Source of the DNA: Rhodanobacter sp. C05
GTDB taxonomy: Bacteria > Pseudomonadota > Gammaproteobacteria > Xanthomonadales > Rhodanobacteraceae
Direction of reading: 5' to 3'
DNA: 64,000 nt
NCBI RefSeq assembly: GCF_002001165.1
Contig: NZ_MUNQ01000008.1
Coordinates: 1-64,000, forward strand
Shown piece after piece: positions 1-64,000 of the stretch; within the stretch, counting starts at the first letter, position 1; every line of letters starts with the position of its first letter. Below the pieces are notes generated by a model that was given only the letters and a program-made list of their open reading frames with translations, searched no databases and was not told the DNA's origin. The position numbers and the translations under genes were made by a program.

Positions 1-591
1 ACCGCCACGGCGGGCCAGGACTTGGAACTGGAGTTGACGAACATCAATGTGTCCGGTGGCAGTCAGAATCAGGTGGGGGTAACGGTCACCAATGCAGCGG
101 GAACCTCGATAGCGAATATCAGCTGCAATGGTTCGACGTCCTCGGCTACTTATTGCCACATCCCATCGCTATGGAATCTGGCCGCTGGAACCTACTCGAT
201 CACAGTGACACCGGCTACGGGTGGGACCATGAGCTTCAATGCTCTGTTGCAACCGGATGTGATCGGCCCGGCATTGACCGCGAACGCGCCGACGACAGTG
301 AATTTGGGGGTGGGGCAGATCGAGCGGCTGACGTTCACTGGTACGGCAGGTCAAACGGTTGCCTTGAATGTGTCCGCAGAGAGCACCACGCCTGCGGGCC
401 AGGGGGTGTATGTGTTCGTCTACCAGCCTGGCACGATCACGCCGACGAACTACTACACGTATGTCTTTACCAACGGGTCGACGAACACACTCAACCTGCC
501 CAATTTGCCGGCGAGTGGAACTTACACACTGTCCGTAGCCACGCCTTACGGCGTACCGGGGACGGTCCAGGTGACCTTAGTGCCTCAATAG
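1..591 (+). CDS. C-terminal part of a secreted beta-repeat (PPC-like) protein, partial
   Basis: The reading frame is open from the first base of the window, so the gene starts upstream; 196 residues are visible, ending at TAG 589-591. The sequence is rich in Thr, Val, Asn and Gly and holds two beta-sandwich-like units of about 90-100 residues. Features such as FTGTAGQTVALNV and SGTYTLSV resemble bacterial pre-peptidase C-terminal (PPC) domains, which are usually exported. There are no catalytic residues to name. It lies 68 bases before a large RHS gene on the same strand and may belong to the same secreted system. A TTG at 22 could be read as a start, but there is no reason to prefer it over an upstream one. 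Confidence 0.7.
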   Translation, partial: TATAGQDLELELTNINVSGGSQNQVGVTVTNAAGTSIANISCNGSTSSATYCHIPSLWNLAAGTYSITVTPATGGTMSFNALLQPDVIGPALTANAPTTVNLGVGQIERLTFTGTAGQTVALNVSAESTTPAGQGVYVFVYQPGTITPTNYYTYVFTNGSTNTLNLPNLPASGTYTLSVATPYGVPGTVQVTLVPQ

Positions 592-659
592 CAAGGGGCG
601 CGATTCGGCGCTGGTGATGTTGCAGGTTGGGTGGGGTCGATGGCGTTCAAGGAGTCGTG

Positions 660-3600
660 ATGAAGGTGCAAGGAACGATGACAGGTCAAGCGGTTTGGAT
701 GGGTTTGATCGGTGTGGCGGCACTCAGTGCTGCTGCGCTGGCGTTGTCGCATGCGCTGCCCACGGAGTCGGTCTGCAGCATCGGCCATACCTATGTCCTG
801 CCGGTGTCGGCCGAGCTCAGTCGCACGCTGTTGCCGGATGGCCGTACCTTCGAAGTGCATGGTGCACAGGGGATGGCTTATCTCGTCGATGGCGATCGGC
901 GTCATCAGATACGTCTTCCGGAATCACGCCGCTTCGCGTCGGTGACGGTGATGCCCGGTGGCCAGGTACTGCTGTGGGGCGGCATCGACGCGCGAGGACA
1001 GGTACTGGACACCGGCGAATGGTTTGAACCAGCGACTGAACGCTTCGTGCGGACGGGCGTGTTGGACCTGCCAGCGCGTGCGGGCCATACCCTGACCGTA
1101 CTGACCGATGGCCAGGTACTGATGACCGGCGGCTGGTCGGCGCAAGGAGTACCAGCGACGACAACCGTGCTGTGGCAACCATTATCCAGGCAGAGTACAG
1201 ACATCGCGGGAGCACCGGCAGGTTCCCGTCTGGCGGCCGTCGCCCAGTTGCAGGCCGATGGTTCGGTTCTTATCAAGGGTGGTGTCGATGCTTACGGACA
1301 AGCCGCGCCATCGACCCTGCGATTCGACCCGACGGCGAAGGTGTGGAGTACGACGCCCTCACAGGCCATCACGAATACGGCGGCGATGGTAACGACGTTC
1401 CCCGAAGCCAACACGAGCGCTGCCCCCATCGAAGGCCCGCTGGTGATTCGTTTCGCAACCGACGTCAACGTACGCCAGTTGAATGCCAGGACGGTGACGC
1501 TGCTGGGCCCCGAAGGTACCGTGCCGGTGCGTGTCGTTGGCATCGAAGGCGGCCGTCTGGCCTTCGTGCAATTGCCGGACGATCTCTATCCCGGCTCGCG
1601 CTACACCCTGTTCCTGCAGGGGCTGCATACCGCGTCCGGTGCTGCCGTGCCCTATACCGCGGTGGGATTTACCACGGCGCGTATCGCGTCGACAGGTGTA
1701 GCGATCGCCGGGCACGGTGCTCTGCCGTGGCCCTCTATCGGGACTGTGGATAACGCGACGATGGCGCCACCGATGTATCTGATGGCAGGCGGAGGCGAAG
1801 CCATCTGCAGCAGTCGCGAAGCCGATCAATTGTGCCGTGAGCACAGCTTTGTCCACGACGGCGCCTGGTACCCCGGCAAGGACAACGCACCGGATGCTAC
1901 GGGCGGCCACTGGCGCTTATATCAACCGCATCAGGGTCTGCCGGACACTCATGCACTCGAAGCGACGCTGGCCAAGGGGACAACAGCCTTGATCGGTCAG
2001 GTGCGGCAGATCGATGAAGCGCCGGTTGCCAATGTCGAAGTGAGCTTGGGTGACATCAAGGCGCACACGGATGCACACGGTGTGTTTGTGCTCACCGGAC
2101 TGCCAGCAGGACGGCAAGAACTGTTCGTCGATGGCCGCCCGGCCAGCCATGGTGAGGTAAATTACGGCCGTTTCCTGGTGGGGGCCGATATCCAGGCGAA
2201 GTCAGTTCGTCACATGCCGTTCGTGATGTACCTGCCACGCGTGCTGCCCCGTGATGTGATCGCATTGCCGTCGCCGACCACCAGCGAAGTGGTGTTGACC
2301 CATCCGGACATGCCTGGTCTGGAGTTGCACATTCCTGCCGGTACTGTGTTCAAGGATCGCGAGGGACACGTGCTTTCGCATATCGCCATTGTGCCCACGC
2401 CGGTGGATCACGCGCCGTTCCCGCTCCCTGACAACTTCCCGATGTACTTCACCATCCAGCCCGGCGATGCGTCGGTGGAAGGCTTGACACCGCAGGCAGC
2501 CAAGGGTATTCGCGTTGTCTACCCCAACTATGCGCATGCCAAACCGAACACCACCGGCAACTTCTGGGTCTATGGCGCACAGGAGGGCTGGCGTATGTAC
2601 GGCGGCGGCCACGTGACGGCCGATGCCAAACACATCGCACCGGATCCGGGCGTCTCTTTAGTGTGGGCGATGGGGGCGGGCATATCGAGCGGCAATGCCA
2701 ATCCATCCAATAACCGAACGCTTTGCAATACGGCCAAGAGCCAGCCGATTGATCTGCAGACGGGCATCTTCTTTCATGAATGGAATGACCTGTCGATCCA
2801 AGACATCGTTCCACTGACCCTGACACGCGCCTACAACTCGGCTGATAGCAACTCGCATGTATTCGGCGTCGGTGGCAATGCCAATTTCGGTATCCATCTG
2901 TACACAAGCACGGCCAATAATTTCACAACACCGGAATTAGTGTTGCCGTGTGGCGAGGGCGTAGCTTTCAACGTGGTCAGTGGTTCGGCGGCCAGTTACC
3001 CGTTCACTGCGGGTACGGTATGGGAGCACACCGGTACCGATTCGGCCTTCTACGGCGCCACGCTGCAGTGGTTCCACTCCTCCACGGCCGAATACTTTTA
3101 TGTGACGCTGAAGGATGGTACCCAGTACTTCTTTCAGAGTGAGGTCCCCAATCAGCTGATTGGAATAACGGACCGCTACGGCAACCAGATCCAGCTGACA
3201 TACAACGGTGGCCTGGTGGACCAGATGACCTCGCCCAGCGGCCGTTCGATCACCTTCAGTTACGACAGCAGCAACCGCATTAAGAACGCCGTGGACAACA
3301 CCGGGCGCACGATAGGTTATACCTACAACAGTGCCGGCAGTCTGGCGACGGTCACCTACCCGGACCAGACCACCGAGCAGTACACCTACACCGGTAATCT
3401 GATGCAGACCATGCAGGACCGGCGGGGCAACGTGTGGGTCACCAATCAATACGACACCAACAACCGCGTGATCAAGCAGACCCTGGCTGACGGCACCTAT
3501 TACCAGTTTGCCTACGGTACCAACGCCACCACGGTCACCGATCCCAACGGCCATCAGGAATATGTGACGTTTGATCCGGTCAGCCACTATCCGTCCGCTG

Positions 3601-5966
3601 ACACTTACGCCTATGGCACGTCGTTGGCGCAGACTACTACGTATGTGCGCGAGTCCTCCGGGCTGATCGACTCGGTCACCGATGCGCTGGGCCGAACGAC
3701 CACCTACAGTTACGATCCGCTGGGCAACGTCACCCAGCTGACCCGGCTGGCAGGTACGTCCAGTGCGGTGAGCTATAACTTCACCTATACCCCGAACTAC
3801 AGCCAGCCGGCGACGGTGACCGATCCACTGGGACACACCACTACCCTCAGCTATGGCAGCAACGGGTGCCTGAACCAGATCACCGATGCCTTGAGCCACA
3901 GCATCACGGTCCAGTGCAATGCCGTGGGTCAACCCACGACGATCACCGACGCGCTGAGCCACACGACCACGCTGACTTACCAAGGCTACGACTTGCAGAG
4001 TGCGACGGATGCCCTGAGCCGAACGACAACGTTTGAGGTCGATGCCTTGGGCCGTCGCATCGCCGCCCAGGATCCCATGGGCAACGTAACACTGGCTCAA
4101 TATGACGTGGACGATCGCGTCACGCAGGTTACCGACGCGCTGAACCAGACAACTCAGCTGAGCTACGACGGCAATGGCAATCGGCTGAGCGTGACGCTAC
4201 CTAGCACCGCGGTCATCAGGGATACCTACGACACCCGCAATCGTCCGCTGACACAGACCGATGCATTGAATCAGATCCAGTCATGGACGTACGACGGCAT
4301 GGGAGATGTGCTTACCCATACCGACCGAAAGCAGCAGGTCACGATGTTTTCGTATGACGCACTGAATCGCGCGACGCTGGTGTCGTATGCGGATGGATCG
4401 GGTACGCAAGCCAGTTACGATGCCGGCAATCGCTTGACGCAATTGCTGGACACGGCGACCGGCAGCCTGAGCTGGGGCTATGACGGTCTGAATCGCATGA
4501 CCTCGGCCGTCACGCCGCAGGCCACGATCAGTTACGGCTACGATGCAGCGGGCCGGCGCACCAGCATGACGCCGGCGGCGCAAGCAATCGTCAACTACGT
4601 CTATGACAACGCGAACCGGCTGACCTCGCTGACCCAGGGTAGCGAAGAAGTGCAGTTTGGCTATGACGCCGCCAACCGCCGTACATCGCTCGTCTTGCCG
4701 AACAACATCAGCATGGCCTACGGCTACGACGTGGCCAACCAGCTAACCGGTATCACCTACCTCAGCCCCGCCAATGCGACGATGGGGACTCTAGTCTATG
4801 GTTACGATCTGGACGGTCATAAGAACAGTAAAACCGGCAGCTTCGCAACCGACATCCCGCCCACGCCCACGTCGCAAAATGGCATCTTCGATCTGAACAA
4901 TCGGCAGACCAGTTACAACGGCGGCACGCTGAGCTACGACGCCAACGGCAACCTGACCTACGACGGCACCAATACCTATGTGTGGAATGCCCGCAACCAG
5001 CTCAGTCAGATCACCGTGGGCGGCACGGTGCAGGCGAGCTACACCTACGACGCACTGGGGCGACGTACGGCCAAGGCCATTGGTGGCACCACGCCGACTC
5101 AGTACCTGTATGACGGTGCCAATGCGGTGCAGGAGACCCTTGGGAGTGCCGTCAATCCGATCCTCACCGGGCTGGGCATCGACGAGCGGTTTGCGCGCAA
5201 CGATGTGACGGGACGCACCTACTTTCTCACTGATGCGCTGGGCAGCACGATCGGGCTGACCGATCCGACGGGTGCTATCCAGCAGGAATACAGTTACGAC
5301 CCCTACGGCAACGCGACGCAGACGAACAACAGCGCGGGTTTCACCAATCCGTACCAATACACGGGGCGTGAGGCCGATGGTCCGGGGCTGTACTACTACC
5401 GGGCGCGGTATTACTCACCGGAGCTGGGGCGGTTTATCTCGGAAGATCCGATGGGGTTTGCGGGTGGGCAGTTGAATTTCTATGCCTATGTCGGTGATGA
5501 CCCGCTTATGTATCGCGACCCGTATGGATTATGGGTTATAAATATAGGAATTAGTGGAACTTTAGGTTTTGGCTGGGGAATAACTGGTGGCGCTGGTTTC
5601 GTTTTCGACAGCTCAGGAAATGTTGGAACATATAGCTATGGCGGCGAAGGATTTGCTTATGGGGCCAGTATGGGAGTCGGTGGATCGTTTATGGGTTCAC
5701 TTGGAAGTGACACAACGACTATTGACGACTTTAATGGTCCCTTTGGTAATTTGAGCGTTCCATATTTTGACGGCTATTTTGATCCAAATAATCCGAACCA
5801 TGTGGGCGCAGGCTCTAACTATGGGGGTGGAGAATCATTTTTTGTCGGATGTACGAATACTAAAGTAAAAGAAATAGGGAATCTTAATAACCTTGATCCT
5901 CTCGACTATGTGGCTGGAAAGATCTTTGGTGGCCAGTGGCCAGGGGTTCCGAAATGGGAAAATTAA
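660..5966 (+). CDS. RHS-repeat protein with Kelch-like and Ig-like N-terminus (polymorphic toxin candidate)
   Basis: The protein has 1768 residues. The chosen ATG at 660 has AAGGAG at 649-654; an in-frame TTG at 627 lacks such a site. An N-terminal hydrophobic segment (about residues 7-30) suggests Sec export or anchoring. Kelch/galactose-oxidase-like blades follow (motifs such as GGQVLLWGG, GQVLMTGG), then an Ig-like Big_5-type domain (about 250-340) and a carboxypeptidase-regulatory-like segment. A DUF6531-like RHS entry is near 700-750 and YD repeats run from about 830 to 1550. The RHS core (YYYRARYYSPELGRFISEDP) ends at DPYGL. The last 144 residues (from base 5532) are Gly/Asn-rich and AT-rich, as in swapped toxin tips. 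RHS cages classically enclose a C-terminal toxin; which toxin this is cannot be told. No VgrG, PAAR or T6SS gene is nearby. Confidence 0.9.
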   Translation: MKVQGTMTGQAVWMGLIGVAALSAAALALSHALPTESVCSIGHTYVLPVSAELSRTLLPDGRTFEVHGAQGMAYLVDGDRRHQIRLPESRRFASVTVMPGGQVLLWGGIDARGQVLDTGEWFEPATERFVRTGVLDLPARAGHTLTVLTDGQVLMTGGWSAQGVPATTTVLWQPLSRQSTDIAGAPAGSRLAAVAQLQADGSVLIKGGVDAYGQAAPSTLRFDPTAKVWSTTPSQAITNTAAMVTTFPEANTSAAPIEGPLVIRFATDVNVRQLNARTVTLLGPEGTVPVRVVGIEGGRLAFVQLPDDLYPGSRYTLFLQGLHTASGAAVPYTAVGFTTARIASTGVAIAGHGALPWPSIGTVDNATMAPPMYLMAGGGEAICSSREADQLCREHSFVHDGAWYPGKDNAPDATGGHWRLYQPHQGLPDTHALEATLAKGTTALIGQVRQIDEAPVANVEVSLGDIKAHTDAHGVFVLTGLPAGRQELFVDGRPASHGEVNYGRFLVGADIQAKSVRHMPFVMYLPRVLPRDVIALPSPTTSEVVLTHPDMPGLELHIPAGTVFKDREGHVLSHIAIVPTPVDHAPFPLPDNFPMYFTIQPGDASVEGLTPQAAKGIRVVYPNYAHAKPNTTGNFWVYGAQEGWRMYGGGHVTADAKHIAPDPGVSLVWAMGAGISSGNANPSNNRTLCNTAKSQPIDLQTGIFFHEWNDLSIQDIVPLTLTRAYNSADSNSHVFGVGGNANFGIHLYTSTANNFTTPELVLPCGEGVAFNVVSGSAASYPFTAGTVWEHTGTDSAFYGATLQWFHSSTAEYFYVTLKDGTQYFFQSEVPNQLIGITDRYGNQIQLTYNGGLVDQMTSPSGRSITFSYDSSNRIKNAVDNTGRTIGYTYNSAGSLATVTYPDQTTEQYTYTGNLMQTMQDRRGNVWVTNQYDTNNRVIKQTLADGTYYQFAYGTNATTVTDPNGHQEYVTFDPVSHYPSADTYAYGTSLAQTTTYVRESSGLIDSVTDALGRTTTYSYDPLGNVTQLTRLAGTSSAVSYNFTYTPNYSQPATVTDPLGHTTTLSYGSNGCLNQITDALSHSITVQCNAVGQPTTITDALSHTTTLTYQGYDLQSATDALSRTTTFEVDALGRRIAAQDPMGNVTLAQYDVDDRVTQVTDALNQTTQLSYDGNGNRLSVTLPSTAVIRDTYDTRNRPLTQTDALNQIQSWTYDGMGDVLTHTDRKQQVTMFSYDALNRATLVSYADGSGTQASYDAGNRLTQLLDTATGSLSWGYDGLNRMTSAVTPQATISYGYDAAGRRTSMTPAAQAIVNYVYDNANRLTSLTQGSEEVQFGYDAANRRTSLVLPNNISMAYGYDVANQLTGITYLSPANATMGTLVYGYDLDGHKNSKTGSFATDIPPTPTSQNGIFDLNNRQTSYNGGTLSYDANGNLTYDGTNTYVWNARNQLSQITVGGTVQASYTYDALGRRTAKAIGGTTPTQYLYDGANAVQETLGSAVNPILTGLGIDERFARNDVTGRTYFLTDALGSTIGLTDPTGAIQQEYSYDPYGNATQTNNSAGFTNPYQYTGREADGPGLYYYRARYYSPELGRFISEDPMGFAGGQLNFYAYVGDDPLMYRDPYGLWVINIGISGTLGFGWGITGGAGFVFDSSGNVGTYSYGGEGFAYGASMGVGGSFMGSLGSDTTTIDDFNGPFGNLSVPYFDGYFDPNNPNHVGAGSNYGGGESFFVGCTNTKVKEIGNLNNLDPLDYVAGKIFGGQWPGVPKWEN
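5532..5963 (+). other. Variable C-terminal tip of the RHS protein
   Basis: This segment starts right after the DPYGL boundary of the RHS core. Composition changes sharply: bases 5521-5580 are about 37% GC, against about 60% at 5341-5400 within the core. The encoded 144 residues are Gly-rich at first, then hold an Asp/Asn/Pro-rich stretch (DPNNPNHVGAGSNYGGG) and one Cys. I recognise no nuclease, deaminase or peptidase motif. The position and AT-rich composition match exchanged RHS toxin tips; a pore-forming or membrane-active tip is only a guess based on the membrane nature of the partner gene. Confidence 0.65.
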
Positions 5967-6433
5967 TTCGGCGAGCGACGGTTGATGATGAGGAGGATGA
6001 AAAATATATTTCGTTCGGATTGATGCTGTTACTTATATGCGTCAGTCTTTTTGCAATTGTTGTATGTGCACGACGAATTTGCGAAACTTTTCTCCTTTCG
6101 ATGGATTTCGTTGTGGAGAGTTCTCATCAGGTTTGTGAGGCACCATTAAATAATCGTTGCGTGACCCATTACACAGTCAAGAATGTCGACGGGACGGAAG
6201 ATGACTTTGTTCCTTTTGGCTATCAGTTTAGGGACGCCTTGCTAGTATCTGATCCGCATATCCTGAAAACAGCACACAGCTTTACTTATGAAATAGATGG
6301 CACAGAGAAACGATGGCCATACCTCTTTCAACATATTTTTGCTTTGTTTGCAGGCATAGTCGGTCTGATTTTGTCGTTCAAGCTTATGAATACCAGAAAG
6401 TTATTTTTCGGCTGGCGTAGGCATTTTGACTAG
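5954..6433 (+). CDS. Small two-helix membrane protein, putative RHS immunity protein
   Basis: The protein has 159 residues. The ATG at 5954 is preceded by AGGGG at 5942-5946, and the gene overlaps the RHS stop by 13 bases, so the two are translationally linked. Two hydrophobic helices are visible, at about residues 20-42 and 126-146. They flank a roughly 80-residue loop with a Cys pair (CEAPLNNRC) that could form a disulfide in the periplasm. The gene is strongly AT-rich (6001-6060 about 32% GC), like the RHS tip and unlike the rest of the window. I recognise no family. Immunity function is inferred from position, overlap and shared composition. A GTG at 5936 is an alternative start without a clear ribosome binding site. 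Confidence 0.7.
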   Translation: MGKLIRRATVDDEEDEKYISFGLMLLLICVSLFAIVVCARRICETFLLSMDFVVESSHQVCEAPLNNRCVTHYTVKNVDGTEDDFVPFGYQFRDALLVSDPHILKTAHSFTYEIDGTEKRWPYLFQHIFALFAGIVGLILSFKLMNTRKLFFGWRRHFD

Positions 6434-6741
6434 GGACGGTCTGAACCAGTTATCGGTATTAAGCCATCCATACGGATGCGCGAAGCCTCAGTAAAGGTGC
6501 CAGAGATAATTAAGTCGATGAACCTTTCGAGCGCTCGATAACCTCGCGACTTTTGATACTTCGCTGACCGCCATGCCATCCAGTGCGGGCGTTCTTCTTT
6601 GTAGCGTTTGGCCGTCTGAACTTGACGGCGGGAATGTGCTTACCCTTCATAGTGGAACATAAAGGGTGGAGCCCGCTTCGCTCTTTTTCCCCGTGTAGCC
6701 ACGCCCATCGCTCCCTGGATGAAGAAACTCATCCACTCCCG
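6434..6741. other. Convergent intergenic region after the RHS pair
   Basis: There is no convincing gene here. The first part is still moderately AT-rich. A T-rich run (CTCTTTTTCC, 6680-6690) follows a weak GAGC/GCTC stem and could terminate the plus-strand transcript. A perfect 7-bp inverted repeat with a 6-nt loop lies at 6716-6735, just past the protease stop codon, and might end the minus-strand operon, although no T-run follows it on that strand. A possible 83-residue frame from 6583 overlaps the protease gene antisense and resembles nothing. Confidence 0.4.
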
Positions 6742-8037
6742 TCAAGGGGCGGTTTTCTGTGTGCCGCGCAATGCATCCACCGCCGACGCTGCATTCACCT
6801 GGAGCGTCCCGTTGGAAATCTTGCTGCTTCGTAACAACAGATCATGGATGGCACGCGCATCCAGTTTCGGTGCGAGTGACAGCAACAGCGCAGCAATGCC
6901 GCTCACGTGCGCGGCAGCCATGGATGATCCGGAAGTGAAGTCATACCCTCCGCCAGGCTGGGTTGTCAGAATGTCTTTTCCCGGGGCGCTCAAAATGCCG
7001 GGCGCTACTGTTGTCGATGCGCCACTTTCGCGAACGACAATGACTCCTGGCGCATTGTCGGGAAATCCGTCGATGGCCCCATCCGGCGGCATGGCCGCGA
7101 TCACGATGCGGTCCTGGCTCAGCAACTTGGCGAGCAGCAAATTGAGCAGCGGATCTGAAGGTCCGCCCAGGCTCAGATTGACGATGCGGGCATCTGTATC
7201 GAGAACCGCCGCCAGCGCCTTGGCGAGTGTGAAGGAATTGCAGCGTGCGCCGGCATTGGGTACCGGCTGATACCAGCATGCCTTGTAAACGCTGAGTATG
7301 GCCTTCGGCGCCATCCCCACAATCCCCTGATGATTGTCGGCATTTGCGGCGATGACACCTGCGACTTCAGTGCCATGGCTATCGTGATTGAACGCCGACG
7401 CATCGTCATCCACCAGGTTGTGCGTATCACGAATGCGCCCCTGGAGATCGAGATGCGTCATGTCGACGCCTGTATCGACGATCGCGATATGTACCCCATT
7501 GCCCTGGCTGAAGTTTTGCGCGATGGAGGCATCAGTCTCGACGAAGCCACGCTGGAGATTGACGTAAGGATCGTTGTACTGGTGAGTGCCCTGGGATCTC
7601 TCCGCGTAAACGGAATAGTCCTGCAGCGGTTGTACAAGTTGCACCCGGGCGTCCTTGGCGAGCGCCTTGAGCAACGTGTCCCGGGTGACACCGGGAGGCG
7701 GCTCCAGCACGACGCAGTACACGTCGAGGGCCTTGATGGGCCAACCGGTGACCTCACGCAATCCGTAGCTCTGTTTCAGCGCAGCCAGCGTGGAAACCGC
7801 GCGCTGACCGGCACCGTAATGCCTGGAGGGGGCATAACCCAGCAAACTGGCACCGGCATGCATGCCGGGAGGCTCAAGCGGGTTGGCGACAGCCAGCACG
7901 ATGTCGCGCTGGCTGTCCATGGAACTCACACTCGGGTCCGATATCCGGTGGCTGTCCGAAGGAGTCATCGGGCGCGAGGACGCGCACGCACTCAAAACCG
8001 CCACGACTGCGACAAGGATGAAGAAACCGTATTTCAT
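6742..8037 (-). CDS. Subtilisin-like S8 serine protease, lipoprotein
   Basis: The protein has 431 residues. A lipobox (VLSAC, Cys18) predicts a lipoprotein exported by Sec. The S8 triad is clear: Asp188 in IVDTGVD, His221 in HGTEVAGVIA and Ser372 in GSSMAAAHVSG. Residues 40-165 form an N-terminal region that may act as a propeptide or inhibitor domain (a segment near 101-140 resembles an I9-type fold, uncertain). The start overlaps the stop of the anti-sigma gene by 4 bases, so it is the last gene of a sigma/anti-sigma/protease operon. The protease may take part in envelope signalling or degrade envelope proteins; its substrate is unknown. Confidence 0.9.
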   Translation of the reverse strand: MKYGFFILVAVVAVLSACASSRPMTPSDSHRISDPSVSSMDSQRDIVLAVANPLEPPGMHAGASLLGYAPSRHYGAGQRAVSTLAALKQSYGLREVTGWPIKALDVYCVVLEPPPGVTRDTLLKALAKDARVQLVQPLQDYSVYAERSQGTHQYNDPYVNLQRGFVETDASIAQNFSQGNGVHIAIVDTGVDMTHLDLQGRIRDTHNLVDDDASAFNHDSHGTEVAGVIAANADNHQGIVGMAPKAILSVYKACWYQPVPNAGARCNSFTLAKALAAVLDTDARIVNLSLGGPSDPLLNLLLAKLLSQDRIVIAAMPPDGAIDGFPDNAPGVIVVRESGASTTVAPGILSAPGKDILTTQPGGGYDFTSGSSMAAAHVSGIAALLLSLAPKLDARAIHDLLLRSSKISNGTLQVNAASAVDALRGTQKTAP

Positions 8038-8669
8038 GGTGTGACGGCGACAGGCTCCGCCAGACGGATGCCGCGTGTGGCGCGCAGCTGCTGCACTGTT
8101 TTTCGCGTCGTCGGAGTGGAACTCGTTGGTGCGACCGTATAGGCACCCACATCGTTGGGGCCGCCCACCACCTGCAGCCCAAGGGCATGCAGCAACGCGT
8201 TCCAGTCGGCCAGTGTCATGGCCGCATCAGGGACGACACGGATCGTTCCGGGGGACCGGGGTAAAGTTTCCTGGCTGAGTGTGCGATACAGGGGGCTGCC
8301 GCCGGTCGACCACAACTTCACGCCGAGCGCACCGATACTGAGCGCCTGGATCAGCACCACGGCAACCAACGCCCGGCTCAACCAGTTTCGCGATCGCAAA
8401 CGATACGGCGCTTCCTGGGTGTCGGGTGCATCCAGGCGGCCCAGCAAGCGCTTCAATCCGGCATTCGCGTCGAGCGAAATATCCGTGGGCAGCGACATGG
8501 CAAGCCGCAAACGAGTTTGTTGTGCGAACTCTGTACGGCACGATTCACAGTGCGCCAGATGATCTTCCAGCCATTCGCCTTGCTCCTGCGTGGCACTGTT
8601 CTGCAGTACCCAGGGCATCGCATCCCAGGCCCGGACGCAATCGCTGCCCGAACTCTTCGGGAACGTCAT
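8034..8669 (-). CDS. Membrane anti-sigma factor with ZAS-type zinc motif
   Basis: The protein has 211 residues. Near the N-terminus is the H-x3-C-x2-C motif of zinc-binding anti-sigma domains (His37, Cys41, Cys44, in HLAHCESC). One transmembrane helix spans about residues 99-120, leaving a periplasmic C-terminal domain of about 90 residues. Such proteins hold their ECF sigma factor inactive at the inner membrane until a signal disrupts the pair. The gene overlaps the sigma gene upstream and the protease gene downstream by 4 bases each. The periplasmic part includes a segment (from about 150) resembling the protease N-terminal region in style (VVPDAAMTLADWNALLHALG); this similarity is weak. 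Confidence 0.85.
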   Translation of the reverse strand: MTFPKSSGSDCVRAWDAMPWVLQNSATQEQGEWLEDHLAHCESCRTEFAQQTRLRLAMSLPTDISLDANAGLKRLLGRLDAPDTQEAPYRLRSRNWLSRALVAVVLIQALSIGALGVKLWSTGGSPLYRTLSQETLPRSPGTIRVVPDAAMTLADWNALLHALGLQVVGGPNDVGAYTVAPTSSTPTTRKTVQQLRATRGIRLAEPVAVTP

Positions 8670-9250
8670 GGCGCGTTCTCCTTATGCTTGGGCGAGTCCC
8701 CGGCCAACGCCGGGAGCACGTTGCGCAGCTTGACTCGCGCATGGAACAGACGCGCCTTAACCGTGCCCACGGGGCACTGCATGATCACGGCAACATCGTC
8801 CAGGGTATGACCGACCCCGTAGACCAGCTCGACCACGATCCGCTGATCCACGGACAGATGATCGAGCCCCTTGCTCAACCAGTCGCGCAATTCGCGATCA
8901 TCATCCAGGTCATGGGCAGGGGTGCGCTGTTCCGGCGAAGTATCGTCTTCGACAGGTTCGTCGCCGTGTTGCCGAAGGGCCTTCAGTCCGCAGCGATAGG
9001 CAATTCCCATCAGCCACGTGGAAACGCGCGAATCGCCATGGAAGTTGCCGGCTTTCTGCCAGGCGATCCAGAAGCAGTCGTTGATGACTTCCTCGATGAC
9101 ATCGGGACGTCGCGTCAACCGGGACAGGAAACGGCACAGCCTGCCGTTATAGCTGCGGTACAGCACGCTCAGAGCGGCGCGATCGCCCGCCGCCATGCGC
9201 TGGAGCAGCATGCGATCGGTGACGTCAGCGTCGATATCTTGGTCGTTCAT
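8666..9250 (-). CDS. RNA polymerase ECF sigma factor
   Basis: The protein has 194 residues, typical for ECF sigma factors. Region 2 is visible around residues 27-95 (LYRSYNGRLCRFLSRLTRRPDVIEEVINDCF, with FHGDSRVSTWLMGIAYR as region 2.4). Region 4 lies at about 125-180 (LSVDQRIVVELVYGVGHTLDDVA followed by GTVKARLFHARVKLR, the -35-recognition helix). It is the first gene of the operon with its anti-sigma factor and a subtilase. A candidate ECF-type promoter lies just upstream at 9290-9320, suggesting autoregulation. Confidence 0.92.
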   Translation of the reverse strand: MNDQDIDADVTDRMLLQRMAAGDRAALSVLYRSYNGRLCRFLSRLTRRPDVIEEVINDCFWIAWQKAGNFHGDSRVSTWLMGIAYRCGLKALRQHGDEPVEDDTSPEQRTPAHDLDDDRELRDWLSKGLDHLSVDQRIVVELVYGVGHTLDDVAVIMQCPVGTVKARLFHARVKLRNVLPALAGDSPKHKENAP

Positions 9251-9289
9251 GGCTTCGATGAGGCAGTCGGATTACGGCTGGTTCGCTAC

Positions 9290-9320
9290 GTAAGTACCGT
9301 GTCAGCGCAAAAAGGTTGCC
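9290..9320 (-). promoter_or_regulatory. Candidate ECF-type promoter of the sigma operon
   Basis: Reading the minus strand, GGCAACC (9320-9314) is followed by a T-run and, about 16 bases on, by GTACTTACG. AAC-containing -35 boxes with about 16-17-base spacers are typical of ECF sigma promoters. It lies in the 76-base gap before the sigma gene. No second copy of the pattern was confirmed elsewhere, so the call rests on position and one motif. Confidence 0.3.
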
Positions 9321-9326
9321 CCTGAA

Positions 9327-10109
9327 TCAGAAGGATCGCGAAATCGTTGCGACCCAGGGGGAGGCACCCAGCGTGGCCCATTGCCGCTGTGTTCCGGGGT
9401 CGGCCATGATGCGGTCGAGTTCTATCGACCAGGGTCCACGGCTCCACAATAGCCCCGCGTGGCCGTAGCCGTGGAGGCCAGCGCGGTCGTAGTCGTAGTT
9501 GTTCACGTGACCGTGGCCGTACGGCGTATAGGGTGCAATCAGGGGTTGGGCGACACCCGCTCCGGCGGAAAGCGACAAATGCCACGCCAGAGGCCAATGG
9601 AAACCGAGATCGGCGGCACCACGCGGCTGGTGATCTCTGGCGCCGATAACGTAGATGGCCGACATGCCAAAGGTCAGCACATCTCGATAGGTCCAGTTGA
9701 CCCCCGTTTCGGCTCGATCATAGGCTCTTGAACGGCTTTCGCCTGGATATCTGTAGTAGAGCAGGTTCGCTTGCATCTGCCAGTCGCTGGAAAGCGACCA
9801 ATAGCGGGATGCCTGGGCGAGGGCTTCCACAATACGGCCCGGCGAGCGTACTTCGGTGCTGCCCGACAGGCCGAGCGACCAACCTGCCGCAGAAGTCCAG
9901 GATGCGGCTCCCTGCAGGATCGGCGTATTGCCGGTAATCGCCTGACCCCGGTCAACCAGCTCCGAACTTAGTGCCGCGGTGCCGCTGAAGGTTGTCGATT
10001 GGGCATGCACAGGCATCGAAAGACATGCCGCCATGGCCGCGGACATGAAGCCAACGCAGGCGCGGTGATGCAGCCTGATTTTGATCCGGAGGGAGTGATG
10101 CTCCACCAT
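9327..10109 (-). CDS. TorF-like putative outer-membrane porin
   Basis: The protein has 260 residues. The ATG at 10109 gives a signal peptide ending near MPVHAQS; an in-frame GTG at 10133 is the longest alternative. The mature part has features of the Gcw_chp/TorF family of small outer-membrane barrels: FSGTAALSSELVDRGQ at the N-terminus, alternating aromatic and polar strands, and a C-terminal phenylalanine (ATISRSF), as expected for barrel assembly. It follows the cytochrome/MtrB genes on the same strand after a 253-base gap. Its substrate is unknown. It may be transcribed separately, since an inverted repeat sits in the gap. Confidence 0.75.
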   Translation of the reverse strand: MVEHHSLRIKIRLHHRACVGFMSAAMAACLSMPVHAQSTTFSGTAALSSELVDRGQAITGNTPILQGAASWTSAAGWSLGLSGSTEVRSPGRIVEALAQASRYWSLSSDWQMQANLLYYRYPGESRSRAYDRAETGVNWTYRDVLTFGMSAIYVIGARDHQPRGAADLGFHWPLAWHLSLSAGAGVAQPLIAPYTPYGHGHVNNYDYDRAGLHGYGHAGLLWSRGPWSIELDRIMADPGTQRQWATLGASPWVATISRSF

Positions 10110-10244
10110 GGCGTCTACCTGTTTATGACGCACGAAACCGCGCCGTGGGAGCGAGCAGGATCACGCCGAAGTGACCCTGCCCCGATTTCGTATGGTTGAC
10201 CCTGGTCATGAGATGGCTGGCCATCGTTGATGCATCCGGCAACG

Positions 10245-10272
10245 CATGTCGAACCGATACTGGTTCGACATG
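10245..10272. repeat. Perfect 11-bp inverted repeat upstream of the TorF-like gene
   Basis: CATGTCGAACC (10245-10255) and GGTTCGACATG (10262-10272) are perfect reverse complements separated by GATACT. No T-run follows on either strand, so it is not a typical Rho-independent terminator. It lies about 135 bases upstream of the TorF-like start codon and 90 bases past the cytochrome stop codon. It could be an operator for a dimeric regulator or an RNA stem between the two transcription units. Confidence 0.6.
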
Positions 10273-10362
10273 ATGCAGGGGAGTGTAACCGGGGCAGATT
10301 GCACCGGCAGCCGGAGGACTCTCCATCCTGGGCACGTTGTCGGGTCAGGAAGCATTGCCCGC

Positions 10363-11070
10363 TCACTGCGTCGCAATATAGGTCGACAATGCCTGTATGT
10401 CCGCATCGCCGAGCGTCTGCGCCACGCCGTGCATGATCAGCGCGTTGCTGGTGCCACTGCGCGCACCGCCGCTGAAATCGCCCAGCGCCTTGGTCACGTA
10501 GATCGCCGATTGGCCGTGCAGTCGCGGGAACGTGGACCAGGGTGGCTGCGGCGCATCGCTGGAGTACACCCGTGGTCCTTGCCCGGTCGGGCCATGGCAA
10601 CCCTGGCAAGGTGGCACGCCTTGGGTCGGGTCACCGTCCAGGAAGAGCCGTCCGCCGCGGGAGGCGGCATCGCTGTGGCCGGCCGGTTTGGCCGGGAGCG
10701 ATGAGTAATAGGCGGCCAGGTTGCGCATGTCCGTGTCACTCAGCGTGGCGGCCTGACCGCTCATGATCGGGTCGCTGCGCTGGCCACTCTTGAGCGTCTT
10801 CAATTGCACATAGAGATAGGTCGCCGACTGCCCGGCCAGGTTCGGGAAGTTCGGTGCGATGGCCAGACCCTGCGGTCCGTGGCAGGCGGCGCATACGGCC
10901 GATTTCGCGAGGCCGGCCTGGGCGTCGCCAGTGATCGGCTGCTGCCGGCGCAGGTCGGTCCAAGTTGCCGGCGTGCGCGTCAAGCCGCCCTCGGCTGCAG
11001 CGGTGGAAAACGCGGGCAGCCACAGGACTGCGGCCGCCACCAGATGAAGAACACGGTGCATGGAAGACAT
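10363..11070 (-). CDS. Diheme c-type cytochrome (c4-like)
   Basis: The protein has 235 residues. The ATG at 11070 has GAGGAG 9 bases before it and begins a Sec signal peptide (about residues 1-25). Two c-type domains each carry a CxxCH heme motif, CAACH and CQGCH, with Met-containing segments (SDPIMSGQ and NALIMHGV) likely to give the sixth ligands. The arrangement matches periplasmic cytochrome c4. It lies 13 bases downstream of the MtrB/PioB-like gene, so it is probably cotranscribed with it. It could carry electrons between the decaheme conduit and inner-membrane oxidases or the bc1 complex. Confidence 0.88.
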   Translation of the reverse strand: MSSMHRVLHLVAAAVLWLPAFSTAAAEGGLTRTPATWTDLRRQQPITGDAQAGLAKSAVCAACHGPQGLAIAPNFPNLAGQSATYLYVQLKTLKSGQRSDPIMSGQAATLSDTDMRNLAAYYSSLPAKPAGHSDAASRGGRLFLDGDPTQGVPPCQGCHGPTGQGPRVYSSDAPQPPWSTFPRLHGQSAIYVTKALGDFSGGARSGTSNALIMHGVAQTLGDADIQALSTYIATQ

Positions 11071-11083
11071 GGCGGCGTTCTCC

Positions 11084-13714
11084 TCAGAGCTTCACGTTCA
11101 TGAAGACACCCACCACCATGGCATGCCAATGTGGCTGCGGCCCCAGTTCGGTGAAGACGCGGTTGCCTACGACAAGGTCGGCAGGCGTGTCGAAGCCGGC
11201 GTAGTTCCAGTCGGCATAGTTGCCGAACTCGTATTTCCCATACAGGCGCATGCCCACTCTCCGGGTCAGCGTCAGATTCAGATTGCCCGTGAGCGTCTGC
11301 ATGCGATAGACGTTGGGAGGGAAACTGTTGCCGATATCCGCCGCGGTCAGGATTGGCAGGTACACCGTGGAAATCGCCCCCAGGCTGGCGTAGTTGTAGC
11401 TGTTGAGCCCGCGCGAATAGGTGTAGTCGTAGTTGAGATCGAACCTGACGCGCGGCGAGATGACGTGGTTGAAATGCGCGCCGGCGTCGACGTCGCGCTC
11501 GTTGTCCGTCGCCGTCCAGAAATTGGCATACGGAAAAAACGGGCCGCCGAATTGCGCATCGGCCTGTTCCGGCGAGGAAAAGGTCAACGCCTCGTTGTCA
11601 TTGACATTGCCCTGCTTGAGCCGGGTCGATTCGATGCCCGCATGGACGCTCATCGAAGTCGCCGCCGTTGGTTCCCAGTCCCAGGAGAGATCGGCACCGG
11701 TCGTGTCGTAGGACTGCCGCCCAATATCCGCCCCGTAGCGCAGGCGGTTGCCATACAGCGTGGCGGTGAAGGTGGCCGTGCTTCCCAGCGGCTTGGTCAG
11801 GATCGCCCTGAGCTTGCTCGCATCGAGGTTGCTCATGTCGTACATGGTCATCTGGGCGACGGTGAACGCGGTATAGCCGACCGCAGGCAGCAGGTAGCCG
11901 GGCAGGGAGGGCGAATACGCGTCGAGGTACGGATCGGGGTCATATGGACCGCCCGTGCGCTTCTGGTATTCATAGCTGAGACGCAGGCCTGCGTCGCCGA
12001 AAGCCTTGGTATCCCAGCCAAGCTTGAAGTGCTGATCGTTGATGTAGGTGCGTTCGCGCGGGCGCGGTGTCTGATAGTCGAGCAGGTAGCTCGCGCTCAG
12101 CGTGTTGTTCTGGTTGACCCGGTAGCTGCCGCCCAGTTCGGTCTTGCGGTCGTCGTAGGTGAAGGGGATGCTGGCGATCTGCGCGAAGTTCGACTGATAA
12201 AGCGGGCTGTCGGGCTGGAACAATTCGGTCTGCCTGGTGGCAGTCGACTCCGCGCCGTTCTCGGGGACATAGCCGTATTGCCCGGTCAACGGGTTGTACA
12301 TGGTGTAGCGGGTCATGTTGTCTTCGTCGCGCTGGCGCAGGTTGAGGTGCCAGCTGAACTTCGCGCTGGGACGAAAATCCAGGCGCAGGTTGAGCAGACC
12401 GCTATCGATGCGTGCATCGCCATCCTGCTGTGACAGCGCGGCCGTGGTGTTCCAGTTCGCGCAGGCAATGCCGGTCGTGCCGATGAATTGTCCGCTCGGG
12501 CAATACATCGGACTGAGCGGCGCCTGCAGCGCATCGTTCTGCCGCATGCTGCTGTAGGCCGCCGAGATGGAAAACTCGCCGTGCCAGAGCTTCAGCGAAT
12601 GCGAAGCCTCCAGTCGCACGTTGTAGTAGTTGTTGTCCGGCTCCAGCGACCAGGTGCCGCCGGTGACCACCGAGTTGTAGCCCGGCGCCACGGCAAAAGG
12701 CACGGCATAGTCCAGGGTGCTCTTGTTGTCGCGAAAGAACGAGCCGGTCATGGTGAAGTTGAACAACCAGCCCGCGGCACCGCCCTTGTTGCGCAGGCCG
12801 AGGTTGACGTCGGTGGTGGTGAAGTCGACCGGTCGCACCGTGTCGTACTGGCCACCGGAGGTGCCCGGTATGCTCGGCGTGCCCGGGCCGCCGGGCCCCG
12901 GGGCAGCGAAGAAATAGCTCAGGTACATCGGACCGCCCCAATCGCGGTCACCTGTGCGGTGCTCGCTGGTCACACCGGCGTAGCCGATCCAATTCCGGGT
13001 CAGTGCGCTTTCCCAGCTGACACCCTCGCTCTGGCGCGTTACCGACAAGGTCTGGCGCGGCCGATTCGCCTCCACGGCCTGCACCTGGGCTGGTGTGCTG
13101 CCGGTGGCGAGACCGTTGGGCAGGGTCAGATTGGTGGAACCCACGCCATTCCACAGCGGATAAGCTGTCGTGCTCAGGGTGTGTGGGATATCCCGATAAA
13201 ACGCCTCGATATGATAGTTGCCGTAGCTGCCGGTGCGCAGACGGTAGTACTGATCCTGGTCGCTGAGCCGGCTGCCGCGAAAGTCGACGTACTGACCGGT
13301 CTTGTGGTTCAGGGCAGAGAACGTAAGCAGGCTGAGCGCGGCGCCGTTCTTCAAACCGGAGTACATCCGGAAGAATTCATCGTTGCGGTCGCCGCGGGTA
13401 TGGATGTAGCCGAATTCGACCAGCCCCGTATAGGTCCAGTCTCCCGTGCCGAGTGGAGCTTCGTCGGGTATCTGATGGGGATAGGGATAGAGCATGCCGG
13501 TCGGTGTGCGCAGCTGGCCGGCATGCAGGTAGGACATGCCGGCTGGATCCGGTACGGCGAACGCTCCCCAGCCGGTGGGATCGAGGATGTTGCCGTACTG
13601 GATGTTGCCCACGCGCTGGCTGTCGCTGGCGTCGGTCTGCGCCAGCAGCGGCAACGGGCCGACCAGGCCTAGTGTCAGGCTCAGCAGCGCAGTCAGAGGT
13701 TTACGCTTCAGCAT
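11084..13714 (-). CDS. MtrB/PioB-family outer-membrane beta-barrel
   Basis: The protein has 876 residues with an N-terminal signal peptide (cleavage near PLLAQT). The rest is long alternating beta-strands rich in Tyr, Asn, Gly and Arg (for example YRLRTGSYGNYHIEAFYRDIPHTL read in part), as in MtrB/PioB/MtoB porins. These sheath a decaheme cytochrome and let electrons cross the outer membrane. The CxxC pair near the N-terminus of Shewanella MtrB is absent, so it looks more like PioB/MtoB. The gene follows the decaheme cytochrome by 22 bases, which is the classical pairing. The C-terminus ends in VFMNVKL, typical of a barrel strand apart from the final Leu. Confidence 0.88.
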   Translation of the reverse strand: MLKRKPLTALLSLTLGLVGPLPLLAQTDASDSQRVGNIQYGNILDPTGWGAFAVPDPAGMSYLHAGQLRTPTGMLYPYPHQIPDEAPLGTGDWTYTGLVEFGYIHTRGDRNDEFFRMYSGLKNGAALSLLTFSALNHKTGQYVDFRGSRLSDQDQYYRLRTGSYGNYHIEAFYRDIPHTLSTTAYPLWNGVGSTNLTLPNGLATGSTPAQVQAVEANRPRQTLSVTRQSEGVSWESALTRNWIGYAGVTSEHRTGDRDWGGPMYLSYFFAAPGPGGPGTPSIPGTSGGQYDTVRPVDFTTTDVNLGLRNKGGAAGWLFNFTMTGSFFRDNKSTLDYAVPFAVAPGYNSVVTGGTWSLEPDNNYYNVRLEASHSLKLWHGEFSISAAYSSMRQNDALQAPLSPMYCPSGQFIGTTGIACANWNTTAALSQQDGDARIDSGLLNLRLDFRPSAKFSWHLNLRQRDEDNMTRYTMYNPLTGQYGYVPENGAESTATRQTELFQPDSPLYQSNFAQIASIPFTYDDRKTELGGSYRVNQNNTLSASYLLDYQTPRPRERTYINDQHFKLGWDTKAFGDAGLRLSYEYQKRTGGPYDPDPYLDAYSPSLPGYLLPAVGYTAFTVAQMTMYDMSNLDASKLRAILTKPLGSTATFTATLYGNRLRYGADIGRQSYDTTGADLSWDWEPTAATSMSVHAGIESTRLKQGNVNDNEALTFSSPEQADAQFGGPFFPYANFWTATDNERDVDAGAHFNHVISPRVRFDLNYDYTYSRGLNSYNYASLGAISTVYLPILTAADIGNSFPPNVYRMQTLTGNLNLTLTRRVGMRLYGKYEFGNYADWNYAGFDTPADLVVGNRVFTELGPQPHWHAMVVGVFMNVKL

Positions 13715-13736
13715 CTCTCCGCCTCGCCGATGTCGT

Positions 13737-14939
13737 TCACTGGTGGAACATGGCGCCGTTGGGATTGTTCGAGCCGTGGATGTTGCTGTGGCAGGTCAGG
13801 CAACTGCGCCCCATCACACGCTCGTCCGGCGCCAGTCCGTTGCGCAGACCCTGACGCGTCAGCAGATCGTTGGGGTGGTTGTCGTTCGTATGGCATTGCT
13901 GGCACAGCATCGGCGCCGGCAGCACCAGCAGGTTTTCCTGGTTCGAGCCGTGGGGGGTGTGGCAGTTGAGGCAGCTCTCGGCTACCGGCGCGTGTTCGAA
14001 CAGGAACGGACCGCGCTTCTCGGCGTGGCAGGTTTGGCAGGTCTCGTTGACGGTGTCGGTCTTCAGCAGCGGCTGGGTGATGCTGCCGTGCGGATTGTGG
14101 CAGTCGACGCAGGAGATCTGCCCCTCCGGCAGCGGCATGTGCGAACGGCGGTTGAACTGGGCGCGGACATCCTGGTGGCAGGTCGCACACACCTGGTTGA
14201 TGGAATCGTTCGCCAGCACGCCCTCGGCCGACGACCGCGTCATTGGGTTGTGGCAGTCGGTGCACGACAGCCCGCGCTCCTGATGCACCGAGCCGATCCA
14301 GTGCTGGCGCGCACCACCGACGTGGCAGCTCAGGCAGGTGGCCGTCTGCGTTTCGATCGGGGTCTTGGCGTCCTTGGTGAAGGCGATGATCAGGCCCGGG
14401 GCCGCGGGGTTCTTCGCGTGCGCCGAGCCAGGGCCGTGACAGGCCTCGCAGGAGGCCTGCGGTCCGGTGTTTGCGCTGCCCGCGCGGAACGAAGCCACGT
14501 GCAGGCTGTGCGAGGCCTGGATGCCTTCCAGCGCGTGGCAGGCGGCGCAGCTCTTCGCGCCGATAGCATCCGCACCCGGCGCCAGCGGGTTCTGCGGGAT
14601 CGAGGCCGCATCGAACGGTGTGGCCGGGCTGCCATCGAACGCATGCGCGTGCATGTCGCCATGCGCAGATGCGCCGGCACCCATGTCGGTGGAGGGCAGC
14701 ATGCGAGCGATATCGCTCTCACTCAGGCGATCGGATGACTGGTGCGCGGGAAGCTGGTCGGCGCTTGCGCTGTCACTTTGCTGTGCCTGTGCACCGGACG
14801 ACCACAGCAACACGCTGCCAAGACCGGTTATCACGGCCAGCAGCACCGTCAGCGAGAGTGCCATCACACCCGTCGCTCGACGAGTCATCTTCCTTCCCAA
14901 GCTGCCTTTGCGCGTTGCCGTCATCCAGCCGATCCCCAT
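13737..14939 (-). CDS. Periplasmic decaheme c-type cytochrome (MtrA/DmsE/PioA type)
   Basis: The protein has 400 residues. Exactly ten CxxCH motifs are present: CAACH (131-135), CEACH, CLSCH, CTDCH, CATCH, CVDCH, CQTCH, CLNCH, CQQCH and CLTCH. Their spacing and the repeated DCHNPHG/CHTPHGS pattern are typical of MtrA/DmsE. The N-terminus has a hydrophobic signal segment (about 25-50), then about 80 residues with several His before the first heme, an extension reminiscent of PioA. It is the first gene of the minus-strand set with the MtrB-like barrel and the diheme cytochrome. No MtrC-like surface cytochrome, CymA or DMSO reductase gene is visible nearby. ATGs at 14924 and 14888 are alternative starts. 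Confidence 0.92.
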   Translation of the reverse strand: MGIGWMTATRKGSLGRKMTRRATGVMALSLTVLLAVITGLGSVLLWSSGAQAQQSDSASADQLPAHQSSDRLSESDIARMLPSTDMGAGASAHGDMHAHAFDGSPATPFDAASIPQNPLAPGADAIGAKSCAACHALEGIQASHSLHVASFRAGSANTGPQASCEACHGPGSAHAKNPAAPGLIIAFTKDAKTPIETQTATCLSCHVGGARQHWIGSVHQERGLSCTDCHNPMTRSSAEGVLANDSINQVCATCHQDVRAQFNRRSHMPLPEGQISCVDCHNPHGSITQPLLKTDTVNETCQTCHAEKRGPFLFEHAPVAESCLNCHTPHGSNQENLLVLPAPMLCQQCHTNDNHPNDLLTRQGLRNGLAPDERVMGRSCLTCHSNIHGSNNPNGAMFHQ

Positions 14940-15295
14940 GCATCCCCCATGGCTTGCTTCATGCCTAAAGCGAGGCTCGTGCGCGTGATGCTGTAGAGAG
15001 CCTTGTGTAACTGGGTGCTGGTTGAGCCATGAAAGGTTGCATCCGTGTTGAACGGGCTCGGGAACCCGCCTTCGTGGCGGCCTTGTGTCGTAGAGAGCGC
15101 AGTGTCACGCGCGGACGCAGACAGCCAAGGCATGCGTTCGCAAATCAGGGACTTCGCAAATGCGAACGGGTCGACCTGTCATTCAAGGCGAAGTCGGCGC
15201 CTTGACCATTCCCGATCCCGACGCAACCTTTCCAGACCGGCGCGGCACTCAAGCAAGTGGGGCATCTTCCAAGAATCTACAGCCGGGTCCAGAAC
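14940..15295. other. Divergent intergenic region between the electron-conduit and polysaccharide genes
   Basis: This 356-base region separates the minus-strand decaheme gene from the plus-strand fdtA gene and should contain promoters for both. I could not pick out a convincing -35/-10 pair. A small CCGCC/GGCGG hairpin lies at 15066-15080. A frame open from 15160 runs through the area in the register of the downstream NeuD-like gene, but its translation is Arg-rich noise and I do not call it. Confidence 0.4.
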
Positions 15296-15733
15296 ATGGA
15301 AATCGAACGAATCCAGTTGCAGAGGCATGGCGACAACGGCGGCATGCTCATCGCATTGGAGGAGGATCGGAACGTACCCTTCGTGATCCGGCGCGTGTAT
15401 TACATCTACGCCACGCAGAACGATGTGCATCGGGGCAAGCACGCACACCGCCATCTGCATCAACTGGCAGTAGCGGTGCGCGGCTCGGTCACCTTTCTGC
15501 TGGACGATGGCAGCGGGCCAGTCGAGATCGTGCTCGACGATCCCTCGCAGGGCCTGATGCTTGGTCGCATGGTATGGCGCGAGCTGTACAACTTCAGCGA
15601 GGATTGCGTGTTGATGGTGCTGGCCGACCAGTTGTACGACCGGAGCGACTACATCACCGACTACGCCGATTTCATGCGCGAAGTCAGTGGCGCCATGTAC
15701 CTGGAGGACATGGCAGCATGTCAAGGCCGCTAG
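15296..15733 (+). CDS. fdtA: dTDP-4-oxo-6-deoxyglucose 3,4-ketoisomerase-like cupin (FdtA/QdtA)
   Basis: The protein has 145 residues, the usual length of FdtA/QdtA. The cupin core shows the family pattern: RRVYYIYAT, then RGKHAHRHLHQLAVAVRGSV with the His residues of the active site, and a conserved C-terminal part. The enzyme converts dTDP-4-keto-6-deoxyglucose to the 3-keto sugar, the first committed step to dTDP-Fuc3NAc or dTDP-Qui3NAc. In Xanthomonas WxcM this domain is fused to an acyltransferase; here the two genes are separate and overlap by 16 bases. The 3- versus 4-epimer specificity cannot be told. The chosen ATG matches the family N-terminus (IERIQLQRHGDNGG), though no strong ribosome binding site is seen. 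Confidence 0.87.
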   Translation: MEIERIQLQRHGDNGGMLIALEEDRNVPFVIRRVYYIYATQNDVHRGKHAHRHLHQLAVAVRGSVTFLLDDGSGPVEIVLDDPSQGLMLGRMVWRELYNFSEDCVLMVLADQLYDRSDYITDYADFMREVSGAMYLEDMAACQGR

Positions 15734-16383
15734 TCCTGATCGGAGCCGGCGAGTTCGCGCAGATCGCCTGCGAATACTTCGAACACGACAGCGATTATGA
15801 CGTGGTGGCTTTCAGCGTCGAGCGCGACTATCTCGCGCAGACGATGTTGGCGGGTCGTCCCGTGGTGGCGTACGAGACATTGGAGGCGCATTACCCGTCG
15901 GCAGATGTCGATGTGTTTGTGGCTATCCCGTCCAGCCAGCTCAATCGCCTGCGCACGCGCTTTTACCTGGATGTGAAGTGCCGGGGTTACCGGCTTGCCA
16001 CCTATGTCAGTACACGCGCTTTCGTATGGCGCAATGCCGAACTGGGTGAAAACAGCTTCATCTTCGAAGGCAACGTGATCCAGCCGTTCGTACGCATCGG
16101 CAACAACTGCATCCTGTGGAGTGGCAATCACGTGGGGCATCGCACGGTCGTGCGCGACAACGTGTTCATCGCCTCGCATGCGGTCATTTCAGGTTATTGC
16201 GAGATCGGCGAGAACAGCTTCATCGGGGTGAACGCCACCTTCAACGATCACGTGAAAGTGGCGCCCGACAATGTGATCGGTGCCGGCGCGCTGGTCACCC
16301 GCGATACCGAGCCGGGACGAATCTACGTCGGCTCGCCGGCCAAGCCGGTGCCCGGCAAGTCCAGCCTCGACGTGAGGCTTTGA
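15718..16383 (+). CDS. NeuD/PglD-type sugar O- or N-acyltransferase
   Basis: The protein has 221 residues. An N-terminal PglD_N-like Rossmann segment (LVLIGAGEFAQIACEYF) is followed by a left-handed beta-helix of hexapeptide repeats (ENSFIFEGNVIQPFVRIGNNC and IGENSFIGVNATFNDHV in part). It most likely acylates the 3-amino group made by the aminotransferase encoded downstream, completing the dTDP-3-acylamino-3,6-dideoxyhexose. The ATG at 15718 lies inside the end of fdtA, so translation is probably coupled. The frame is open far upstream, but those residues do not look like protein. Confidence 0.82.
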   Translation: MSRPLVLIGAGEFAQIACEYFEHDSDYDVVAFSVERDYLAQTMLAGRPVVAYETLEAHYPSADVDVFVAIPSSQLNRLRTRFYLDVKCRGYRLATYVSTRAFVWRNAELGENSFIFEGNVIQPFVRIGNNCILWSGNHVGHRTVVRDNVFIASHAVISGYCEIGENSFIGVNATFNDHVKVAPDNVIGAGALVTRDTEPGRIYVGSPAKPVPGKSSLDVRL

Positions 16384-16390
16384 AGAACGC

Positions 16391-17344
16391 ATGTTCGAGT
16401 GGAGCAAGCAAGGGCTGGTGTTCGAAACCGCGCGGCATGGCGTGGGCGGCTGGATGCGTCACTCGGCGCTCACGCCGACGCCGTATCGCATCGACGATGA
16501 GCTCATCCGCGTCTACGCGGGGTTTCGCGATGCCTATGGCGTCAGTCGCATCGGCTACGTCGACGTGCGGGCAGACAATCCTGCGAGCATCGTGCGTGTC
16601 AGTGCAGAACCGGTACTCGACACAGGTCGGAACGGCTGCTTCGACGACAATGGCATGATCCTCGGCGACGTCGTCAATGCGCCAGGCGGCCTGCACATGT
16701 TCTATGTCGGCTTCCAGCATGTGGCCAAGGCCAAGTTCCTGGCGTTTACCGGCCTGGCGGTTTCCACCGATGGTGGCGATCATTTTCGGCGCGTGCAGGA
16801 AACGCCGATCCTCGACCGCGCGCCTGGTCGCAGCACCATCGGCGCAGTGCACTCGGTCATCCACGAAAACGGCCGCTGGCGCATCTGGTACGCCGTTGGC
16901 GACGATTGGGAAACCATCGGCGGCCGACCTTTTCCGCGCTACCACATCCGCCATGTGGAGACGGACGATCTCGGTGCCATACCGCGCGAAGACCATGTCT
17001 GCCTGCTGCCGCGTGGCAGCGAGTATCGAATCGGTCGGCCACGCGTATACCGGCTCGGTGGCAGGTACGTCATGTACTTCACGCGCGGCAATGTCGGCGG
17101 CGAATATTTTCCTGGCGTCGCGTACAGCGATGACGGGATCCGATGGGAGCGCCATGATGAGGCGCTGGGAATGACGCTGTCCGCCAGCGGCTGGGATTCA
17201 CGGGTCATCTGCTATCCCGCACTGATCCGGCAGCGTGACAGGCTGCTGATGTTCTACAACGGCAACGACATGGGCGTGGATGGATTCGGAGTCGCCGAAG
17301 CCCGTGGCGCCTGCGTCGTCGGTGACGAACATGCTCACGGTTAG
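16391..17344 (+). CDS. Five-bladed beta-propeller, glycoside hydrolase-like protein
   Basis: The protein has 317 residues and no signal peptide. Repeated blades with GH32/GH43/GH130-like motifs are visible: DDELIRVYAGFRD, GGLHMFYVGFQH, NGRWRIWYAVGDDW, GGRYVMYFTRGN and RDRLLMFYNGND, each with an aspartate or glycine in the turn. Proteins of this kind occur in polysaccharide loci, where they may modify or transfer sugars inside the cell. The actual reaction cannot be stated. The gene starts 8 bases after the acyltransferase and overlaps the next gene by 14 bases, so it belongs to the same operon. Confidence 0.7.
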   Translation: MFEWSKQGLVFETARHGVGGWMRHSALTPTPYRIDDELIRVYAGFRDAYGVSRIGYVDVRADNPASIVRVSAEPVLDTGRNGCFDDNGMILGDVVNAPGGLHMFYVGFQHVAKAKFLAFTGLAVSTDGGDHFRRVQETPILDRAPGRSTIGAVHSVIHENGRWRIWYAVGDDWETIGGRPFPRYHIRHVETDDLGAIPREDHVCLLPRGSEYRIGRPRVYRLGGRYVMYFTRGNVGGEYFPGVAYSDDGIRWERHDEALGMTLSASGWDSRVICYPALIRQRDRLLMFYNGNDMGVDGFGVAEARGACVVGDEHAHG

Positions 17345-18263
17345 ACCTTACGTTCCAGCCGATGCGGGAGCCTGGGACGTCGTGGTGGAGCATTCCAGGA
17401 ACGGCAACTTCCTGCACCGGCGCGGTTACATGGATTACCACGCCGATCGCTTCGTCGACTGTTCGCTGATGGTCGAGCGGGATGACAAGGCCGTAGCGGT
17501 TTTCCCTGCGAACATTCGGGACAACCTGGTCGTGAGTCACGGTGGCCTTACCTATGCCGGGCTTGTTTCGACCCACGCGTTGCGTGCCGAATCGACGCTT
17601 GCGGTATTCGAGAACCTGGGCAAGCACTATCGCTCGCTGGGTGTGGAACGTGTCATCTACAAGGCAGTTCCGCACGTGTTCCATGCGTATCCCGCGGAAG
17701 AAGACCTGTATGCCCTGCATCGGTTGGGAGCGCGGCTGAATCGCCGCGACATGTCCTCGGTGATTGCGTTGCAGGAACCGTTTCACTTCACGGACGGACG
17801 AAGGCGCGCCGTCGGCAAGGCAGGCAAGGCAGGCATCACGTTGCAGGTGGGTGCCGATCTCGCAGACTTCCACGCGTTGCTTTCGGAGGTGTTGCAAAAG
17901 CATGGCGTCGTGCCAGTCCACAGCTTGCCGGAATTGCGCCTGCTGCAAGCCCGGTTTCCCGGGCACATCGTGCTTCATGAGGCTCGCCTCGAGGGCACCC
18001 TCCTGGCGGGTGCTCTTGTCTACGATTTCGGCAGGACCGTGCACACCCAATATCTGGCTGCATCGGACGAAGGGCAGCACCTGGGTGCACTCAGCCTCCT
18101 TCTGGCAGAACTCATCACCGACACATATGCGAAGAGGCTCTATTTTTCCTTCGGCATTTCCACCGAACAGGAAGGGCAGGTGCTCAACACCGGCCTGATC
18201 ACGCAAAAGGAATATTTTGGCGCGCGCGCCATCGTGCACGATTTCTACGAATGGCGGCTCTGA
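17331..18263 (+). CDS. GNAT/FemAB-like acyltransferase
   Basis: The protein has 310 residues. The ATG at 17331 is preferred because [16 protein letters not shown] is the usual opening of a GNAT domain; the frame extends back to 17280. The second half (about 200-300) carries a BioF2/FemAB-like acyl-CoA fold ([26 protein letters not shown], read in part, then [11 protein letters not shown]). Such enzymes in surface-polysaccharide loci acylate amino sugars or attach amino acids. It may act on the same 3-amino sugar as, or compete with, the NeuD-like enzyme. It overlaps both neighbours, which supports cotranslation. Confidence 0.7.
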
Positions 18264-18292
18264 TGAAGACTGACCTGATGGAGACCGCCCTG

Positions 18293-19405
18293 ATGGACGT
18301 CCCGTTCCTCAGTCTCAAGGACGTCAATGCGCGGTATGCGGATGAGCTGAAGGCGGCCGCCGCGCGGGTGATCGATTCGGGTTGGTATGTGCTCGGCGAG
18401 GAGCTTTCGGCTTTCGAGCACGAGTTCGCGGACTATTGCGGCGTGCGTCATGCCGTGGGCGTGGGTAATGGACTGGATGCCCTGTCACTGATCCTGCGTG
18501 GCTACAAGGAACTTGGCGCCATCGAAGAGGGCGACGAGGTGATCGTGCCCGGCAATACCTTCATTGCCAGCTTTCTCGCGATTACCGAAAACCGGCTTGT
18601 GCCGGTTCCGGTCGAGCCCGATCCGATGACCTTCAACATCGATCCGGCTGATGTAGAGGCGGCCATTGGGCCACGTACGCGCGCGATCATGGCGGTGCAT
18701 CTGTATGGCCAGTTGGCAGACATGCCTGCCTTGGCTGCGCTGGCCCGGCGATACAACTTGCTCCTGATCGAAGATGCGGCACAGGCGCATGGAGCGATCG
18801 GCGACGGACGCAAGGCCGGCGCATTCGGCGATGCAGCGGCCTTCAGCTTCTTTCCCGCCAAGAATCTCGGCGCACTGGGTGATGGCGGTGCGGTGGTGAC
18901 TGGCAACAGGGAGCTGGCGGAGCGGATCGCGGCGTTGCGCAATTACGGTTCCGCCGTGAAGTACCAGCACCTCTTCCAGGGCCTCAATTCGCGGCTCGAC
19001 GAGATCCAGGCCGCCATGCTGCGGGTGAAGCTGAAGTATCTCGACCAGGACATCGCATGGCGTCGCCGCGTGGCGCAGCGCTATCGCAATGGCATCGTTC
19101 ATCCGCACATCCGGTTGCCGCATGTGGCGCGAGAGGAACAGCATGTCTGGCATCTGTTCGTGGTTCGTTGTCCACGCCGTGATGCCTTGCAACGACATCT
19201 GCAGGCGCAGGGCATCCAGAGCCAGGTGCACTATCCGGTGCCACCACATCGGCAACCGGCCTATGCAGCGTTGCGGGACTCTCATCTGCCGCTGACGGAA
19301 CGATTGCACGATGAAGTGCTGAGTCTTCCGATGGGACCGACGCTGCGCGACGACGCGGTGGATCGGGTGATCGCAGCCTGCCAGGCATTCGAGTGCCCCG
19401 CATGA
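18293..19405 (+). CDS. fdtB: DegT/DnrJ/EryC1/StrS sugar aminotransferase (FdtB-like)
   Basis: The protein has 370 residues. The ATG at 18293 has GGAG 9 bases upstream and gives the typical N-terminus [10 protein letters not shown]; ATGs at 18251 and 18263 are alternatives, the latter overlapping the previous stop. Family motifs are clear: [44 protein letters not shown], and [14 protein letters not shown] with the PLP-binding lysine. With FdtA in the same operon, it probably transfers an amino group to C3 of the dTDP-3-keto-6-deoxyhexose. The sugar configuration is not determined. Confidence 0.87.
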
Positions 19406-20652
19406 ACATTGTCCGCACAGGCTTCTACACCACCATCGCTACCGCCGCGCGGCTGCTTGCGGGTCTGGCCGTGATCAAGCTGGTGGCGTGGTTCGCCGGC
19501 CCCGCGGGCGTGGGCAAGCTGGGCCAGTTCATGAGCCTGATGTCGTTGCTGGCCGTGCTGGCTGGTGGCGGCATCAGTGCCGGCATCGTGAAGTACGTCG
19601 CCGAATACCGTCAAGACGCACAGAAATTGTCGCGCCTGCTTGCCGCGGCGCTCTGGTATGCGCTCTGCGCATCCTGCCTGATGGGAGGCGCCGCGCTGCT
19701 GTTCAGTCGGCAGATTGCGCTCTGGCTTCTGGGCGACCCGGGTTATGAAAGCCTGATCCGCGTACTCGCCGTGGCCCAGCTCGGCATTGCACTGGTCAAC
19801 TACATCCTCGCCGTGATCAACGGCTTCATGGATGTGCGCCGACTTGCCTTCATCCAGGTGCTGGGATCGGTTTTCAGCATCGTGCTGGTGCTCTGGCTGT
19901 CGCGCTGGCTGCATCTGTACGGCGCGCTATTGGCACTCGTCCTGGGTCAGCTGCTGTGCCTTGTCGTCGGCTTGCCGGCCTGGTGGCGCAGCCCATACTT
20001 CCAGCGCAGCATGCTGCGGATGCAGTTCGACCGCGAAATGACCCTGCGGCTCGCGGCCTTTTCGGTGATGACGCTCAGCTCCGCCTTGTTGCCGCCCCTG
20101 ATCAATATCGCGGTTCGCGATCACCTCGCGGTCCAGTTCGGCTGGGAGCAGGTCGGTTACTGGCAGGCCGTGAGCAAGGTGTCGGATGCCTATCTGCTGT
20201 TCCTCACCACGGCGATCAACATCTACTACCTGCCCAAGCTGGCGTCGACGCACGAGCGTGCGTCGCTGGTGCTCGAACTGCGCAATGCCTACCGCTACCT
20301 GTTGCCCGCTGTCATCGCTTTGGCGGTTGTGGTCTATGCCTTGAGAGGATGGGTGACACGCCTGCTGTTCAGTGCGGACTTCACGTCCGCCAATGCCTTG
20401 TACGGACCACAGCTGGTGGGCGATGTCATCAAGATCGCTTCCTTCATTCTGTCCTACGTCATGCTGGCCAAGGCGATGACGCGACTGTTCGTGATCTCCG
20501 AGTGCGTGTTCGGGGCCAGCTATCTGGTGCTGGTCTATGTGCTTACCGCGCACTTCGGTCTGGTCGGCGCGATGTACGCATTCACGATCAACTACGTGAT
20601 CTACCTCGTGTTCAATGTGCTGGTCGTGCGACGCTACCTGGGAGGGCTGTGA
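19402..20652 (+). CDS. wzx: Wzx-type O-unit flippase
   Basis: The protein has 416 residues. The ATG at 19402 overlaps the previous stop (ATGA). About 12 hydrophobic helices and the start [20 protein letters not shown] with [13 protein letters not shown] fit the polysaccharide-transport (MATE-superfamily) flippases near WzxE/WzxB. It would move undecaprenyl-linked repeat units across the inner membrane, for later polymerisation by the Wzy-like protein encoded two genes downstream. Confidence 0.85.
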
Positions 20653-20654
20653 CG

Positions 20655-21602
20655 ATGGCCTTCGACGTATCGAAAAACGAGGCAGCGATGCCGCTGGTCT
20701 CCGTGCTGATACCTGCGTTCAACCACGAACGTTTCGTGCAGCGCTGCCTGGACAGCGTGCTGGAAGATCCGTATCCGGCCAAGGAACTCATCATCATCGA
20801 TGACGGGTCGACCGACAAAACCGCCGACAGGATTGCTGATTGGGTGGCGACGCATTGCATGGATCTTCCGATCGAATATGTGCGTCGGGAAAACAGGGGC
20901 ATCGCTGCAACCTTGAACGAACTGGTGGCGCGCTCGAGCGGGGATTTTCTCCGTCCTGGCGCGAGCGATGACTATTTGTTGCCCGGCGGCCTTGGTGCCC
21001 AGGTCCGCTACCTGCTGGCGCATCCGGGTAAAGGAGCGGTGATCGGTGATTCGGTCGTCGTCGATCAGGACGGCAAAAAGATCCATGACAGCGGCATGCG
21101 TGATCTGCATGGCGCCAACAAGAGCCTCTATCGGTCCGATGAGGGCATACGACGCGCCATCATCAGCCAGTGGGCCATCGGCGGCCCGGTCGCGCTGATG
21201 AGAAGGAGCGCGCTCGACACCGTCGATCGCTGGAGTGAGGGCCTGCGTATCGAAGACTGGGATCTGTTTCTTCGGCTGGCAGCCCGTGATGCGCTTGGGT
21301 TCATCGATGTCAGCGTCTGCGCGTATCGCATTCACGGAAACAATCTGAGCACGACGCGTCACACAGGGACTCGCATCAGCAATCTTGCCGAGTCCAGACA
21401 GGTTGCGATGCGAAGAGCCAACCTGTTCGCGGAGCCGTACCGAACCTTGCTCAGGGCGCAGTCTCATTACATCGCTGCAAAAATCTCGTTCCTGGATAGA
21501 CGGCTGTGGCCGCTGCTGCATCACATGCTGGCTTATCTATCACTGGTCATGGTTTCAAAGGCCCGGACTCCAGCAGCAACCCCGGATGGAGAGAGGGCAT
21601 GA
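20655..21602 (+). CDS. Family 2 glycosyltransferase
   Basis: The protein has 315 residues. The ATG at 20655 has GGGAGG about 9 bases upstream; a GTG at 20649 is an alternative. The GT-A fold begins with PLVSVLIPAFNHERFVQRCL, then IIIDDGSTDKTADRI (nucleotide-sugar site), and has RPGASDD in place of the usual DxD-containing segment and EDWDLFLRLA as the ED-type catalytic motif. It likely adds one sugar of the surface-polysaccharide repeat unit on the cytoplasmic face. The C-terminus has one hydrophobic stretch near 285-305 that may touch the membrane. Confidence 0.88.
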   Translation: MAFDVSKNEAAMPLVSVLIPAFNHERFVQRCLDSVLEDPYPAKELIIIDDGSTDKTADRIADWVATHCMDLPIEYVRRENRGIAATLNELVARSSGDFLRPGASDDYLLPGGLGAQVRYLLAHPGKGAVIGDSVVVDQDGKKIHDSGMRDLHGANKSLYRSDEGIRRAIISQWAIGGPVALMRRSALDTVDRWSEGLRIEDWDLFLRLAARDALGFIDVSVCAYRIHGNNLSTTRHTGTRISNLAESRQVAMRRANLFAEPYRTLLRAQSHYIAAKISFLDRRLWPLLHHMLAYLSLVMVSKARTPAATPDGERA

Positions 21603-22789
21603 AACGGCTGCTGCGCCTTCCTTCAACCTATCTTGGGCTTCCGCTCCTGCTTGCCTGTGGGCTGACATGGCTCACCTACGATCTTTCCGCCGATTACCTG
21701 GAAGGCCTGCTTCTGCTGGTACTGGCGGCATCGGCCATCGTCCTGTTCGATGTGCAGGCAGGCGCGAGGCTGCCGGAGATCGCGCGATTTCGTTCGCGCA
21801 GCTACACCGGTACCCGAGACTCACTCGTCGCGCTGGCTTTTGCCGGCCTGATCATTCTCTTCTGCCTGCTTGATCTCGTACTGTTTCCCATTCCGTTGCT
21901 CGACAAGCCCTCGTCCTACGCCACGTTTGATGGTGGTCGCGAGCATATCCGGCACATTTCCGACATGTGCTGGGTACTTCCTCCGATCGGCCTTCTTTGT
22001 GTCAGGAGAAAATGGCTTCGCAACCTGCTCATCGTCTGTGGTTTTGCATTTCCCATACTGGTGATCGACCGGAACCGGGTCTTTGCCGCCTTGTTCTCAT
22101 TTGCACTCGTCATCGTGCTGCGCAGGGATGAAGCAAAACCATTGCCGTGGAAAACCCTGGCCTTGCTGGTATTCGCAGGTGGCAGCATTTTTTCGATCCT
22201 CGGCATCCTGCGATCCGGTTCGCTGGATTACGTCAGGCTGCCTTTCAGTGCGATATACCGTGCCGCCCCGCAGGGCATCAAATGGTTGCTTCTTTACAGC
22301 AGTGCGGGCCCCTATAACTTCAGCGCGATGCTGGCCAAGGATTACTCCAACGCCAGCTTTCTCATCAACCAGGTGGTTCCCCTGAGTGGGTCTGTCGCGA
22401 CAGCCGGGACGAACATCCCGCTGGATGCGCCGAATATCAACGTGGGAACTGAATTCCTTCCGTTCCTCCTGGCGCTGGGTCCCCTTGGTGCCATTGCATC
22501 GATGTTTGCCTTGTACGGCATGTTGCGATGGAGCGTGCAGCGTCTTCGCCCAGCGGTTCCGCTGTTTCCCTTTCTGATTTTCCTGCGCATTTCCTATGTA
22601 TGCGTCATGTCGCCTTTCGCGCCGCAGGCATTCATATGGACGAATGTCGGTTTTATCGGCATCTGCCTTTTCATGCAGGCCTTTGCGACATGGCTGCCGA
22701 ATAGACGAGTCGAGTGGCGGACAGACGCCAGAGAGGGCGATGCGCTTGTGACTTCCGTGCAAACCACGTCTTCGCAATCTTTCCAGTGA
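21599..22789 (+). CDS. wzy: Wzy-like polysaccharide polymerase
   Basis: The protein has 396 residues and about ten to eleven hydrophobic segments. A larger loop in the second half (about 230-310) is where Wzy-type polymerases have their periplasmic catalytic loop. Sequence identity within the family is always low, so the call rests on topology and position between wzx, a GT2 and a Wzz gene. The ATG at 21599 overlaps the GT2 stop (ATGA). Confidence 0.72.
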   Translation: MKRLLRLPSTYLGLPLLLACGLTWLTYDLSADYLEGLLLLVLAASAIVLFDVQAGARLPEIARFRSRSYTGTRDSLVALAFAGLIILFCLLDLVLFPIPLLDKPSSYATFDGGREHIRHISDMCWVLPPIGLLCVRRKWLRNLLIVCGFAFPILVIDRNRVFAALFSFALVIVLRRDEAKPLPWKTLALLVFAGGSIFSILGILRSGSLDYVRLPFSAIYRAAPQGIKWLLLYSSAGPYNFSAMLAKDYSNASFLINQVVPLSGSVATAGTNIPLDAPNINVGTEFLPFLLALGPLGAIASMFALYGMLRWSVQRLRPAVPLFPFLIFLRISYVCVMSPFAPQAFIWTNVGFIGICLFMQAFATWLPNRRVEWRTDAREGDALVTSVQTTSSQSFQ

Positions 22790-22800
22790 GAACAAAAACC

Positions 22801-23637
22801 ATGGAACAAGACGAAATCTACTTGATCGACCTCTGGCGTACCTTCTCCCGTGAATGGAAGTGGTTCGTGGCCGTGCTGATCGTGGTCCTGGCCTGTACCT
22901 ACGCCTTTGCGCACCTGGTGAAACGCCAGTGGGAGGGGACTGCCTGGATCCAGATCGGGCAGGTCGGGCAGGTGGTGTCGGGCCAGGATCCGAAAGTCGA
23001 ACCACTGCAGCGTGTGCTTGAGCGGCTGCAACTGGTGTCGTTCGAAAACGATGTCCTGAAAAGCGCCGGTTATGCACCCGATTCATCCGTGGCCCAGCTT
23101 TACCGCCAGAGCCTGAAGCTGGATCCGCTGCCTTATGCCGGCCCACTCATTCGGTTGACGGTGCGGGCCTACTCTCGGCAGCAGGCCAGCGAACTCGCCA
23201 CCGCGACGGTCACCCAGCTGCGTGCGATTCATCAACGCCTCGAAGAGATATCGCTGACGTCGGCGCGGGCGCGTCTCGCCCAGATCGAGGCCGACCTGCA
23301 GGCTGCCGAAGCTGATCAAGCCCGCTATCAACAAGCGGCCACACCGGTAAACAGGGGCGACGCAGGCACCAGGGACGTCCAGAGTCCGATGCTCGCCAGT
23401 GTGCTGCTGGCCAACAAGAACGAAGAGATCCGCGGCTTGCGGCAGGCGAGGAGCGATCTCATCGATCGCCTCGGCCCTGCCAATACGTATGAAACGTCGA
23501 TGATGTGGCCGGTCTATGTCCCCGACAGACAGGCGTTTCCGAGTCCCGAGTTGACCTGGGGGATCGGCCTCATGTTGGGGGTTCTTCTTGGCGCACTTGC
23601 GACCATTGCCAGAGGTATCACGCGTCGATCCACCTAG
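22801..23637 (+). CDS. wzz: Wzz-like chain-length determinant protein
   Basis: The protein has 278 residues. The N-terminus EQDEIYLIDLWRTFSREWKW precedes a transmembrane helix (about 20-42). A periplasmic coiled-coil domain (about 130-200, rich in Ala/Glu/Gln) follows, and a second helix lies near 250-270. This is the Wzz/PCP1 layout that sets the chain length of Wzy-made polymers. It is 11 bases after wzy and closes the Wzx/Wzy/Wzz set. A kinase domain is absent, so it is not the fused PCP2a type. Confidence 0.85.
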   Translation: MEQDEIYLIDLWRTFSREWKWFVAVLIVVLACTYAFAHLVKRQWEGTAWIQIGQVGQVVSGQDPKVEPLQRVLERLQLVSFENDVLKSAGYAPDSSVAQLYRQSLKLDPLPYAGPLIRLTVRAYSRQQASELATATVTQLRAIHQRLEEISLTSARARLAQIEADLQAAEADQARYQQAATPVNRGDAGTRDVQSPMLASVLLANKNEEIRGLRQARSDLIDRLGPANTYETSMMWPVYVPDRQAFPSPELTWGIGLMLGVLLGALATIARGITRRST

Positions 23638-23739
23638 AACTGGCCCACTTTCTCCGTCGAACCTGGCCGGATGCCGGATTCACCGCGACGCAGCGAGCGA
23701 TATATCCATGCCAGTTCCATTCAACCAAAACAGCCCCCG

Positions 23740-23772
23740 CCGGCACTCACTGAACAAGCCTGTGAGTGCCGG
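23740..23772 (+). repeat. Perfect 11-bp inverted repeat before the methyltransferase operon
   Basis: CCGGCACTCAC (23740-23750) and GTGAGTGCCGG (23762-23772) are perfect reverse complements with an 11-nt loop. No T-run follows. It ends 2 bases before the GGAG (23775-23778) of the methyltransferase at 23790, so in the mRNA it could control translation of that gene or mark the boundary after wzz. An operator site is also possible. Confidence 0.6.
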
Positions 23773-23789
23773 GACGGAGTTCGATCAAA

Positions 23790-24674
23790 ATGAGTGGGCC
23801 ACACAAGCTAGAAATCGTGCGCCAGGCTGTATCCGATACCAGCATCGGCCAGCGCCCACGGAGTGCCCCTTTGGACGAGGCGCAACTGCTCGATACGCAA
23901 CGCGCCTTCGACAGTGTCGCCGCAGACTATGACGGTCCGCGAGGCAATAACGAGCTGATCCAGCGCATGCGGTTGACCCTGTGGGACACCGTGCACAGCG
24001 AGGTCCCGGCAGGTGCCCGGCTGCTCGACCTGGGTTGTGGTACCGGCCTCGATGCACTCGAGTTCGCACGGCGCGGTTTCCATGTGGTCGCCTCCGATTG
24101 GTCGCCACAGATGGTTGAACGCACGCAGGCGCGCGTCGCCACTGCGGGTCTGCAATCCCGTGTCACGGCCACCCATCTGGGCGTCCAGCAGCTGGAAGAA
24201 CTCGAAGGCGAGTTCGACGCCATCTATTCGAACTTCGGGCCGCTGAATTGTGCGCCGGACCTTGGCGCAGTTGCAGCCGAATGCGCGCGTCTGCTGCGAC
24301 CCGGCGGCAGCCTGATTTTTTCGGTGATGGGCCGGATCTGTCCGTGGGAGCTTGGCCACTATGCGCTGCGGGGCCGCTTCAAGCGGGCTAGCGTGCGCGC
24401 AGCGCGAGGTGCGACGGCGGTGGGGATGAACCGCCACACGATCTGGACTCATTACTACCTTCCGCGCGAGTTCTATCGTGCCTTCGCCGAACACTTTTCA
24501 CTGCAGGGCTATCGCGCGCTGAGCCTGTTCCTGCCGCCGCCTTATCTGGTGGATTTCTACCGGCGCCGGCGCAACTGGTGCGAGCGGCTGGGTCGGCTCG
24601 ACGACCGCCTTGGTGGCCTGCCGCTGCTGCGCGACATGGGCGACCATTTCCTGATCGTGATGCGGCGGCGCTGA
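23790..24674 (+). CDS. Class I SAM-dependent methyltransferase
   Basis: The protein has 294 residues. The ATG at 23790 lies about 11 bases after GGAG. Motif I is LLDLGCGTGLDALEFA (about 85-100), followed by VVASDWSPQMV and, near the end of the Rossmann core, LLRPGGSLIFSV. The Arg-rich C-terminal part is unusual. It is the first gene of a plus-strand set with 4 to 24-base spacings. The substrate is unknown; small-molecule or glycan O-/N-methylation is likely. Confidence 0.85.
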   Translation: MSGPHKLEIVRQAVSDTSIGQRPRSAPLDEAQLLDTQRAFDSVAADYDGPRGNNELIQRMRLTLWDTVHSEVPAGARLLDLGCGTGLDALEFARRGFHVVASDWSPQMVERTQARVATAGLQSRVTATHLGVQQLEELEGEFDAIYSNFGPLNCAPDLGAVAAECARLLRPGGSLIFSVMGRICPWELGHYALRGRFKRASVRAARGATAVGMNRHTIWTHYYLPREFYRAFAEHFSLQGYRALSLFLPPPYLVDFYRRRRNWCERLGRLDDRLGGLPLLRDMGDHFLIVMRRR

Positions 24675-24678
24675 GCCC

Positions 24679-25908
24679 ATGGACATACTCCAGGCAGCGA
24701 TGGATGTCAGCTTGTGCCGGGCGGTCTCGGTCACGACGGAAGCCAGCTCGCGCGTGCCGCTGCCGATCCGGGCAGGGCGGATCGGTTCATCGCTGGCCGC
24801 GCGGGCGTATCGGGTCGATCTGCGCGACCATTTGATCTTCCCTGGCCTGATCAACGCGCATGAGCACCTGCACGTCAACACCGTACCGCCGCTGAAAACC
24901 GGCGCGCCCTTTCCCAACAGTTACGCCTGGATTGCGGCTTTCCAGGAACATTTCGAGGAGCCGGCCGTCATCGCCGCGCTGCAGGTGCCGAAGGAGTTGC
25001 GGCTGCGGCACGGTGCGCTGAAGAACCTGCTCGCCGGCACCACCTGTGTGGCGCATCACGATCCCTGGCATCCGGCGCTCGACGCGACGAATTTTCCGGT
25101 CGCACTGCTGCGTGATTACGGCTGGAGCTACGCGCTGGGCTGGCCCGGTTACGGTCCTCCAGTCCAGCAGAGCTTTGCCGCCACGCCGATAGATCGGCCC
25201 TGGCTGATCCACCTGGCCGAGGGTACCGATGCGACGGCGCAGGCCGAGCTGGCTCAGCTGGATCAACTGGGATGTCTGGCGGCGAACAGCGTACTGATCC
25301 ATGGCGTGGGCCTGTGCGAGCAGGATGTCGATCGCGTGATCGCCAGCGATGCCGCGGTGGTCTGGTGTCCGACCAGCAACCACTCCCTGCTTGGGCGGTC
25401 ACTCGATCCACAGCGCTTGTGCGCAGCCGGTCGGCTGGCGCTTGGCAGCGATTCACGGCTCAGCGGTGCCCGCGACCTGCTCGAGGAAATGCGCGGCATC
25501 GCAGCACGTGGCGAGCTCAATCCCGGACAGCTATTGGGACTGGTCACGACGCAGGCCGCCCGCATCCTGCGTCTGCCTTCGCGCGGCAGCCTCACGCCGG
25601 GCGTGCCCGCGGACCTGGTGATCGTCGAGGACCGTGGTGGCGATGAGGAGGGCAGTCTGGTGGGTATCGAGCGCAGCCAGATCCGCGCCGTGGTGCGCAA
25701 CGGCGTCCCCTGCATTGCCGATACCGATTTCGCCGAATGGTTTGCCGTCGCAGGCATGGAGGCCGTGCCAGTGACGCTGGATGGCAAGCCGAAGCTGCTG
25801 GCCAAGTCTCTGGCCGAACCGGCGCTGGTTGCGCTCGAACCCGGACTTGAACTGGCCGCTGATCGGAGCGAGTGCAATCGCGATCTCATCATGGAGGCAC
25901 GGTGCTAG
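24679..25908 (+). CDS. Amidohydrolase-superfamily metal-dependent hydrolase (deaminase-like)
   Basis: The protein has 409 residues. Superfamily metal ligands are visible: HEHLH (HxH on strand 1) after LIFPGLINA, then a His in LIHLAEG, another in VLIHGVGL, and the Asp in LALGSDSRLSG. The layout resembles the SsnA/AtzA/cytosine deaminase branch, which hydrolyses C-N or C-Cl bonds of ring or guanidine-like compounds. The last about 80 residues (VPADLVIVED onwards) form the usual beta-sandwich plus an extra tail. It sits 4 bases after a methyltransferase and 2 before another, inside a biosynthetic operon, so a tailoring role is more likely than general purine or pyrimidine salvage. Confidence 0.8.
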   Translation: MDILQAAMDVSLCRAVSVTTEASSRVPLPIRAGRIGSSLAARAYRVDLRDHLIFPGLINAHEHLHVNTVPPLKTGAPFPNSYAWIAAFQEHFEEPAVIAALQVPKELRLRHGALKNLLAGTTCVAHHDPWHPALDATNFPVALLRDYGWSYALGWPGYGPPVQQSFAATPIDRPWLIHLAEGTDATAQAELAQLDQLGCLAANSVLIHGVGLCEQDVDRVIASDAAVVWCPTSNHSLLGRSLDPQRLCAAGRLALGSDSRLSGARDLLEEMRGIAARGELNPGQLLGLVTTQAARILRLPSRGSLTPGVPADLVIVEDRGGDEEGSLVGIERSQIRAVVRNGVPCIADTDFAEWFAVAGMEAVPVTLDGKPKLLAKSLAEPALVALEPGLELAADRSECNRDLIMEARC

Positions 25909-25910
25909 TG

Positions 25911-26609
25911 ATGACGCACCCACCGATGCTCGAACCTGCCGAGGCCTATGCGCTGTGGGCATCCAGCTATCCGGCGCATGCCCACAATCCGGTCATGCAG
26001 GCCGAGGAACGCGCCATGCTCGGACTGATGCCGTCCACGCTGCAGGGACAGGCCGTGCTCGACGTCGGCTGTGGCAGCGGACGTTACATGCTGCATGCGC
26101 TGCAACGTGGCGCGGCGCGCGTGATCGGCGCGGATCTCTCGGCACCGATGCTCGAGCGCGCCGGCACCGAGCTGGCCAGGTTTCAACCGGATGCCGAAGT
26201 CGACCTGGTTCAGGGCAGCCTGACCGCGTTGCCGGTGCCGGATGCGCGGGCGAATCTGACGATCTGCGCCCTGGTCATCGGGCATCTGGAGAATCTGGAA
26301 CAGTCGCTGGCCGAACTGCGCCGGGTGACCCGACCCGGTGGCACGCTGCTGTGCAGCGACGTGCACCCGATCGGGCATGCGCTCGGCTGGGTGCGTGATT
26401 TCAAGTCCAGTGGACAGCGCTACGCCGTGCGGCATACGCAACACCTGTACAGCCATTGGCACGCAGCCTGCGCGACGCTCGGGCTGCGCATCGAGCAGGT
26501 GCTGGAGCCCATGCTCGATCCGATCGACATCCCTGACGGGGCACATTTCGACCACATGGCGCTGGAGGTTCCCGTCGCGCTGGTGTTCAAGCTCAGTCGC
26601 GCGTCCTGA
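25911..26609 (+). CDS. Class I SAM-dependent methyltransferase
   Basis: The protein has 232 residues. Motif I is VLDVGCGSGRYMLHAL (about 49-64), then VIGADLSAPMLERA, and RVTRPGGTLLCSDVHP. This is the Methyltransf_11/UbiE-like class. In-frame GTGs at 25902 and 25908 are alternative starts; GGAGG is at 25893-25897. It is distinct in sequence from the methyltransferase two genes upstream. The substrate is unknown. Confidence 0.87.
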   Translation: MTHPPMLEPAEAYALWASSYPAHAHNPVMQAEERAMLGLMPSTLQGQAVLDVGCGSGRYMLHALQRGAARVIGADLSAPMLERAGTELARFQPDAEVDLVQGSLTALPVPDARANLTICALVIGHLENLEQSLAELRRVTRPGGTLLCSDVHPIGHALGWVRDFKSSGQRYAVRHTQHLYSHWHAACATLGLRIEQVLEPMLDPIDIPDGAHFDHMALEVPVALVFKLSRAS

Positions 26610-26633
26610 TCGCTTTTGCCGCAGCCCTTCGCC

Positions 26634-28151
26634 ATGACCCATTCCGCCAACACCTTGCTGATCAACCCGACCATCACCTCGCGCTCCAGCGCGCGATTTC
26701 CGTTGTCGCTGCTGCATCTGTCGGCGGCGCTCGACAGGTTCGGCAACAGCCACATCATCGATGGCAATATCGATCGCGATGTCGTCGGCGAAGCGTTGCA
26801 CGCGATGGAAGGAGGCCACTTCGATGCCGTCGGTGTCAGCGTCATGGGTGGCCCGCAGATCGCGCCATCGATCGATGTCTCCCGGGCGATCCGTGAACGT
26901 TTTCCGGCGGTGCCGATCATCTGGGGCGGCTACTTTCCCACGCTCTATCCGGATACCGCGCTGGCCGCGCCGTACGTCGATTACGCCGTGCGCGGGCAGG
27001 CCGAGGAAAGCCTGCCTGAATTGATCTCGGCCATCGGTCGCGGAGCCCAGCCCGAAGCGTTGGCAAAGATCGGCAGTCTGTCATGGCGAAACGAGGGTGC
27101 CATCGTGCACAACCCGAACCGCCGTTTCACGATGAATGACGACGGGCTGGTACTGCCCTACGACAAGCTCGGCGATCCACGGCGTTATCTCGCGCGTACG
27201 TTTCTGGGTCGACGCACGGCTGCACATCAGGCTTCGATCGGTTGCCGCTTCCGCTGCACGTTCTGTGGCGTGAACGCGATGTTCGGCGGCACCACTGTCC
27301 TGCCGGGCGCGAGTCGGCTCGAGCGCGACCTGAGTTATCTCAAGTACGAGGTCGGCGCTGATTCGATCCAGTTCTTCGACCACAACTTCTTCGACCGCGA
27401 AGTGGACATGATTCCGCTGCTCGAGGTGATGGCCAGACTCGAGATGCCATGGTGGTGCTATGCCCGTTCGGACGCGCTGCTGAATCTGTCGGAAAGCACG
27501 TGGAAGCTGGTGCGCAAGAGCAAGCTGCGCATGGCCTATGTCGGTGCCGAGTCGCCCAGCGGCGCGATGCTCAAGGAAATCCGCAAGGGCACGCGGCCGG
27601 ATCAGACCCTGGAGGTCGCCGAGCTGTGCCGGCGAAACGGCGTGATTCCCGAACTCTCCTTCATGGTCGCGCCACCCGAAAACACCGAAGAGGAAACCGA
27701 GCACACCTTCGAATTCATCCGCGAGTTGAAGCGGATCAATCCCCAATCGGAAATCATCGTCTATATCTACACACCGTTGCCGGAAAGCAGCAAGCACGAA
27801 AAGGATCGCGGCAAGCGGGCGTCGATGCCGCTGCTCGATCTCGACGGCGAGCCGGTGGTGTTTCCCAGGACCCCGGAAGAATGGATGGAGCAGCGCTGGG
27901 TCGACTACGCCTGCCACGCCGATGCACCATGGCTCACCGACAAGCTGCGCAGCCGCATCCATGACTTCGTGACGGTGCTGCGTTGCCGCTTTCCCACGGT
28001 GCAGGATCTGCGTTCGCCGCCGTGGGCCAAGCGCAGCCTGAGCGCCATGGCCGGCTGGCGCTATCGCTACGGCAAGTACGACCGGCCGTGGGAACTGAAC
28101 CTGGCCAACCGGTTGGTGCGCCTGCGCATGCCGCAGGTTTCAGGCCTCTAG
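26634..28151 (+). CDS. B12-binding-domain radical SAM protein
   Basis: The protein has 505 residues. The N-terminal about 150 residues have the cobalamin-binding-domain fold (LLINPTITSRSSARFPLSLL, then WGGYFPTLYPD and YAVRGQAEESLPELI), although the DxHxxG His loop is not clearly present (DGNIDRDVVG is in that place). The radical SAM cluster motif CRFRCTFC (CX3CX2C) is near residue 200. BchE-like enzymes of this class perform methylations, cyclisations and ring changes at unactivated carbons. The operon also has two methyltransferases, an amidohydrolase and two GT4 genes. The substrate is unknown. Confidence 0.85.
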   Translation: MTHSANTLLINPTITSRSSARFPLSLLHLSAALDRFGNSHIIDGNIDRDVVGEALHAMEGGHFDAVGVSVMGGPQIAPSIDVSRAIRERFPAVPIIWGGYFPTLYPDTALAAPYVDYAVRGQAEESLPELISAIGRGAQPEALAKIGSLSWRNEGAIVHNPNRRFTMNDDGLVLPYDKLGDPRRYLARTFLGRRTAAHQASIGCRFRCTFCGVNAMFGGTTVLPGASRLERDLSYLKYEVGADSIQFFDHNFFDREVDMIPLLEVMARLEMPWWCYARSDALLNLSESTWKLVRKSKLRMAYVGAESPSGAMLKEIRKGTRPDQTLEVAELCRRNGVIPELSFMVAPPENTEEETEHTFEFIRELKRINPQSEIIVYIYTPLPESSKHEKDRGKRASMPLLDLDGEPVVFPRTPEEWMEQRWVDYACHADAPWLTDKLRSRIHDFVTVLRCRFPTVQDLRSPPWAKRSLSAMAGWRYRYGKYDRPWELNLANRLVRLRMPQVSGL

Positions 28152-28155
28152 ACGC

Positions 28156-29292
28156 GTGCCGGCCTTGCACGTCGCGCAAATCAATTTCCTGCCGGCACCG
28201 ACGGGCCTGGCGCATGACGAAGTTCTTGCGCAATGGCATTCGCTGATGGATATCGCCGAACTGGTTGCCGCTGCCGGAACTCGTGTTTCGGTGATCCAGG
28301 CGGCGACGCGCGATGATCGGCTCACACGAAATGGTATCGACTACCACTTTGTCGATATCAGTGGGGCGGTCGGGGCGATGGAGCGCGGCCGCCGTTTCGC
28401 CCGCCTGCTCAGCGAGATCAAGGCCGACGTCCTGCATGCGAACGGCCTGGGTTTCGCTGAAGCCGCATTCGCCGTGGCGCAGTGCCTGCCGCAACTGCCG
28501 ATCATTTTCCAGGATCACGCCGATCGGCCGCCTCGCTGGTGGCGACGGCCGCAATGGCGGCGGTGGTATGCGGCCGCTGCGGGCGTTGCCTTCACGGCGC
28601 GCGAGCTGGCGTTGCCATTCACCCGCGCGGGTCTGTTCGCGCCGCAGATGAGGCTGTTCGCGATTCCCGAATCCAGCACTCGCTTCACCGTGGGCAGCCG
28701 CGTCGACGCCCGCATGGAGACAGGTCTTCACGGTGATCCATGCGTCCTGTGGGTGGGGCACCTCAGCGCCGGCAAAGACCCGTTGACCGTCCTTGAAGGA
28801 GTCGCCCGGGCGACACCGAAGCTGCCTGGTCTGCAGCTCTGGTGCGCGTTCGGCAGTGCCCCGCTGATGGATGAAGTGCAGCAACGCATCGCGCGCGACG
28901 CGCGGCTCGCCGGCCGCGTGCATCTGCTGGGCAAAGTGGCGCACGCGGATGTCGAGCGCCTGATGCAGTCTACGGATCTGTTCGTCTCCGGCAGCCTCGC
29001 CGAGAGTTGCGGCTATGTCGTGCTGGAAGCACTGGCCTGCGGCGTGACGCCGGTGATCACCGATATTCCATCATTCCGCGCGCTGACCTGCGATGGCAGC
29101 GTCGGCCATCTGTGGCCTTGCAGCGACGCAATGCGCCTCGCGGACGCGCTGATCGCAGCCGCGTCGAATCGCCCATCGCCGGAACGCGTACGCGCGCACT
29201 TCGATGCCGTGCTTTCGTTCAAGGCGGTGGGCGGTCAATGGGCAGACGCTTATGCACAAGTTCACGACGACTGGCGACGGAGGAAACCGTGA
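28156..29292 (+). CDS. Family 4 glycosyltransferase
   Basis: The protein has 378 residues; the start is GTG 4 bases after the radical SAM stop. GT-B features are visible: HVAQINFLPAPTGLAHDEV at the N-terminus, VLWVGHLSAGKDPLTVLEG in the middle, VHLLGKVAHADVERLMQS, and SLAESCGYVVLEALACGVTPV with the E-x7-E-like catalytic/donor motif. It would transfer a sugar from a nucleotide donor; neither sugar nor acceptor can be told. Confidence 0.88.
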   Translation: MPALHVAQINFLPAPTGLAHDEVLAQWHSLMDIAELVAAAGTRVSVIQAATRDDRLTRNGIDYHFVDISGAVGAMERGRRFARLLSEIKADVLHANGLGFAEAAFAVAQCLPQLPIIFQDHADRPPRWWRRPQWRRWYAAAAGVAFTARELALPFTRAGLFAPQMRLFAIPESSTRFTVGSRVDARMETGLHGDPCVLWVGHLSAGKDPLTVLEGVARATPKLPGLQLWCAFGSAPLMDEVQQRIARDARLAGRVHLLGKVAHADVERLMQSTDLFVSGSLAESCGYVVLEALACGVTPVITDIPSFRALTCDGSVGHLWPCSDAMRLADALIAAASNRPSPERVRAHFDAVLSFKAVGGQWADAYAQVHDDWRRRKP

Positions 29293-30386
29293 AGCTGGCG
29301 CTGGTGGTGCCGGGTGGCGTGGATCGCAGCGGCGAGTTACGCGTGATTCCGGTGCTGCTGGCCCTGATCGAGCGACTGGCACGGACGCATGACGTGCACG
29401 TCTTCGCGCTGCGTCAGGAAACAGTCGCGGGTCGCTGGGAGCTCGCCGGCGCCACCATCCACAACATCGGCCATGGATGGACACGACTGCGCGCAGTTGC
29501 GGCGATCCGCAGCGAGCATCGCCGCGCCCCATTCGACCTGGTCCATGCGATCTTCTCCGGTCCTTGCAGCCTGGTCGCCGTTGCCGCGGCAAAACTGCTG
29601 CGGCTGCCAAGCCTGGTGCATGTCGCCGGTGGTGAGCTTGTCGCCTTGCACGAGATCGACTACGGCGGACGACAAAATTGGAAAGGACGCCTGTGCGAAG
29701 CGTTGGTGCTGCGCGGAGCAAATGCCATCACGGCGGCCAGCGCACCGATCCTTGATTCATTGCAAGCACTCGGCCTGAAGGCGCAGCGCGTGCCGCTCGG
29801 TGTCGACCTGCAGGCATGGCCGCCGCTTGCACCGCGCGGGCGCAGCGCGAAGCAGGCGCGGTTGATCCATGTTGCCAGCCTCAATCGCGTCAAGGATCAG
29901 TCGACGCTGATGCGTGCCCTGGCGGCGTTGGTCGAGATGAGTCTGGAATTCCGGATGGACATCGTTGGGGTGGACACGCTGGAAGGTGAAATGCAACGGC
30001 TGGCTTGCCAGCTTGGACTGGAACAGCACGTGCGGTTCCATGGGTTCAAGACGCAGCGGGAATTGCGCCCGCTGATGGAGTCCGCCGATCTGCTGGTGAT
30101 GTCGTCGTTGCACGAGGCTGGCCCGCTGGTCTTGCTGGAAGCCGCAGTGGCAGGCGTGCCTGCGGTTGGCACAGCGGTCGGGCATTTCGTGGAGTGGTCG
30201 CCTTCGGCGGCCTTGGCCGTACCCGTGAAGGGCTGGAAAGAATTGGCGAACGCCATCCACCAATTGCTTGCCAATGAGGAACTGCGGCTCCGACTGGCGA
30301 AGGAAGCGCAACGTCGCGCGATGCTGGAAGACGCCGATTGCACCGCCCAGGCGTTTCAGACTTTGTATCGAATGACACTTGTTTAA
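29289..30386 (+). CDS. Family 4 glycosyltransferase
   Basis: The protein has 365 residues. The GTG start overlaps the stop of the preceding GT4 by 4 bases, with GGAGG 5-6 bases upstream. GT-B motifs: KLALVVPGGVDRSGELRVIP, LIHVASLNRVKDQSTLMRAL, VRFHGFKTQRELRPLMESAD, and SSLHEAGPLVLLEAAVAGVP with the usual E-x7-E. It is the last gene of the operon and converges with the sulfotransferase gene. Confidence 0.88.
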   Translation: MKLALVVPGGVDRSGELRVIPVLLALIERLARTHDVHVFALRQETVAGRWELAGATIHNIGHGWTRLRAVAAIRSEHRRAPFDLVHAIFSGPCSLVAVAAAKLLRLPSLVHVAGGELVALHEIDYGGRQNWKGRLCEALVLRGANAITAASAPILDSLQALGLKAQRVPLGVDLQAWPPLAPRGRSAKQARLIHVASLNRVKDQSTLMRALAALVEMSLEFRMDIVGVDTLEGEMQRLACQLGLEQHVRFHGFKTQRELRPLMESADLLVMSSLHEAGPLVLLEAAVAGVPAVGTAVGHFVEWSPSAALAVPVKGWKELANAIHQLLANEELRLRLAKEAQRRAMLEDADCTAQAFQTLYRMTLV

Positions 30387-30461
30387 GTGCAGAGCTCGCT
30401 CAAGCCGGACTTTCACTTTCTGCAGAGGCTGACCATCGCGGTGGCGACCAAGTAGAAGACT

Positions 30462-31679
30462 CTAAAGCCCACGTTGCCTCGGGCGTGCGGAAAGGAACCG
30501 GACCCAGCGTGCCCTGAAGCGATCGGCCATCCAGCCGGCGTGTATCCGGATCTGCAGCAGTTGCCGGCGCAACGCAGGCAGCGGCGCCAACGGATAGCCG
30601 AGCTTTCCGACATCCTCGGCCAACATCGCGCTCAATCGTTCGCGCTCGCGTCGAGTGAGCGCATTGAACTCACCATCCGCAGGCCGGTGGTTCAATTTCC
30701 CCGCCACCTTGTTGCTGTCAAAAGAGCTGTTGCTCGGGGTGGGAATGCCGTTCGCGGTGGGCTGCATCATGACGGGCAGTGGCTGGATCCCGAGAAAGGA
30801 GGCCATCCGGCGGACACTGCCTGCCGTGTCCTCAAGCAGGTCCTCATAGCGGACGAGCAAATACGAGTCCGACGCAGGTCGAACCGAACGACTGGCTGCC
30901 TCCCGGTACGACAAGCGCATTTGACGCAGGATCCGACTCTCGTCGCTCGATGGGTGGCCGGAATTCCGTACGGCCTGACGGCTTGATGCGTAGACCGCGA
31001 AAGGATGGCGGACGACGTGGAGCAGTCTTGCCTCGGGAAATTCGGCCATCAGGCGCGCCAGGAAGCGCTCGTTCGTGGGTGTTTTCTCGACCCATCGCTC
31101 CAGGGCGCGAGCGGTGCGGAACCCTGTCGTGCAATGCGCATAGGCAAGCGCGATCGCGACCAGCGGCCAGGACGTTGTGCGCGGTCCGAGCCGCGTTTCG
31201 ACCAGCGGCCACCAAGCCAGGAGGGTACGTGCGAATTCAACGTACGGCGAGCCTTCTGCCGACGAGCGGCCAAGCAGCCAGTAGGGGTGCTGGTTGATCG
31301 GGTTGGCAAGCCTGCGCAACCATTCGCAGCCGAGGAATCGCAGCCAGCTATCCGGCTCCAGTCGCTTCAGATGCCATGCGAAATTCGTGAGCATGGTGCC
31401 TTCGGCGGGAAGCACGGAGAGGGCAGGGTGGTGGTCGAGCAGATCGCGTACCAGCGTCGTGCCGCTTCGGTGAGCACCGAAGACGAACACGGGCCGACGT
31501 GCGATGGCGAATGCGTGCTCGATCTCGCTCGCAGTGAGGATCGGAGGGCCGGCCGACTCGGCAACGGACCACACAGCATGGGACCAGGTCGTGGCGGCCT
31601 GGCGCACGGCATCCAGATTCGTGACGCGCGGCCTTTGCAACTGCTGATCGAGCTGTGCCTCAAGATCGACAATATTCAA
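30462..31679 (-). CDS. PAPS-dependent sulfotransferase family protein
   Basis: The protein has 405 residues from a TTG at 31679, a start I am not sure of because no ATG or GTG nearby is clearly better. The 5'-phosphosulfate loop FVFGAHRSGTTLVRDLL is at about residues 69-86. The 3'-phosphate-binding segment is VVRHPFAVYASSR. Sulfotransferases of this type put sulfate on hydroxyls or amines of glycans, lipids or small molecules. It is the last gene of the minus-strand set with the flavin reductase-like, methyltransferase, nucleotidyltransferase-like and radical SAM genes, after a 120-base gap. Confidence 0.82.
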   Translation of the reverse strand: MNIVDLEAQLDQQLQRPRVTNLDAVRQAATTWSHAVWSVAESAGPPILTASEIEHAFAIARRPVFVFGAHRSGTTLVRDLLDHHPALSVLPAEGTMLTNFAWHLKRLEPDSWLRFLGCEWLRRLANPINQHPYWLLGRSSAEGSPYVEFARTLLAWWPLVETRLGPRTTSWPLVAIALAYAHCTTGFRTARALERWVEKTPTNERFLARLMAEFPEARLLHVVRHPFAVYASSRQAVRNSGHPSSDESRILRQMRLSYREAASRSVRPASDSYLLVRYEDLLEDTAGSVRRMASFLGIQPLPVMMQPTANGIPTPSNSSFDSNKVAGKLNHRPADGEFNALTRRERERLSAMLAEDVGKLGYPLAPLPALRRQLLQIRIHAGWMADRFRARWVRFLSARPRQRGL

Positions 31680-31799
31680 GGGGTCGCGTCTCGGGATCGG
31701 TGGCTTGGTTGATACGGATATGTTCCACGCTATTTGCTCACCGCTCTTGTTGACTGTCAGCAGCGTCCACGGCGCCGGGATCCACGGAGGACCTGTCGG

Positions 31800-32723
31800 C
31801 TAGACCTCCGCAAGCTGCGTGCCGTGCCGGCGACGGTACGCCTGATGAAAGCCGGCCGTGTGGTGCAGCTGGGTACCTTCCGTCAGTTTTTCGTCGGAGA
31901 CGATGCGGCCAAGGAACAACGTGTGCGAGCCCACCTCCTGACTGTGCACGATGTCCAACTCCTGAATGCGCAGCGCTGCAGCAACGGCGGGAATGCCAAA
32001 TTCCCGCGACAGTCGAACAGGAAACGGAGGCGCATTCCAGCCCGGAAGTGGCTGCTTGTGATGCTTGGCGAGCTGGTAAACAGCAGCCTTCATCGTTGCA
32101 GGGATGCTGGACAGGGCAACCCGGCGCACTTCGCGCATGACGGGCACGGAAACACTGGTGCTGCGTAGCGCGAGCGAAAACAATCCGCTCCGCTCCAGCG
32201 GTCCGATCAGATCCATCGGGAAGATATTTCGGTGACCTGGCGTGTCGACCGAGACAAGAATGACCGGCCGCGGACACAGGTAGGCGATCATGAGCTGCTG
32301 TACCGCGGCAGGTTCCGGGGCGAAATGCTGCGGCGAGCGATTTTTCAGCATGAGGCGGTTCTGAAGCCAGCGGTTCCACGCACGCAGCGGCCAGCCGAGA
32401 CAGCGGTGTTCGCCAGCTGCGACGTGGTAGAGCGTGAGCGATGTCTCTCCGCTAGTGACTGGCATCGCCTGTGCCAGACGCAAAACGCCGAGCAGCTTTC
32501 CGGTAGCGCCATCGCGGTATTCGAGTACCGGATGTTGGCCGGCATCAAGACTGGTCGCGATCAACAGTGGCACCAGCGAAGCCACGGTGTGATCCGAGGT
32601 GACATCTGCGGATTTGCCGCCCCAGCACAATGTGGCGATGACCATCCGCTGCGGAGCAGCAACAGCAACCGTGGACCATTGCGGCAGTGGACGCAGGAAC
32701 GGTCTTATCCAGTCCTTCCACAT
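31800..32723 (-). CDS. Flavin reductase-like (FMN-binding split-barrel) protein
   Basis: The protein has 307 residues from ATG 32723, one base after the stop of the methyltransferase gene. The second half has the flavin-reductase-like pattern: CPRPVILVSVDTPGHRNIFPMDLIGPL, then SVPVMREVRRVALSS and LRIQELDIVHSQEVGSHTLFLGRI. The first about 130 residues are unlike flavin reductases and may be a separate domain. It could supply reduced flavin or be an oxidoreductase by itself. A longer frame to 32885 overlaps the methyltransferase and is unlikely. Confidence 0.7.
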   Translation of the reverse strand: MWKDWIRPFLRPLPQWSTVAVAAPQRMVIATLCWGGKSADVTSDHTVASLVPLLIATSLDAGQHPVLEYRDGATGKLLGVLRLAQAMPVTSGETSLTLYHVAAGEHRCLGWPLRAWNRWLQNRLMLKNRSPQHFAPEPAAVQQLMIAYLCPRPVILVSVDTPGHRNIFPMDLIGPLERSGLFSLALRSTSVSVPVMREVRRVALSSIPATMKAAVYQLAKHHKQPLPGWNAPPFPVRLSREFGIPAVAAALRIQELDIVHSQEVGSHTLFLGRIVSDEKLTEGTQLHHTAGFHQAYRRRHGTQLAEV

Positions 32724-32724
32724 C

Positions 32725-33354
32725 TCAGAGCCGCCGGAATAACAGGAACATGTAGAGATCGGTGGCCAATCCGAAGCCACGTGGAATGAGGCGCTCCAGC
32801 CGGAAATGCGGTACTGCCGCCCGCGCCACGGCACGTGGCGTGAAACGATGGATGCGACTTTCACTCGGGATGGCGTAGTGACCACGTCGCAAAAGATTCA
32901 TGATGTTCGCCCGCCACCAGCCGTAACGCGCATCACCGAGGTAATAAGGATTGAGCATGCTGGCCAGTACAAAACCGCCCCGATGGACCACGTGCGACAA
33001 ATCTTCAAAAAGCAATGCGTGATCCGCGAAATGGTTGAGGACCGCAAAGTTCGCCGTGACTGCCTGCACCTTGCAGGCGAGCGGCGAGGCAATCTCGATG
33101 ATGGCTTTGCGGGCGATTTCGTCGCGACAGTACTGCGCCAGGTGTCCGCACATCGGTTCCGAAGGGTCGTACACGAAAGTCGGGTGTCCGTGTGCGGCAT
33201 AGACCTTTGCATCAATACCGGTGCCAGCACCAAAATCGAGTATGTCTGCTCCCGCGGGCAGCAGATTCAGCGCGACCTGCTGAAACCTGTCGCGCACCAT
33301 CTGGTCTCGCTGCGAGGCCAGCATGAAGTTGTGGTACTGCTCTCCGGTATGCAC
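32725..33354 (-). CDS. Class I SAM-dependent methyltransferase
   Basis: The protein has 209 residues from a GTG at 33354 with AAGG about 11 bases upstream; the frame stays open to 33588 but the extra residues overlap the neighbouring gene and look like noise. Motif I is ILDFGAGTGIDAKVYAA. TANFAVLNHFADHALLFEDL and VVHRGGFVLASMLNPYYLGD continue the Rossmann core. This gives three different methyltransferases in the 24-34 kb block. The substrate is unknown. Confidence 0.78.
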   Translation of the reverse strand: MHTGEQYHNFMLASQRDQMVRDRFQQVALNLLPAGADILDFGAGTGIDAKVYAAHGHPTFVYDPSEPMCGHLAQYCRDEIARKAIIEIASPLACKVQAVTANFAVLNHFADHALLFEDLSHVVHRGGFVLASMLNPYYLGDARYGWWRANIMNLLRRGHYAIPSESRIHRFTPRAVARAAVPHFRLERLIPRGFGLATDLYMFLLFRRL

Positions 33355-33397
33355 GTCGTCGACTACCTTGCTGACAAACTCACTGCCTGATGCCCTG

Positions 33398-34612
33398 TCA
33401 CCTAAGCGCCGGCGACTCCAATGCTGCACGCACGACGTACAAGGTATCCATCCGCGGCACCGGTCGAGTGAGCAAGGCCAGGATGCGTCGGCCCTGGTTT
33501 TGCCTGACCCAGCTTTGCCCGTGCAGCCAGAACTGTGTCCGCACCATGTCGTCACGCTCCTTGATGGTTTCTCCGGGAGGCCTGACACGATTCCTGACGT
33601 AGCGCCCGACTTCGCGGAAAGAACGGGACCATTCGATTCCAGCCAGCGCGTGAAGCCACAAATCCGAACACGAAACTTGCGTCAGGGTCTGGTGGCGCGA
33701 GATCGTCCGCAGCAGAGCAGGGCAGTCGCGCTCCATGCGGGCGAACACGGTTTCGGGAACCGCGTTCTTGTAGTAACGCGCAACCAGCCGCAGCGGCGGG
33801 AGTGCCCACCAGGGGGATTCGGACGCATGCTCGTCCCACAATATGTTCCAGTCACTTGCGGACATGCGCGCCGACAACAGCGCGATGTCGTGCAGATGCA
33901 GCAGGCGCAGACTGCGATTGCAGATGTTGCCTGCCGCGTGCAGCAGCAGATGGTTCATCAGGGCGCCGGTCGACGGATAGGAATTCAAGCCAGGTCGCGG
34001 CTGTCGCGGATAGATTCGTCCGGTGATGTCGACAGCGGATACCGGTAAACGCTCCTGGATACGGGTGTGCAGCTCGATATTGACCGGAGTGTCGCGGTGT
34101 TCGCCCAACCCCGCGGCGGGCTGGCCCGTCGCAGGCTTGAATACCCGATGCTTCCACGCGACGAACGACTCCACATAGCCGAGATCCTGCAGCAGCTTGC
34201 CCGCACGTTCGGCATCACTTTCGCAGACCAGCAGGTCGATGTCGGCCATTGGCCGTTCGCCGGGCGCATAAATTTCCAAGGCGTGCAGCGCAGAACCCTT
34301 CAGCGGAACGATGGCCAGCCCGGCGACGCGGGCGTCGACGTCGATGCGCTCCAGCAATGCAGCAATGCGTCGATGGCGGTGCTCGACGTGCTCACGCTGA
34401 CTCGCGAGAAACAGTGTCCACTTGGGGTTTCGCCACCGGGAAAATTTGCAAAGCAGCGGCGACACACCGTGCGCGGCCGCAGCAGCTGATGCCAGCTGCC
34501 ATTCGAGTTCACTCCACTCCGGCATTGAGCTGCCTGGCTGTACCAGCTCCGTGGCAAGTGCTTCGGTGGTGCGGCGCAAGCCGCTTCTAACGGTTTTGAG
34601 CGGTGGCAGCAT
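33398..34612 (-). CDS. NTP_transf_5-like nucleotidyltransferase family protein
   Basis: The protein has 404 residues. The central part shows the nucleotidyltransferase-like pattern IVPLKGSALHALEIY followed by GERPMADIDLLV, with the acidic pair (D-I-D) that binds metal, and LLQDLGY. Helical segments follow. This matches the uncharacterised PF14907-type family, which is often found beside HprK-related kinases, PqqD-like and lasso-peptide-type genes. It overlaps the end of the radical SAM gene by 26 bases. The reaction is unknown. Confidence 0.75.
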   Translation of the reverse strand: MLPPLKTVRSGLRRTTEALATELVQPGSSMPEWSELEWQLASAAAAAHGVSPLLCKFSRWRNPKWTLFLASQREHVEHRHRRIAALLERIDVDARVAGLAIVPLKGSALHALEIYAPGERPMADIDLLVCESDAERAGKLLQDLGYVESFVAWKHRVFKPATGQPAAGLGEHRDTPVNIELHTRIQERLPVSAVDITGRIYPRQPRPGLNSYPSTGALMNHLLLHAAGNICNRSLRLLHLHDIALLSARMSASDWNILWDEHASESPWWALPPLRLVARYYKNAVPETVFARMERDCPALLRTISRHQTLTQVSCSDLWLHALAGIEWSRSFREVGRYVRNRVRPPGETIKERDDMVRTQFWLHGQSWVRQNQGRRILALLTRPVPRMDTLYVVRAALESPALR

Positions 34613-36098
34613 GGCGGATCGCCTGGGGAGTACCTTGCGCCGTGGTGAGCGGTGACGCGGCGTCTTCGGTGCGGTGCGCCTGTTCGCAGGCGATCAGCGC
34701 ATTCCATCGCCCATCGAGCGCTGCACCGTCCTGGCGGTAATGCTCCGGTTCCATGGCGGCCTTCGATTGCTGCAGGGTGACTTGCTCGTGCAGCAGGTCA
34801 CGGACACGGCGATAGAACTCCGAGTCATAGGCGCCGCGGAACATCATGGCCAGGTCGTCGCTGTCCTGCCAGTTCGTCTTTGCGCCAAGCTGGGCCTTGA
34901 CCCGTTCGTAGAATTTCGTGCCGGGTAGCGGATAGGAAACGCTGACGCCAATGTCGTCCGGCGCGGCCTGCGCGACCAGTTCGCGGGTGGCCAGCAGGTC
35001 GGCCAGTTGCTCGCCCAGATAGCCGAGCTGGATGAAGAAGCCCACGCGGATGCCGCGCTCGCCCAGCCGAATGCGCGCAGCGATCAGGTCGGCGACCTTG
35101 GTGCCCTTGGTCATCGCGTCCAGCACGCGCTGGCTGCCACTCTCCGCACCGATCCATGCCTCCGCGCACCCGGCTTGCTCGAGCGCGTTGGCCATGCGCT
35201 CACTGATCAGGTCGGCCCGGGTCTGGATGGTGAATGGCACGGACCCGTCGGCACTGCGCAGATGCTCGGCAAACTCCGTGACCCAGTCGACGTGGAAGCC
35301 GAAGATGTCGTCAGCCAGCCAGATATGATCGGGCCGGAATGTCTGTTTCAGATAGGTCATCTCGGCGGCAATGTCCTGCGGACCGCGTTGTTTGTAGTGG
35401 TTGCCCCAGATCGGCTTGGCGCACCAGTTGCAGCGGAACGGACAGCCGCGCGAAGCGGCCATGTTGAGGCTGAAGTAGCCATGCCGTTCGTTCCACATCG
35501 TGCGATAGCGTTCGATATCGACCAGATCCCAGGCGGGCCGGCCGGACAGTCGCGGGTCCGGTGGTTGTGCGCCCAGGCGCATCAGCTGCGTCTGTCCATC
35601 CACCAGCGTCGCGATGCCAGCAACGCCGGATGTCCAGTGTGCCGTGGCGATCTCCGGGTCGCTGTCCAGCCGCCCGATCAATTCGACCAGTGCTGCAATG
35701 CCTTCGCCGATCAGCACGGTATCGGCGCCCGCCGCGAGAAAGGCGTCCGGATGGTCCGAAGCGTCGGAGCCCGCAACGATCACCCGGGCGCCGTGGGCGC
35801 GCGCCTCGGCGATCATCTGGCACGCCGCCTCGCGCATGCGGCCGAGGCACATCTTGGTCAGGTAATTGAAGTTGTCCTCGTAGATGACCACCACGTCCGG
35901 TCGTGCGTTCTGCAGAGACGCCTGATAGTCCTCGACGCCATCGGCCAGCATGGCATCGAACAGGGTGGTTGCATGTCCAATCTCCCTCAGCAGCGCGGCG
36001 ACCTGGATCGTGGCGAGTGGGGGATAGGGCTTGCCGCGCTCCCACTGCTTCCGGTCGTAACTCAAGAAGTAGGAGTGGCCAACCTGGATATTCAGCAT
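34587..36098 (-). CDS. B12-binding-domain radical SAM protein
   Basis: The protein has 503 residues from ATG 36098 (the frame goes on to 36170). N-terminal cobalamin-type domain: GKPYPPLATIQVAALLREIG, then VIYEDNFNYLTK and VIVAGSDASDHPDAFLAAGAD. The radical SAM motif is CPFRCNWC (CX3CX2C), within ASRGCPFRCNWCAKPIWG. Also visible: IWLADDIFGF and AWIGAESGSQRVLDAMTKGT. It resembles BchE/HpnP-like enzymes. It is the first gene of the minus-strand operon and is divergent from the HprK-related gene. It is not a close repeat of the other radical SAM protein in this block. Confidence 0.86.
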   Translation of the reverse strand: MLNIQVGHSYFLSYDRKQWERGKPYPPLATIQVAALLREIGHATTLFDAMLADGVEDYQASLQNARPDVVVIYEDNFNYLTKMCLGRMREAACQMIAEARAHGARVIVAGSDASDHPDAFLAAGADTVLIGEGIAALVELIGRLDSDPEIATAHWTSGVAGIATLVDGQTQLMRLGAQPPDPRLSGRPAWDLVDIERYRTMWNERHGYFSLNMAASRGCPFRCNWCAKPIWGNHYKQRGPQDIAAEMTYLKQTFRPDHIWLADDIFGFHVDWVTEFAEHLRSADGSVPFTIQTRADLISERMANALEQAGCAEAWIGAESGSQRVLDAMTKGTKVADLIAARIRLGERGIRVGFFIQLGYLGEQLADLLATRELVAQAAPDDIGVSVSYPLPGTKFYERVKAQLGAKTNWQDSDDLAMMFRGAYDSEFYRRVRDLLHEQVTLQQSKAAMEPEHYRQDGAALDGRWNALIACEQAHRTEDAASPLTTAQGTPQAIRHAATAQNR

Positions 36099-36312
36099 CG
36101 CGAAGGGTCTCGTAAGCCGTGGGGCAAGCTGCGGCAGCGCATCGGTGCTGGGCCGGCGCGCCGGCTCCAACGATCAACGTTGACTGGACGTGAGTGCCCC
36201 GGCGGCCGGCTTCGGTTGCCTGGTGCGGCAAAATAATCGGATGTCGTGTGCTGCAGGCCGCCGTCGACGCGCTGCAACAACTTCCCGGCGAACCGGGTCG
36301 CCTGCAGCGTCG

Positions 36313-37440
36313 ATGCAACCTTTTTCCGCCATAGCGGTACTTACTGGTCAACCTGTTCGTATCCGTGTGGTGCGGCGCCCGGCAATCAGACGGCTGAAAC
36401 TTTTGATCGACGACGACGGCCTTGGTTTCTGCGCTGGCATTAAAGACGCCGGTGCAGACCCTTTTTGCGAGCGACCGGCCGACCGCCACTTCTCGGTATG
36501 CCGGCAGATCCTGGGTGGATCTTTCCGCTTCGAAAGCACCAGCCAGGCGCTGCTGGATCTGGTCGAGGCCGCTTACGCCGGCCTGCCGTCACACCAATTG
36601 CCGAAGGGCACGCCGGAGTTCCGCATCGAACTGCGCCTGTTGCCTCGGCAGGTTTCACCCAGCCTCGTCGAGCCGCCGTCAGTGCAGGTGCAATCCGGTT
36701 CGGGCCTGCTCTGCGGCGTGATGGATCCGTCGAACTACGTGGTCTTGGCGCCCGAGCAGCGCTGTGCCTTGATGGTGGCGTCGGAGGACATGCTCAGTCA
36801 TCCCTACCATCTGCGCTACGAACTCATCGAATTTGCCGTATTCACCCTGGCGACGCGCGGACTGGGCCTGGTCCCCTTGCATGGCGCCTGCGTCGGCCTG
36901 AATGGGCGCGGCATCCTGCTGCTTGGAGCCAGCGGCTCGGGCAAATCGACCTTGGCCTTGCACAGCTTGTTGCAGGGCCTGGATTTTCTCGCCGAAGACG
37001 CGGTCTTCGTGCAGCCCGAGAGCCTGTTTGCCACTGGCGTTGCCAATTACCTGCACGTGCAGGCCGATGCGCTGCGCTTCATCGACGACGACAAGGCCAC
37101 GCACTGGATCAGCCACGCGCCCATCATTCGTCGACGCAGTGGAGCTGAGAAGTTCGAAGCCGATTTGCGACAGGGCCATGGCCGGCTCGCGGCTGCTCCG
37201 CTGAAGCTGGTCGGTGCGGTGTTCGTTTCCGGTCAAGCGGCCGACGATCCCGATGCCCTGTTGAGCGTTATCCCCCAGGACGAAATCGTCGCCCGTCTGT
37301 CCGCCGATCAGGCGTACGCGTCCGGGCAGCCGGGCTGGCACCGCTTCGAGCAACGAATGATGCAACTGGGTATTCATCAGCTGCGTCGCGGGCGTCATCC
37401 ACGAGCAGCCGTCGCTGCGTTGCGACGGCTGCTCGACTGA
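36313..37440 (+). CDS. HprK-related kinase
   Basis: The protein has 375 residues from ATG 36313; ATGs further upstream (36241, 36190) extend into an Arg-rich stretch that I consider non-coding. An HprK-like P-loop is clear: GRGILLLGASGSGKSTLALHS (Walker A, about residue 205), preceded by VPLHGACVGL and followed by LDFLAEDAVFV. Real HPr kinases regulate sugar uptake; this one has about 190 extra N-terminal residues and no HPr partner in view. Related kinases in conserved clusters with PqqD-like and NTP_transf_5 proteins are thought to act in peptide or small-molecule modification. A 14-bp hairpin overlaps its 3' end. Confidence 0.8.
   Translation: MQPFSAIAVLTGQPVRIRVVRRPAIRRLKLLIDDDGLGFCAGIKDAGADPFCERPADRHFSVCRQILGGSFRFESTSQALLDLVEAAYAGLPSHQLPKGTPEFRIELRLLPRQVSPSLVEPPSVQVQSGSGLLCGVMDPSNYVVLAPEQRCALMVASEDMLSHPYHLRYELIEFAVFTLATRGLGLVPLHGACVGLNGRGILLLGASGSGKSTLALHSLLQGLDFLAEDAVFVQPESLFATGVANYLHVQADALRFIDDDKATHWISHAPIIRRRSGAEKFEADLRQGHGRLAAAPLKLVGAVFVSGQAADDPDALLSVIPQDEIVARLSADQAYASGQPGWHRFEQRMMQLGIHQLRRGRHPRAAVAALRRLLD
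37402..37435. repeat. Perfect 14-bp hairpin at the 3' end of the HprK-related gene
   Basis: Bases 37402-37415 and 37422-37435 are perfect reverse complements with a 6-base loop (TGCGTT). The hairpin lies within the last codons of the kinase gene and ends 5 bases before the end of the stop codon. No T-run follows, so it is not a standard terminator. A transcript-stabilising or attenuating role before the peroxiredoxin gene is possible. Confidence 0.55.
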
Positions 37441-37503
37441 TGCCTCCGATCGCGTCCGGTGCCACACTGGGAAAGGATCATTAATCCAATGAGGGTCTCA
37501 AAA

Positions 37504-38106
37504 ATGAAAAAGCGTTTTGCAGGATCGTTGGCGCTGGTGGCGCTGGCTTCGGCGATGCCGGCTTTTGCCGCACTCAAACCCGGTGTCGTGGCACCTACAT
37601 TCACGACCCAGGCCAGCCAGGCAGGCAAGGCTTTCACTTTCTCTCTCGCCGACGCCCTGAAGAAGGGACCGGTGGTGGTGTACTTCTACCCCTCGGCCTA
37701 TACGGGAGGTTGCGATCTCGAAGCGCATACCTTCGCAGCAAACCGCGACAAGTTCGACGCGGCAGGCGCGACCATCATCGGTGTGTCGGCTGACAGCATC
37801 GAGCGTCTCGATGCCTTTTCGGCTGATCCGAAATATTGCGCGGGCAAGTTTCCGGTCGCCTCCGATGCTGACGTCAAGATCGCGCTTTCCTATGATCTCA
37901 AGACCGTCGCAGCGCAGTCGGGCATGAACGATGTACGTGGTGTGGCGATCGATCATGCCTTTATCTCCCGCACGACCTTCGTCATTGCAAGCAATGGCAA
38001 GATCGTCGCCACGCTTTCCTCGGAGACGGATCATCTTCGGCCGGACGAGCATGTGAAGCGCTCGCTGGCCATCGTGCAGGGCCTGCAGGCAGGCAAGACG
38101 CCGTAG
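37504..38106 (+). CDS. Exported peroxiredoxin (AhpC/TSA family)
   Basis: The protein has 200 residues. The ATG at 37504 has GAGGG about 9 bases upstream and gives a signal peptide MKKRFAGSLALVALASAMPAFA in two parts (n-region to Ala22). The peroxidatic-Cys region is VVVYFYPSAYTGGCDLEAHTF, with Cys at the position of the usual PxxxTxxC motif; a second Cys (PKYCAGKF) could resolve it. It would reduce peroxides in the periplasm. It lies between the HprK-related and ABC exporter genes. Whether it belongs to the cluster or was only inserted there is open. Confidence 0.85.
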   Translation: MKKRFAGSLALVALASAMPAFAALKPGVVAPTFTTQASQAGKAFTFSLADALKKGPVVVYFYPSAYTGGCDLEAHTFAANRDKFDAAGATIIGVSADSIERLDAFSADPKYCAGKFPVASDADVKIALSYDLKTVAAQSGMNDVRGVAIDHAFISRTTFVIASNGKIVATLSSETDHLRPDEHVKRSLAIVQGLQAGKTP

Positions 38107-38341
38107 CCAGGTTCGACTCTGGGAGGGCGATGGTCGACGGTCCGACGCCGGATTGAAGCTCCGCGTCGCTGCTCGACTGTTGCCACCGGCGGGCTGCGCC
38201 ATCGGTGCGCAACCTTTTCTTCTGCCGGCTGCACTTACCGATATGGGCAATCCGGCTCGGGAGTGGTGCTGTTCTGAATCGCCTTGAAGCGTCATCGAAG
38301 CCGCGGCCGATGCTGCCGGCCAGCAGTGTGAGTCCGTAAAG

Positions 38342-40099
38342 ATGCCAGGCGAGTCGTCGCCAGCATCCGATCGAGCCCACGGTCTGCTGCATTCGTTGCT
38401 GCGCACGTTCACTGGTGTCGAGCTGGCGGAAACGGCGGCGTATGTGGTGTTGTCGCTGGGCGCGGCGTTTGCCGGCAGTCTTGCGGCAGTGCTGCTGGTA
38501 CCACTGGTCCAGCCGGGGCACACGTTGCCGTTCGGCGGCGCGTTGTTCAACGCGCGTCGCAGTGTCGAGATGCAGGCGGTCATCTTCGCCGCATCGATGA
38601 GTGTCTTTGCCCTGGTGCGTTGGCAGGCGGCGCGTCTTGGCGCGCGCCTGGTGGGTCGCTATGGCATGAACCTGCGCAGTCGGGTTCATGCACGCCTGAT
38701 CGACGCTCCCCTGACGTCACTGGCGGATTCGACGTCCGCAGAAATCGCCAACGTCCTCACCCACAACGTCGAGGTTATCGTCCAGGGTTTCAGCGCGCTC
38801 CAGCAATTGTTGATCGCCGGCGTCAGCGCCGCCGTCAGCCTCGGCTTCGCGTTCTGGGTATCGCCACCATTGATGCTGGCGGCACCGCTGCTCGCGGTTT
38901 TTGGGCTGATTGCGTCACGGGCTTATGGTCGCGAGCAAGCACTGGTCTGCCGTGAGTATGTTAAAGACATGACACGGCTGTTCTGGCACAGCGAGGATTT
39001 TCCGCGGCGCCTGCGCCACGTCCGCTCGTTCGAGAAGGAGGACATGGAGAAAGCCAGTTATGGTGCCATCACCGCCCGGTTGTGCCACGGCTACAGGCGT
39101 CAGCTGGAACTGATGGCTTCCGGACGGTTGATGCTCGAGCTGTTGGCGGCGGTCGGGATCGCAGCACTCTTCGTGCTGGCCCACCGCTGGCACGGGATCG
39201 ACCAGTCGTCGCTCATCGCGGTGTGCCTGTTGCTCGGACGTTTGTTGCCCTATCTGGTGTCGACCCGGCAGAGCTTTCAGCAGCTGCGTTCGGCCGCTCC
39301 GGCATTCGAACTCTGGCAGCGTTACATGAATCTCGATCCCGACCGTTCGCCGGTTGTGCCGTCGCGCAAGACGACTTCCAGCAACGGGCTGCATATCGAG
39401 CGGATGCGGTTGATACCGCCAGTCGCCGGTCTCGATGTCGGCGATCTGCTGCTGGTGCCCGGCGAACTGACCTTGATTTCGGGTGACTCCGGCATCGGCA
39501 AGAGCAGTCTGGTCGATGTCCTGGCAGGCATGATGACGCCGGAGGATTTTGCAGCACGCGCTGGTGGACAGCCGATCGATTTTGACGAGTACCGCGAACT
39601 CGTGCGGCATGGTGCCTACGTCAGCCAGAATGTGCGGCCCTGGCAGCATTCCGTACGCGAATGCCTCCTGTGGACTGCGCCCGAAGCCACCGATGAGATG
39701 CTGCAGAGTGCATTGATGGACGTCGGTCTCGACAGGCGGCTGGATGGGTCGCAGCACGGACTCGACACGGCGTTGCACAGCTCGTCGAGCCGACTTTCCG
39801 GCGGCGAGCTGCAGCGGCTGATGCTCGCCCAGGTCATTTTGCGGCAGCCTTTCCTGGCCTTGCTGGATGAGGCTACGAGCGCGCTCGACGCCGCTTCCGA
39901 GATCGTGGTTCTTTCAGCGCTGAAGCGCCGTCTGCCGCAGACGATCCTGATCGTGGTATCGCACCGGGCCGGCGTGGCAGCGATCGCGGATCAATGCCTG
40001 AATATCGACAACAACCTCGTGACGACGGTTGGCCGGAAAGTTGACCTGCGACATGCGATGCCATCATTTGCTTCACCAGAAGATTGCTTCAAGTCCTAG
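38342..40099 (+). CDS. ABC exporter with fused membrane and ATPase domains
   Basis: The protein has 585 residues. The N-terminal membrane domain (about residues 1-330) has roughly six hydrophobic segments. The ATPase domain has Walker A GDSGIGKSSLVD, the Q-loop region SQNVRPWQHSV, signature LSGGELQRLMLAQ, Walker B FLALLDEATSALD and the switch His in VVSHRAG. No N-terminal C39 peptidase is present. It resembles lipid/peptide exporters and the D-type transporters found in lasso-peptide and similar clusters. It probably exports the product of this block or a lipid-linked intermediate. The start has no strong ribosome binding site. Confidence 0.87.
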   Translation: MPGESSPASDRAHGLLHSLLRTFTGVELAETAAYVVLSLGAAFAGSLAAVLLVPLVQPGHTLPFGGALFNARRSVEMQAVIFAASMSVFALVRWQAARLGARLVGRYGMNLRSRVHARLIDAPLTSLADSTSAEIANVLTHNVEVIVQGFSALQQLLIAGVSAAVSLGFAFWVSPPLMLAAPLLAVFGLIASRAYGREQALVCREYVKDMTRLFWHSEDFPRRLRHVRSFEKEDMEKASYGAITARLCHGYRRQLELMASGRLMLELLAAVGIAALFVLAHRWHGIDQSSLIAVCLLLGRLLPYLVSTRQSFQQLRSAAPAFELWQRYMNLDPDRSPVVPSRKTTSSNGLHIERMRLIPPVAGLDVGDLLLVPGELTLISGDSGIGKSSLVDVLAGMMTPEDFAARAGGQPIDFDEYRELVRHGAYVSQNVRPWQHSVRECLLWTAPEATDEMLQSALMDVGLDRRLDGSQHGLDTALHSSSSRLSGGELQRLMLAQVILRQPFLALLDEATSALDAASEIVVLSALKRRLPQTILIVVSHRAGVAAIADQCLNIDNNLVTTVGRKVDLRHAMPSFASPEDCFKS

Positions 40100-40311
40100 G
40101 CCGACTTTCATTTGTCGCATGCTGCCTGGGCCTGAGGAACAGGATGTCGCAGAGCTTTGCCTGCTACCGCTCATGGCAGTGCGTCGGGACTGTGCTGGAA
40201 GTCATGGCTGGGAAGCGGGAGCGCATACCGATAAAGTCATGCGGTCGCGCACCCGCGCGTATCGCTCATCCAGCCACGGGATCGGCCATGGCTTTCCCGA
40301 TCGGAGCACCC

Positions 40312-42237
40312 ATGCGCATCGCCTTGCTGCCACTCGTCCTCGCCCTGTCCGGCACGCTGACCGCAATCAGTGTTCAGGCGCAAACCGCGCCGCTTACACC
40401 GGATATTCCGGCCAGCTACACGGCGCCTGTTTCGGCGTACGACTACGTCAAGCGCGAGGTGATGATCCCGATGCGCGACGGCGTGAAGCTGCATACCGTC
40501 ATCGTGATGCCCAAAGGTGCCACGCATGCGCCGATCCTGCTCACCCGCACGCCGTACGACGCCAGCGGACGCACGGCGCGCATGCTCTCGCCGCATATGC
40601 TCGATACCCTGCCGCAGGGCGACGAAGTGTTCGTGAAGGCAGGCTATATCCGTGTGTTCCAGGATATCCGCGGCAAGTACGGCTCCGAGGGTACTTACGT
40701 GATGACGCTGCCGCTGCGCGGGCCGCTCAACGACGGCAAGGTCGATGAATCCACCGATGCCTGGGACACCATCGACTGGCTGGTGAAGAACCTGCATGAG
40801 TCGAATGGCAAGGTCGGCATGCTCGGTTCCTCATACGAGGGGTTCACCGTGGTGATGGCCTTGATCAACCCGAATCCGGCGTTGAAGGTGGCTGCGCCGG
40901 AAAGTCCGATGGTCGATGGCTGGATGGGCGACGACTGGTTCCACTACGGTGCCTTCCGCCAGATCAACCTCGACTACATCACCGAGCAGACCGCCGAGAA
41001 AGGCGAGGGCAAGCCGATCCCGCGCGATGCCTACGACGAGTACACGAACTTCCTGCGCGCGGGTTCAACCGGCGACTACGCGCGGGCCGCGGGACTGGAG
41101 CGGTTGCCGTTCTGGCGCAAGATCCACGAACACCCTGCCTACGATGCGTTCTGGCAGGGGCAGGCGCTGGACAGGATCATGGCCACGCAGCCGTTGAAGG
41201 TGCCGACCATGTGGCTGCAGGGCCTGTGGGATCAGGAAGACATGTGGGGCGCCATCCACAGCTACGAGGCGATGGAGCCGAAAGACACCACCAACACCAT
41301 GAACTACCTGGTGATGGGGCCGTGGCGGCACAGCCAGGTGAACTACGAAGCCAGCACCCTGGGCCCGATGCACTGGGACGGCGACACGGCGCTGCAATTC
41401 CGTCGCGACGTGTTGTTGCCGTTCTTCAATCAATACCTGGTCGATGGCGCGCCGAAAGCAAACACGCCGCCGGTGCTGATCTACAACACCGGCGAAAACC
41501 ATTGGGGTCGTTTCACGCACTGGCCGTTGTCGTGCGAGCAGGGTTGTGCATCGAAATCGCAGCCGCTGTATCTGGAGGCAGATGGCAGCCTGTCGTTTCG
41601 GGCACCGGCGGCGAGCGACGCCAAGTACGACGAATATGTCTCCGATCCGGCCAAGCCTGTGCCGTACCAACCACGCCCGGCAGTGTTCGCCGATGACGTG
41701 GCCTGGAAACGCTGGCTGCTCAACGACCAGCGCTTCGTCGACGGCCGCCCGGACGTGCTCACCTATGTCAGTGCGCCGCTGACAGCGCCGCTGCATCTCG
41801 GCGGTGCGCCGCAGGTGAACCTGGTCGCTTCGACCAGCGGCACCGACAGCGACTGGGTGGTGAAGATCATCGACGTGTATCCGGATACCGTGCCGTCGGA
41901 CCCGACGATGGGTGGCTACGAGTTGCCGATTTCGCTGGACATCTTCCGTGGTCGTTATCGCACCAGCTTCGAGCATCCGCAGGCGATCGAGGCGAATACG
42001 CCGCTGCCGTACCGCTTCGGTCTGCCCACGGTGAATCATGTATTCATGCCGGGCCACCGCATCATGGTGCAGGTGCAGTCAAGCCTGTTCCCGCTGTATG
42101 ACCGCAATCCGCAGACTTACGTGCCGAACATCTTTGACGCCAAGCCAGCTGACTACCAGAAAGCGACCCAGCGCATCTGGCACACGCCGGGCGAAGCCAG
42201 CTTCATCAGCCTGCCGGTGGTGGGAGCGACGCAGTAG
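40312..42237 (+). CDS. CocE/NonD-family alpha/beta hydrolase, exported
   Basis: The protein has 641 residues. The ATG at 40312 has GGAG 5 bases upstream and begins a signal peptide (MRIALLPLVLALSGTLTA, then VQAQ). Frame extension to 40084 is in a different style and rejected. An X-Pro dipeptidyl-peptidase/CocE-type core follows: MIPMRDGVKLHTVIVMPKG, the nucleophile Ser in LGSSYEGF, and a later jelly-roll C-terminal domain. Members hydrolyse alpha-amino-acid esters, cocaine or beta-lactam side chains and peptides. The family makes it a likely periplasmic peptidase or esterase; the natural substrate is unknown. Confidence 0.88.
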   Translation: MRIALLPLVLALSGTLTAISVQAQTAPLTPDIPASYTAPVSAYDYVKREVMIPMRDGVKLHTVIVMPKGATHAPILLTRTPYDASGRTARMLSPHMLDTLPQGDEVFVKAGYIRVFQDIRGKYGSEGTYVMTLPLRGPLNDGKVDESTDAWDTIDWLVKNLHESNGKVGMLGSSYEGFTVVMALINPNPALKVAAPESPMVDGWMGDDWFHYGAFRQINLDYITEQTAEKGEGKPIPRDAYDEYTNFLRAGSTGDYARAAGLERLPFWRKIHEHPAYDAFWQGQALDRIMATQPLKVPTMWLQGLWDQEDMWGAIHSYEAMEPKDTTNTMNYLVMGPWRHSQVNYEASTLGPMHWDGDTALQFRRDVLLPFFNQYLVDGAPKANTPPVLIYNTGENHWGRFTHWPLSCEQGCASKSQPLYLEADGSLSFRAPAASDAKYDEYVSDPAKPVPYQPRPAVFADDVAWKRWLLNDQRFVDGRPDVLTYVSAPLTAPLHLGGAPQVNLVASTSGTDSDWVVKIIDVYPDTVPSDPTMGGYELPISLDIFRGRYRTSFEHPQAIEANTPLPYRFGLPTVNHVFMPGHRIMVQVQSSLFPLYDRNPQTYVPNIFDAKPADYQKATQRIWHTPGEASFISLPVVGATQ

Positions 42238-42339
42238 GATTTTGCGAATGGATGGCTGTCGCATGATTCACACGTGACCATCACATTCTCTTTCCAGAAG
42301 CTTCAGTCTGATCTGTGCTTTGAGCATCAGGAGACTGGC

Positions 42340-43023
42340 ATGCATACGCGCTGTGTCACAAGGCAACTCGCTACTGCGTTTTTCAGCGGCATGGTGATGA
42401 TCGCTGCAACGCATGCTGCGGGAGCCGCATCAACAAGCACATCGATAGACAAGATCGATACCACGTTCATGCAGGATGCCTCGACAGAGGGTGTGCAGGC
42501 GATCGACATGGGCAAGTTGGCCCTGGCTCAATCCTCGGATGCCAAGGTGAAAGCGCTGGCACAGCAGCTGGTCGATGACCACACCAAAGCAGATGATCAG
42601 CTCAAGACGTTGGCGGCGAACAAGCAGGTAACGCTGTTCACGACACCTTCGGGCGATGCCAAGAAGGAAGAAAAGAATCTCCAGACGAAGAGTGGTGATG
42701 CCTTTGATCAGGCCTGGCTGAAGGACATGGTCAAGGATCATCAGAAGACGATCAAGACGTTCACCCAGGAGAACAAGAGCGGGAAGGATGCCGATGTTCG
42801 CCAATTCGCGCAGACCACACTGCCGTCACTTAACGATCATTTGAAAACGGCAAAGGACCTGGCTGCCGTCTACGATGCGCGTGACAAGTCGATGGACCAG
42901 ACCACCAAGTCAATGTCGAATGATCCGATGAATAACAACCCGGCAATCACGCCTGTTGCGCCCGCGACGCCTGCACCTGCACCTGCACCTGCACCTGCAG
43001 CCAAGGGCAGTCAGCACGGGTGA
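42340..43023 (+). CDS. DUF4142-domain exported protein
   Basis: The protein has 227 residues. The ATG at 42340 has AGGAG 6 bases upstream. A signal peptide (about residues 1-29, ending ATHAAGA) precedes a DUF4142 ferritin-like four-helix domain: TFMQDASTEGVQAIDMGKLAL, DAKVKALAQQLVDDHTKAD and WLKDMVKDHQKTIKTF (each cut to fit). The C-terminus is low-complexity Pro/Ala, encoded by a hexanucleotide repeat. DUF4142 proteins are periplasmic and stress-related; no reaction is known. A strong terminator follows. Confidence 0.85.
   Translation: MHTRCVTRQLATAFFSGMVMIAATHAAGAASTSTSIDKIDTTFMQDASTEGVQAIDMGKLALAQSSDAKVKALAQQLVDDHTKADDQLKTLAANKQVTLFTTPSGDAKKEEKNLQTKSGDAFDQAWLKDMVKDHQKTIKTFTQENKSGKDADVRQFAQTTLPSLNDHLKTAKDLAAVYDARDKSMDQTTKSMSNDPMNNNPAITPVAPATPAPAPAPAPAAKGSQHG
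42970..42999 (+). repeat. Five tandem CCTGCA hexamers
   Basis: Five perfect copies of CCTGCA encode a Pro-Ala run near the C-terminus of the DUF4142 protein. The unit is two codons long, so slippage would change the length of the linker without a frameshift. Confidence 0.8.
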
Positions 43024-43029
43024 TTCCAG

Positions 43030-43062
43030 CCACCATCAGCATGAATAGCTGATGGTGGTTTT
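43030..43062 (+). terminator. Rho-independent terminator after the DUF4142 gene
   Basis: CCACCATCAGC (43030-43040) pairs perfectly with GCTGATGGTGG (43048-43058) around a 7-base loop, followed by TTTT. It begins 7 bases after the DUF4142 stop codon. Confidence 0.85.
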
Positions 43063-43148
43063 CATCGACATGCCGAGATTCGAGAATAGCTGATGTGTTG
43101 GTTCCGGATGAGCGGGGTTATGTGGATCCCGTAAGGGAATCGTGCGAA

Positions 43149-45044
43149 TCAGCTCCGGCCTTCCTTCAATGCCGTCACATGCAGCCTGAGAATCCTGCGT
43201 AACTCCAGAATCGCTGCAGGCGTTTCCTGCACGCTGTGCCATGAGGGCACGGCGAGTTCGGAATCGGCACCGGCCAGATGCGAACTCTTGTAGGGCACGA
43301 GTCCGTCGTTGCTGTCCTGCAGCGGGCCTTTCGATTTGTAGACGCCGACGATGGTGTGATACTGCACACGCGGCGAGATCGGCAGGTTCGCGGCAGCGAC
43401 GATGAAGGGGTCGGTGTCGCTGAGATTGTCGATACCGTTGGGGATGCGCAGCGGCGAACCCTTGTTGGCATCGTCCTTCAGCAGATCGGACAGGCTGGCC
43501 ACTTCCTTCAGCACACTGAGGGGCAGGCGGACCAGATTGCCGATCCAGCGCGCGAGCCGGTGCTGGGCGTAGGGCGTACCGCGATGCGGGGTGGCCAGGA
43601 AGACGGCGCGGGTTACCTGCGGCATCGGCGTGAACTGCAGATAGGGCGCGAGGCGTTCGTGCAGCAGGGCGCGTTTCGCCGGCGACAGATCGGCGCGCGC
43701 CGGCACGAGGCTCCACAGCTTGTCGCCACTCGAGGACACCAGCAGGCGCGCGATGAGGCCTCCCATGCTGTGCCCGATCAGCACCATGTTCTGCGATGCG
43801 CGTGCGTGGCCGGATGGATCGAAGTGCTGCAGCGTGGCATCCAGTGCCTTGCGGATATTGGCGAGGTTGACCGCGACCGGGGCGTTGGTGGGGTAGTAGA
43901 TCTCCCACACCTGGTAGTTGCGACGCAGCTCCTCGTCGCCCATGACTTCGTTTGCCACATTGATCCACGCTTCCGGGCTGCTGCCCAGCCCGTGCAGCAT
44001 GACCACGGTCAGACGGTCGGGATCGTACGGCTGCATCATCAGCACGCGCGGTGTCGTGATCCCGCCTTCGCGACCCAGCAGGGAACGGATCGACTGGCTG
44101 GCGAAACCGGAGCGGGCCAGCCAGATGCCATAGGCGGCGGTGAAGTTGGCGCCCAGCGGCACAGTGCGGTCGGCGATCGTGATGGTGTCGTCGCGGTAGG
44201 GATCACGGACCAGCAGCCGCACCTGCTTCGTCGCCAGTACCTGGTCCAGCGTGTTGCCATCGAAGACCAGCGCGCCGGTCATCGATGCGTAGTCGGGTTC
44301 GCGCCATGACACGTCGTCGTTCGGTGCTTCGGGCGGCGTGACGGCGACGAAGTCCGAACCGAAACCGTCGCGCTGGTAGACATTGCGCAAACCCTTGAAG
44401 CGCAGGTCGGCTGCGGGAATCAGCTCGGTTGGCATGCGTGCGTTATCGGCCAGTCGCAGGTCGGTCTGCGGGCGCATCACCGTCCAGCCTGCCAGCGAGG
44501 TCTGCGTCCATTGCGCGCCCAGTTGCGGCAGTTCCTGGAAAAAGCGGCTCACCGCGCGCTGCACGGCAAAGTTGTAGAACCCGATCACCTGCACCTGGCG
44601 CAGCGCGAAGGCGCGGTCGGCCGGCGCGCGTGCGGTATAGAACAGGTAGGCATAGGCATGGCGTGCGGTCTGCAGGAATGCATCGAGGGTCTGGTCCTCC
44701 ATCGCGGCGCCGGTCTTGGCACGGTCGGTGCGGATTGCCTTGGCCAGCCAGAGCTCGGAAAGTGCGGACAATCGCTGCTCGTCGTTCAGTCCCGGCGTGC
44801 GCGCCACGGTATCCGTGCAGGCGGAGAATTCGTGCTGGCAGCTGTCGACCGTCAGCGCCACCACGTTGAGTGCCTGCACCGTGCGGTCGCTCAGCCGGTT
44901 GGCGCCGATCACATCGGCACGCCGTTCGTTGATGTAGTCGTGTGTCTTGACGCGACTCACATCGACCATCGCACAGCCGTGAAGGCCGAGCAGCACGACG
45001 ATGACTACGCATCGCAAGGACCAGGCGTGCGCTCCACGTTTCAT
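43149..45044 (-). CDS. Alpha/beta-hydrolase lipoprotein
   Basis: The protein has 631 residues. The N-terminus has a lipobox (LLGLHGC, Cys24). The C-terminal half is an alpha/beta hydrolase: VVMLHGLGSSPEAW, nucleophile Ser in LIGHSMGGLIAR, and RAVFLATPHRGTPYA, with a late His in WHSVQET. It looks like a lipase or PGAP1-type esterase. The first about 350 residues resemble nothing I know. It converges with the DUF4142 gene and is divergent from the DUF4105 gene. Confidence 0.83.
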   Translation of the reverse strand: MKRGAHAWSLRCVVIVVLLGLHGCAMVDVSRVKTHDYINERRADVIGANRLSDRTVQALNVVALTVDSCQHEFSACTDTVARTPGLNDEQRLSALSELWLAKAIRTDRAKTGAAMEDQTLDAFLQTARHAYAYLFYTARAPADRAFALRQVQVIGFYNFAVQRAVSRFFQELPQLGAQWTQTSLAGWTVMRPQTDLRLADNARMPTELIPAADLRFKGLRNVYQRDGFGSDFVAVTPPEAPNDDVSWREPDYASMTGALVFDGNTLDQVLATKQVRLLVRDPYRDDTITIADRTVPLGANFTAAYGIWLARSGFASQSIRSLLGREGGITTPRVLMMQPYDPDRLTVVMLHGLGSSPEAWINVANEVMGDEELRRNYQVWEIYYPTNAPVAVNLANIRKALDATLQHFDPSGHARASQNMVLIGHSMGGLIARLLVSSSGDKLWSLVPARADLSPAKRALLHERLAPYLQFTPMPQVTRAVFLATPHRGTPYAQHRLARWIGNLVRLPLSVLKEVASLSDLLKDDANKGSPLRIPNGIDNLSDTDPFIVAAANLPISPRVQYHTIVGVYKSKGPLQDSNDGLVPYKSSHLAGADSELAVPSWHSVQETPAAILELRRILRLHVTALKEGRS

Positions 45045-45209
45045 GCTGCGTCCTTGTCCATTCAGCCAGGTGGTTGCGGGATTGTAGCCATGGCGGGGAG
45101 TTCTTGTGGTCGATCCGGCGCAGGCATCCCGTCAATGCGGGAGTCATGCATTGTCTTCGCGCGCCCAAAGCTGCACGCTTGGAGCATGAGCCGACCAGAC
45201 GGAAACGAC

Positions 45210-46208
45210 ATGCTGAAAAAGCCCCGGATGATCGGCAAGATGGCGCTCATCGCCGTGATGGCACTGGGCACGTTCTGCTCGGGCGCGTGGGCTACTCTTG
45301 CGCTCTGGTATCAGTTACCCGGCAATCTGGCCACCCGCACGATCGGCAGCGCGCTCTGGGTGACTGGCGTGATCGCGCTCGTCACTTTCGCGATCAACCG
45401 GCGCAGTTGGCTTCCGCTTGGCCTCTACGCCGTGATTTATGCAGTGCTGTTGCTCTGGTGGACCACGATCGCGCCATCCAACCAGCGGGTCTGGGCGGAC
45501 GACACCTCCCATCTGCTCACCGGCACAGTGGAAGGCAGCCAGGTCACCTTGAACAACGTGCGCAACTTCAGCTGGCGCACCGACGACGACTACGACGCGC
45601 GCTGGGAAACCCGTCATTACGATCTGGATCATCTGGCCACGGCCGATGCCGTGCTGTCGTACTGGGGCAGTGCGGCGATCGCGCACGCGATGATCTCCTT
45701 CGGCTTCGACGATGGCAGCCACGTGGTCTTTTCGGTGGAGATCCGCAGGAAACGCGGCCAGCAGTACTCGGCGATCGGCGGTTTCTTCAAGCAGTTCGAA
45801 ACCATCCTGGTTGCCGCCGACGAGCGCGACATCATCCGCGTGCGCACCAATGTGCGCGGCGAGGACGATTATCTGTATCCGCTGCGCATGGACAAGGCAG
45901 CCATGCGCGCATTGTTCCTGTCCTACGTACACGCCGCGAACAAGCTGGCCATCACGCCGGCGTTCTACAACACGATCACCTCGAACTGCACGACCATCGT
46001 CTATCGCATGGCCAAACAGATCGAACCTGGTCTGCCGCGCGACTTCCGTCTGCTGCTGACCGGCTATCTGCCGGAGTATCTCTACAAGGTGGGCGCCCTG
46101 GATCGAAGCGTGCCGATTGCCGAACTGCGGCGGCGCGGCCGCATCACCGACAGGGCAAGAAGCAGCAAACCCGGAGATGATTTCTCCATGGTGATACGGG
46201 CCAGATGA
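45210..46208 (+). CDS. DUF4105 (Lnb-like) membrane protein
   Basis: The protein has 332 residues from ATG 45210 (GGAA about 6 bases upstream); an ATG at 45186 is possible but too close to its GGAG. Two or three hydrophobic segments lie in the first about 90 residues. The rest fits DUF4105: ISFGFDDGSHVVFSVEIR, then NTITSNCTTIVYRMAK, with the conserved Asn-Cys-Thr that makes the family look like a Cys-dependent hydrolase. It is encoded next to a hydrolase lipoprotein on the opposite strand. Confidence 0.83.
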   Translation: MLKKPRMIGKMALIAVMALGTFCSGAWATLALWYQLPGNLATRTIGSALWVTGVIALVTFAINRRSWLPLGLYAVIYAVLLLWWTTIAPSNQRVWADDTSHLLTGTVEGSQVTLNNVRNFSWRTDDDYDARWETRHYDLDHLATADAVLSYWGSAAIAHAMISFGFDDGSHVVFSVEIRRKRGQQYSAIGGFFKQFETILVAADERDIIRVRTNVRGEDDYLYPLRMDKAAMRALFLSYVHAANKLAITPAFYNTITSNCTTIVYRMAKQIEPGLPRDFRLLLTGYLPEYLYKVGALDRSVPIAELRRRGRITDRARSSKPGDDFSMVIRAR

Positions 46209-46280
46209 GAGGCCTGCTTCAACGTCCGCTGTCGGTCCGAAGTCGTCCTGGCTACGATCCGCTTCAAGCCCGAGGGACTC

Positions 46281-46538
46281 CTAGCGTTTCTTCGCTCGCG
46301 AGGAATTGGCTTCGTTCGCGGAGATGAGCTGCTGCAAATACGCGATTCCTTCTTCCTCGGGGAAAAAGGCCACGACATCGGCGACGGTCAGCTTGTAGCG
46401 CTTCTGGAGCGCCAGGAATTCAGACTTTGCCTGATCGATTTTCGTGCTGCCGGATGCTTTCGATGGCTGCTGATCCTTGCCGTCGAGTGCGGCGAGTTCT
46501 TCCTGAAAGCGTCGGAATGCGTCTTTGGGGGCGGTCAT
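46281..46538 (-). CDS. Small hypothetical protein
   Basis: The protein has 85 residues from ATG 46538; ATGs at 46592 and 46601 would extend it. It is highly charged, with a predicted helical part (DAFRRFQEELAALDGKD) and a C-terminal segment RYKLTVADVVAFFPEEEG, ending in AKKR. It lacks the H-NS AT-hook motif, so it is not a clear nucleoid protein. No ribosome binding site is obvious. Confidence 0.5.
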   Translation of the reverse strand: MTAPKDAFRRFQEELAALDGKDQQPSKASGSTKIDQAKSEFLALQKRYKLTVADVVAFFPEEEGIAYLQQLISANEANSSRAKKR

Positions 46539-46736
46539 GGGATGTATGTAGATGGATTGCCTGCGTGGTGTCTCATTGTCGCACGTAGCCATCTCATGCA
46601 AACCCGCGTCCCTGCATTTCCCGGGTTCGGCTCGCGCGCCAGGCCAAATTCCCCCGGGCAGGCCAGAAACAGGAGGCCGTCCATGGCTGTCTCCGCACTG
46701 ATCACTCAGTGAGTTCGCCGCGTTCCATGGGGAAGG

Positions 46737-47261
46737 TCAGGGTGCCTGGATACGTACAAGCCCGTTATATCTGCCGAATTCCGAGCTGTTGAAGTACACC
46801 GTGCTGCCATCGGCGAGTTGCCAGTTTGCACGTATCGATTGGTAGGAGTTGAGTCCATCGAACACATACTGCGGATCCGATTTGCCGAAAGCATGTTCCA
46901 GCGCTTCGAGATCCCGGGTATCCCGCTCAGCACCATGCGTCCTGGCCGAGAGACTGACCACCAGCCCTGCTTTCAGGCCGACTTCGACATCGGCACCGCT
47001 CATGAAATCGGGTCGATCCTGCAGTGGCACGTTGACGATGATCGTCCCGTCGCGCGGCGGCGCCTCCGATTTTGCCGAGGCAGCCGGCCACTTGAAGCAT
47101 TGCGAGTGATCATCCGGCAGGTACGAGCCTTGTCGTGCGATGCATTCCTGCACGCTCAGAGGCTGTTTCATCGCAATGCCGAACAGGTCATCGGCAAAGC
47201 AGGCATGACTCCAGCCAAATGCCGAGAGCGAAACGAGTACAAGGAATTTTTTCTGTCTCAT
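46737..47261 (-). CDS. Exported hypothetical protein
   Basis: The protein has 174 residues. The ATG at 47261 has AAGGA about 7 bases upstream. A signal peptide (MRQKKFLVLVSLSAFGWSHA region, ending CFADD) is followed by a short Cys pair (SVQECIARQGSY and HSQCFKW) and a beta-rich domain. No family is recognised. The Cys pair suggests a periplasmic disulfide. Confidence 0.68.
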   Translation of the reverse strand: MRQKKFLVLVSLSAFGWSHACFADDLFGIAMKQPLSVQECIARQGSYLPDDHSQCFKWPAASAKSEAPPRDGTIIVNVPLQDRPDFMSGADVEVGLKAGLVVSLSARTHGAERDTRDLEALEHAFGKSDPQYVFDGLNSYQSIRANWQLADGSTVYFNSSEFGRYNGLVRIQAP

Positions 47262-47474
47262 GACTGCATCCTTCAAGCTGACTGGGCAGTGGATTTATCC
47301 GACCGAAACGTAGCGGACACGCCTGGCTGACAGCCGAATATATTCCCGACTTTCCATGATATGCCATGGGTCGCATGGCACATTCCGGAAGGGCAAAGGT
47401 ACGGTCGGAGCGATGGTTTGCCGTGGTTCCGCCTGTCGCATACGCGGGGTGACTTATCCTTGTCGCCAGACAGC

Positions 47475-47506
47475 AAAAGGGCCAGCCACTGGCAGGTGGC
47501 TGGCCC
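47475..47506 (-). terminator. Rho-independent terminator of the 68-residue gene
   Basis: Bases 47479-47489 (GGGCCAGCCAC) pair perfectly with 47496-47506 (GTGGCTGGCCC) around a 6-base loop. Read on the minus strand, the stem is followed by TTTT (47478-47475). It lies about 20 bases past the stop codon of the gene at 47527. Confidence 0.85.
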
Positions 47507-47526
47507 GGAGATATACGTCAGGAATA

Positions 47527-47733
47527 TCAGGCTTGCGGGTCGGCAGCCTGCGCATCGGCCTCGGTCTCGCCTTCCTTCTTGCCGGCGAGTTCCTCAAGCG
47601 CACCAGCGCCCTTGAAGCCGGCAACCGCTGCGATGCCCTTCGTCAGGAGGCCTGCGTTCGGATCGAGTTTTTCTGCGCCTTCGACAGCGGCCACGGCACC
47701 AACAACTTCACCCAAGGTATCCAGAATTCCCAT
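47527..47733 (-). CDS. Small hypothetical protein with helical hydrophobic segment
   Basis: The protein has 68 residues. The ATG at 47733 has GGAGG 5 bases upstream and a perfect terminator follows, so expression is well supported. Small residues dominate (Gly, Ala, Val), with a weakly hydrophobic N-terminal half (TLGEVVGAVAAVEGAEKL) and an acidic tail. No family is recognised. Confidence 0.7.
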   Translation of the reverse strand: MGILDTLGEVVGAVAAVEGAEKLDPNAGLLTKGIAAVAGFKGAGALEELAGKKEGETEADAQAADPQA

Positions 47734-47902
47734 AACGACCTCCACGCTGGTTGGAAGGCTCGAAGCATGCTGAAATGCTCGTTATCTTATGGTGAATGCG
47801 GATGCAGCTACTGTTGCCCGATGGTTCAACGCCGAGCTGTAAGCCGCGCATGCTACGATTCGCGCCGCTTGCAGCCCTGCCTGCAACACGCTCCGACATC
47901 CA

Positions 47903-47989
47903 GCCCGGATGGCGAAACTGGTATACGCAAGGGACTTAAAATCCCTCGGCCGCAAGGCTATGCGGGTTCGACCCCCGCTCCGGGCACCA
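47903..47989 (+). tRNA. tRNA-Leu (anticodon TAA)
   Basis: This is an 87-base tRNA including an encoded CCA. The acceptor stem GCCCGGA (47903-47909) pairs with TCCGGGC. The anticodon stem is GGGA/TCCC around CTTAAAA, giving anticodon TAA. A long variable arm (CTCGGCCGCAAGGCTATG region) and GGTTCGACC T-loop fit tRNA-Leu, which reads UUA and UUG. Confidence 0.95.
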
Positions 47990-48016
47990 ATACCTGCGCG
48001 ACTGCTGCTGTGCGGG

Positions 48017-49249
48017 TCAGAGCAGACTCTTGAAGATGTGGATGCCGGCGCTGTACTCGCCGATGATCGTGCCCACGCTGACCAGGAAGAAGTTCAGCAG
48101 AGTGCGCGCGACGCGGTTCTTCCACCAGCCGCTCCAGTGCACGATGTCGTCGCGCAAGGTGTCGAAGTCGACCACGCGCGGGCGGCGTACCCAGGCTTCG
48201 GCCATCGCACTGATGCCGCCTGCGGGAATGCCGGGGCGGAACGGTTTGATCGGTGCGGCGATGAAGGCGGCGAGGATGCTGAGCGGGTGACCGCCGGCAG
48301 CCAGAGCGCCGAGCGCGGCAAAGCCACCGGTGAACAGCACCCATGAAAGTAATGCCTGGGTACCCAGCGCGGCATTGCGATGAAAGGCGAAGGCAATGGC
48401 GGCGAATACCAGCAGCACCACGGCCGCAGCCAGCCATTTCGGCCAGCGTGCCTTGGGTGGCGTGGCGGCCAGTTCGGCGACCTTGGTGGCCGGATCATCC
48501 TGCTGCGTGCGCAGCAGTTCGCACAAGCCCTTGAGGTGGCCCGCACCGATCACCACCAGCACGCGTCGCGACTCACTGGTCGCCGAACGCGTCGCGTCCT
48601 CGCGCAGGCGCGCAGCCATGAACGCGTCACGTTCGCTGATCAGACTTTGATACAGCGGCTGCGATTCGCTGGCGAATTCGCTGAACGCGCTTTCCAGCAG
48701 ATCGCCCTGTTTCAGTTTCTCGATCTCGCCCTGATCGATTTCCTCACGCTCGAACACGCTGGCCAGCAGGCCGCCGAGCAGGCCGAAACGCTGCAGAAAG
48801 CCGACGCTGTGCCAGGCGCGCTTGAGCGTGGTGCCGACCTCGCGGTCGATCAGCCACAGCGGCAGGCCACGCTGATCGGCGCCATCCATCGCCGCCTTCA
48901 TCTCGGCGCCGGGCTGGATGCCGGACTGGTCGGCCAGACGTTTCTGGAACGTCGACAGCACGAGGCTGGCAGCGACCATGCCAGCTTTGCCCTGACGGAT
49001 CACCTTGAACAGGTCCATCTGCTTGAACGCCTCGGGATCGCGCATGCTCTGCGCGCGGCTGTCGCACAACTCAATCGCCACCGCATCGAAATGCTCATGC
49101 GCGAGCAGGGCTTCGACGGCGTCGACACTGCTGCGCGAGACATGCGCGGTGCCCAACACCACATATTCCACGCCGTCACGCTGCACGCGCTCGATCGGCT
49201 GGCCCTGCAAGGCAGGCAACAGGGCAAGGTCGGTTTCGGGAACACTCAT
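48017..49249 (-). CDS. TraB-family membrane protein
   Basis: The protein has 410 residues. The N-terminal TraB/PrgY-type domain (PF01963-like) has VVLGTAHVSRSS, AIELCDSRA, LIDREVGTTLKRA and VVIGAGHLKGL. The last about 150 residues hold three or four hydrophobic helices (LAAAVVLLVFAAIAFAF first). The family is related to Tiki/erythromycin-esterase-like putative metallohydrolases; the bacterial function is poorly known. It lies 27 bases after the tRNA on the opposite strand. Confidence 0.85.
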   Translation of the reverse strand: MSVPETDLALLPALQGQPIERVQRDGVEYVVLGTAHVSRSSVDAVEALLAHEHFDAVAIELCDSRAQSMRDPEAFKQMDLFKVIRQGKAGMVAASLVLSTFQKRLADQSGIQPGAEMKAAMDGADQRGLPLWLIDREVGTTLKRAWHSVGFLQRFGLLGGLLASVFEREEIDQGEIEKLKQGDLLESAFSEFASESQPLYQSLISERDAFMAARLREDATRSATSESRRVLVVIGAGHLKGLCELLRTQQDDPATKVAELAATPPKARWPKWLAAAVVLLVFAAIAFAFHRNAALGTQALLSWVLFTGGFAALGALAAGGHPLSILAAFIAAPIKPFRPGIPAGGISAMAEAWVRRPRVVDFDTLRDDIVHWSGWWKNRVARTLLNFFLVSVGTIIGEYSAGIHIFKSLL

Positions 49250-49330
49250 GCGATCAGCAGGCCGGTCTCAAGGGGAAATCCAAGCATGGGGACGCCGGCC
49301 ATGTGGAACAAGCCGCGCGGGTGTGCGGCT

Positions 49331-50221
49331 TCAGTCACGAAAACGCCGGAGCAGGTCGGCATAGGCATCGATGCGGCGGTCGCGCAGGAACGGCCAGATC
49401 CGTCGCACATGTTCGCTGCGCACCAGATCGATCTCGGCCAGCAACAAGTCGCGAGCGTCGGTCCCAGCCTGCGCGAGGAACTCGCCCTGCGGACCGGCGA
49501 CGAAGCTGGAGCCCCAGAACTGGATGCCGGCGCCCACAGCGGAGGGATCAGCCTCGTAGCCGGTGCGGTTGCACGACAGCAAGGGCAGGCCGTTGGCTAC
49601 CGCGTGACCGCGCTGCACGGTGATCCATGCGTCGCGCTGGCGATCCTTCTCGGCCTGTACGTCGTTCGGGTCCCAGCCGATCGCGGTGGGGTAGAGCAGC
49701 AGTTCCGCACCGGCGAGCGCCATCAGGCGCGCCGCTTCCGGATACCACTGGTCCCAGCACACCAGCACGCCAAGCCGGCCGACCGAGGTGTCGATCGGCT
49801 CGAAACCGAGGTCGCCCGGCGTGAAGTAGAACTTCTCGTAGAACGCCGGATCGTCCGGGATGTGCATCTTGCGGTACTTGCCGGCGATCGCGGCCGAGCG
49901 ATCGAACACCACCGCGGTGTTGTGATACAGCCCGGTGGCGCGTTTCTCGAACAGCGAGGCGACCACCACGAGCTTCAGCTCCTCGGCCAGCTTGCCGATG
50001 CGGGCAGTGCCCGGGCCGGGAATCGTCTCGGCCTGATCGAAGACCTCGACCGACTCGTGCTGGCAGAAATACGGGCCGTTGTGCAGCTCCTGCAGCAACA
50101 CCAGCTCGACGCCGGCTGCGGCCGCTTCACGCAGGCCGGCTTCGATCGCGTCGAGGTTGGCGTCGCGGCTGCCGCGTTCGGTTTCCTGCAGCAGGGCGAC
50201 CTTGAGGGTCTTGCGGGTCAT
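49331..50221 (-). CDS. aguB: N-carbamoylputrescine amidase
   Basis: The protein has 296 residues. The ATG at 50221 has AGGAT about 9 bases upstream. The nitrilase-fold catalytic triad is visible: Glu45 (LLQELHNG), Lys118 (KYRKMHIPDD) and Cys155 (VLVCWDQWYPE). WDQWYPEAARLMALAGAE is the signature of the AguB branch. It converts N-carbamoylputrescine to putrescine, CO2 and ammonia, the step after agmatine deiminase, which is encoded 66 bases upstream on the same strand. Confidence 0.92.
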   Translation of the reverse strand: MTRKTLKVALLQETERGSRDANLDAIEAGLREAAAAGVELVLLQELHNGPYFCQHESVEVFDQAETIPGPGTARIGKLAEELKLVVVASLFEKRATGLYHNTAVVFDRSAAIAGKYRKMHIPDDPAFYEKFYFTPGDLGFEPIDTSVGRLGVLVCWDQWYPEAARLMALAGAELLLYPTAIGWDPNDVQAEKDRQRDAWITVQRGHAVANGLPLLSCNRTGYEADPSAVGAGIQFWGSSFVAGPQGEFLAQAGTDARDLLLAEIDLVRSEHVRRIWPFLRDRRIDAYADLLRRFRD

Positions 50222-50287
50222 CGGCTTCGATCCTGACTTGACTGTTCGTACGGGCAACCCGCGGAGTTTAGCGGATGCCGACAAAAC

Positions 50288-51337
50288 TCAGGCCAGACCG
50301 GCCGGCAGCTGCATGGTGATGCAGTGCAGACTGCCGTTCTGCCAGATCAGCGGGCGGCAGGGCACCTGCACGATCTCGCGGCCCGGATGGGCGCTACCGA
50401 TGATGCGCGCGGCCTCGTCATCGGCCGGGTCGCCATAGGCCGGCACCAGCACGGCGCCGTTGACGATCAGGTAGTTCGCGTAGGAGGCGGCGAGGCGGCG
50501 ACCTTCGTCGAGGCCGCTTTTATCCAGGATCGGCTTTGCCCACGGCAACGGGTAGAGCTGGTACGGGCGACCATCGACGGTGCGCAAGGCGGCCAGTTCG
50601 GCGCCCATCCGTTGCAGTTCGTCGTGATGTGGGTCACTGGTATCGTCGCAGGCCTGGAACACGATACGCTCGCCCGGCGCGAAGCGCGCCAGCGTGTCGA
50701 TGTGCGCGTCGGTGTCGTCGCCTTCTAGATAGCCGTAGTCCAGCCACAGCACGCGTGCGGCGTGCAGGCTGTCGCGCAGGATCGCGCTCATCTCTTCGCG
50801 CGATTGCTCGGGATGACGCTGCACCAGGCAGCGCCAGGTGGTGAGCACAGTACCTGCGCCATCGCTCTCGATGCCGCCGCCTTCCAGTGCCCAGTCGATG
50901 CGCTTGTGCGCGGCATGGCCGAATACGCCGGCATCGACCAGCCCGGCGATCAGTGCGTCATCCTGCTCGGCACCGAACTTGCCGCCCCAGCCGGTGAAGC
51001 GGAAGTCGGTGAGTTGGAAGCCGTCACTGCCGGCTTTCAGGGTGATTGGGCCGGAATCGCGCAGCCAGGTGTCGTCATACGGCAACTCGACGAAGCGGAT
51101 GCGGGCGAGATCGACTTTCGCGCTGCTCAGCAGGTTTTCGACGTGGACATGCAATACGCCGTCGGCGACCACGATGATCAGCGGCTGGAAGCGGGTGACC
51201 GCCGCAGCCAGCGCCACGTAGGTGGTTTCCACGGCAGCCAGACGCTCGGCCCAGTCAGTGTCGGCATGTGGCCATGCGATCAGTACCGCGGCCTGCGGCT
51301 CCCATTCCGCCGGCAGGCGCAAAGAGTGGTCGGTCAT
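50288..51337 (-). CDS. aguA: Agmatine deiminase
   Basis: The protein has 349 residues. The ATG at 51337 starts with the family N-terminus MTDHSLRLPAEWEPQAAVL. PAD-superfamily residues are in place: DDTWLRDSGP, WALEGGGIESDG, DAHIDTLARF and the catalytic Cys339 in SLHCITMQ. It hydrolyses agmatine to N-carbamoylputrescine, feeding AguB. Together they are the plant/bacterial arginine-decarboxylase route to putrescine; arginine decarboxylase itself is not in the window. Confidence 0.93.
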   Translation of the reverse strand: MTDHSLRLPAEWEPQAAVLIAWPHADTDWAERLAAVETTYVALAAAVTRFQPLIIVVADGVLHVHVENLLSSAKVDLARIRFVELPYDDTWLRDSGPITLKAGSDGFQLTDFRFTGWGGKFGAEQDDALIAGLVDAGVFGHAAHKRIDWALEGGGIESDGAGTVLTTWRCLVQRHPEQSREEMSAILRDSLHAARVLWLDYGYLEGDDTDAHIDTLARFAPGERIVFQACDDTSDPHHDELQRMGAELAALRTVDGRPYQLYPLPWAKPILDKSGLDEGRRLAASYANYLIVNGAVLVPAYGDPADDEAARIIGSAHPGREIVQVPCRPLIWQNGSLHCITMQLPAGLA

Positions 51338-51420
51338 GCGGGGATATCTCGTGCAATCGGGGAGGTGCCTGGGCAGGCGCCGGACTGCGGATTGTACGAC
51401 GAGGTGATTGCCGCACACAC

Positions 51421-51451
51421 AAAAACGCGGCCCGTGTCGCCACAGGCCGCG
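51421..51451 (-). terminator. Rho-independent terminator after the BamE-like gene
   Basis: CGCGGCC (51426-51432) pairs with GGCCGCG (51445-51451), with inner GTG/CAC pairing. On the minus strand the stem is followed by TTTTT (51425-51421). It separates the BamE-like gene from aguA. Confidence 0.75.
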
Positions 51452-51466
51452 GGTCGAAAAACTGTG

Positions 51467-51820
51467 TCAGTTGACGGCGGTCGGGTTGGTGTTGTTACCA
51501 GCCGGCGTGTTGAGCACCGAGTGAATCACATGCTCATGCTCGAAATACACGATGAAATTCGGGTATTCCCAGCGATTGATCTGCGGATGCTTCTGGGTGT
51601 CGCCACCCCGTGGCGACAACTTCCGCTGCGGAGCGCCCCAGGTCCGTTCGACCTGGGCCATGCTCATGCCGCGGCTGGGCAGATTCATGCCCTTTTCTTC
51701 CTGCACGCGATGGATCAGCAGGCTGTCGCCACCGGCCGCGATGGCCGTCTGTGGCGTGGCAAAGGTGGCGCCAGCGATCAGCATGGCGACGATCGGCAGA
51801 CTGTACGTGAACTTGACCAT
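51467..51820 (-). CDS. Exported BamE/OmlA-like small protein
   Basis: The protein has 117 residues. The ATG at 51820 has GGGGAG 2 bases upstream and the longer AGAGGGG run behind it. A signal peptide (to about residue 29, TAIAAGG) is followed by RGMSMAQVERTWGAP, the pattern seen in BamE/SmpA-fold proteins, and then a short beta-rich end. The lipobox Cys of real BamE is missing, so it is not the assembly-machine subunit itself. Confidence 0.72.
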   Translation of the reverse strand: MVKFTYSLPIVAMLIAGATFATPQTAIAAGGDSLLIHRVQEEKGMNLPSRGMSMAQVERTWGAPQRKLSPRGGDTQKHPQINRWEYPNFIVYFEHEHVIHSVLNTPAGNNTNPTAVN

Positions 51821-52087
51821 GGCTCCCCTCTCCAGACAAGGCTGTATGCGGCGTCGTTGTAGCAGAACTACCTGGGCGGCGCTACGTTGTGGCATGCACA
51901 ATGTCGACTACGCCACTCTGTGGCAAGCATTTGTATCGATTGCACCATGCCGATGGGCGCCGGTTGCGATGGGTTGGACATTCGGCATCTCACGGGCTGT
52001 AAGCAGCTGACACGGCGAGAATAGCGCCTTCGCCGCTATCATGGGCGGCTGCGGACGACCGCTTCCCGCCCTGGACACCTGTTTTCA

Positions 52088-54007
52088 ATGATTTCCTTCC
52101 GACATTTTGCCTTGCGCCGTGGCAGCCGCCTGCTGCTTTCCGATATCGATCTGGTGATCCAGAGTGGCTGGCGCCTGGGCGTGATCGGGCGCAATGGCTG
52201 CGGCAAATCCAGCCTGTTCGCTGCCTTGCAGGGCAAGCTGGAGAGCGATGCCGGTGAACTGGACATGCCGGCCAAGCTGCGGCTGGCCTCGGTGGCGCAG
52301 GAGACCCCGGCGCTGCCTGACGCGGCGATCGACTATGTGCTGGGCGGTGATGAGGAACTGGCCGAGGCGATGCGCGACGAGGCCGATGCCGGCGAGCGTG
52401 GCGATATGGAGGCGATGGCGAAAGCCCACCACCGCATCGAAGAACTGAACGGTTACGACGGTCGCGCACGCGCCGGTCGCCTGCTGCATGGCCTGGGCTT
52501 TCCGCCGGAAACGCATGAGCGCGCGGTCAAGGAGTTCTCCGGCGGCTGGCGTGGGCGTCTGAACCTGGCCCGAGCCCTGATGTGTCCGTCCGATCTGCTG
52601 CTGCTCGACGAACCCACCAATCATCTCGATCTCGACGCCGTGCTGTGGCTGGAAGAATGGCTGCGCCGCTACCAGGGCACCTTGCTGATCATTTCGCACG
52701 ATCGCGAATTCCTCGATGGCGTGATCACCCACACGCTGCACCTCAACGACGGCAAGGCGAAGCTGTACACCGGCAATTACAGCGCCTTCGAGCGTCTGCG
52801 CGCCGAGCAGTTGCGCCAGCAGCAGATCTCGCATGAGCGCGAGCAGGCCGAGCGGGCGCATCTGCAGTCCTTTGTCGACCGCTTCAAGGCCAAGGCCAGC
52901 AAGGCCAAGCAGGCGCAGTCACGCATGAAGCGGCTGGAGAAGCTGGCCGGCACCGAGGCGGTGCGCGCCGAACGGCCCTTCAGTTTCCAGTTCCCGGCGC
53001 CTGGGCGGCTACCCGATTCGATGCTGCAACTGGAAGACATCAACGCCGGCTATCCGAGCCGCGATGACGACGGCCTCAATATCGTCCTGCGTGACGTCCG
53101 TTTCAGTCTGGAAGCGGGCGAGCGGATTGGCCTGCTTGGTCCCAACGGCGCCGGTAAATCGACCCTGGTGAAGACCCTGGTCGGCGAACTCGATCCGTTC
53201 AGCGGCGAACGCAAGGCGCACAAGGACCTGAAGATCGGCTATTTCGCCCAGCACACAGTGGAAAGCCTGCGCGAAGGCGCCAGTCCGCTCGACCATCTGA
53301 TGGACAAGGCGCCGGGTGTGGCCACCCAGGTCATGCGCGACTTCCTCGGCACCTGGAATTTCGCCGGCGATCGCGCGTTCGAGTCGGTGGACGGCTTCTC
53401 CGGTGGCGAGCGGGCGCGCCTGGCATTGGCGCTGATCGCGTGGGACAAGCCGAACCTGCTGCTGCTCGATGAGCCGACCAACCATCTCGACCTGGACATG
53501 CGCGAGGCGCTGGCGGATGCGCTGGCCGACTTCGACGGCGCGCTGGTGCTGGTCTCGCATGACCGGCACTTGCTCGGCATGGTCTGCGACAGCTTCTGGC
53601 GCGTCGCCGACGGTGTGGTGGAAAGCTTCGACGGCGACCTTGACGATTACGCCAAGTGGCTGCGCACGCGCGGTGCGACCAGCAAGAAGGCCGCCAAGGC
53701 CGGAGCGGCGGCCAAGCCGGTGGCGAAGATCGTGCCGGAGGAAACACCGGAAGAACGCCGCCGCAACGCCGCTGCTCTGCGCGAAAACGAAAAGACCTCG
53801 CGCCAGCGGGTGAAGCGGATCGAAACCCGCAACGCCACGATCGACAGCGAACTGGCGGCGCTGGAACTCCAGCTGGCCGATCCAGCCACCTACAATGGTC
53901 CGACCCAGGAGATGATGCGACTGGGACAGCGCCAGACCGAACTGCGCCGCGAGAAGGAGGCACTGGAGGCGGAATGGCTGGAACTGTACGAACGACTGGA
54001 AGCGTAA
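52088..54007 (+). CDS. yheS: ABC-F ATPase (YheS-like)
   Basis: The protein has 639 residues with two ATPase domains and no membrane part. Domain 1: GRNGCGKSSLFAAL, FSGGWRGRLNLARAL, LLLDEPTNHLDL. Domain 2: GPNGAGKSTLVKTL, FSGGERARLALAL, LLLDEPTNHLDL. A linker of about 80 charged residues lies between them, and a coiled-coil tail (about 560-639) follows, as in YheS/Uup. ABC-F proteins act on the ribosome to ease translation of difficult sequences. It starts a plus-strand run with rpfE and recJ. Confidence 0.92.
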   Translation: MISFRHFALRRGSRLLLSDIDLVIQSGWRLGVIGRNGCGKSSLFAALQGKLESDAGELDMPAKLRLASVAQETPALPDAAIDYVLGGDEELAEAMRDEADAGERGDMEAMAKAHHRIEELNGYDGRARAGRLLHGLGFPPETHERAVKEFSGGWRGRLNLARALMCPSDLLLLDEPTNHLDLDAVLWLEEWLRRYQGTLLIISHDREFLDGVITHTLHLNDGKAKLYTGNYSAFERLRAEQLRQQQISHEREQAERAHLQSFVDRFKAKASKAKQAQSRMKRLEKLAGTEAVRAERPFSFQFPAPGRLPDSMLQLEDINAGYPSRDDDGLNIVLRDVRFSLEAGERIGLLGPNGAGKSTLVKTLVGELDPFSGERKAHKDLKIGYFAQHTVESLREGASPLDHLMDKAPGVATQVMRDFLGTWNFAGDRAFESVDGFSGGERARLALALIAWDKPNLLLLDEPTNHLDLDMREALADALADFDGALVLVSHDRHLLGMVCDSFWRVADGVVESFDGDLDDYAKWLRTRGATSKKAAKAGAAAKPVAKIVPEETPEERRRNAAALRENEKTSRQRVKRIETRNATIDSELAALELQLADPATYNGPTQEMMRLGQRQTELRREKEALEAEWLELYERLEA

Positions 54008-54017
54008 GGATGTCCGC

Positions 54018-54941
54018 GTGAGCGCAAGGCCGGAGCAATCATTGCAACTGTGGCTGCCGGCGCTGGCGCATTTCGAGCCGGATCATCCGTTGCGCCGGTG
54101 GCTGGCGCGTGCTGACCGGTTGAGCGGTGGCCATGCCGGTTATCTGGACGGCCTCGGCGACTATTTCCATGGCATCGATGCCAGTTTGCCGGCGGCGGCA
54201 ATCACCCGCGAGTTTCTCGCCGGCGACGCGGCTGACGCGACCTGGTTATCGGCCGACCCTGCCTGGGTACAGCCCGACATGAATGGCGTGCGGCTGCTGG
54301 CCTGCGGCCAGTTGCAGCTGAGCATGGATGATGCGCAGGCCCTGGCCGAACCGCTGAAACCGGTATTTGACGAAGCCGGCCTGCAGCTGGAAATTTCCAC
54401 GCCGGATCGCTGGCATCTGAAGTTGCCTGCCAACACCGCACTGCCCAGCTTCGCGGCGCCCGAGCAGGCGCTAGGCGAAGACCTTTCGCAGCATTTGCCG
54501 TCGGGTGCGGAAGGGCGGCGCTGGCGCGTGCTGCTCAACGAGATCCAGGTGCTGCTGCACCAGCATCCTTTGAACACGCAGCGGCGTGAGCAAGGTCTGG
54601 CACCGGTCAACAGCCTGTGGCTGTGGGGCGGCGGCAGCCTGCCAGGCCCGCTGAAAAGCTCTCTGCACGGGGTGATCAGCAACGACTTGCTGCTGTGCGC
54701 CCTGGCCAGACGTGCCGATATGGCGCAGCAGGCACGCACGCCAGAAACGGTTGCCGCTGCCACTGCGGGCTGGCTGATCGACCTGCAGGATCTGCCGGCG
54801 AGCGAGATCGCCGCGGATTGGTGGCCAGCGTTGCGGCTACTGCTCGGTCGCCAGTCAAGCGTCCTACATTTCGCCAGCGCCGAACGCTGGCAGCACAAGC
54901 CGTGGCATCGCTGGCGCATCTGGCGCGGAGCCGGGCGTTGA
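54018..54941 (+). CDS. rpfE: RpfE-family protein (phosphoglycerate mutase-like)
   Basis: The protein has 307 residues from GTG 54018 with AAGGA about 8 bases upstream. It matches by position and style the protein encoded before recJ in Xanthomonas (RpfE), often annotated as phosphoglycerate mutase-related. Visible features: LPALAHFEPDHPLRRWLARAD at the N-terminus, then LNEIQVLLHQHPLN and NSLWLWGGGSLPG. No catalytic residues can be named. In Xanthomonas rpfE lies in the locus for virulence-factor regulation; a direct role is unproven. Its stop overlaps the recJ start. Confidence 0.78.
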   Translation: MSARPEQSLQLWLPALAHFEPDHPLRRWLARADRLSGGHAGYLDGLGDYFHGIDASLPAAAITREFLAGDAADATWLSADPAWVQPDMNGVRLLACGQLQLSMDDAQALAEPLKPVFDEAGLQLEISTPDRWHLKLPANTALPSFAAPEQALGEDLSQHLPSGAEGRRWRVLLNEIQVLLHQHPLNTQRREQGLAPVNSLWLWGGGSLPGPLKSSLHGVISNDLLLCALARRADMAQQARTPETVAAATAGWLIDLQDLPASEIAADWWPALRLLLGRQSSVLHFASAERWQHKPWHRWRIWRGAGR

Positions 54942-56650
54942 GCACGCTGCAGTTGCGCCGACGCGAGAGCAAGGGCGTGGCCAGCGGCTGGCCGGACAGC
55001 GTGCATCCTGTATTGCAGCAGATCTACGCCGCCCGCGGCGTACTGGATCCCAGCCAGGTTGAACATCGGTTGGCCCGGATGCTGTCGCCGCAGCTGTTGG
55101 GCGGCATGGCGCAGGCCGTCGAGCTGCTGGCCGAGGCAATTCGTGATGACTGGACCATCCTGATCGCTGGCGACTACGACTGCGACGGTGCCAGCGGCAC
55201 CGCGGTGGCTGTGCGCGGCTTGCGACTGCTTGGTGCGAAGCGGGTGAGCTATGCCATACCCAACCGTTTCGTGCACGGCTATGGGCTGAGTCCTGCGCTG
55301 GTCGAATCGCTGCAGCCGACGCCACAGCTGATCGTCACCGTCGACAACGGCGTGGCCAGTGTGGCTGGCGTGGCAGCGGCCAAGGCACGCGGTATCCGCG
55401 TCATCGTCACCGACCATCACTTGCCCGGCGAGCAGTTGCCGGCATGCGATGCAATGGTCAATCCCAACCTGGTCGGCGATCCGTTCCCGAGCAAGATGCT
55501 GGCTGGCGTGGGCGTGATGTTCTATCTGCTGCTGGCCCTGCGTGCGCGGATGGATCAGCAGGGCGCCTTCGATGGCGCCAAACCCGATCTGTCGGTGCTG
55601 CTCGACCTGGTCGCACTGGGTACGGTGGCCGACCTGGTGCCGCTGGATTTCAACAATCGCATACTGGTCGAGGCTGGCCTTCAGCGTATCCGCAGCGGTC
55701 GCGCCTGCGCCGGCATCAGTGCGCTGGTCGAGTCCGGCAAGCGCAGTCTGGCGACCTTGTGTTCCAGCGATCTCGGCTTTGTCGTCGGACCGCGCCTGAA
55801 CGCAGCAGGGCGGCTGGAGGACATGCGCCTGGGCGTCGAATGCCTGCTGACCGACGACGTGGCGCAGGCTCGCCGTTACGCCGAACAGCTCGGCGCGATC
55901 AACCTGGAGCGCCGTGACCTGCAGGCATCGATGGTGGCCGAGGCTGAGCAAATGGTGGCAGGCATGACCGACATCGACGCGATCGGCGTGGCGCTGTACG
56001 AACCGAGCTGGCATGCCGGTGTCGTCGGTCTGGTTGCCTCGAAGCTGAAGGATCGCCTGCATCGTCCAGTGATCGCGTTCGCGCCGGCCAGCGAGGATGA
56101 CACTGACAATTTGCGCGGCTCGGCGCGCTCCATCGCCGGTTTCCATATCCGCGATGCACTGGCTGTGATCGACGCACGCCAGCCTGGGCTGATCGAGCGT
56201 TTCGGTGGCCACGCCATGGCGGCCGGACTGAGTCTCAAGACTTGCGACTATCCACGTTTCGCTGCGGTATTCGACGCGATCGCGCGCGAACTGATCGACG
56301 CCGAACGTTTGCAGCCAGTGCTGTATACCGACGGCGAATTGCCACCCGGTGCCGCTTCGCTGGCGCTGGCCCGGCAACTGCGCCATGCCGGCCCGTGGGG
56401 ACAGGCGTTCCCCGAGCCGCTGTTCGACAACCTGTTCGAATGCGTCAGCTGGAAAGTGATGGGCGAACGGCACCTGCGTTTGCAACTGCGCGACCCGCGC
56501 GATGGCGCGCTGCACGATGCGGTGATGTTCAACGCGTATCACGGCCAGCCGCCGCCACGGCAGCTGCGTGCTGCCTACGAGTTGATCATCAATGACTGGC
56601 AGGGCCGCGAGACGCCACGCCTGCTGTTGCGGCATATCGAGCCGGTCTGA
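54938..56650 (+). CDS. recJ: Single-strand-specific exonuclease RecJ
   Basis: The protein has 570 residues, the normal RecJ length. The start is TTG at 54938 overlapping the previous stop by 4 bases, with GGAG about 8 bases upstream. DHH-family motifs: AGDYDCDGASGTA (I), VTVDNGVAS (II), TDHHLPGEQLP (III), LVALGTVADLVPL (IV), then the DHHA1 domain with GFHIRDALAV and RFGGHAMAAGLSL. RecJ degrades 5' single-stranded ends in recombination and mismatch repair. Confidence 0.95.
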   Translation: MSTLQLRRRESKGVASGWPDSVHPVLQQIYAARGVLDPSQVEHRLARMLSPQLLGGMAQAVELLAEAIRDDWTILIAGDYDCDGASGTAVAVRGLRLLGAKRVSYAIPNRFVHGYGLSPALVESLQPTPQLIVTVDNGVASVAGVAAAKARGIRVIVTDHHLPGEQLPACDAMVNPNLVGDPFPSKMLAGVGVMFYLLLALRARMDQQGAFDGAKPDLSVLLDLVALGTVADLVPLDFNNRILVEAGLQRIRSGRACAGISALVESGKRSLATLCSSDLGFVVGPRLNAAGRLEDMRLGVECLLTDDVAQARRYAEQLGAINLERRDLQASMVAEAEQMVAGMTDIDAIGVALYEPSWHAGVVGLVASKLKDRLHRPVIAFAPASEDDTDNLRGSARSIAGFHIRDALAVIDARQPGLIERFGGHAMAAGLSLKTCDYPRFAAVFDAIARELIDAERLQPVLYTDGELPPGAASLALARQLRHAGPWGQAFPEPLFDNLFECVSWKVMGERHLRLQLRDPRDGALHDAVMFNAYHGQPPPRQLRAAYELIINDWQGRETPRLLLRHIEPV

Positions 56651-56731
56651 TCCTGCAAGTCTGGCTCCGCTCGCGTGCTTTTAACGCTATCCAGATCAAG
56701 CTGGCGTCCACCCCGTCGATGGAGAACGCTG

Positions 56732-57103
56732 GTGATTGCACAGATCGAGGGATTGCCGGCCGGCACGCTGGGTTTTCGCGCCCACAGCCAGGTCACGGCC
56801 GCCGATTACGAGAACATCATCGTGCCGGATGTCGAGGCGGCATTCGCGCTCAACCGCAAGCTGCGCGTGCTGTATGTCACCGCCGAGGATTTCACCGGTT
56901 TCGACCCAGGTGCGATGTGGGACGACGTCAAGATGGGCATGCGCCACTTCAGTGGCTGGGATCGCGTGGCGCTGGTGAGCGACGTGCCATGGCTGCGCAC
57001 GGCCACGGCCGCGATGAGCTTCATGATTCCGGCCGAGATCCGCCTGTTCCGTCTGAACGAACTGGATGAGGCAACGCAGTGGATTACCGAGCCATCGACT
57101 TGA
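56732..57103 (+). CDS. SpoIIAA-like (STAS-fold) protein
   Basis: The protein has 123 residues from GTG 56732 with GGAG about 7 bases upstream. The pattern FRAHSQVTAADYENIIVPDVE and LRVLYVTAEDFTGFDPGAMWDD with FIPAE-type end fits the PF11964 SpoIIAA-like family of small STAS-fold proteins. The function is unknown; many are found beside housekeeping genes. It lies between recJ and the asnB leader region. Confidence 0.85.
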   Translation: MIAQIEGLPAGTLGFRAHSQVTAADYENIIVPDVEAAFALNRKLRVLYVTAEDFTGFDPGAMWDDVKMGMRHFSGWDRVALVSDVPWLRTATAAMSFMIPAEIRLFRLNELDEATQWITEPST

Positions 57104-57124
57104 TGGACTATCCATTCGGGATGC

Positions 57125-57153
57125 TTGCGTATGGCCGTCCAATCTGCTCTAGT
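57125..57153 (+). promoter_or_regulatory. Candidate promoter of the asnB leader
   Basis: TTGCGT (57125-57130) and TCTAGT (57148-57153) are separated by 17 bases and match the -35 and -10 consensus in 3 and 4 of 6 positions. Transcription would start near 57160, giving a leader of about 60 bases before the GTG of the Asn-rich peptide. The match is modest. Confidence 0.3.
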
Positions 57154-57216
57154 CGGCCCATGTATTCGATGATCGCCAGCCTCAAGACCGCCACTGCGCC
57201 TTCCGCGCGGAGTCTT

Positions 57217-57282
57217 GTGCTGGCCGGCAACAACAATAATCGCGCGAACAATAACGCCAGCTTCTGGCGGGCCGACGCGTAG
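57217..57282 (+). CDS. Asn-rich leader peptide of asnB (attenuator)
   Basis: A GTG at 57217 with GGAG at 57209-57212 starts a 21-residue peptide ending at TAG 57280-57282. Codons 5-13 read NNNNRANNN, with seven Asn codons (AAC and AAT) at 57229-57240 and 57247-57255. In-frame ATGs at 57160 and 57169 would give 40- or 37-residue forms. The peptide ends just before the terminator hairpin and asnB follows 151 bases later. It is too short to be a functional protein; its likely role is to stall the ribosome when charged tRNA-Asn is scarce. Confidence 0.85.
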   Translation: MLAGNNNNRANNNASFWRADA

Positions 57283-57319
57283 CTTCAAGTTTCCGAAACT
57301 CACGCGAAGAAGGCCCGCC
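57255..57319 (+). promoter_or_regulatory. Attenuator pause hairpin and antiterminator
   Basis: Segment 1 (57255-57260, CGCCAG) pairs with segment 2 (57264-57269, CTGGCG) as a 6-bp pause hairpin right after the Asn codons. Segment 2 also contains GGCGGGCC (57266-57273), which is the exact reverse complement of GGCCCGCC (57312-57319), the 5' arm of the terminator. So pairing of 2 with 3 excludes both the pause hairpin and the terminator. A ribosome stalled on Asn codons would cover segment 1 and favour this antiterminator. Confidence 0.82.
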
Positions 57320-57341
57320 CAGTGCGGGCCTTCTTCGTTTT
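57305..57341 (+). terminator. Attenuator terminator before asnB
   Basis: Bases 57305-57318 pair perfectly with 57324-57337 (14 bp; arms around GAAGAAGGCCCGC) with a 5-base loop, followed by TTTT at 57338-57341. It lies 91 bases upstream of the asnB start codon and after no ordinary gene, as expected of a conditional terminator. Confidence 0.9.
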
Positions 57342-57432
57342 GCTTCATGCGAATCCGTTCGCGAAATGCAAAACCGACCATCCGTGGTCGGACTTTTCAA
57401 CTGAGCCGCTACCAACCAAAAGGACAGCAAGC

Positions 57433-59115
57433 ATGTGTGCGATCTTCGGAATGTTCGATCTGCAGCCGGGCGACGACCTCGCCGCCTTGCGCCGGCAAGC
57501 GCTGGAGCTGTCGCAGCGGCAGCGTCATCGCGGCCCGGATTGGAGCGGGGTGTTCGTCGACGCCGGGGTGATCCTGGTGCACGAGCGGCTGGCTATCGTC
57601 GATCCGGCCAGCGGTGCGCAACCGCTGCGTTCGCGCGACGGCGCACTGGCGCTGGCAGTGAACGGCGAGATCTACAACCACCAGGAGCTCCGCACAGCCA
57701 GCACCTATGACTTCACTACCGGCTCGGACTGCGAGGTGATCAATGCGTTGTATCGCGCACTGGCTGTAGACGATTCCCTCGTTGATCTTGTGGGCAAGCT
57801 CAACGGCATCTTCGCATTTGCCTTGTGGGACGGTGCAGCTCAGCGCTACGTGATCGCCCGCGATCCGATCGGGGTTTGCCCGTTGTACTGGGGGCACGAT
57901 ACGCAGGGCCGTTTGTGCGTGGCCTCGGAAATGAAGGCGCTGGTCGGCGTATGTGCGGACGTGGCACCGTTTCCGCCCGGCCATGTGTATGACAGCACCG
58001 ACAGCGAATTGCGCCGCTACTATCACAAGCCATGGCGTGACTATGCGCATACGCAAGGTCACGCTGTCGCCGCGCCGGTCTTGCGCCAGGCGTTCGAGCA
58101 AGCTGTGCATCGCCAGCTGATGACGGACGTCCCTTACGGCGTACTGCTTTCCGGTGGGCTGGATTCCTCGCTGGTTGCCGCGTGTGCCGCGCAGTTCGCC
58201 CGTCATCGCATCGAAGAGGGCGATCGCACCGAGGCATGGTGGCCACGACTGCATTCGTTCGCGATCGGGCTGGACGGCTCGCCGGATCTGGCTGCTGCGC
58301 AGATCGCCGCCGAGGCGCTGGGTACGGTGCATCACGGCTTCGTCTACACGTTCTGGGAGGGACTGGATGCGCTGCCCGAAGTCATCCGGCACATTGAAAC
58401 CTATGACGTCACCACCATCCGTGCGGCCACGCCGATGTACCTGCTGGCCCGCCGGATCAAGGCGATGGGCGTGAAGATGGTGCTGTCGGGCGAAGGCTCG
58501 GACGAGTTGTTCGGCGGCTACCTGTACTTCCACAAGGCACCGTCCGCCGAGGCATTTCACGAGGAAACCGTGCGCAAGCTCGATGCGCTGCACAGTTACG
58601 ACTGCCTGCGCGCGAACAAGGCGATGATGGCCTGGGGCGTGGAGGCGCGCGTGCCGTTCCTCGATCTGGAGTTCATCGATGTGGCAATGGGCATGGACGC
58701 GCAGCACAAGATGGCCGGGCAGGGACGTATCGAGAAGGCAGTCCTGCGCGAAGCCTTTGCAGGAGCGCTGCCGGATTCGATCTTGTGGCGCCAGAAGGAA
58801 CAGTTCAGCGATGGTGTCGGCTACGGCTGGATTGACGGCTTGAAGGCGCATGCAGAGCAGACCGTCAGCGATCGCGAATTCGCCGCGGCCACGGCGCGTT
58901 ACCCGTTCAACACGCCCGCGACGAAAGAGGCGTACTTCTATCGGCGCATCTTCGAACGGCATTTCCCGGGCGAAGCCTGCGCGGTCACTGTGCCGGGTGG
59001 CAAGTCGATTGCCTGTTCGTCACCGGCGGCATTGGCGTGGGATCCGGCGTTTGCCAATGCGGCCGATCCGTCAGGGCGTTCGGTACAGGGAGTACATAGC
59101 CATGCCGTGGGCTGA
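57433..59115 (+). CDS. asnB: Glutamine-hydrolysing asparagine synthetase B
   Basis: The protein has 560 residues, the normal AsnB length. The ATG at 57433 has AAGGA 8 bases upstream and puts Cys2 (MCAIFG), the glutaminase nucleophile, right after Met. Other motifs: RHRGPDWSG, NGEIYNH, the PP-loop SGGLDSS (240-246) of the synthetase domain, SGEGSDELFGGYLYF and WGVEARVPFLD. It makes asparagine from aspartate, glutamine and ATP. The leader before it predicts control by asparagine supply through attenuation. It is not a lasso-cyclase-type homologue, because the glutaminase Cys and normal length are kept. Confidence 0.96.
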   Translation: MCAIFGMFDLQPGDDLAALRRQALELSQRQRHRGPDWSGVFVDAGVILVHERLAIVDPASGAQPLRSRDGALALAVNGEIYNHQELRTASTYDFTTGSDCEVINALYRALAVDDSLVDLVGKLNGIFAFALWDGAAQRYVIARDPIGVCPLYWGHDTQGRLCVASEMKALVGVCADVAPFPPGHVYDSTDSELRRYYHKPWRDYAHTQGHAVAAPVLRQAFEQAVHRQLMTDVPYGVLLSGGLDSSLVAACAAQFARHRIEEGDRTEAWWPRLHSFAIGLDGSPDLAAAQIAAEALGTVHHGFVYTFWEGLDALPEVIRHIETYDVTTIRAATPMYLLARRIKAMGVKMVLSGEGSDELFGGYLYFHKAPSAEAFHEETVRKLDALHSYDCLRANKAMMAWGVEARVPFLDLEFIDVAMGMDAQHKMAGQGRIEKAVLREAFAGALPDSILWRQKEQFSDGVGYGWIDGLKAHAEQTVSDREFAAATARYPFNTPATKEAYFYRRIFERHFPGEACAVTVPGGKSIACSSPAALAWDPAFANAADPSGRSVQGVHSHAVG

Positions 59116-59229
59116 ATCGCGGAAAGCAGCGAAAAGGCCACCACAGCCGTGGCCACGAGACCTGCACAGTGGGCCGGGGGAAGGGCTGTCTGCTATCCTA
59201 GACAGCTTGCATCCAACACTGATATCGAC

Positions 59230-60355
59230 ATGATCGAGACCAATCCCATCCTTGCGCAGATCGCCGACCTCCGTGGCCGCGTCGAGTCGCTTAGGGGGTA
59301 TCTTTGACTACGCTACAAAAAGCGAACGTCTGGAAGAAGTAAGCCGCGAGCTGGAAAACCCGAACGTCTGGGACGATCCCGCGCGCGCGCAGGAACTGGG
59401 CCGTGAACGTGCCCGCCTGCACACCATCGTCAATGGCATCGACACGCTGACCTCCGGACTCACCGATGCCGGCGAACTGCTGGAGATGGCTGTCGCTGAT
59501 GGTGACGAAGACACCATCAATTCGGTAGTCAGCGACCTGGCCAAGCTCGAGGCGCAGGTGAGCAAGCTGGAATTCCAGCGCATGTTCTCCGGCAAGATGG
59601 ATTCCACCAATGCGTTCGTCGACATCCAGGCTGGCGCCGGCGGCACCGAGGCGCAGGACTGGGCCGAGATGCTGCTGCGCATGTATCTGCGCTGGTGCGA
59701 GTCGCGCGGCTGGAAGACCGAGTTGATGGAGGTCAGCGGCGGCGACGTGGCCGGTATCAAATCCGCCACGTTCCGTGTCGAAGGAGATTACGCCTACGGC
59801 TGGCTGAAGACCGAGATCGGCGTGCACCGGCTCGTGCGCAAGAGCCCGTTCGATTCGGACAACCGCCGGCACACAAGCTTCACCTCGGTGTTCGTGTCGC
59901 CGGAAGTCGATGACGACATCGACATCGAGATCAATCCGGCCGACCTGCGCACCGATGTGTACCGCTCGTCCGGTGCCGGTGGCCAGCACGTCAACAAGAC
60001 CGAATCGGCGGTGCGTATCACGCATATCCCCACCAATACCGTGGTGGCCTGCCAGACCGGCCGCAGCCAGCACCAGAACCGCGATACGGCAATGAAGATG
60101 CTGGCCGCCAAGCTGTATGAGCTGGAAGTGCAGAAGCGCAACGTAGAGCGCGATGCACTGGAAGCGACCAAGTCCGACATCGGCTGGGGCAGCCAGATCC
60201 GCAACTATGTGCTTGACCAGAGTCGCATCAAGGATCTGCGCACCGGCATCGAACGCACCGATACGCAGAAGGTACTGGACGGTGACCTGGACGAGTTCAT
60301 CGAAGCCAGTCTGAAGTCCGGCCTCGAAGCGGGTGCCAAGCGCATCGATGCGTGA
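59230..60355 (+). CDS. prfB: Peptide chain release factor 2, made by +1 frameshift
   Basis: Translation starts at ATG 59230 and reads 25 codons to an in-frame TGA at 59305-59307. A +1 shift at CTT TGA C continues in the frame that ends at 60355, giving a protein of about 374 residues. Motifs of RF2 follow: the stop-codon-recognition SPF (KSPFDSD), and GGQ in [13 protein letters not shown] for peptide release. The frameshift lets low RF2 levels raise RF2 synthesis. It lies 114 bases after asnB. Confidence 0.96.
59293..59308 (+). promoter_or_regulatory. prfB programmed +1 frameshift site
   Basis: AGGGGG (59293-59298) acts as an internal Shine-Dalgarno, followed by TAT CTT TGA C (59299-59308). 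This is the classical prfB recoding sequence, identical in form to the one described in Escherichia coli. Confidence 0.95.
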
Positions 60356-60401
60356 GCACTGATCTGTTGAATCGGTCCGATCACCTGCAAGGAGCCACGG
60401 C

Positions 60402-60728
60402 ATGAACAGCAAGAAGGTCTGCAGAATCCTTGTCGCATTCACCGTACTTGTGGCGTTCAGCGGCGCGGCTTGCGCGCAGCAGAGCTCATCCGGCCAGGGC
60501 GTCAAGCAGGATGCCAAGACCGTCGGCCATGGCATCGGCAACGGCGCCCGCGACATCGGCCACGCGACCAAGCATGTCGCCGTCGCGGTTGGTCATGATG
60601 GGAAGGAGGCTGGCCTCGGTATCGGGCACGGTGCGAAGAAGGCCGGTATCGCAGTCGGCCATGGCGCACGCGACGGCTGGAATGCGACCAGGCATGCGGT
60701 CAAGCACGTGTTTCACAAAGACGATTGA
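60402..60728 (+). CDS. Exported Gly/His-rich repeat protein
   Basis: The protein has 108 residues. A signal peptide (to about residue 25, GAACAQQ) is followed by imperfect 11-residue repeats of the form GHG-I-NGARDIGH, GHDGKEAGLGIGH, GHGAKKAGIAVGH and GHGARDGWNATRH. The spacing would put His and Gly along helical faces; metal binding or an amphipathic helical structure is possible. No family is recognised. It sits between prfB and lysS, where no such gene is usual. Confidence 0.65.
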   Translation: MNSKKVCRILVAFTVLVAFSGAACAQQSSSGQGVKQDAKTVGHGIGNGARDIGHATKHVAVAVGHDGKEAGLGIGHGAKKAGIAVGHGARDGWNATRHAVKHVFHKDD

Positions 60729-60828
60729 TGGACGGTATCGCTCCCAAGACCCCGTGTTGTTTGCAATCCAACCCTAAACTGAGAAACGTCCGCTGCTCGG
60801 CACGAGCGTCGGCTGTAACGGAATCCCC

Positions 60829-62346
<1,518 letters not shown>

Positions 62347-62439
62347 ACGACCATTCCGGAACCACCATCACCACGCATCTACGGCTGTGCGATGCGTACC
62401 GGTGTGGCGACGCGCTTCAGCACGGCAGTACGTTGTACG

Positions 62440-63567
62440 TCACATCGCGTCCTCGCGTACCTGGCCGATCAGCAGGAACCTGTTGCGCTTGAGCCGCAGG
62501 AACGGCTTTTCGACCAGGTGATAGGTCGTCACAGAAACCAGCAAAGTGGCGCCGGCCATGTAGATGAACAGCATGAAGTTGGGCAGATACTCGGCCAGCC
62601 GCGCATCGGACGGCTGGATGTCCAGTCGCAGCACGACCACAATGATGAACGCGGCATGCCATAGATAGATCGAATACGACCACAGGCCGATTCGGTGCAG
62701 CAGCGGATTGACTACCAGCTTGCGGAAAACCGGCTGCAGATCGATCACCGCGATCAGGAATACCGCCCACAGGATCGACAGGTACAGGTAATGCTTGTAC
62801 CAGTACACGAACTGCAATACGCCAAACAGGCGCAGACCACGGAGCGTGACCTCATCGAGCAGCACCAGCGCGCCAAGCGCAGCGAGTGTGCCCAGCCAGA
62901 GGCGCTTCTTCCCGTTCATGCCACGCAACGTGGCGCCATGACGGTGGTGCAGCCACGCCGCGGCGATACCCACGGCAAACTGTGGCCAACGGCCCAGCAG
63001 GGAGTCGCGCTGGGCGGCCCAGAACCCGGTTGCGGTCGGCGAGGCGATTCTCAGATAGCAGAAGCACAGGCATGCCAGTGCAGCCACAAGCACCATGCGC
63101 CCCCATCGCTGGCGGGCCAGCCAGACCAGGACAGGCAGTGCCAGGTAGAACTGGACTTCGACTACAAGGCTCCACCAGACGATGCCGAACGGGGGCAGCG
63201 TGGCAAGACCGATGCCCCGGAACATGGCCGCATGCAGCGCTGCATGCCAGTCTCCGCTCCAGGCCGCGCCAGCCAACACCACCAGGTAGTACATGGGCAG
63301 GATGCGCAGCGCGCGATTGCCGAAGAACTGCCCGAGCACAAGCGGGCTGCCGCGAAAAAACGGCAGCGACAGCAGAAAACCACTCAGGACGAAAAACAGA
63401 TCCACGCCGGTGCTGCCGCCGAACAGCAGGGCCGTGGCGAAATGGGCGTTTGGATCGGGCGCATAACCGCGTAGCGAGCCGAGGAAGTGGAAGAAGAAAA
63501 CCAGGGTGATGGCGATGCCGCGCAATGATTCGCACTCGTTCAGCCGATCGTGCCGATCATCGGTCAT
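62440..63567 (-). CDS. OafA/YrhL-type membrane acyltransferase
   Basis: The protein has 375 residues from ATG 63567 (TTG at 63573 is an alternative with AAGGA 5 bases upstream). Acyltransferase-3 features: [19 protein letters not shown] at the N-terminus, with the catalytic His in FFFHF, then [17 protein letters not shown]. About ten hydrophobic helices. Members O-acetylate surface polysaccharides, so it may modify the polymer made by the 15-23 kb locus. It converges with lysS and diverges from the YciI gene. Confidence 0.87.
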
Positions 63568-63667
63568 GTTCAAGCGATTCCTTCATGCAAGGTCAGCCGA
63601 TGGGCTTGTGGCGGTGCGATTTCATCTAGAATCCACGGATTCTACCTGCTGCGCGAGTCTGTTCATC

Positions 63668-63967
63668 ATGTGGTACGCGATCATCGCGGAAGATTTTCCC
63701 GGCTCACTGGAGCAGCGCCTGGCCGCACGCCCAGCGCATCTCGATCGCCTCAACGCCCTGCAGGACGAAGGGCGCATGCTGCTGGCCGGCCCCTTCCCGG
63801 CAATCGAATCGGAGAACCCTGGCCCGGCGGGCTTCACCGGCAGCCTGATCATCGCCGAATTCCCCTCGCAGGCCGAGGCGGAAGCCTGGGCAGGAGCTGA
63901 CCCCTACGTGGTTGCCGGCGTCTACGCCCGTGTGACGGTCAAGCCATTTCGCAAGACGCTGCCGTGA
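63668..63967 (+). CDS. YciI-family protein
   Basis: The protein has 99 residues from ATG 63668; the start fits the family N-terminus ([20 protein letters not shown]). The ferredoxin-like YciI fold has [22 protein letters not shown] and [14 protein letters not shown], including the conserved His and Asp. The function of the family is little known. No strong ribosome binding site is seen. Its stop overlaps a GTG that opens the last reading frame. Confidence 0.82.
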
Positions 63968-64000
63968 GTGCAGCCATGGTCGAGGAGATACGCCGTCGGC
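63964..64000 (+). CDS. Start of a reading frame, possibly bolA (partial)
   Basis: A GTG at 63964 overlaps the YciI stop (GTGA) and opens a frame reading [12 protein letters not shown] to the end of the window; ATG 63976 is an alternative. BolA-family genes often follow yciI and begin in this style (VxxIRxR). Only 12 codons are visible, so the name is a guess. Confidence 0.35.

Follow-up and report, generated by a model that had tools for sequence, protein, structure and literature searches.

Here we describe a leader region ahead of asnB in Rhodanobacter sp. C05 that very probably acts as a ribosome-mediated transcription attenuator, controlling asnB by sensing charged tRNA-Asn. The region lies within a stretch of 64,000 nucleotides of contig NZ_MUNQ01000008.1 (hereafter the window), and attenuation of asnB had originally been predicted from the letters of that stretch; the interpretation is now supported by conservation in relatives, by exchange of AAC and AAT codons and by coordinated change between families. 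We further consider it likely that asparagine here gains its first ribosome-mediated attenuator, in the form of an ancient asnB element common to Rhodanobacteraceae, Stenotrophomonas-like Xanthomonadaceae and one further family, whose leader peptide is leaderless and whose hosts rely on AsnB and AsnRS for Asn-tRNA. In the 4.25-Mb genome, recJ and a SpoIIAA-like gene that ends at 57103 precede the leader, and asnB, prfB and lysS follow it. As predicted, 91 bases separate position 57341 from the asnB start at 57433, and the identity of the gene is borne out by its product, which matches NF006949 at 842.7 bits (cut-off 499) and TIGR01536 at 431.7 bits and contains Asn_synthase and GATase_7 domains.

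In the mechanism that we propose, the transcript would begin at ATG 57160 or at most about one base away, and the leader peptide would be translated by a ribosome following RNA polymerase. When Asn-tRNA is short, the ribosome would stall in the Asn run, and a stall on 57247-57252 would cover segment 1 while leaving segment 2 (57266-57273) free; segment 2 could then pair with the emerging 5' arm of the terminator, allowing transcription to proceed into asnB. When Asn-tRNA is plentiful, the ribosome would reach the stop codon at 57280 and cover segment 2, whereupon the terminator would form and transcription would end. The features on which this scheme draws are collected in Table 1.

Table 1. 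Coordinates of the putative asnB attenuator and the gene it is proposed to regulate.
Feature	Position	Strand	Description	Basis or remark
Leader peptide ORF	57160..57282	+	40 codons, MYSMIASLKTATAPSARSLVLAGNNNNRANNNASFWRADA, stop TAG; probably leaderless	In-frame ATG at matching place in relatives; Asn kept while codons drift
Asn codon run	57229-57240 and 57247-57255	+	7 of 9 codons	Sequence, shuffle control, conservation
Promoter-like motif	57125..57153	+	TTGCGT 57125-57130, 17-nt spacer, TCTAGT 57148-57153, then 6 nt to ATG	Conservation
Possible pause hairpin (segments 1 and 2)	57255..57269	+	CGCCAG 57255-57260 with CTGGCG 57264-57269	Present in window; poorly borne out in relatives
Segment 2	57266..57273	+	GGCGGGCC, within the last leader codons, 7 nt before the stop	Pairs with 57312-57319 to give the antiterminator
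Antiterminator extension	57276..57280	+	CGCGT, pairs with ACGCG 57302-57306	88.6% of cells paired in 58 leaders
Intrinsic terminator stem-loop	57304..57338	+	15 pairs, loop 5, then TTTGCTTCAT (short T run)	5' arm contains the antiterminator partner 57312-57319
asnB	57433..59115	+	Asparagine synthase B (glutamine-hydrolysing), 560 aa	Proposed regulated gene

Within the window, the region combines a short open reading frame in which codons for the product of the downstream enzyme recur, an intrinsic terminator between this frame and the structural gene, and a mutually exclusive antiterminator whose 5' half a ribosome at the leader stop can cover. Such an Asn run goes well beyond chance expectation: 7 Asn in 12 codons was reached by 0 of 2000 dinucleotide shuffles of 57104-57432 (maximum 5, once), and a scan of all six frames found at least 6 Asn in 9 codons nowhere else in the window. 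The original prediction of an antiterminator joining 57266-57273 to 57312-57319 proved sound, as GGCCCGCC at the latter position is the complement of GGCGGGCC at the former; the terminator is also located where it had been placed (57305-57341, with 14 bp), with a stem one pair longer than proposed. The fold of 57217-57345 has a z-score of -3.3. In model folding of RNA extending to 57319, the probability of the antiterminator is 0.982 with the ribosome at 57229, 0.997 with the ribosome at 57247, and 0.745 or 0.997 at 57253 according to the assumed footprint; a ribosome at the stop codon brings it to 0, and with no ribosome at all it is still 0.99. In the full-length RNA the modelled terminator has a probability of at least 0.91 in every ribosome state, and the switch must therefore act during transcription. 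Such action during transcription is accepted for classical attenuators.

Conservation in relatives, on which the original prediction had staked itself, proved extensive. Among unique regions upstream of asnB taken from genomes of the order, an Asn-rich short ORF followed by a terminator (4 or more Asn in 12 codons, terminator no more than 110 nt beyond) occurs in 125 of 131 belonging to three families, namely 101/105 in the window's own family (f1), 21/23 in f2 and 3/3 in f3, these regions including many close relatives and hence not being independent. By the same count, the combination occurs in 1 of 44 regions from six other families (f8 1/21, f10 0/19 and 0/4 for four single regions). Three regions with less than 200 nt before asnB (L027, L066, L071) and duplicates by the last 200 nt were left out. 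The six exceptions in f1 and f2 comprise three regions where a terminator is present and the count is 3 Asn in 12 codons (L112, L142, L169), one with no leader seen in its 250 nt of upstream sequence (L126), and two without a leader whose AsnB is 64% identical (L184, L187). Named records in f1 include Rhodanobacter, Dyella, Frateuria, Fulvimonas and Dokdonella, while f2 includes Stenotrophomonas-like genomes, one of its AsnB proteins (L155) being 97% identical to a Stenotrophomonas AsnB. The single f8 case (L183, genome G117) has a 22-residue ORF with four Asn and a different terminator, AAAAGCCCGCTT/AAGCGGGCTTTT, the other 20 f8 regions having no leader; it could represent an ancestral remnant, a transfer or a separate origin.

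A covariance model built from 58 f1 leaders and run over 117 genomes of the family gave, by hand count, a single full-length match (E <= 1.3e-6) in each of 77 genomes, and asnB follows the match in 32 of the 77, these 32 being the ones checked by coordinates or by reading. Six weaker model matches that were read (L218-L222, L232) had neither an Asn-rich leader nor asnB. A class-level search of 203 genomes for the window type of AsnB yielded 4 matches at E <= 1e-150, and the sole one of these from outside the order, G321, has no leader upstream.

Within the leader ORF itself, the Asn residues have been maintained. Counting back from the stop in 103 f1 leaders, Asn occupies codons 10, 11, 14, 15 and 16 in 95, 99, 81, 95 and 88 cases, respectively, and AAC and AAT interchange at these conserved codons (36 AAC and 59 AAT at position 15), suggesting that selection keeps the Asn residue while the codon drifts. 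Outside the run, the peptide differs strongly between families. The reading frame, the ATG and, through synonymous exchange, the Asn identity are conserved; translation of the leader is part of the proposed mechanism.

The position of the leader start deserves closer attention. The original prediction had described a 21-residue peptide with seven Asn codons in nine; the run is present as stated, and the frame from GTG 57217 translates to VLAGNNNNRANNNASFWRADA with its stop codon at 57280-57282, but a start at ATG 57160, in the same frame, is more likely and gives 40 residues. In relatives, the in-frame ATG most often lies 40, 42 or 39 codons before the stop (40, 25 and 18 of 126 leaders), and a Shine-Dalgarno-like 4-mer precedes the leader ATG in 4 of 126. 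A TTG is found at promoter spacing before the leader ATG in 126 of 128 leaders, a figure that is somewhat favourable given that this ATG was picked among in-frame candidates by promoter geometry itself; the same promoter-like motif appears when the most upstream in-frame ATG is taken instead. The stricter combination of TTGC, a 17-nt spacer and 6-7 nt between the second hexamer and the ATG occurs in 103 of 128 leaders versus 9 of 1120 ATGs in the window. It is conservation that supports the motif, because a scan with a generic sigma-70 consensus found no promoter site in 56600-57500. The motif would put the start of the transcript on or next to ATG 57160, and the leader would therefore probably be translated as leaderless.

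These observations also bear on the possibility that the ORF encodes a functional, Asn-rich small protein with a terminator of its own, asnB being transcribed from a separate promoter downstream, which we regard as very improbable. The ORF is indeed conserved and is called a hypothetical protein in some records, this being the only name given among the listed matches of a protein search with a hand-composed leader. However, the peptide diverges strongly between families outside its Asn run, the explanation assigns no role to the co-change of the ORF end with the 5' arm of the terminator described below, and the lack of a promoter-like site in the consensus scan means that a downstream promoter is not favoured. 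Even less probable is that this anatomy responds to stalled translation in general, or to some other signal (a drug or a nascent peptide, for example), rather than to Asn-tRNA: any suitably placed stall would release segment 2, but Asn is the residue that recurs in three families whose peptides otherwise differ, and the downstream gene makes Asn.

Evidence that the leader end and the terminator changed together comes from comparing families. The f1 terminators have the core GGCCCGC/GCGGGCC, and a GGCGGGCC-like segment closes the leader ORF; most f2 terminators have AACCCGCATC/GATGCGGGTT as their core, and there GATGCGGG takes the place of that segment in the ORF. For 97 f1 and 14 f2 leaders (f3 was not part of this sample), the duplex between the leader end and the 5' arm of the terminator averages -21.1 and -22.5 kcal/mol, respectively, compared with -12.5 and -12.4 for shuffled leaders, and it falls to -12.8 kcal/mol when f1 leaders are combined with f2 arms and to -16.1 kcal/mol when f2 leaders are combined with f1 arms. 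At most 10 of 200 base shuffles match the leader in 84/97 f1 and 13/14 f2 cases; with codon-order shuffles the corresponding figures are 75/97 and 13/14, so that 22 f1 leaders fail. At the level of single pairs, an anchored table of 125 leaders, whose GGG anchor is missing from L028, L122 and L167, has one antiterminator pair as G-C in 83 of 101 f1 and as T-A in 16 of 21 f2 leaders. The antiterminator segment and the terminator co-change between families.

Variation inside each family is less informative for the antiterminator. In f1 it pairs in 93.1% of cells against 92.8% for column shuffles (slid controls, 22.6 to 50.0%), an absence of excess that arises because the f1 antiterminator core is nearly invariant; in f2, 91.9% of 123 cells pair and 5 of 9 pairs never vary. 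The structure comprising terminator and pause stem has a covariation score of 0.190 versus 0.106 for shuffles, with 0 of 500 reaching it, and the terminator stem is paired in 90.1% of cells with compensatory changes. That the terminator might be constitutive and partial within a GC-rich region, the matching ORF segment being there by chance, ranks alongside general stalling in improbability, for although GGCCCGC-type terminators occur elsewhere in these genomes and the f1 core hardly varies, the ORF segment and the terminator vary together from one family to the next, the Asn run greatly exceeds chance, and weaker off-site terminators that were read had no Asn leader in 6 of 6 cases.

The pause hairpin is the weakest part of the attenuator model. 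The original prediction of a hairpin at 57255-57269 holds in so far as these bases can pair in the window, and less well in relatives, where the pause stem is paired in 59.5% of cells; it forms in Rhodanobacter-type leaders, and Dyella-type leaders can form one in another register. The predicted hairpin is no more stable than in codon-order shuffles (median rank 45 of 100 in f1, 24.5 in f2 and 41 in f3), and sliding its pairs by -3 gives a covariation of 0.257, above the 0.148 of the window register. Neither result supports the hairpin as a strongly selected element. Attenuation can dispense with this hairpin as long as initiation on the leader is reliable.

The physiology of the host suits such a signal. 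The genome has one AsnRS above cut-off (asnS is present) and one AsnB-like protein, and searches of it for AsnA and for GatB found neither; the supply of charged tRNA-Asn should therefore hinge on AsnB or on asparagine import, and its level would then be a sensible signal for asnB. In four genomes of the window's family (G060, G066, G088, G183) there are only weak partial matches to AsnB, and their supply of asparagine or Asn-tRNA must therefore differ.

Ribosome-mediated attenuators have long been recognized in the trp, his, leu, thr, ilv and phe amino-acid operons. The asnB leader resembles these in its run of codons for the product amino acid, its terminator ahead of the first gene and its mutually exclusive antiterminator, and differs from them in concerning asparagine, in having segment 2 inside the last codons of the ORF, in being probably leaderless and in having a pause hairpin with weak support. 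Asparagine-specific T-box riboswitches are known in Firmicutes; like the proposed asnB leader they take tRNA charging as their signal and can act through a terminator, but there the RNA binds the tRNA directly and translation is not needed. A T-box identity for the asnB leader was rejected, as none appeared among 9 Rfam covariance-model matches up to E 5 in 56600-57800. Nothing in that interval reached a gathering score, and the Thr_leader family (RF00506), at 25 bits on the plus strand and 28.3 on the minus strand, fell below its gathering score of 55.

Two published systems offer closer parallels. In the trpL attenuator of Sinorhizobium meliloti, the ATG of the leader peptide ORF is reported to coincide with the 5' end of the transcript (PMC7298713), an arrangement like the one that sequence comparison suggests for asnB; that system differs in concerning Trp and trpE(G), in its 14-residue peptide and in having its 5' end reported. 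The second is uORFC-8-2, a leader ahead of cysS in Rhodobacterales for which ribosome-mediated attenuation was proposed from comparison (PMC8632094); like the asnB leader it is an upstream ORF in which codons for the amino acid concerned are conserved, and it differs in concerning cysteine, a tRNA synthetase gene and Alphaproteobacteria. The accessible parts of PMC2965389, PMC7298713, PMC3771888 and PMC8632094 describe no asnB attenuator, and we found no leader-peptide attenuator for asparagine or asnB in the open-licence literature, an earlier mention being possible since subscription papers lay mostly outside this search. Only some amino acids are known to have leader-peptide attenuators that respond to tRNA charging, and asparagine would join them if our interpretation is true. 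In that case the element may account for asnB control across a broad group of soil-dwelling and plant-associated bacteria, and it would provide well-defined parts for testing leaderless translation in attenuation, while databases would gain an RNA family for a leader that, where named, is now called a hypothetical protein.

Several further features of the locus may be recorded. The SpoIIAA-like small protein gene (PF11964) between recJ and the leader occupies 56675-57103. Between the terminator and asnB (57342-57404) lie palindromic stretches, e.g. GCGAATCCGTTCGC and CCGACCATCCGTGGTCGG; a search of the genome itself for this repeat returned just three weak partial matches (E 0.036 to 0.81), and similar stretches occur in one to several copies in the asnB upstream regions of relatives (L007-L033), where the distance from terminator to asnB ranges from 24 to 384 nt. 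Downstream, the beginning of prfB (59230-59310) has an in-frame stop at CTTTGA 59302 after 25 residues, with the remainder of RF2 in the +1 frame, which corresponds to the known programmed frameshift of prfB.
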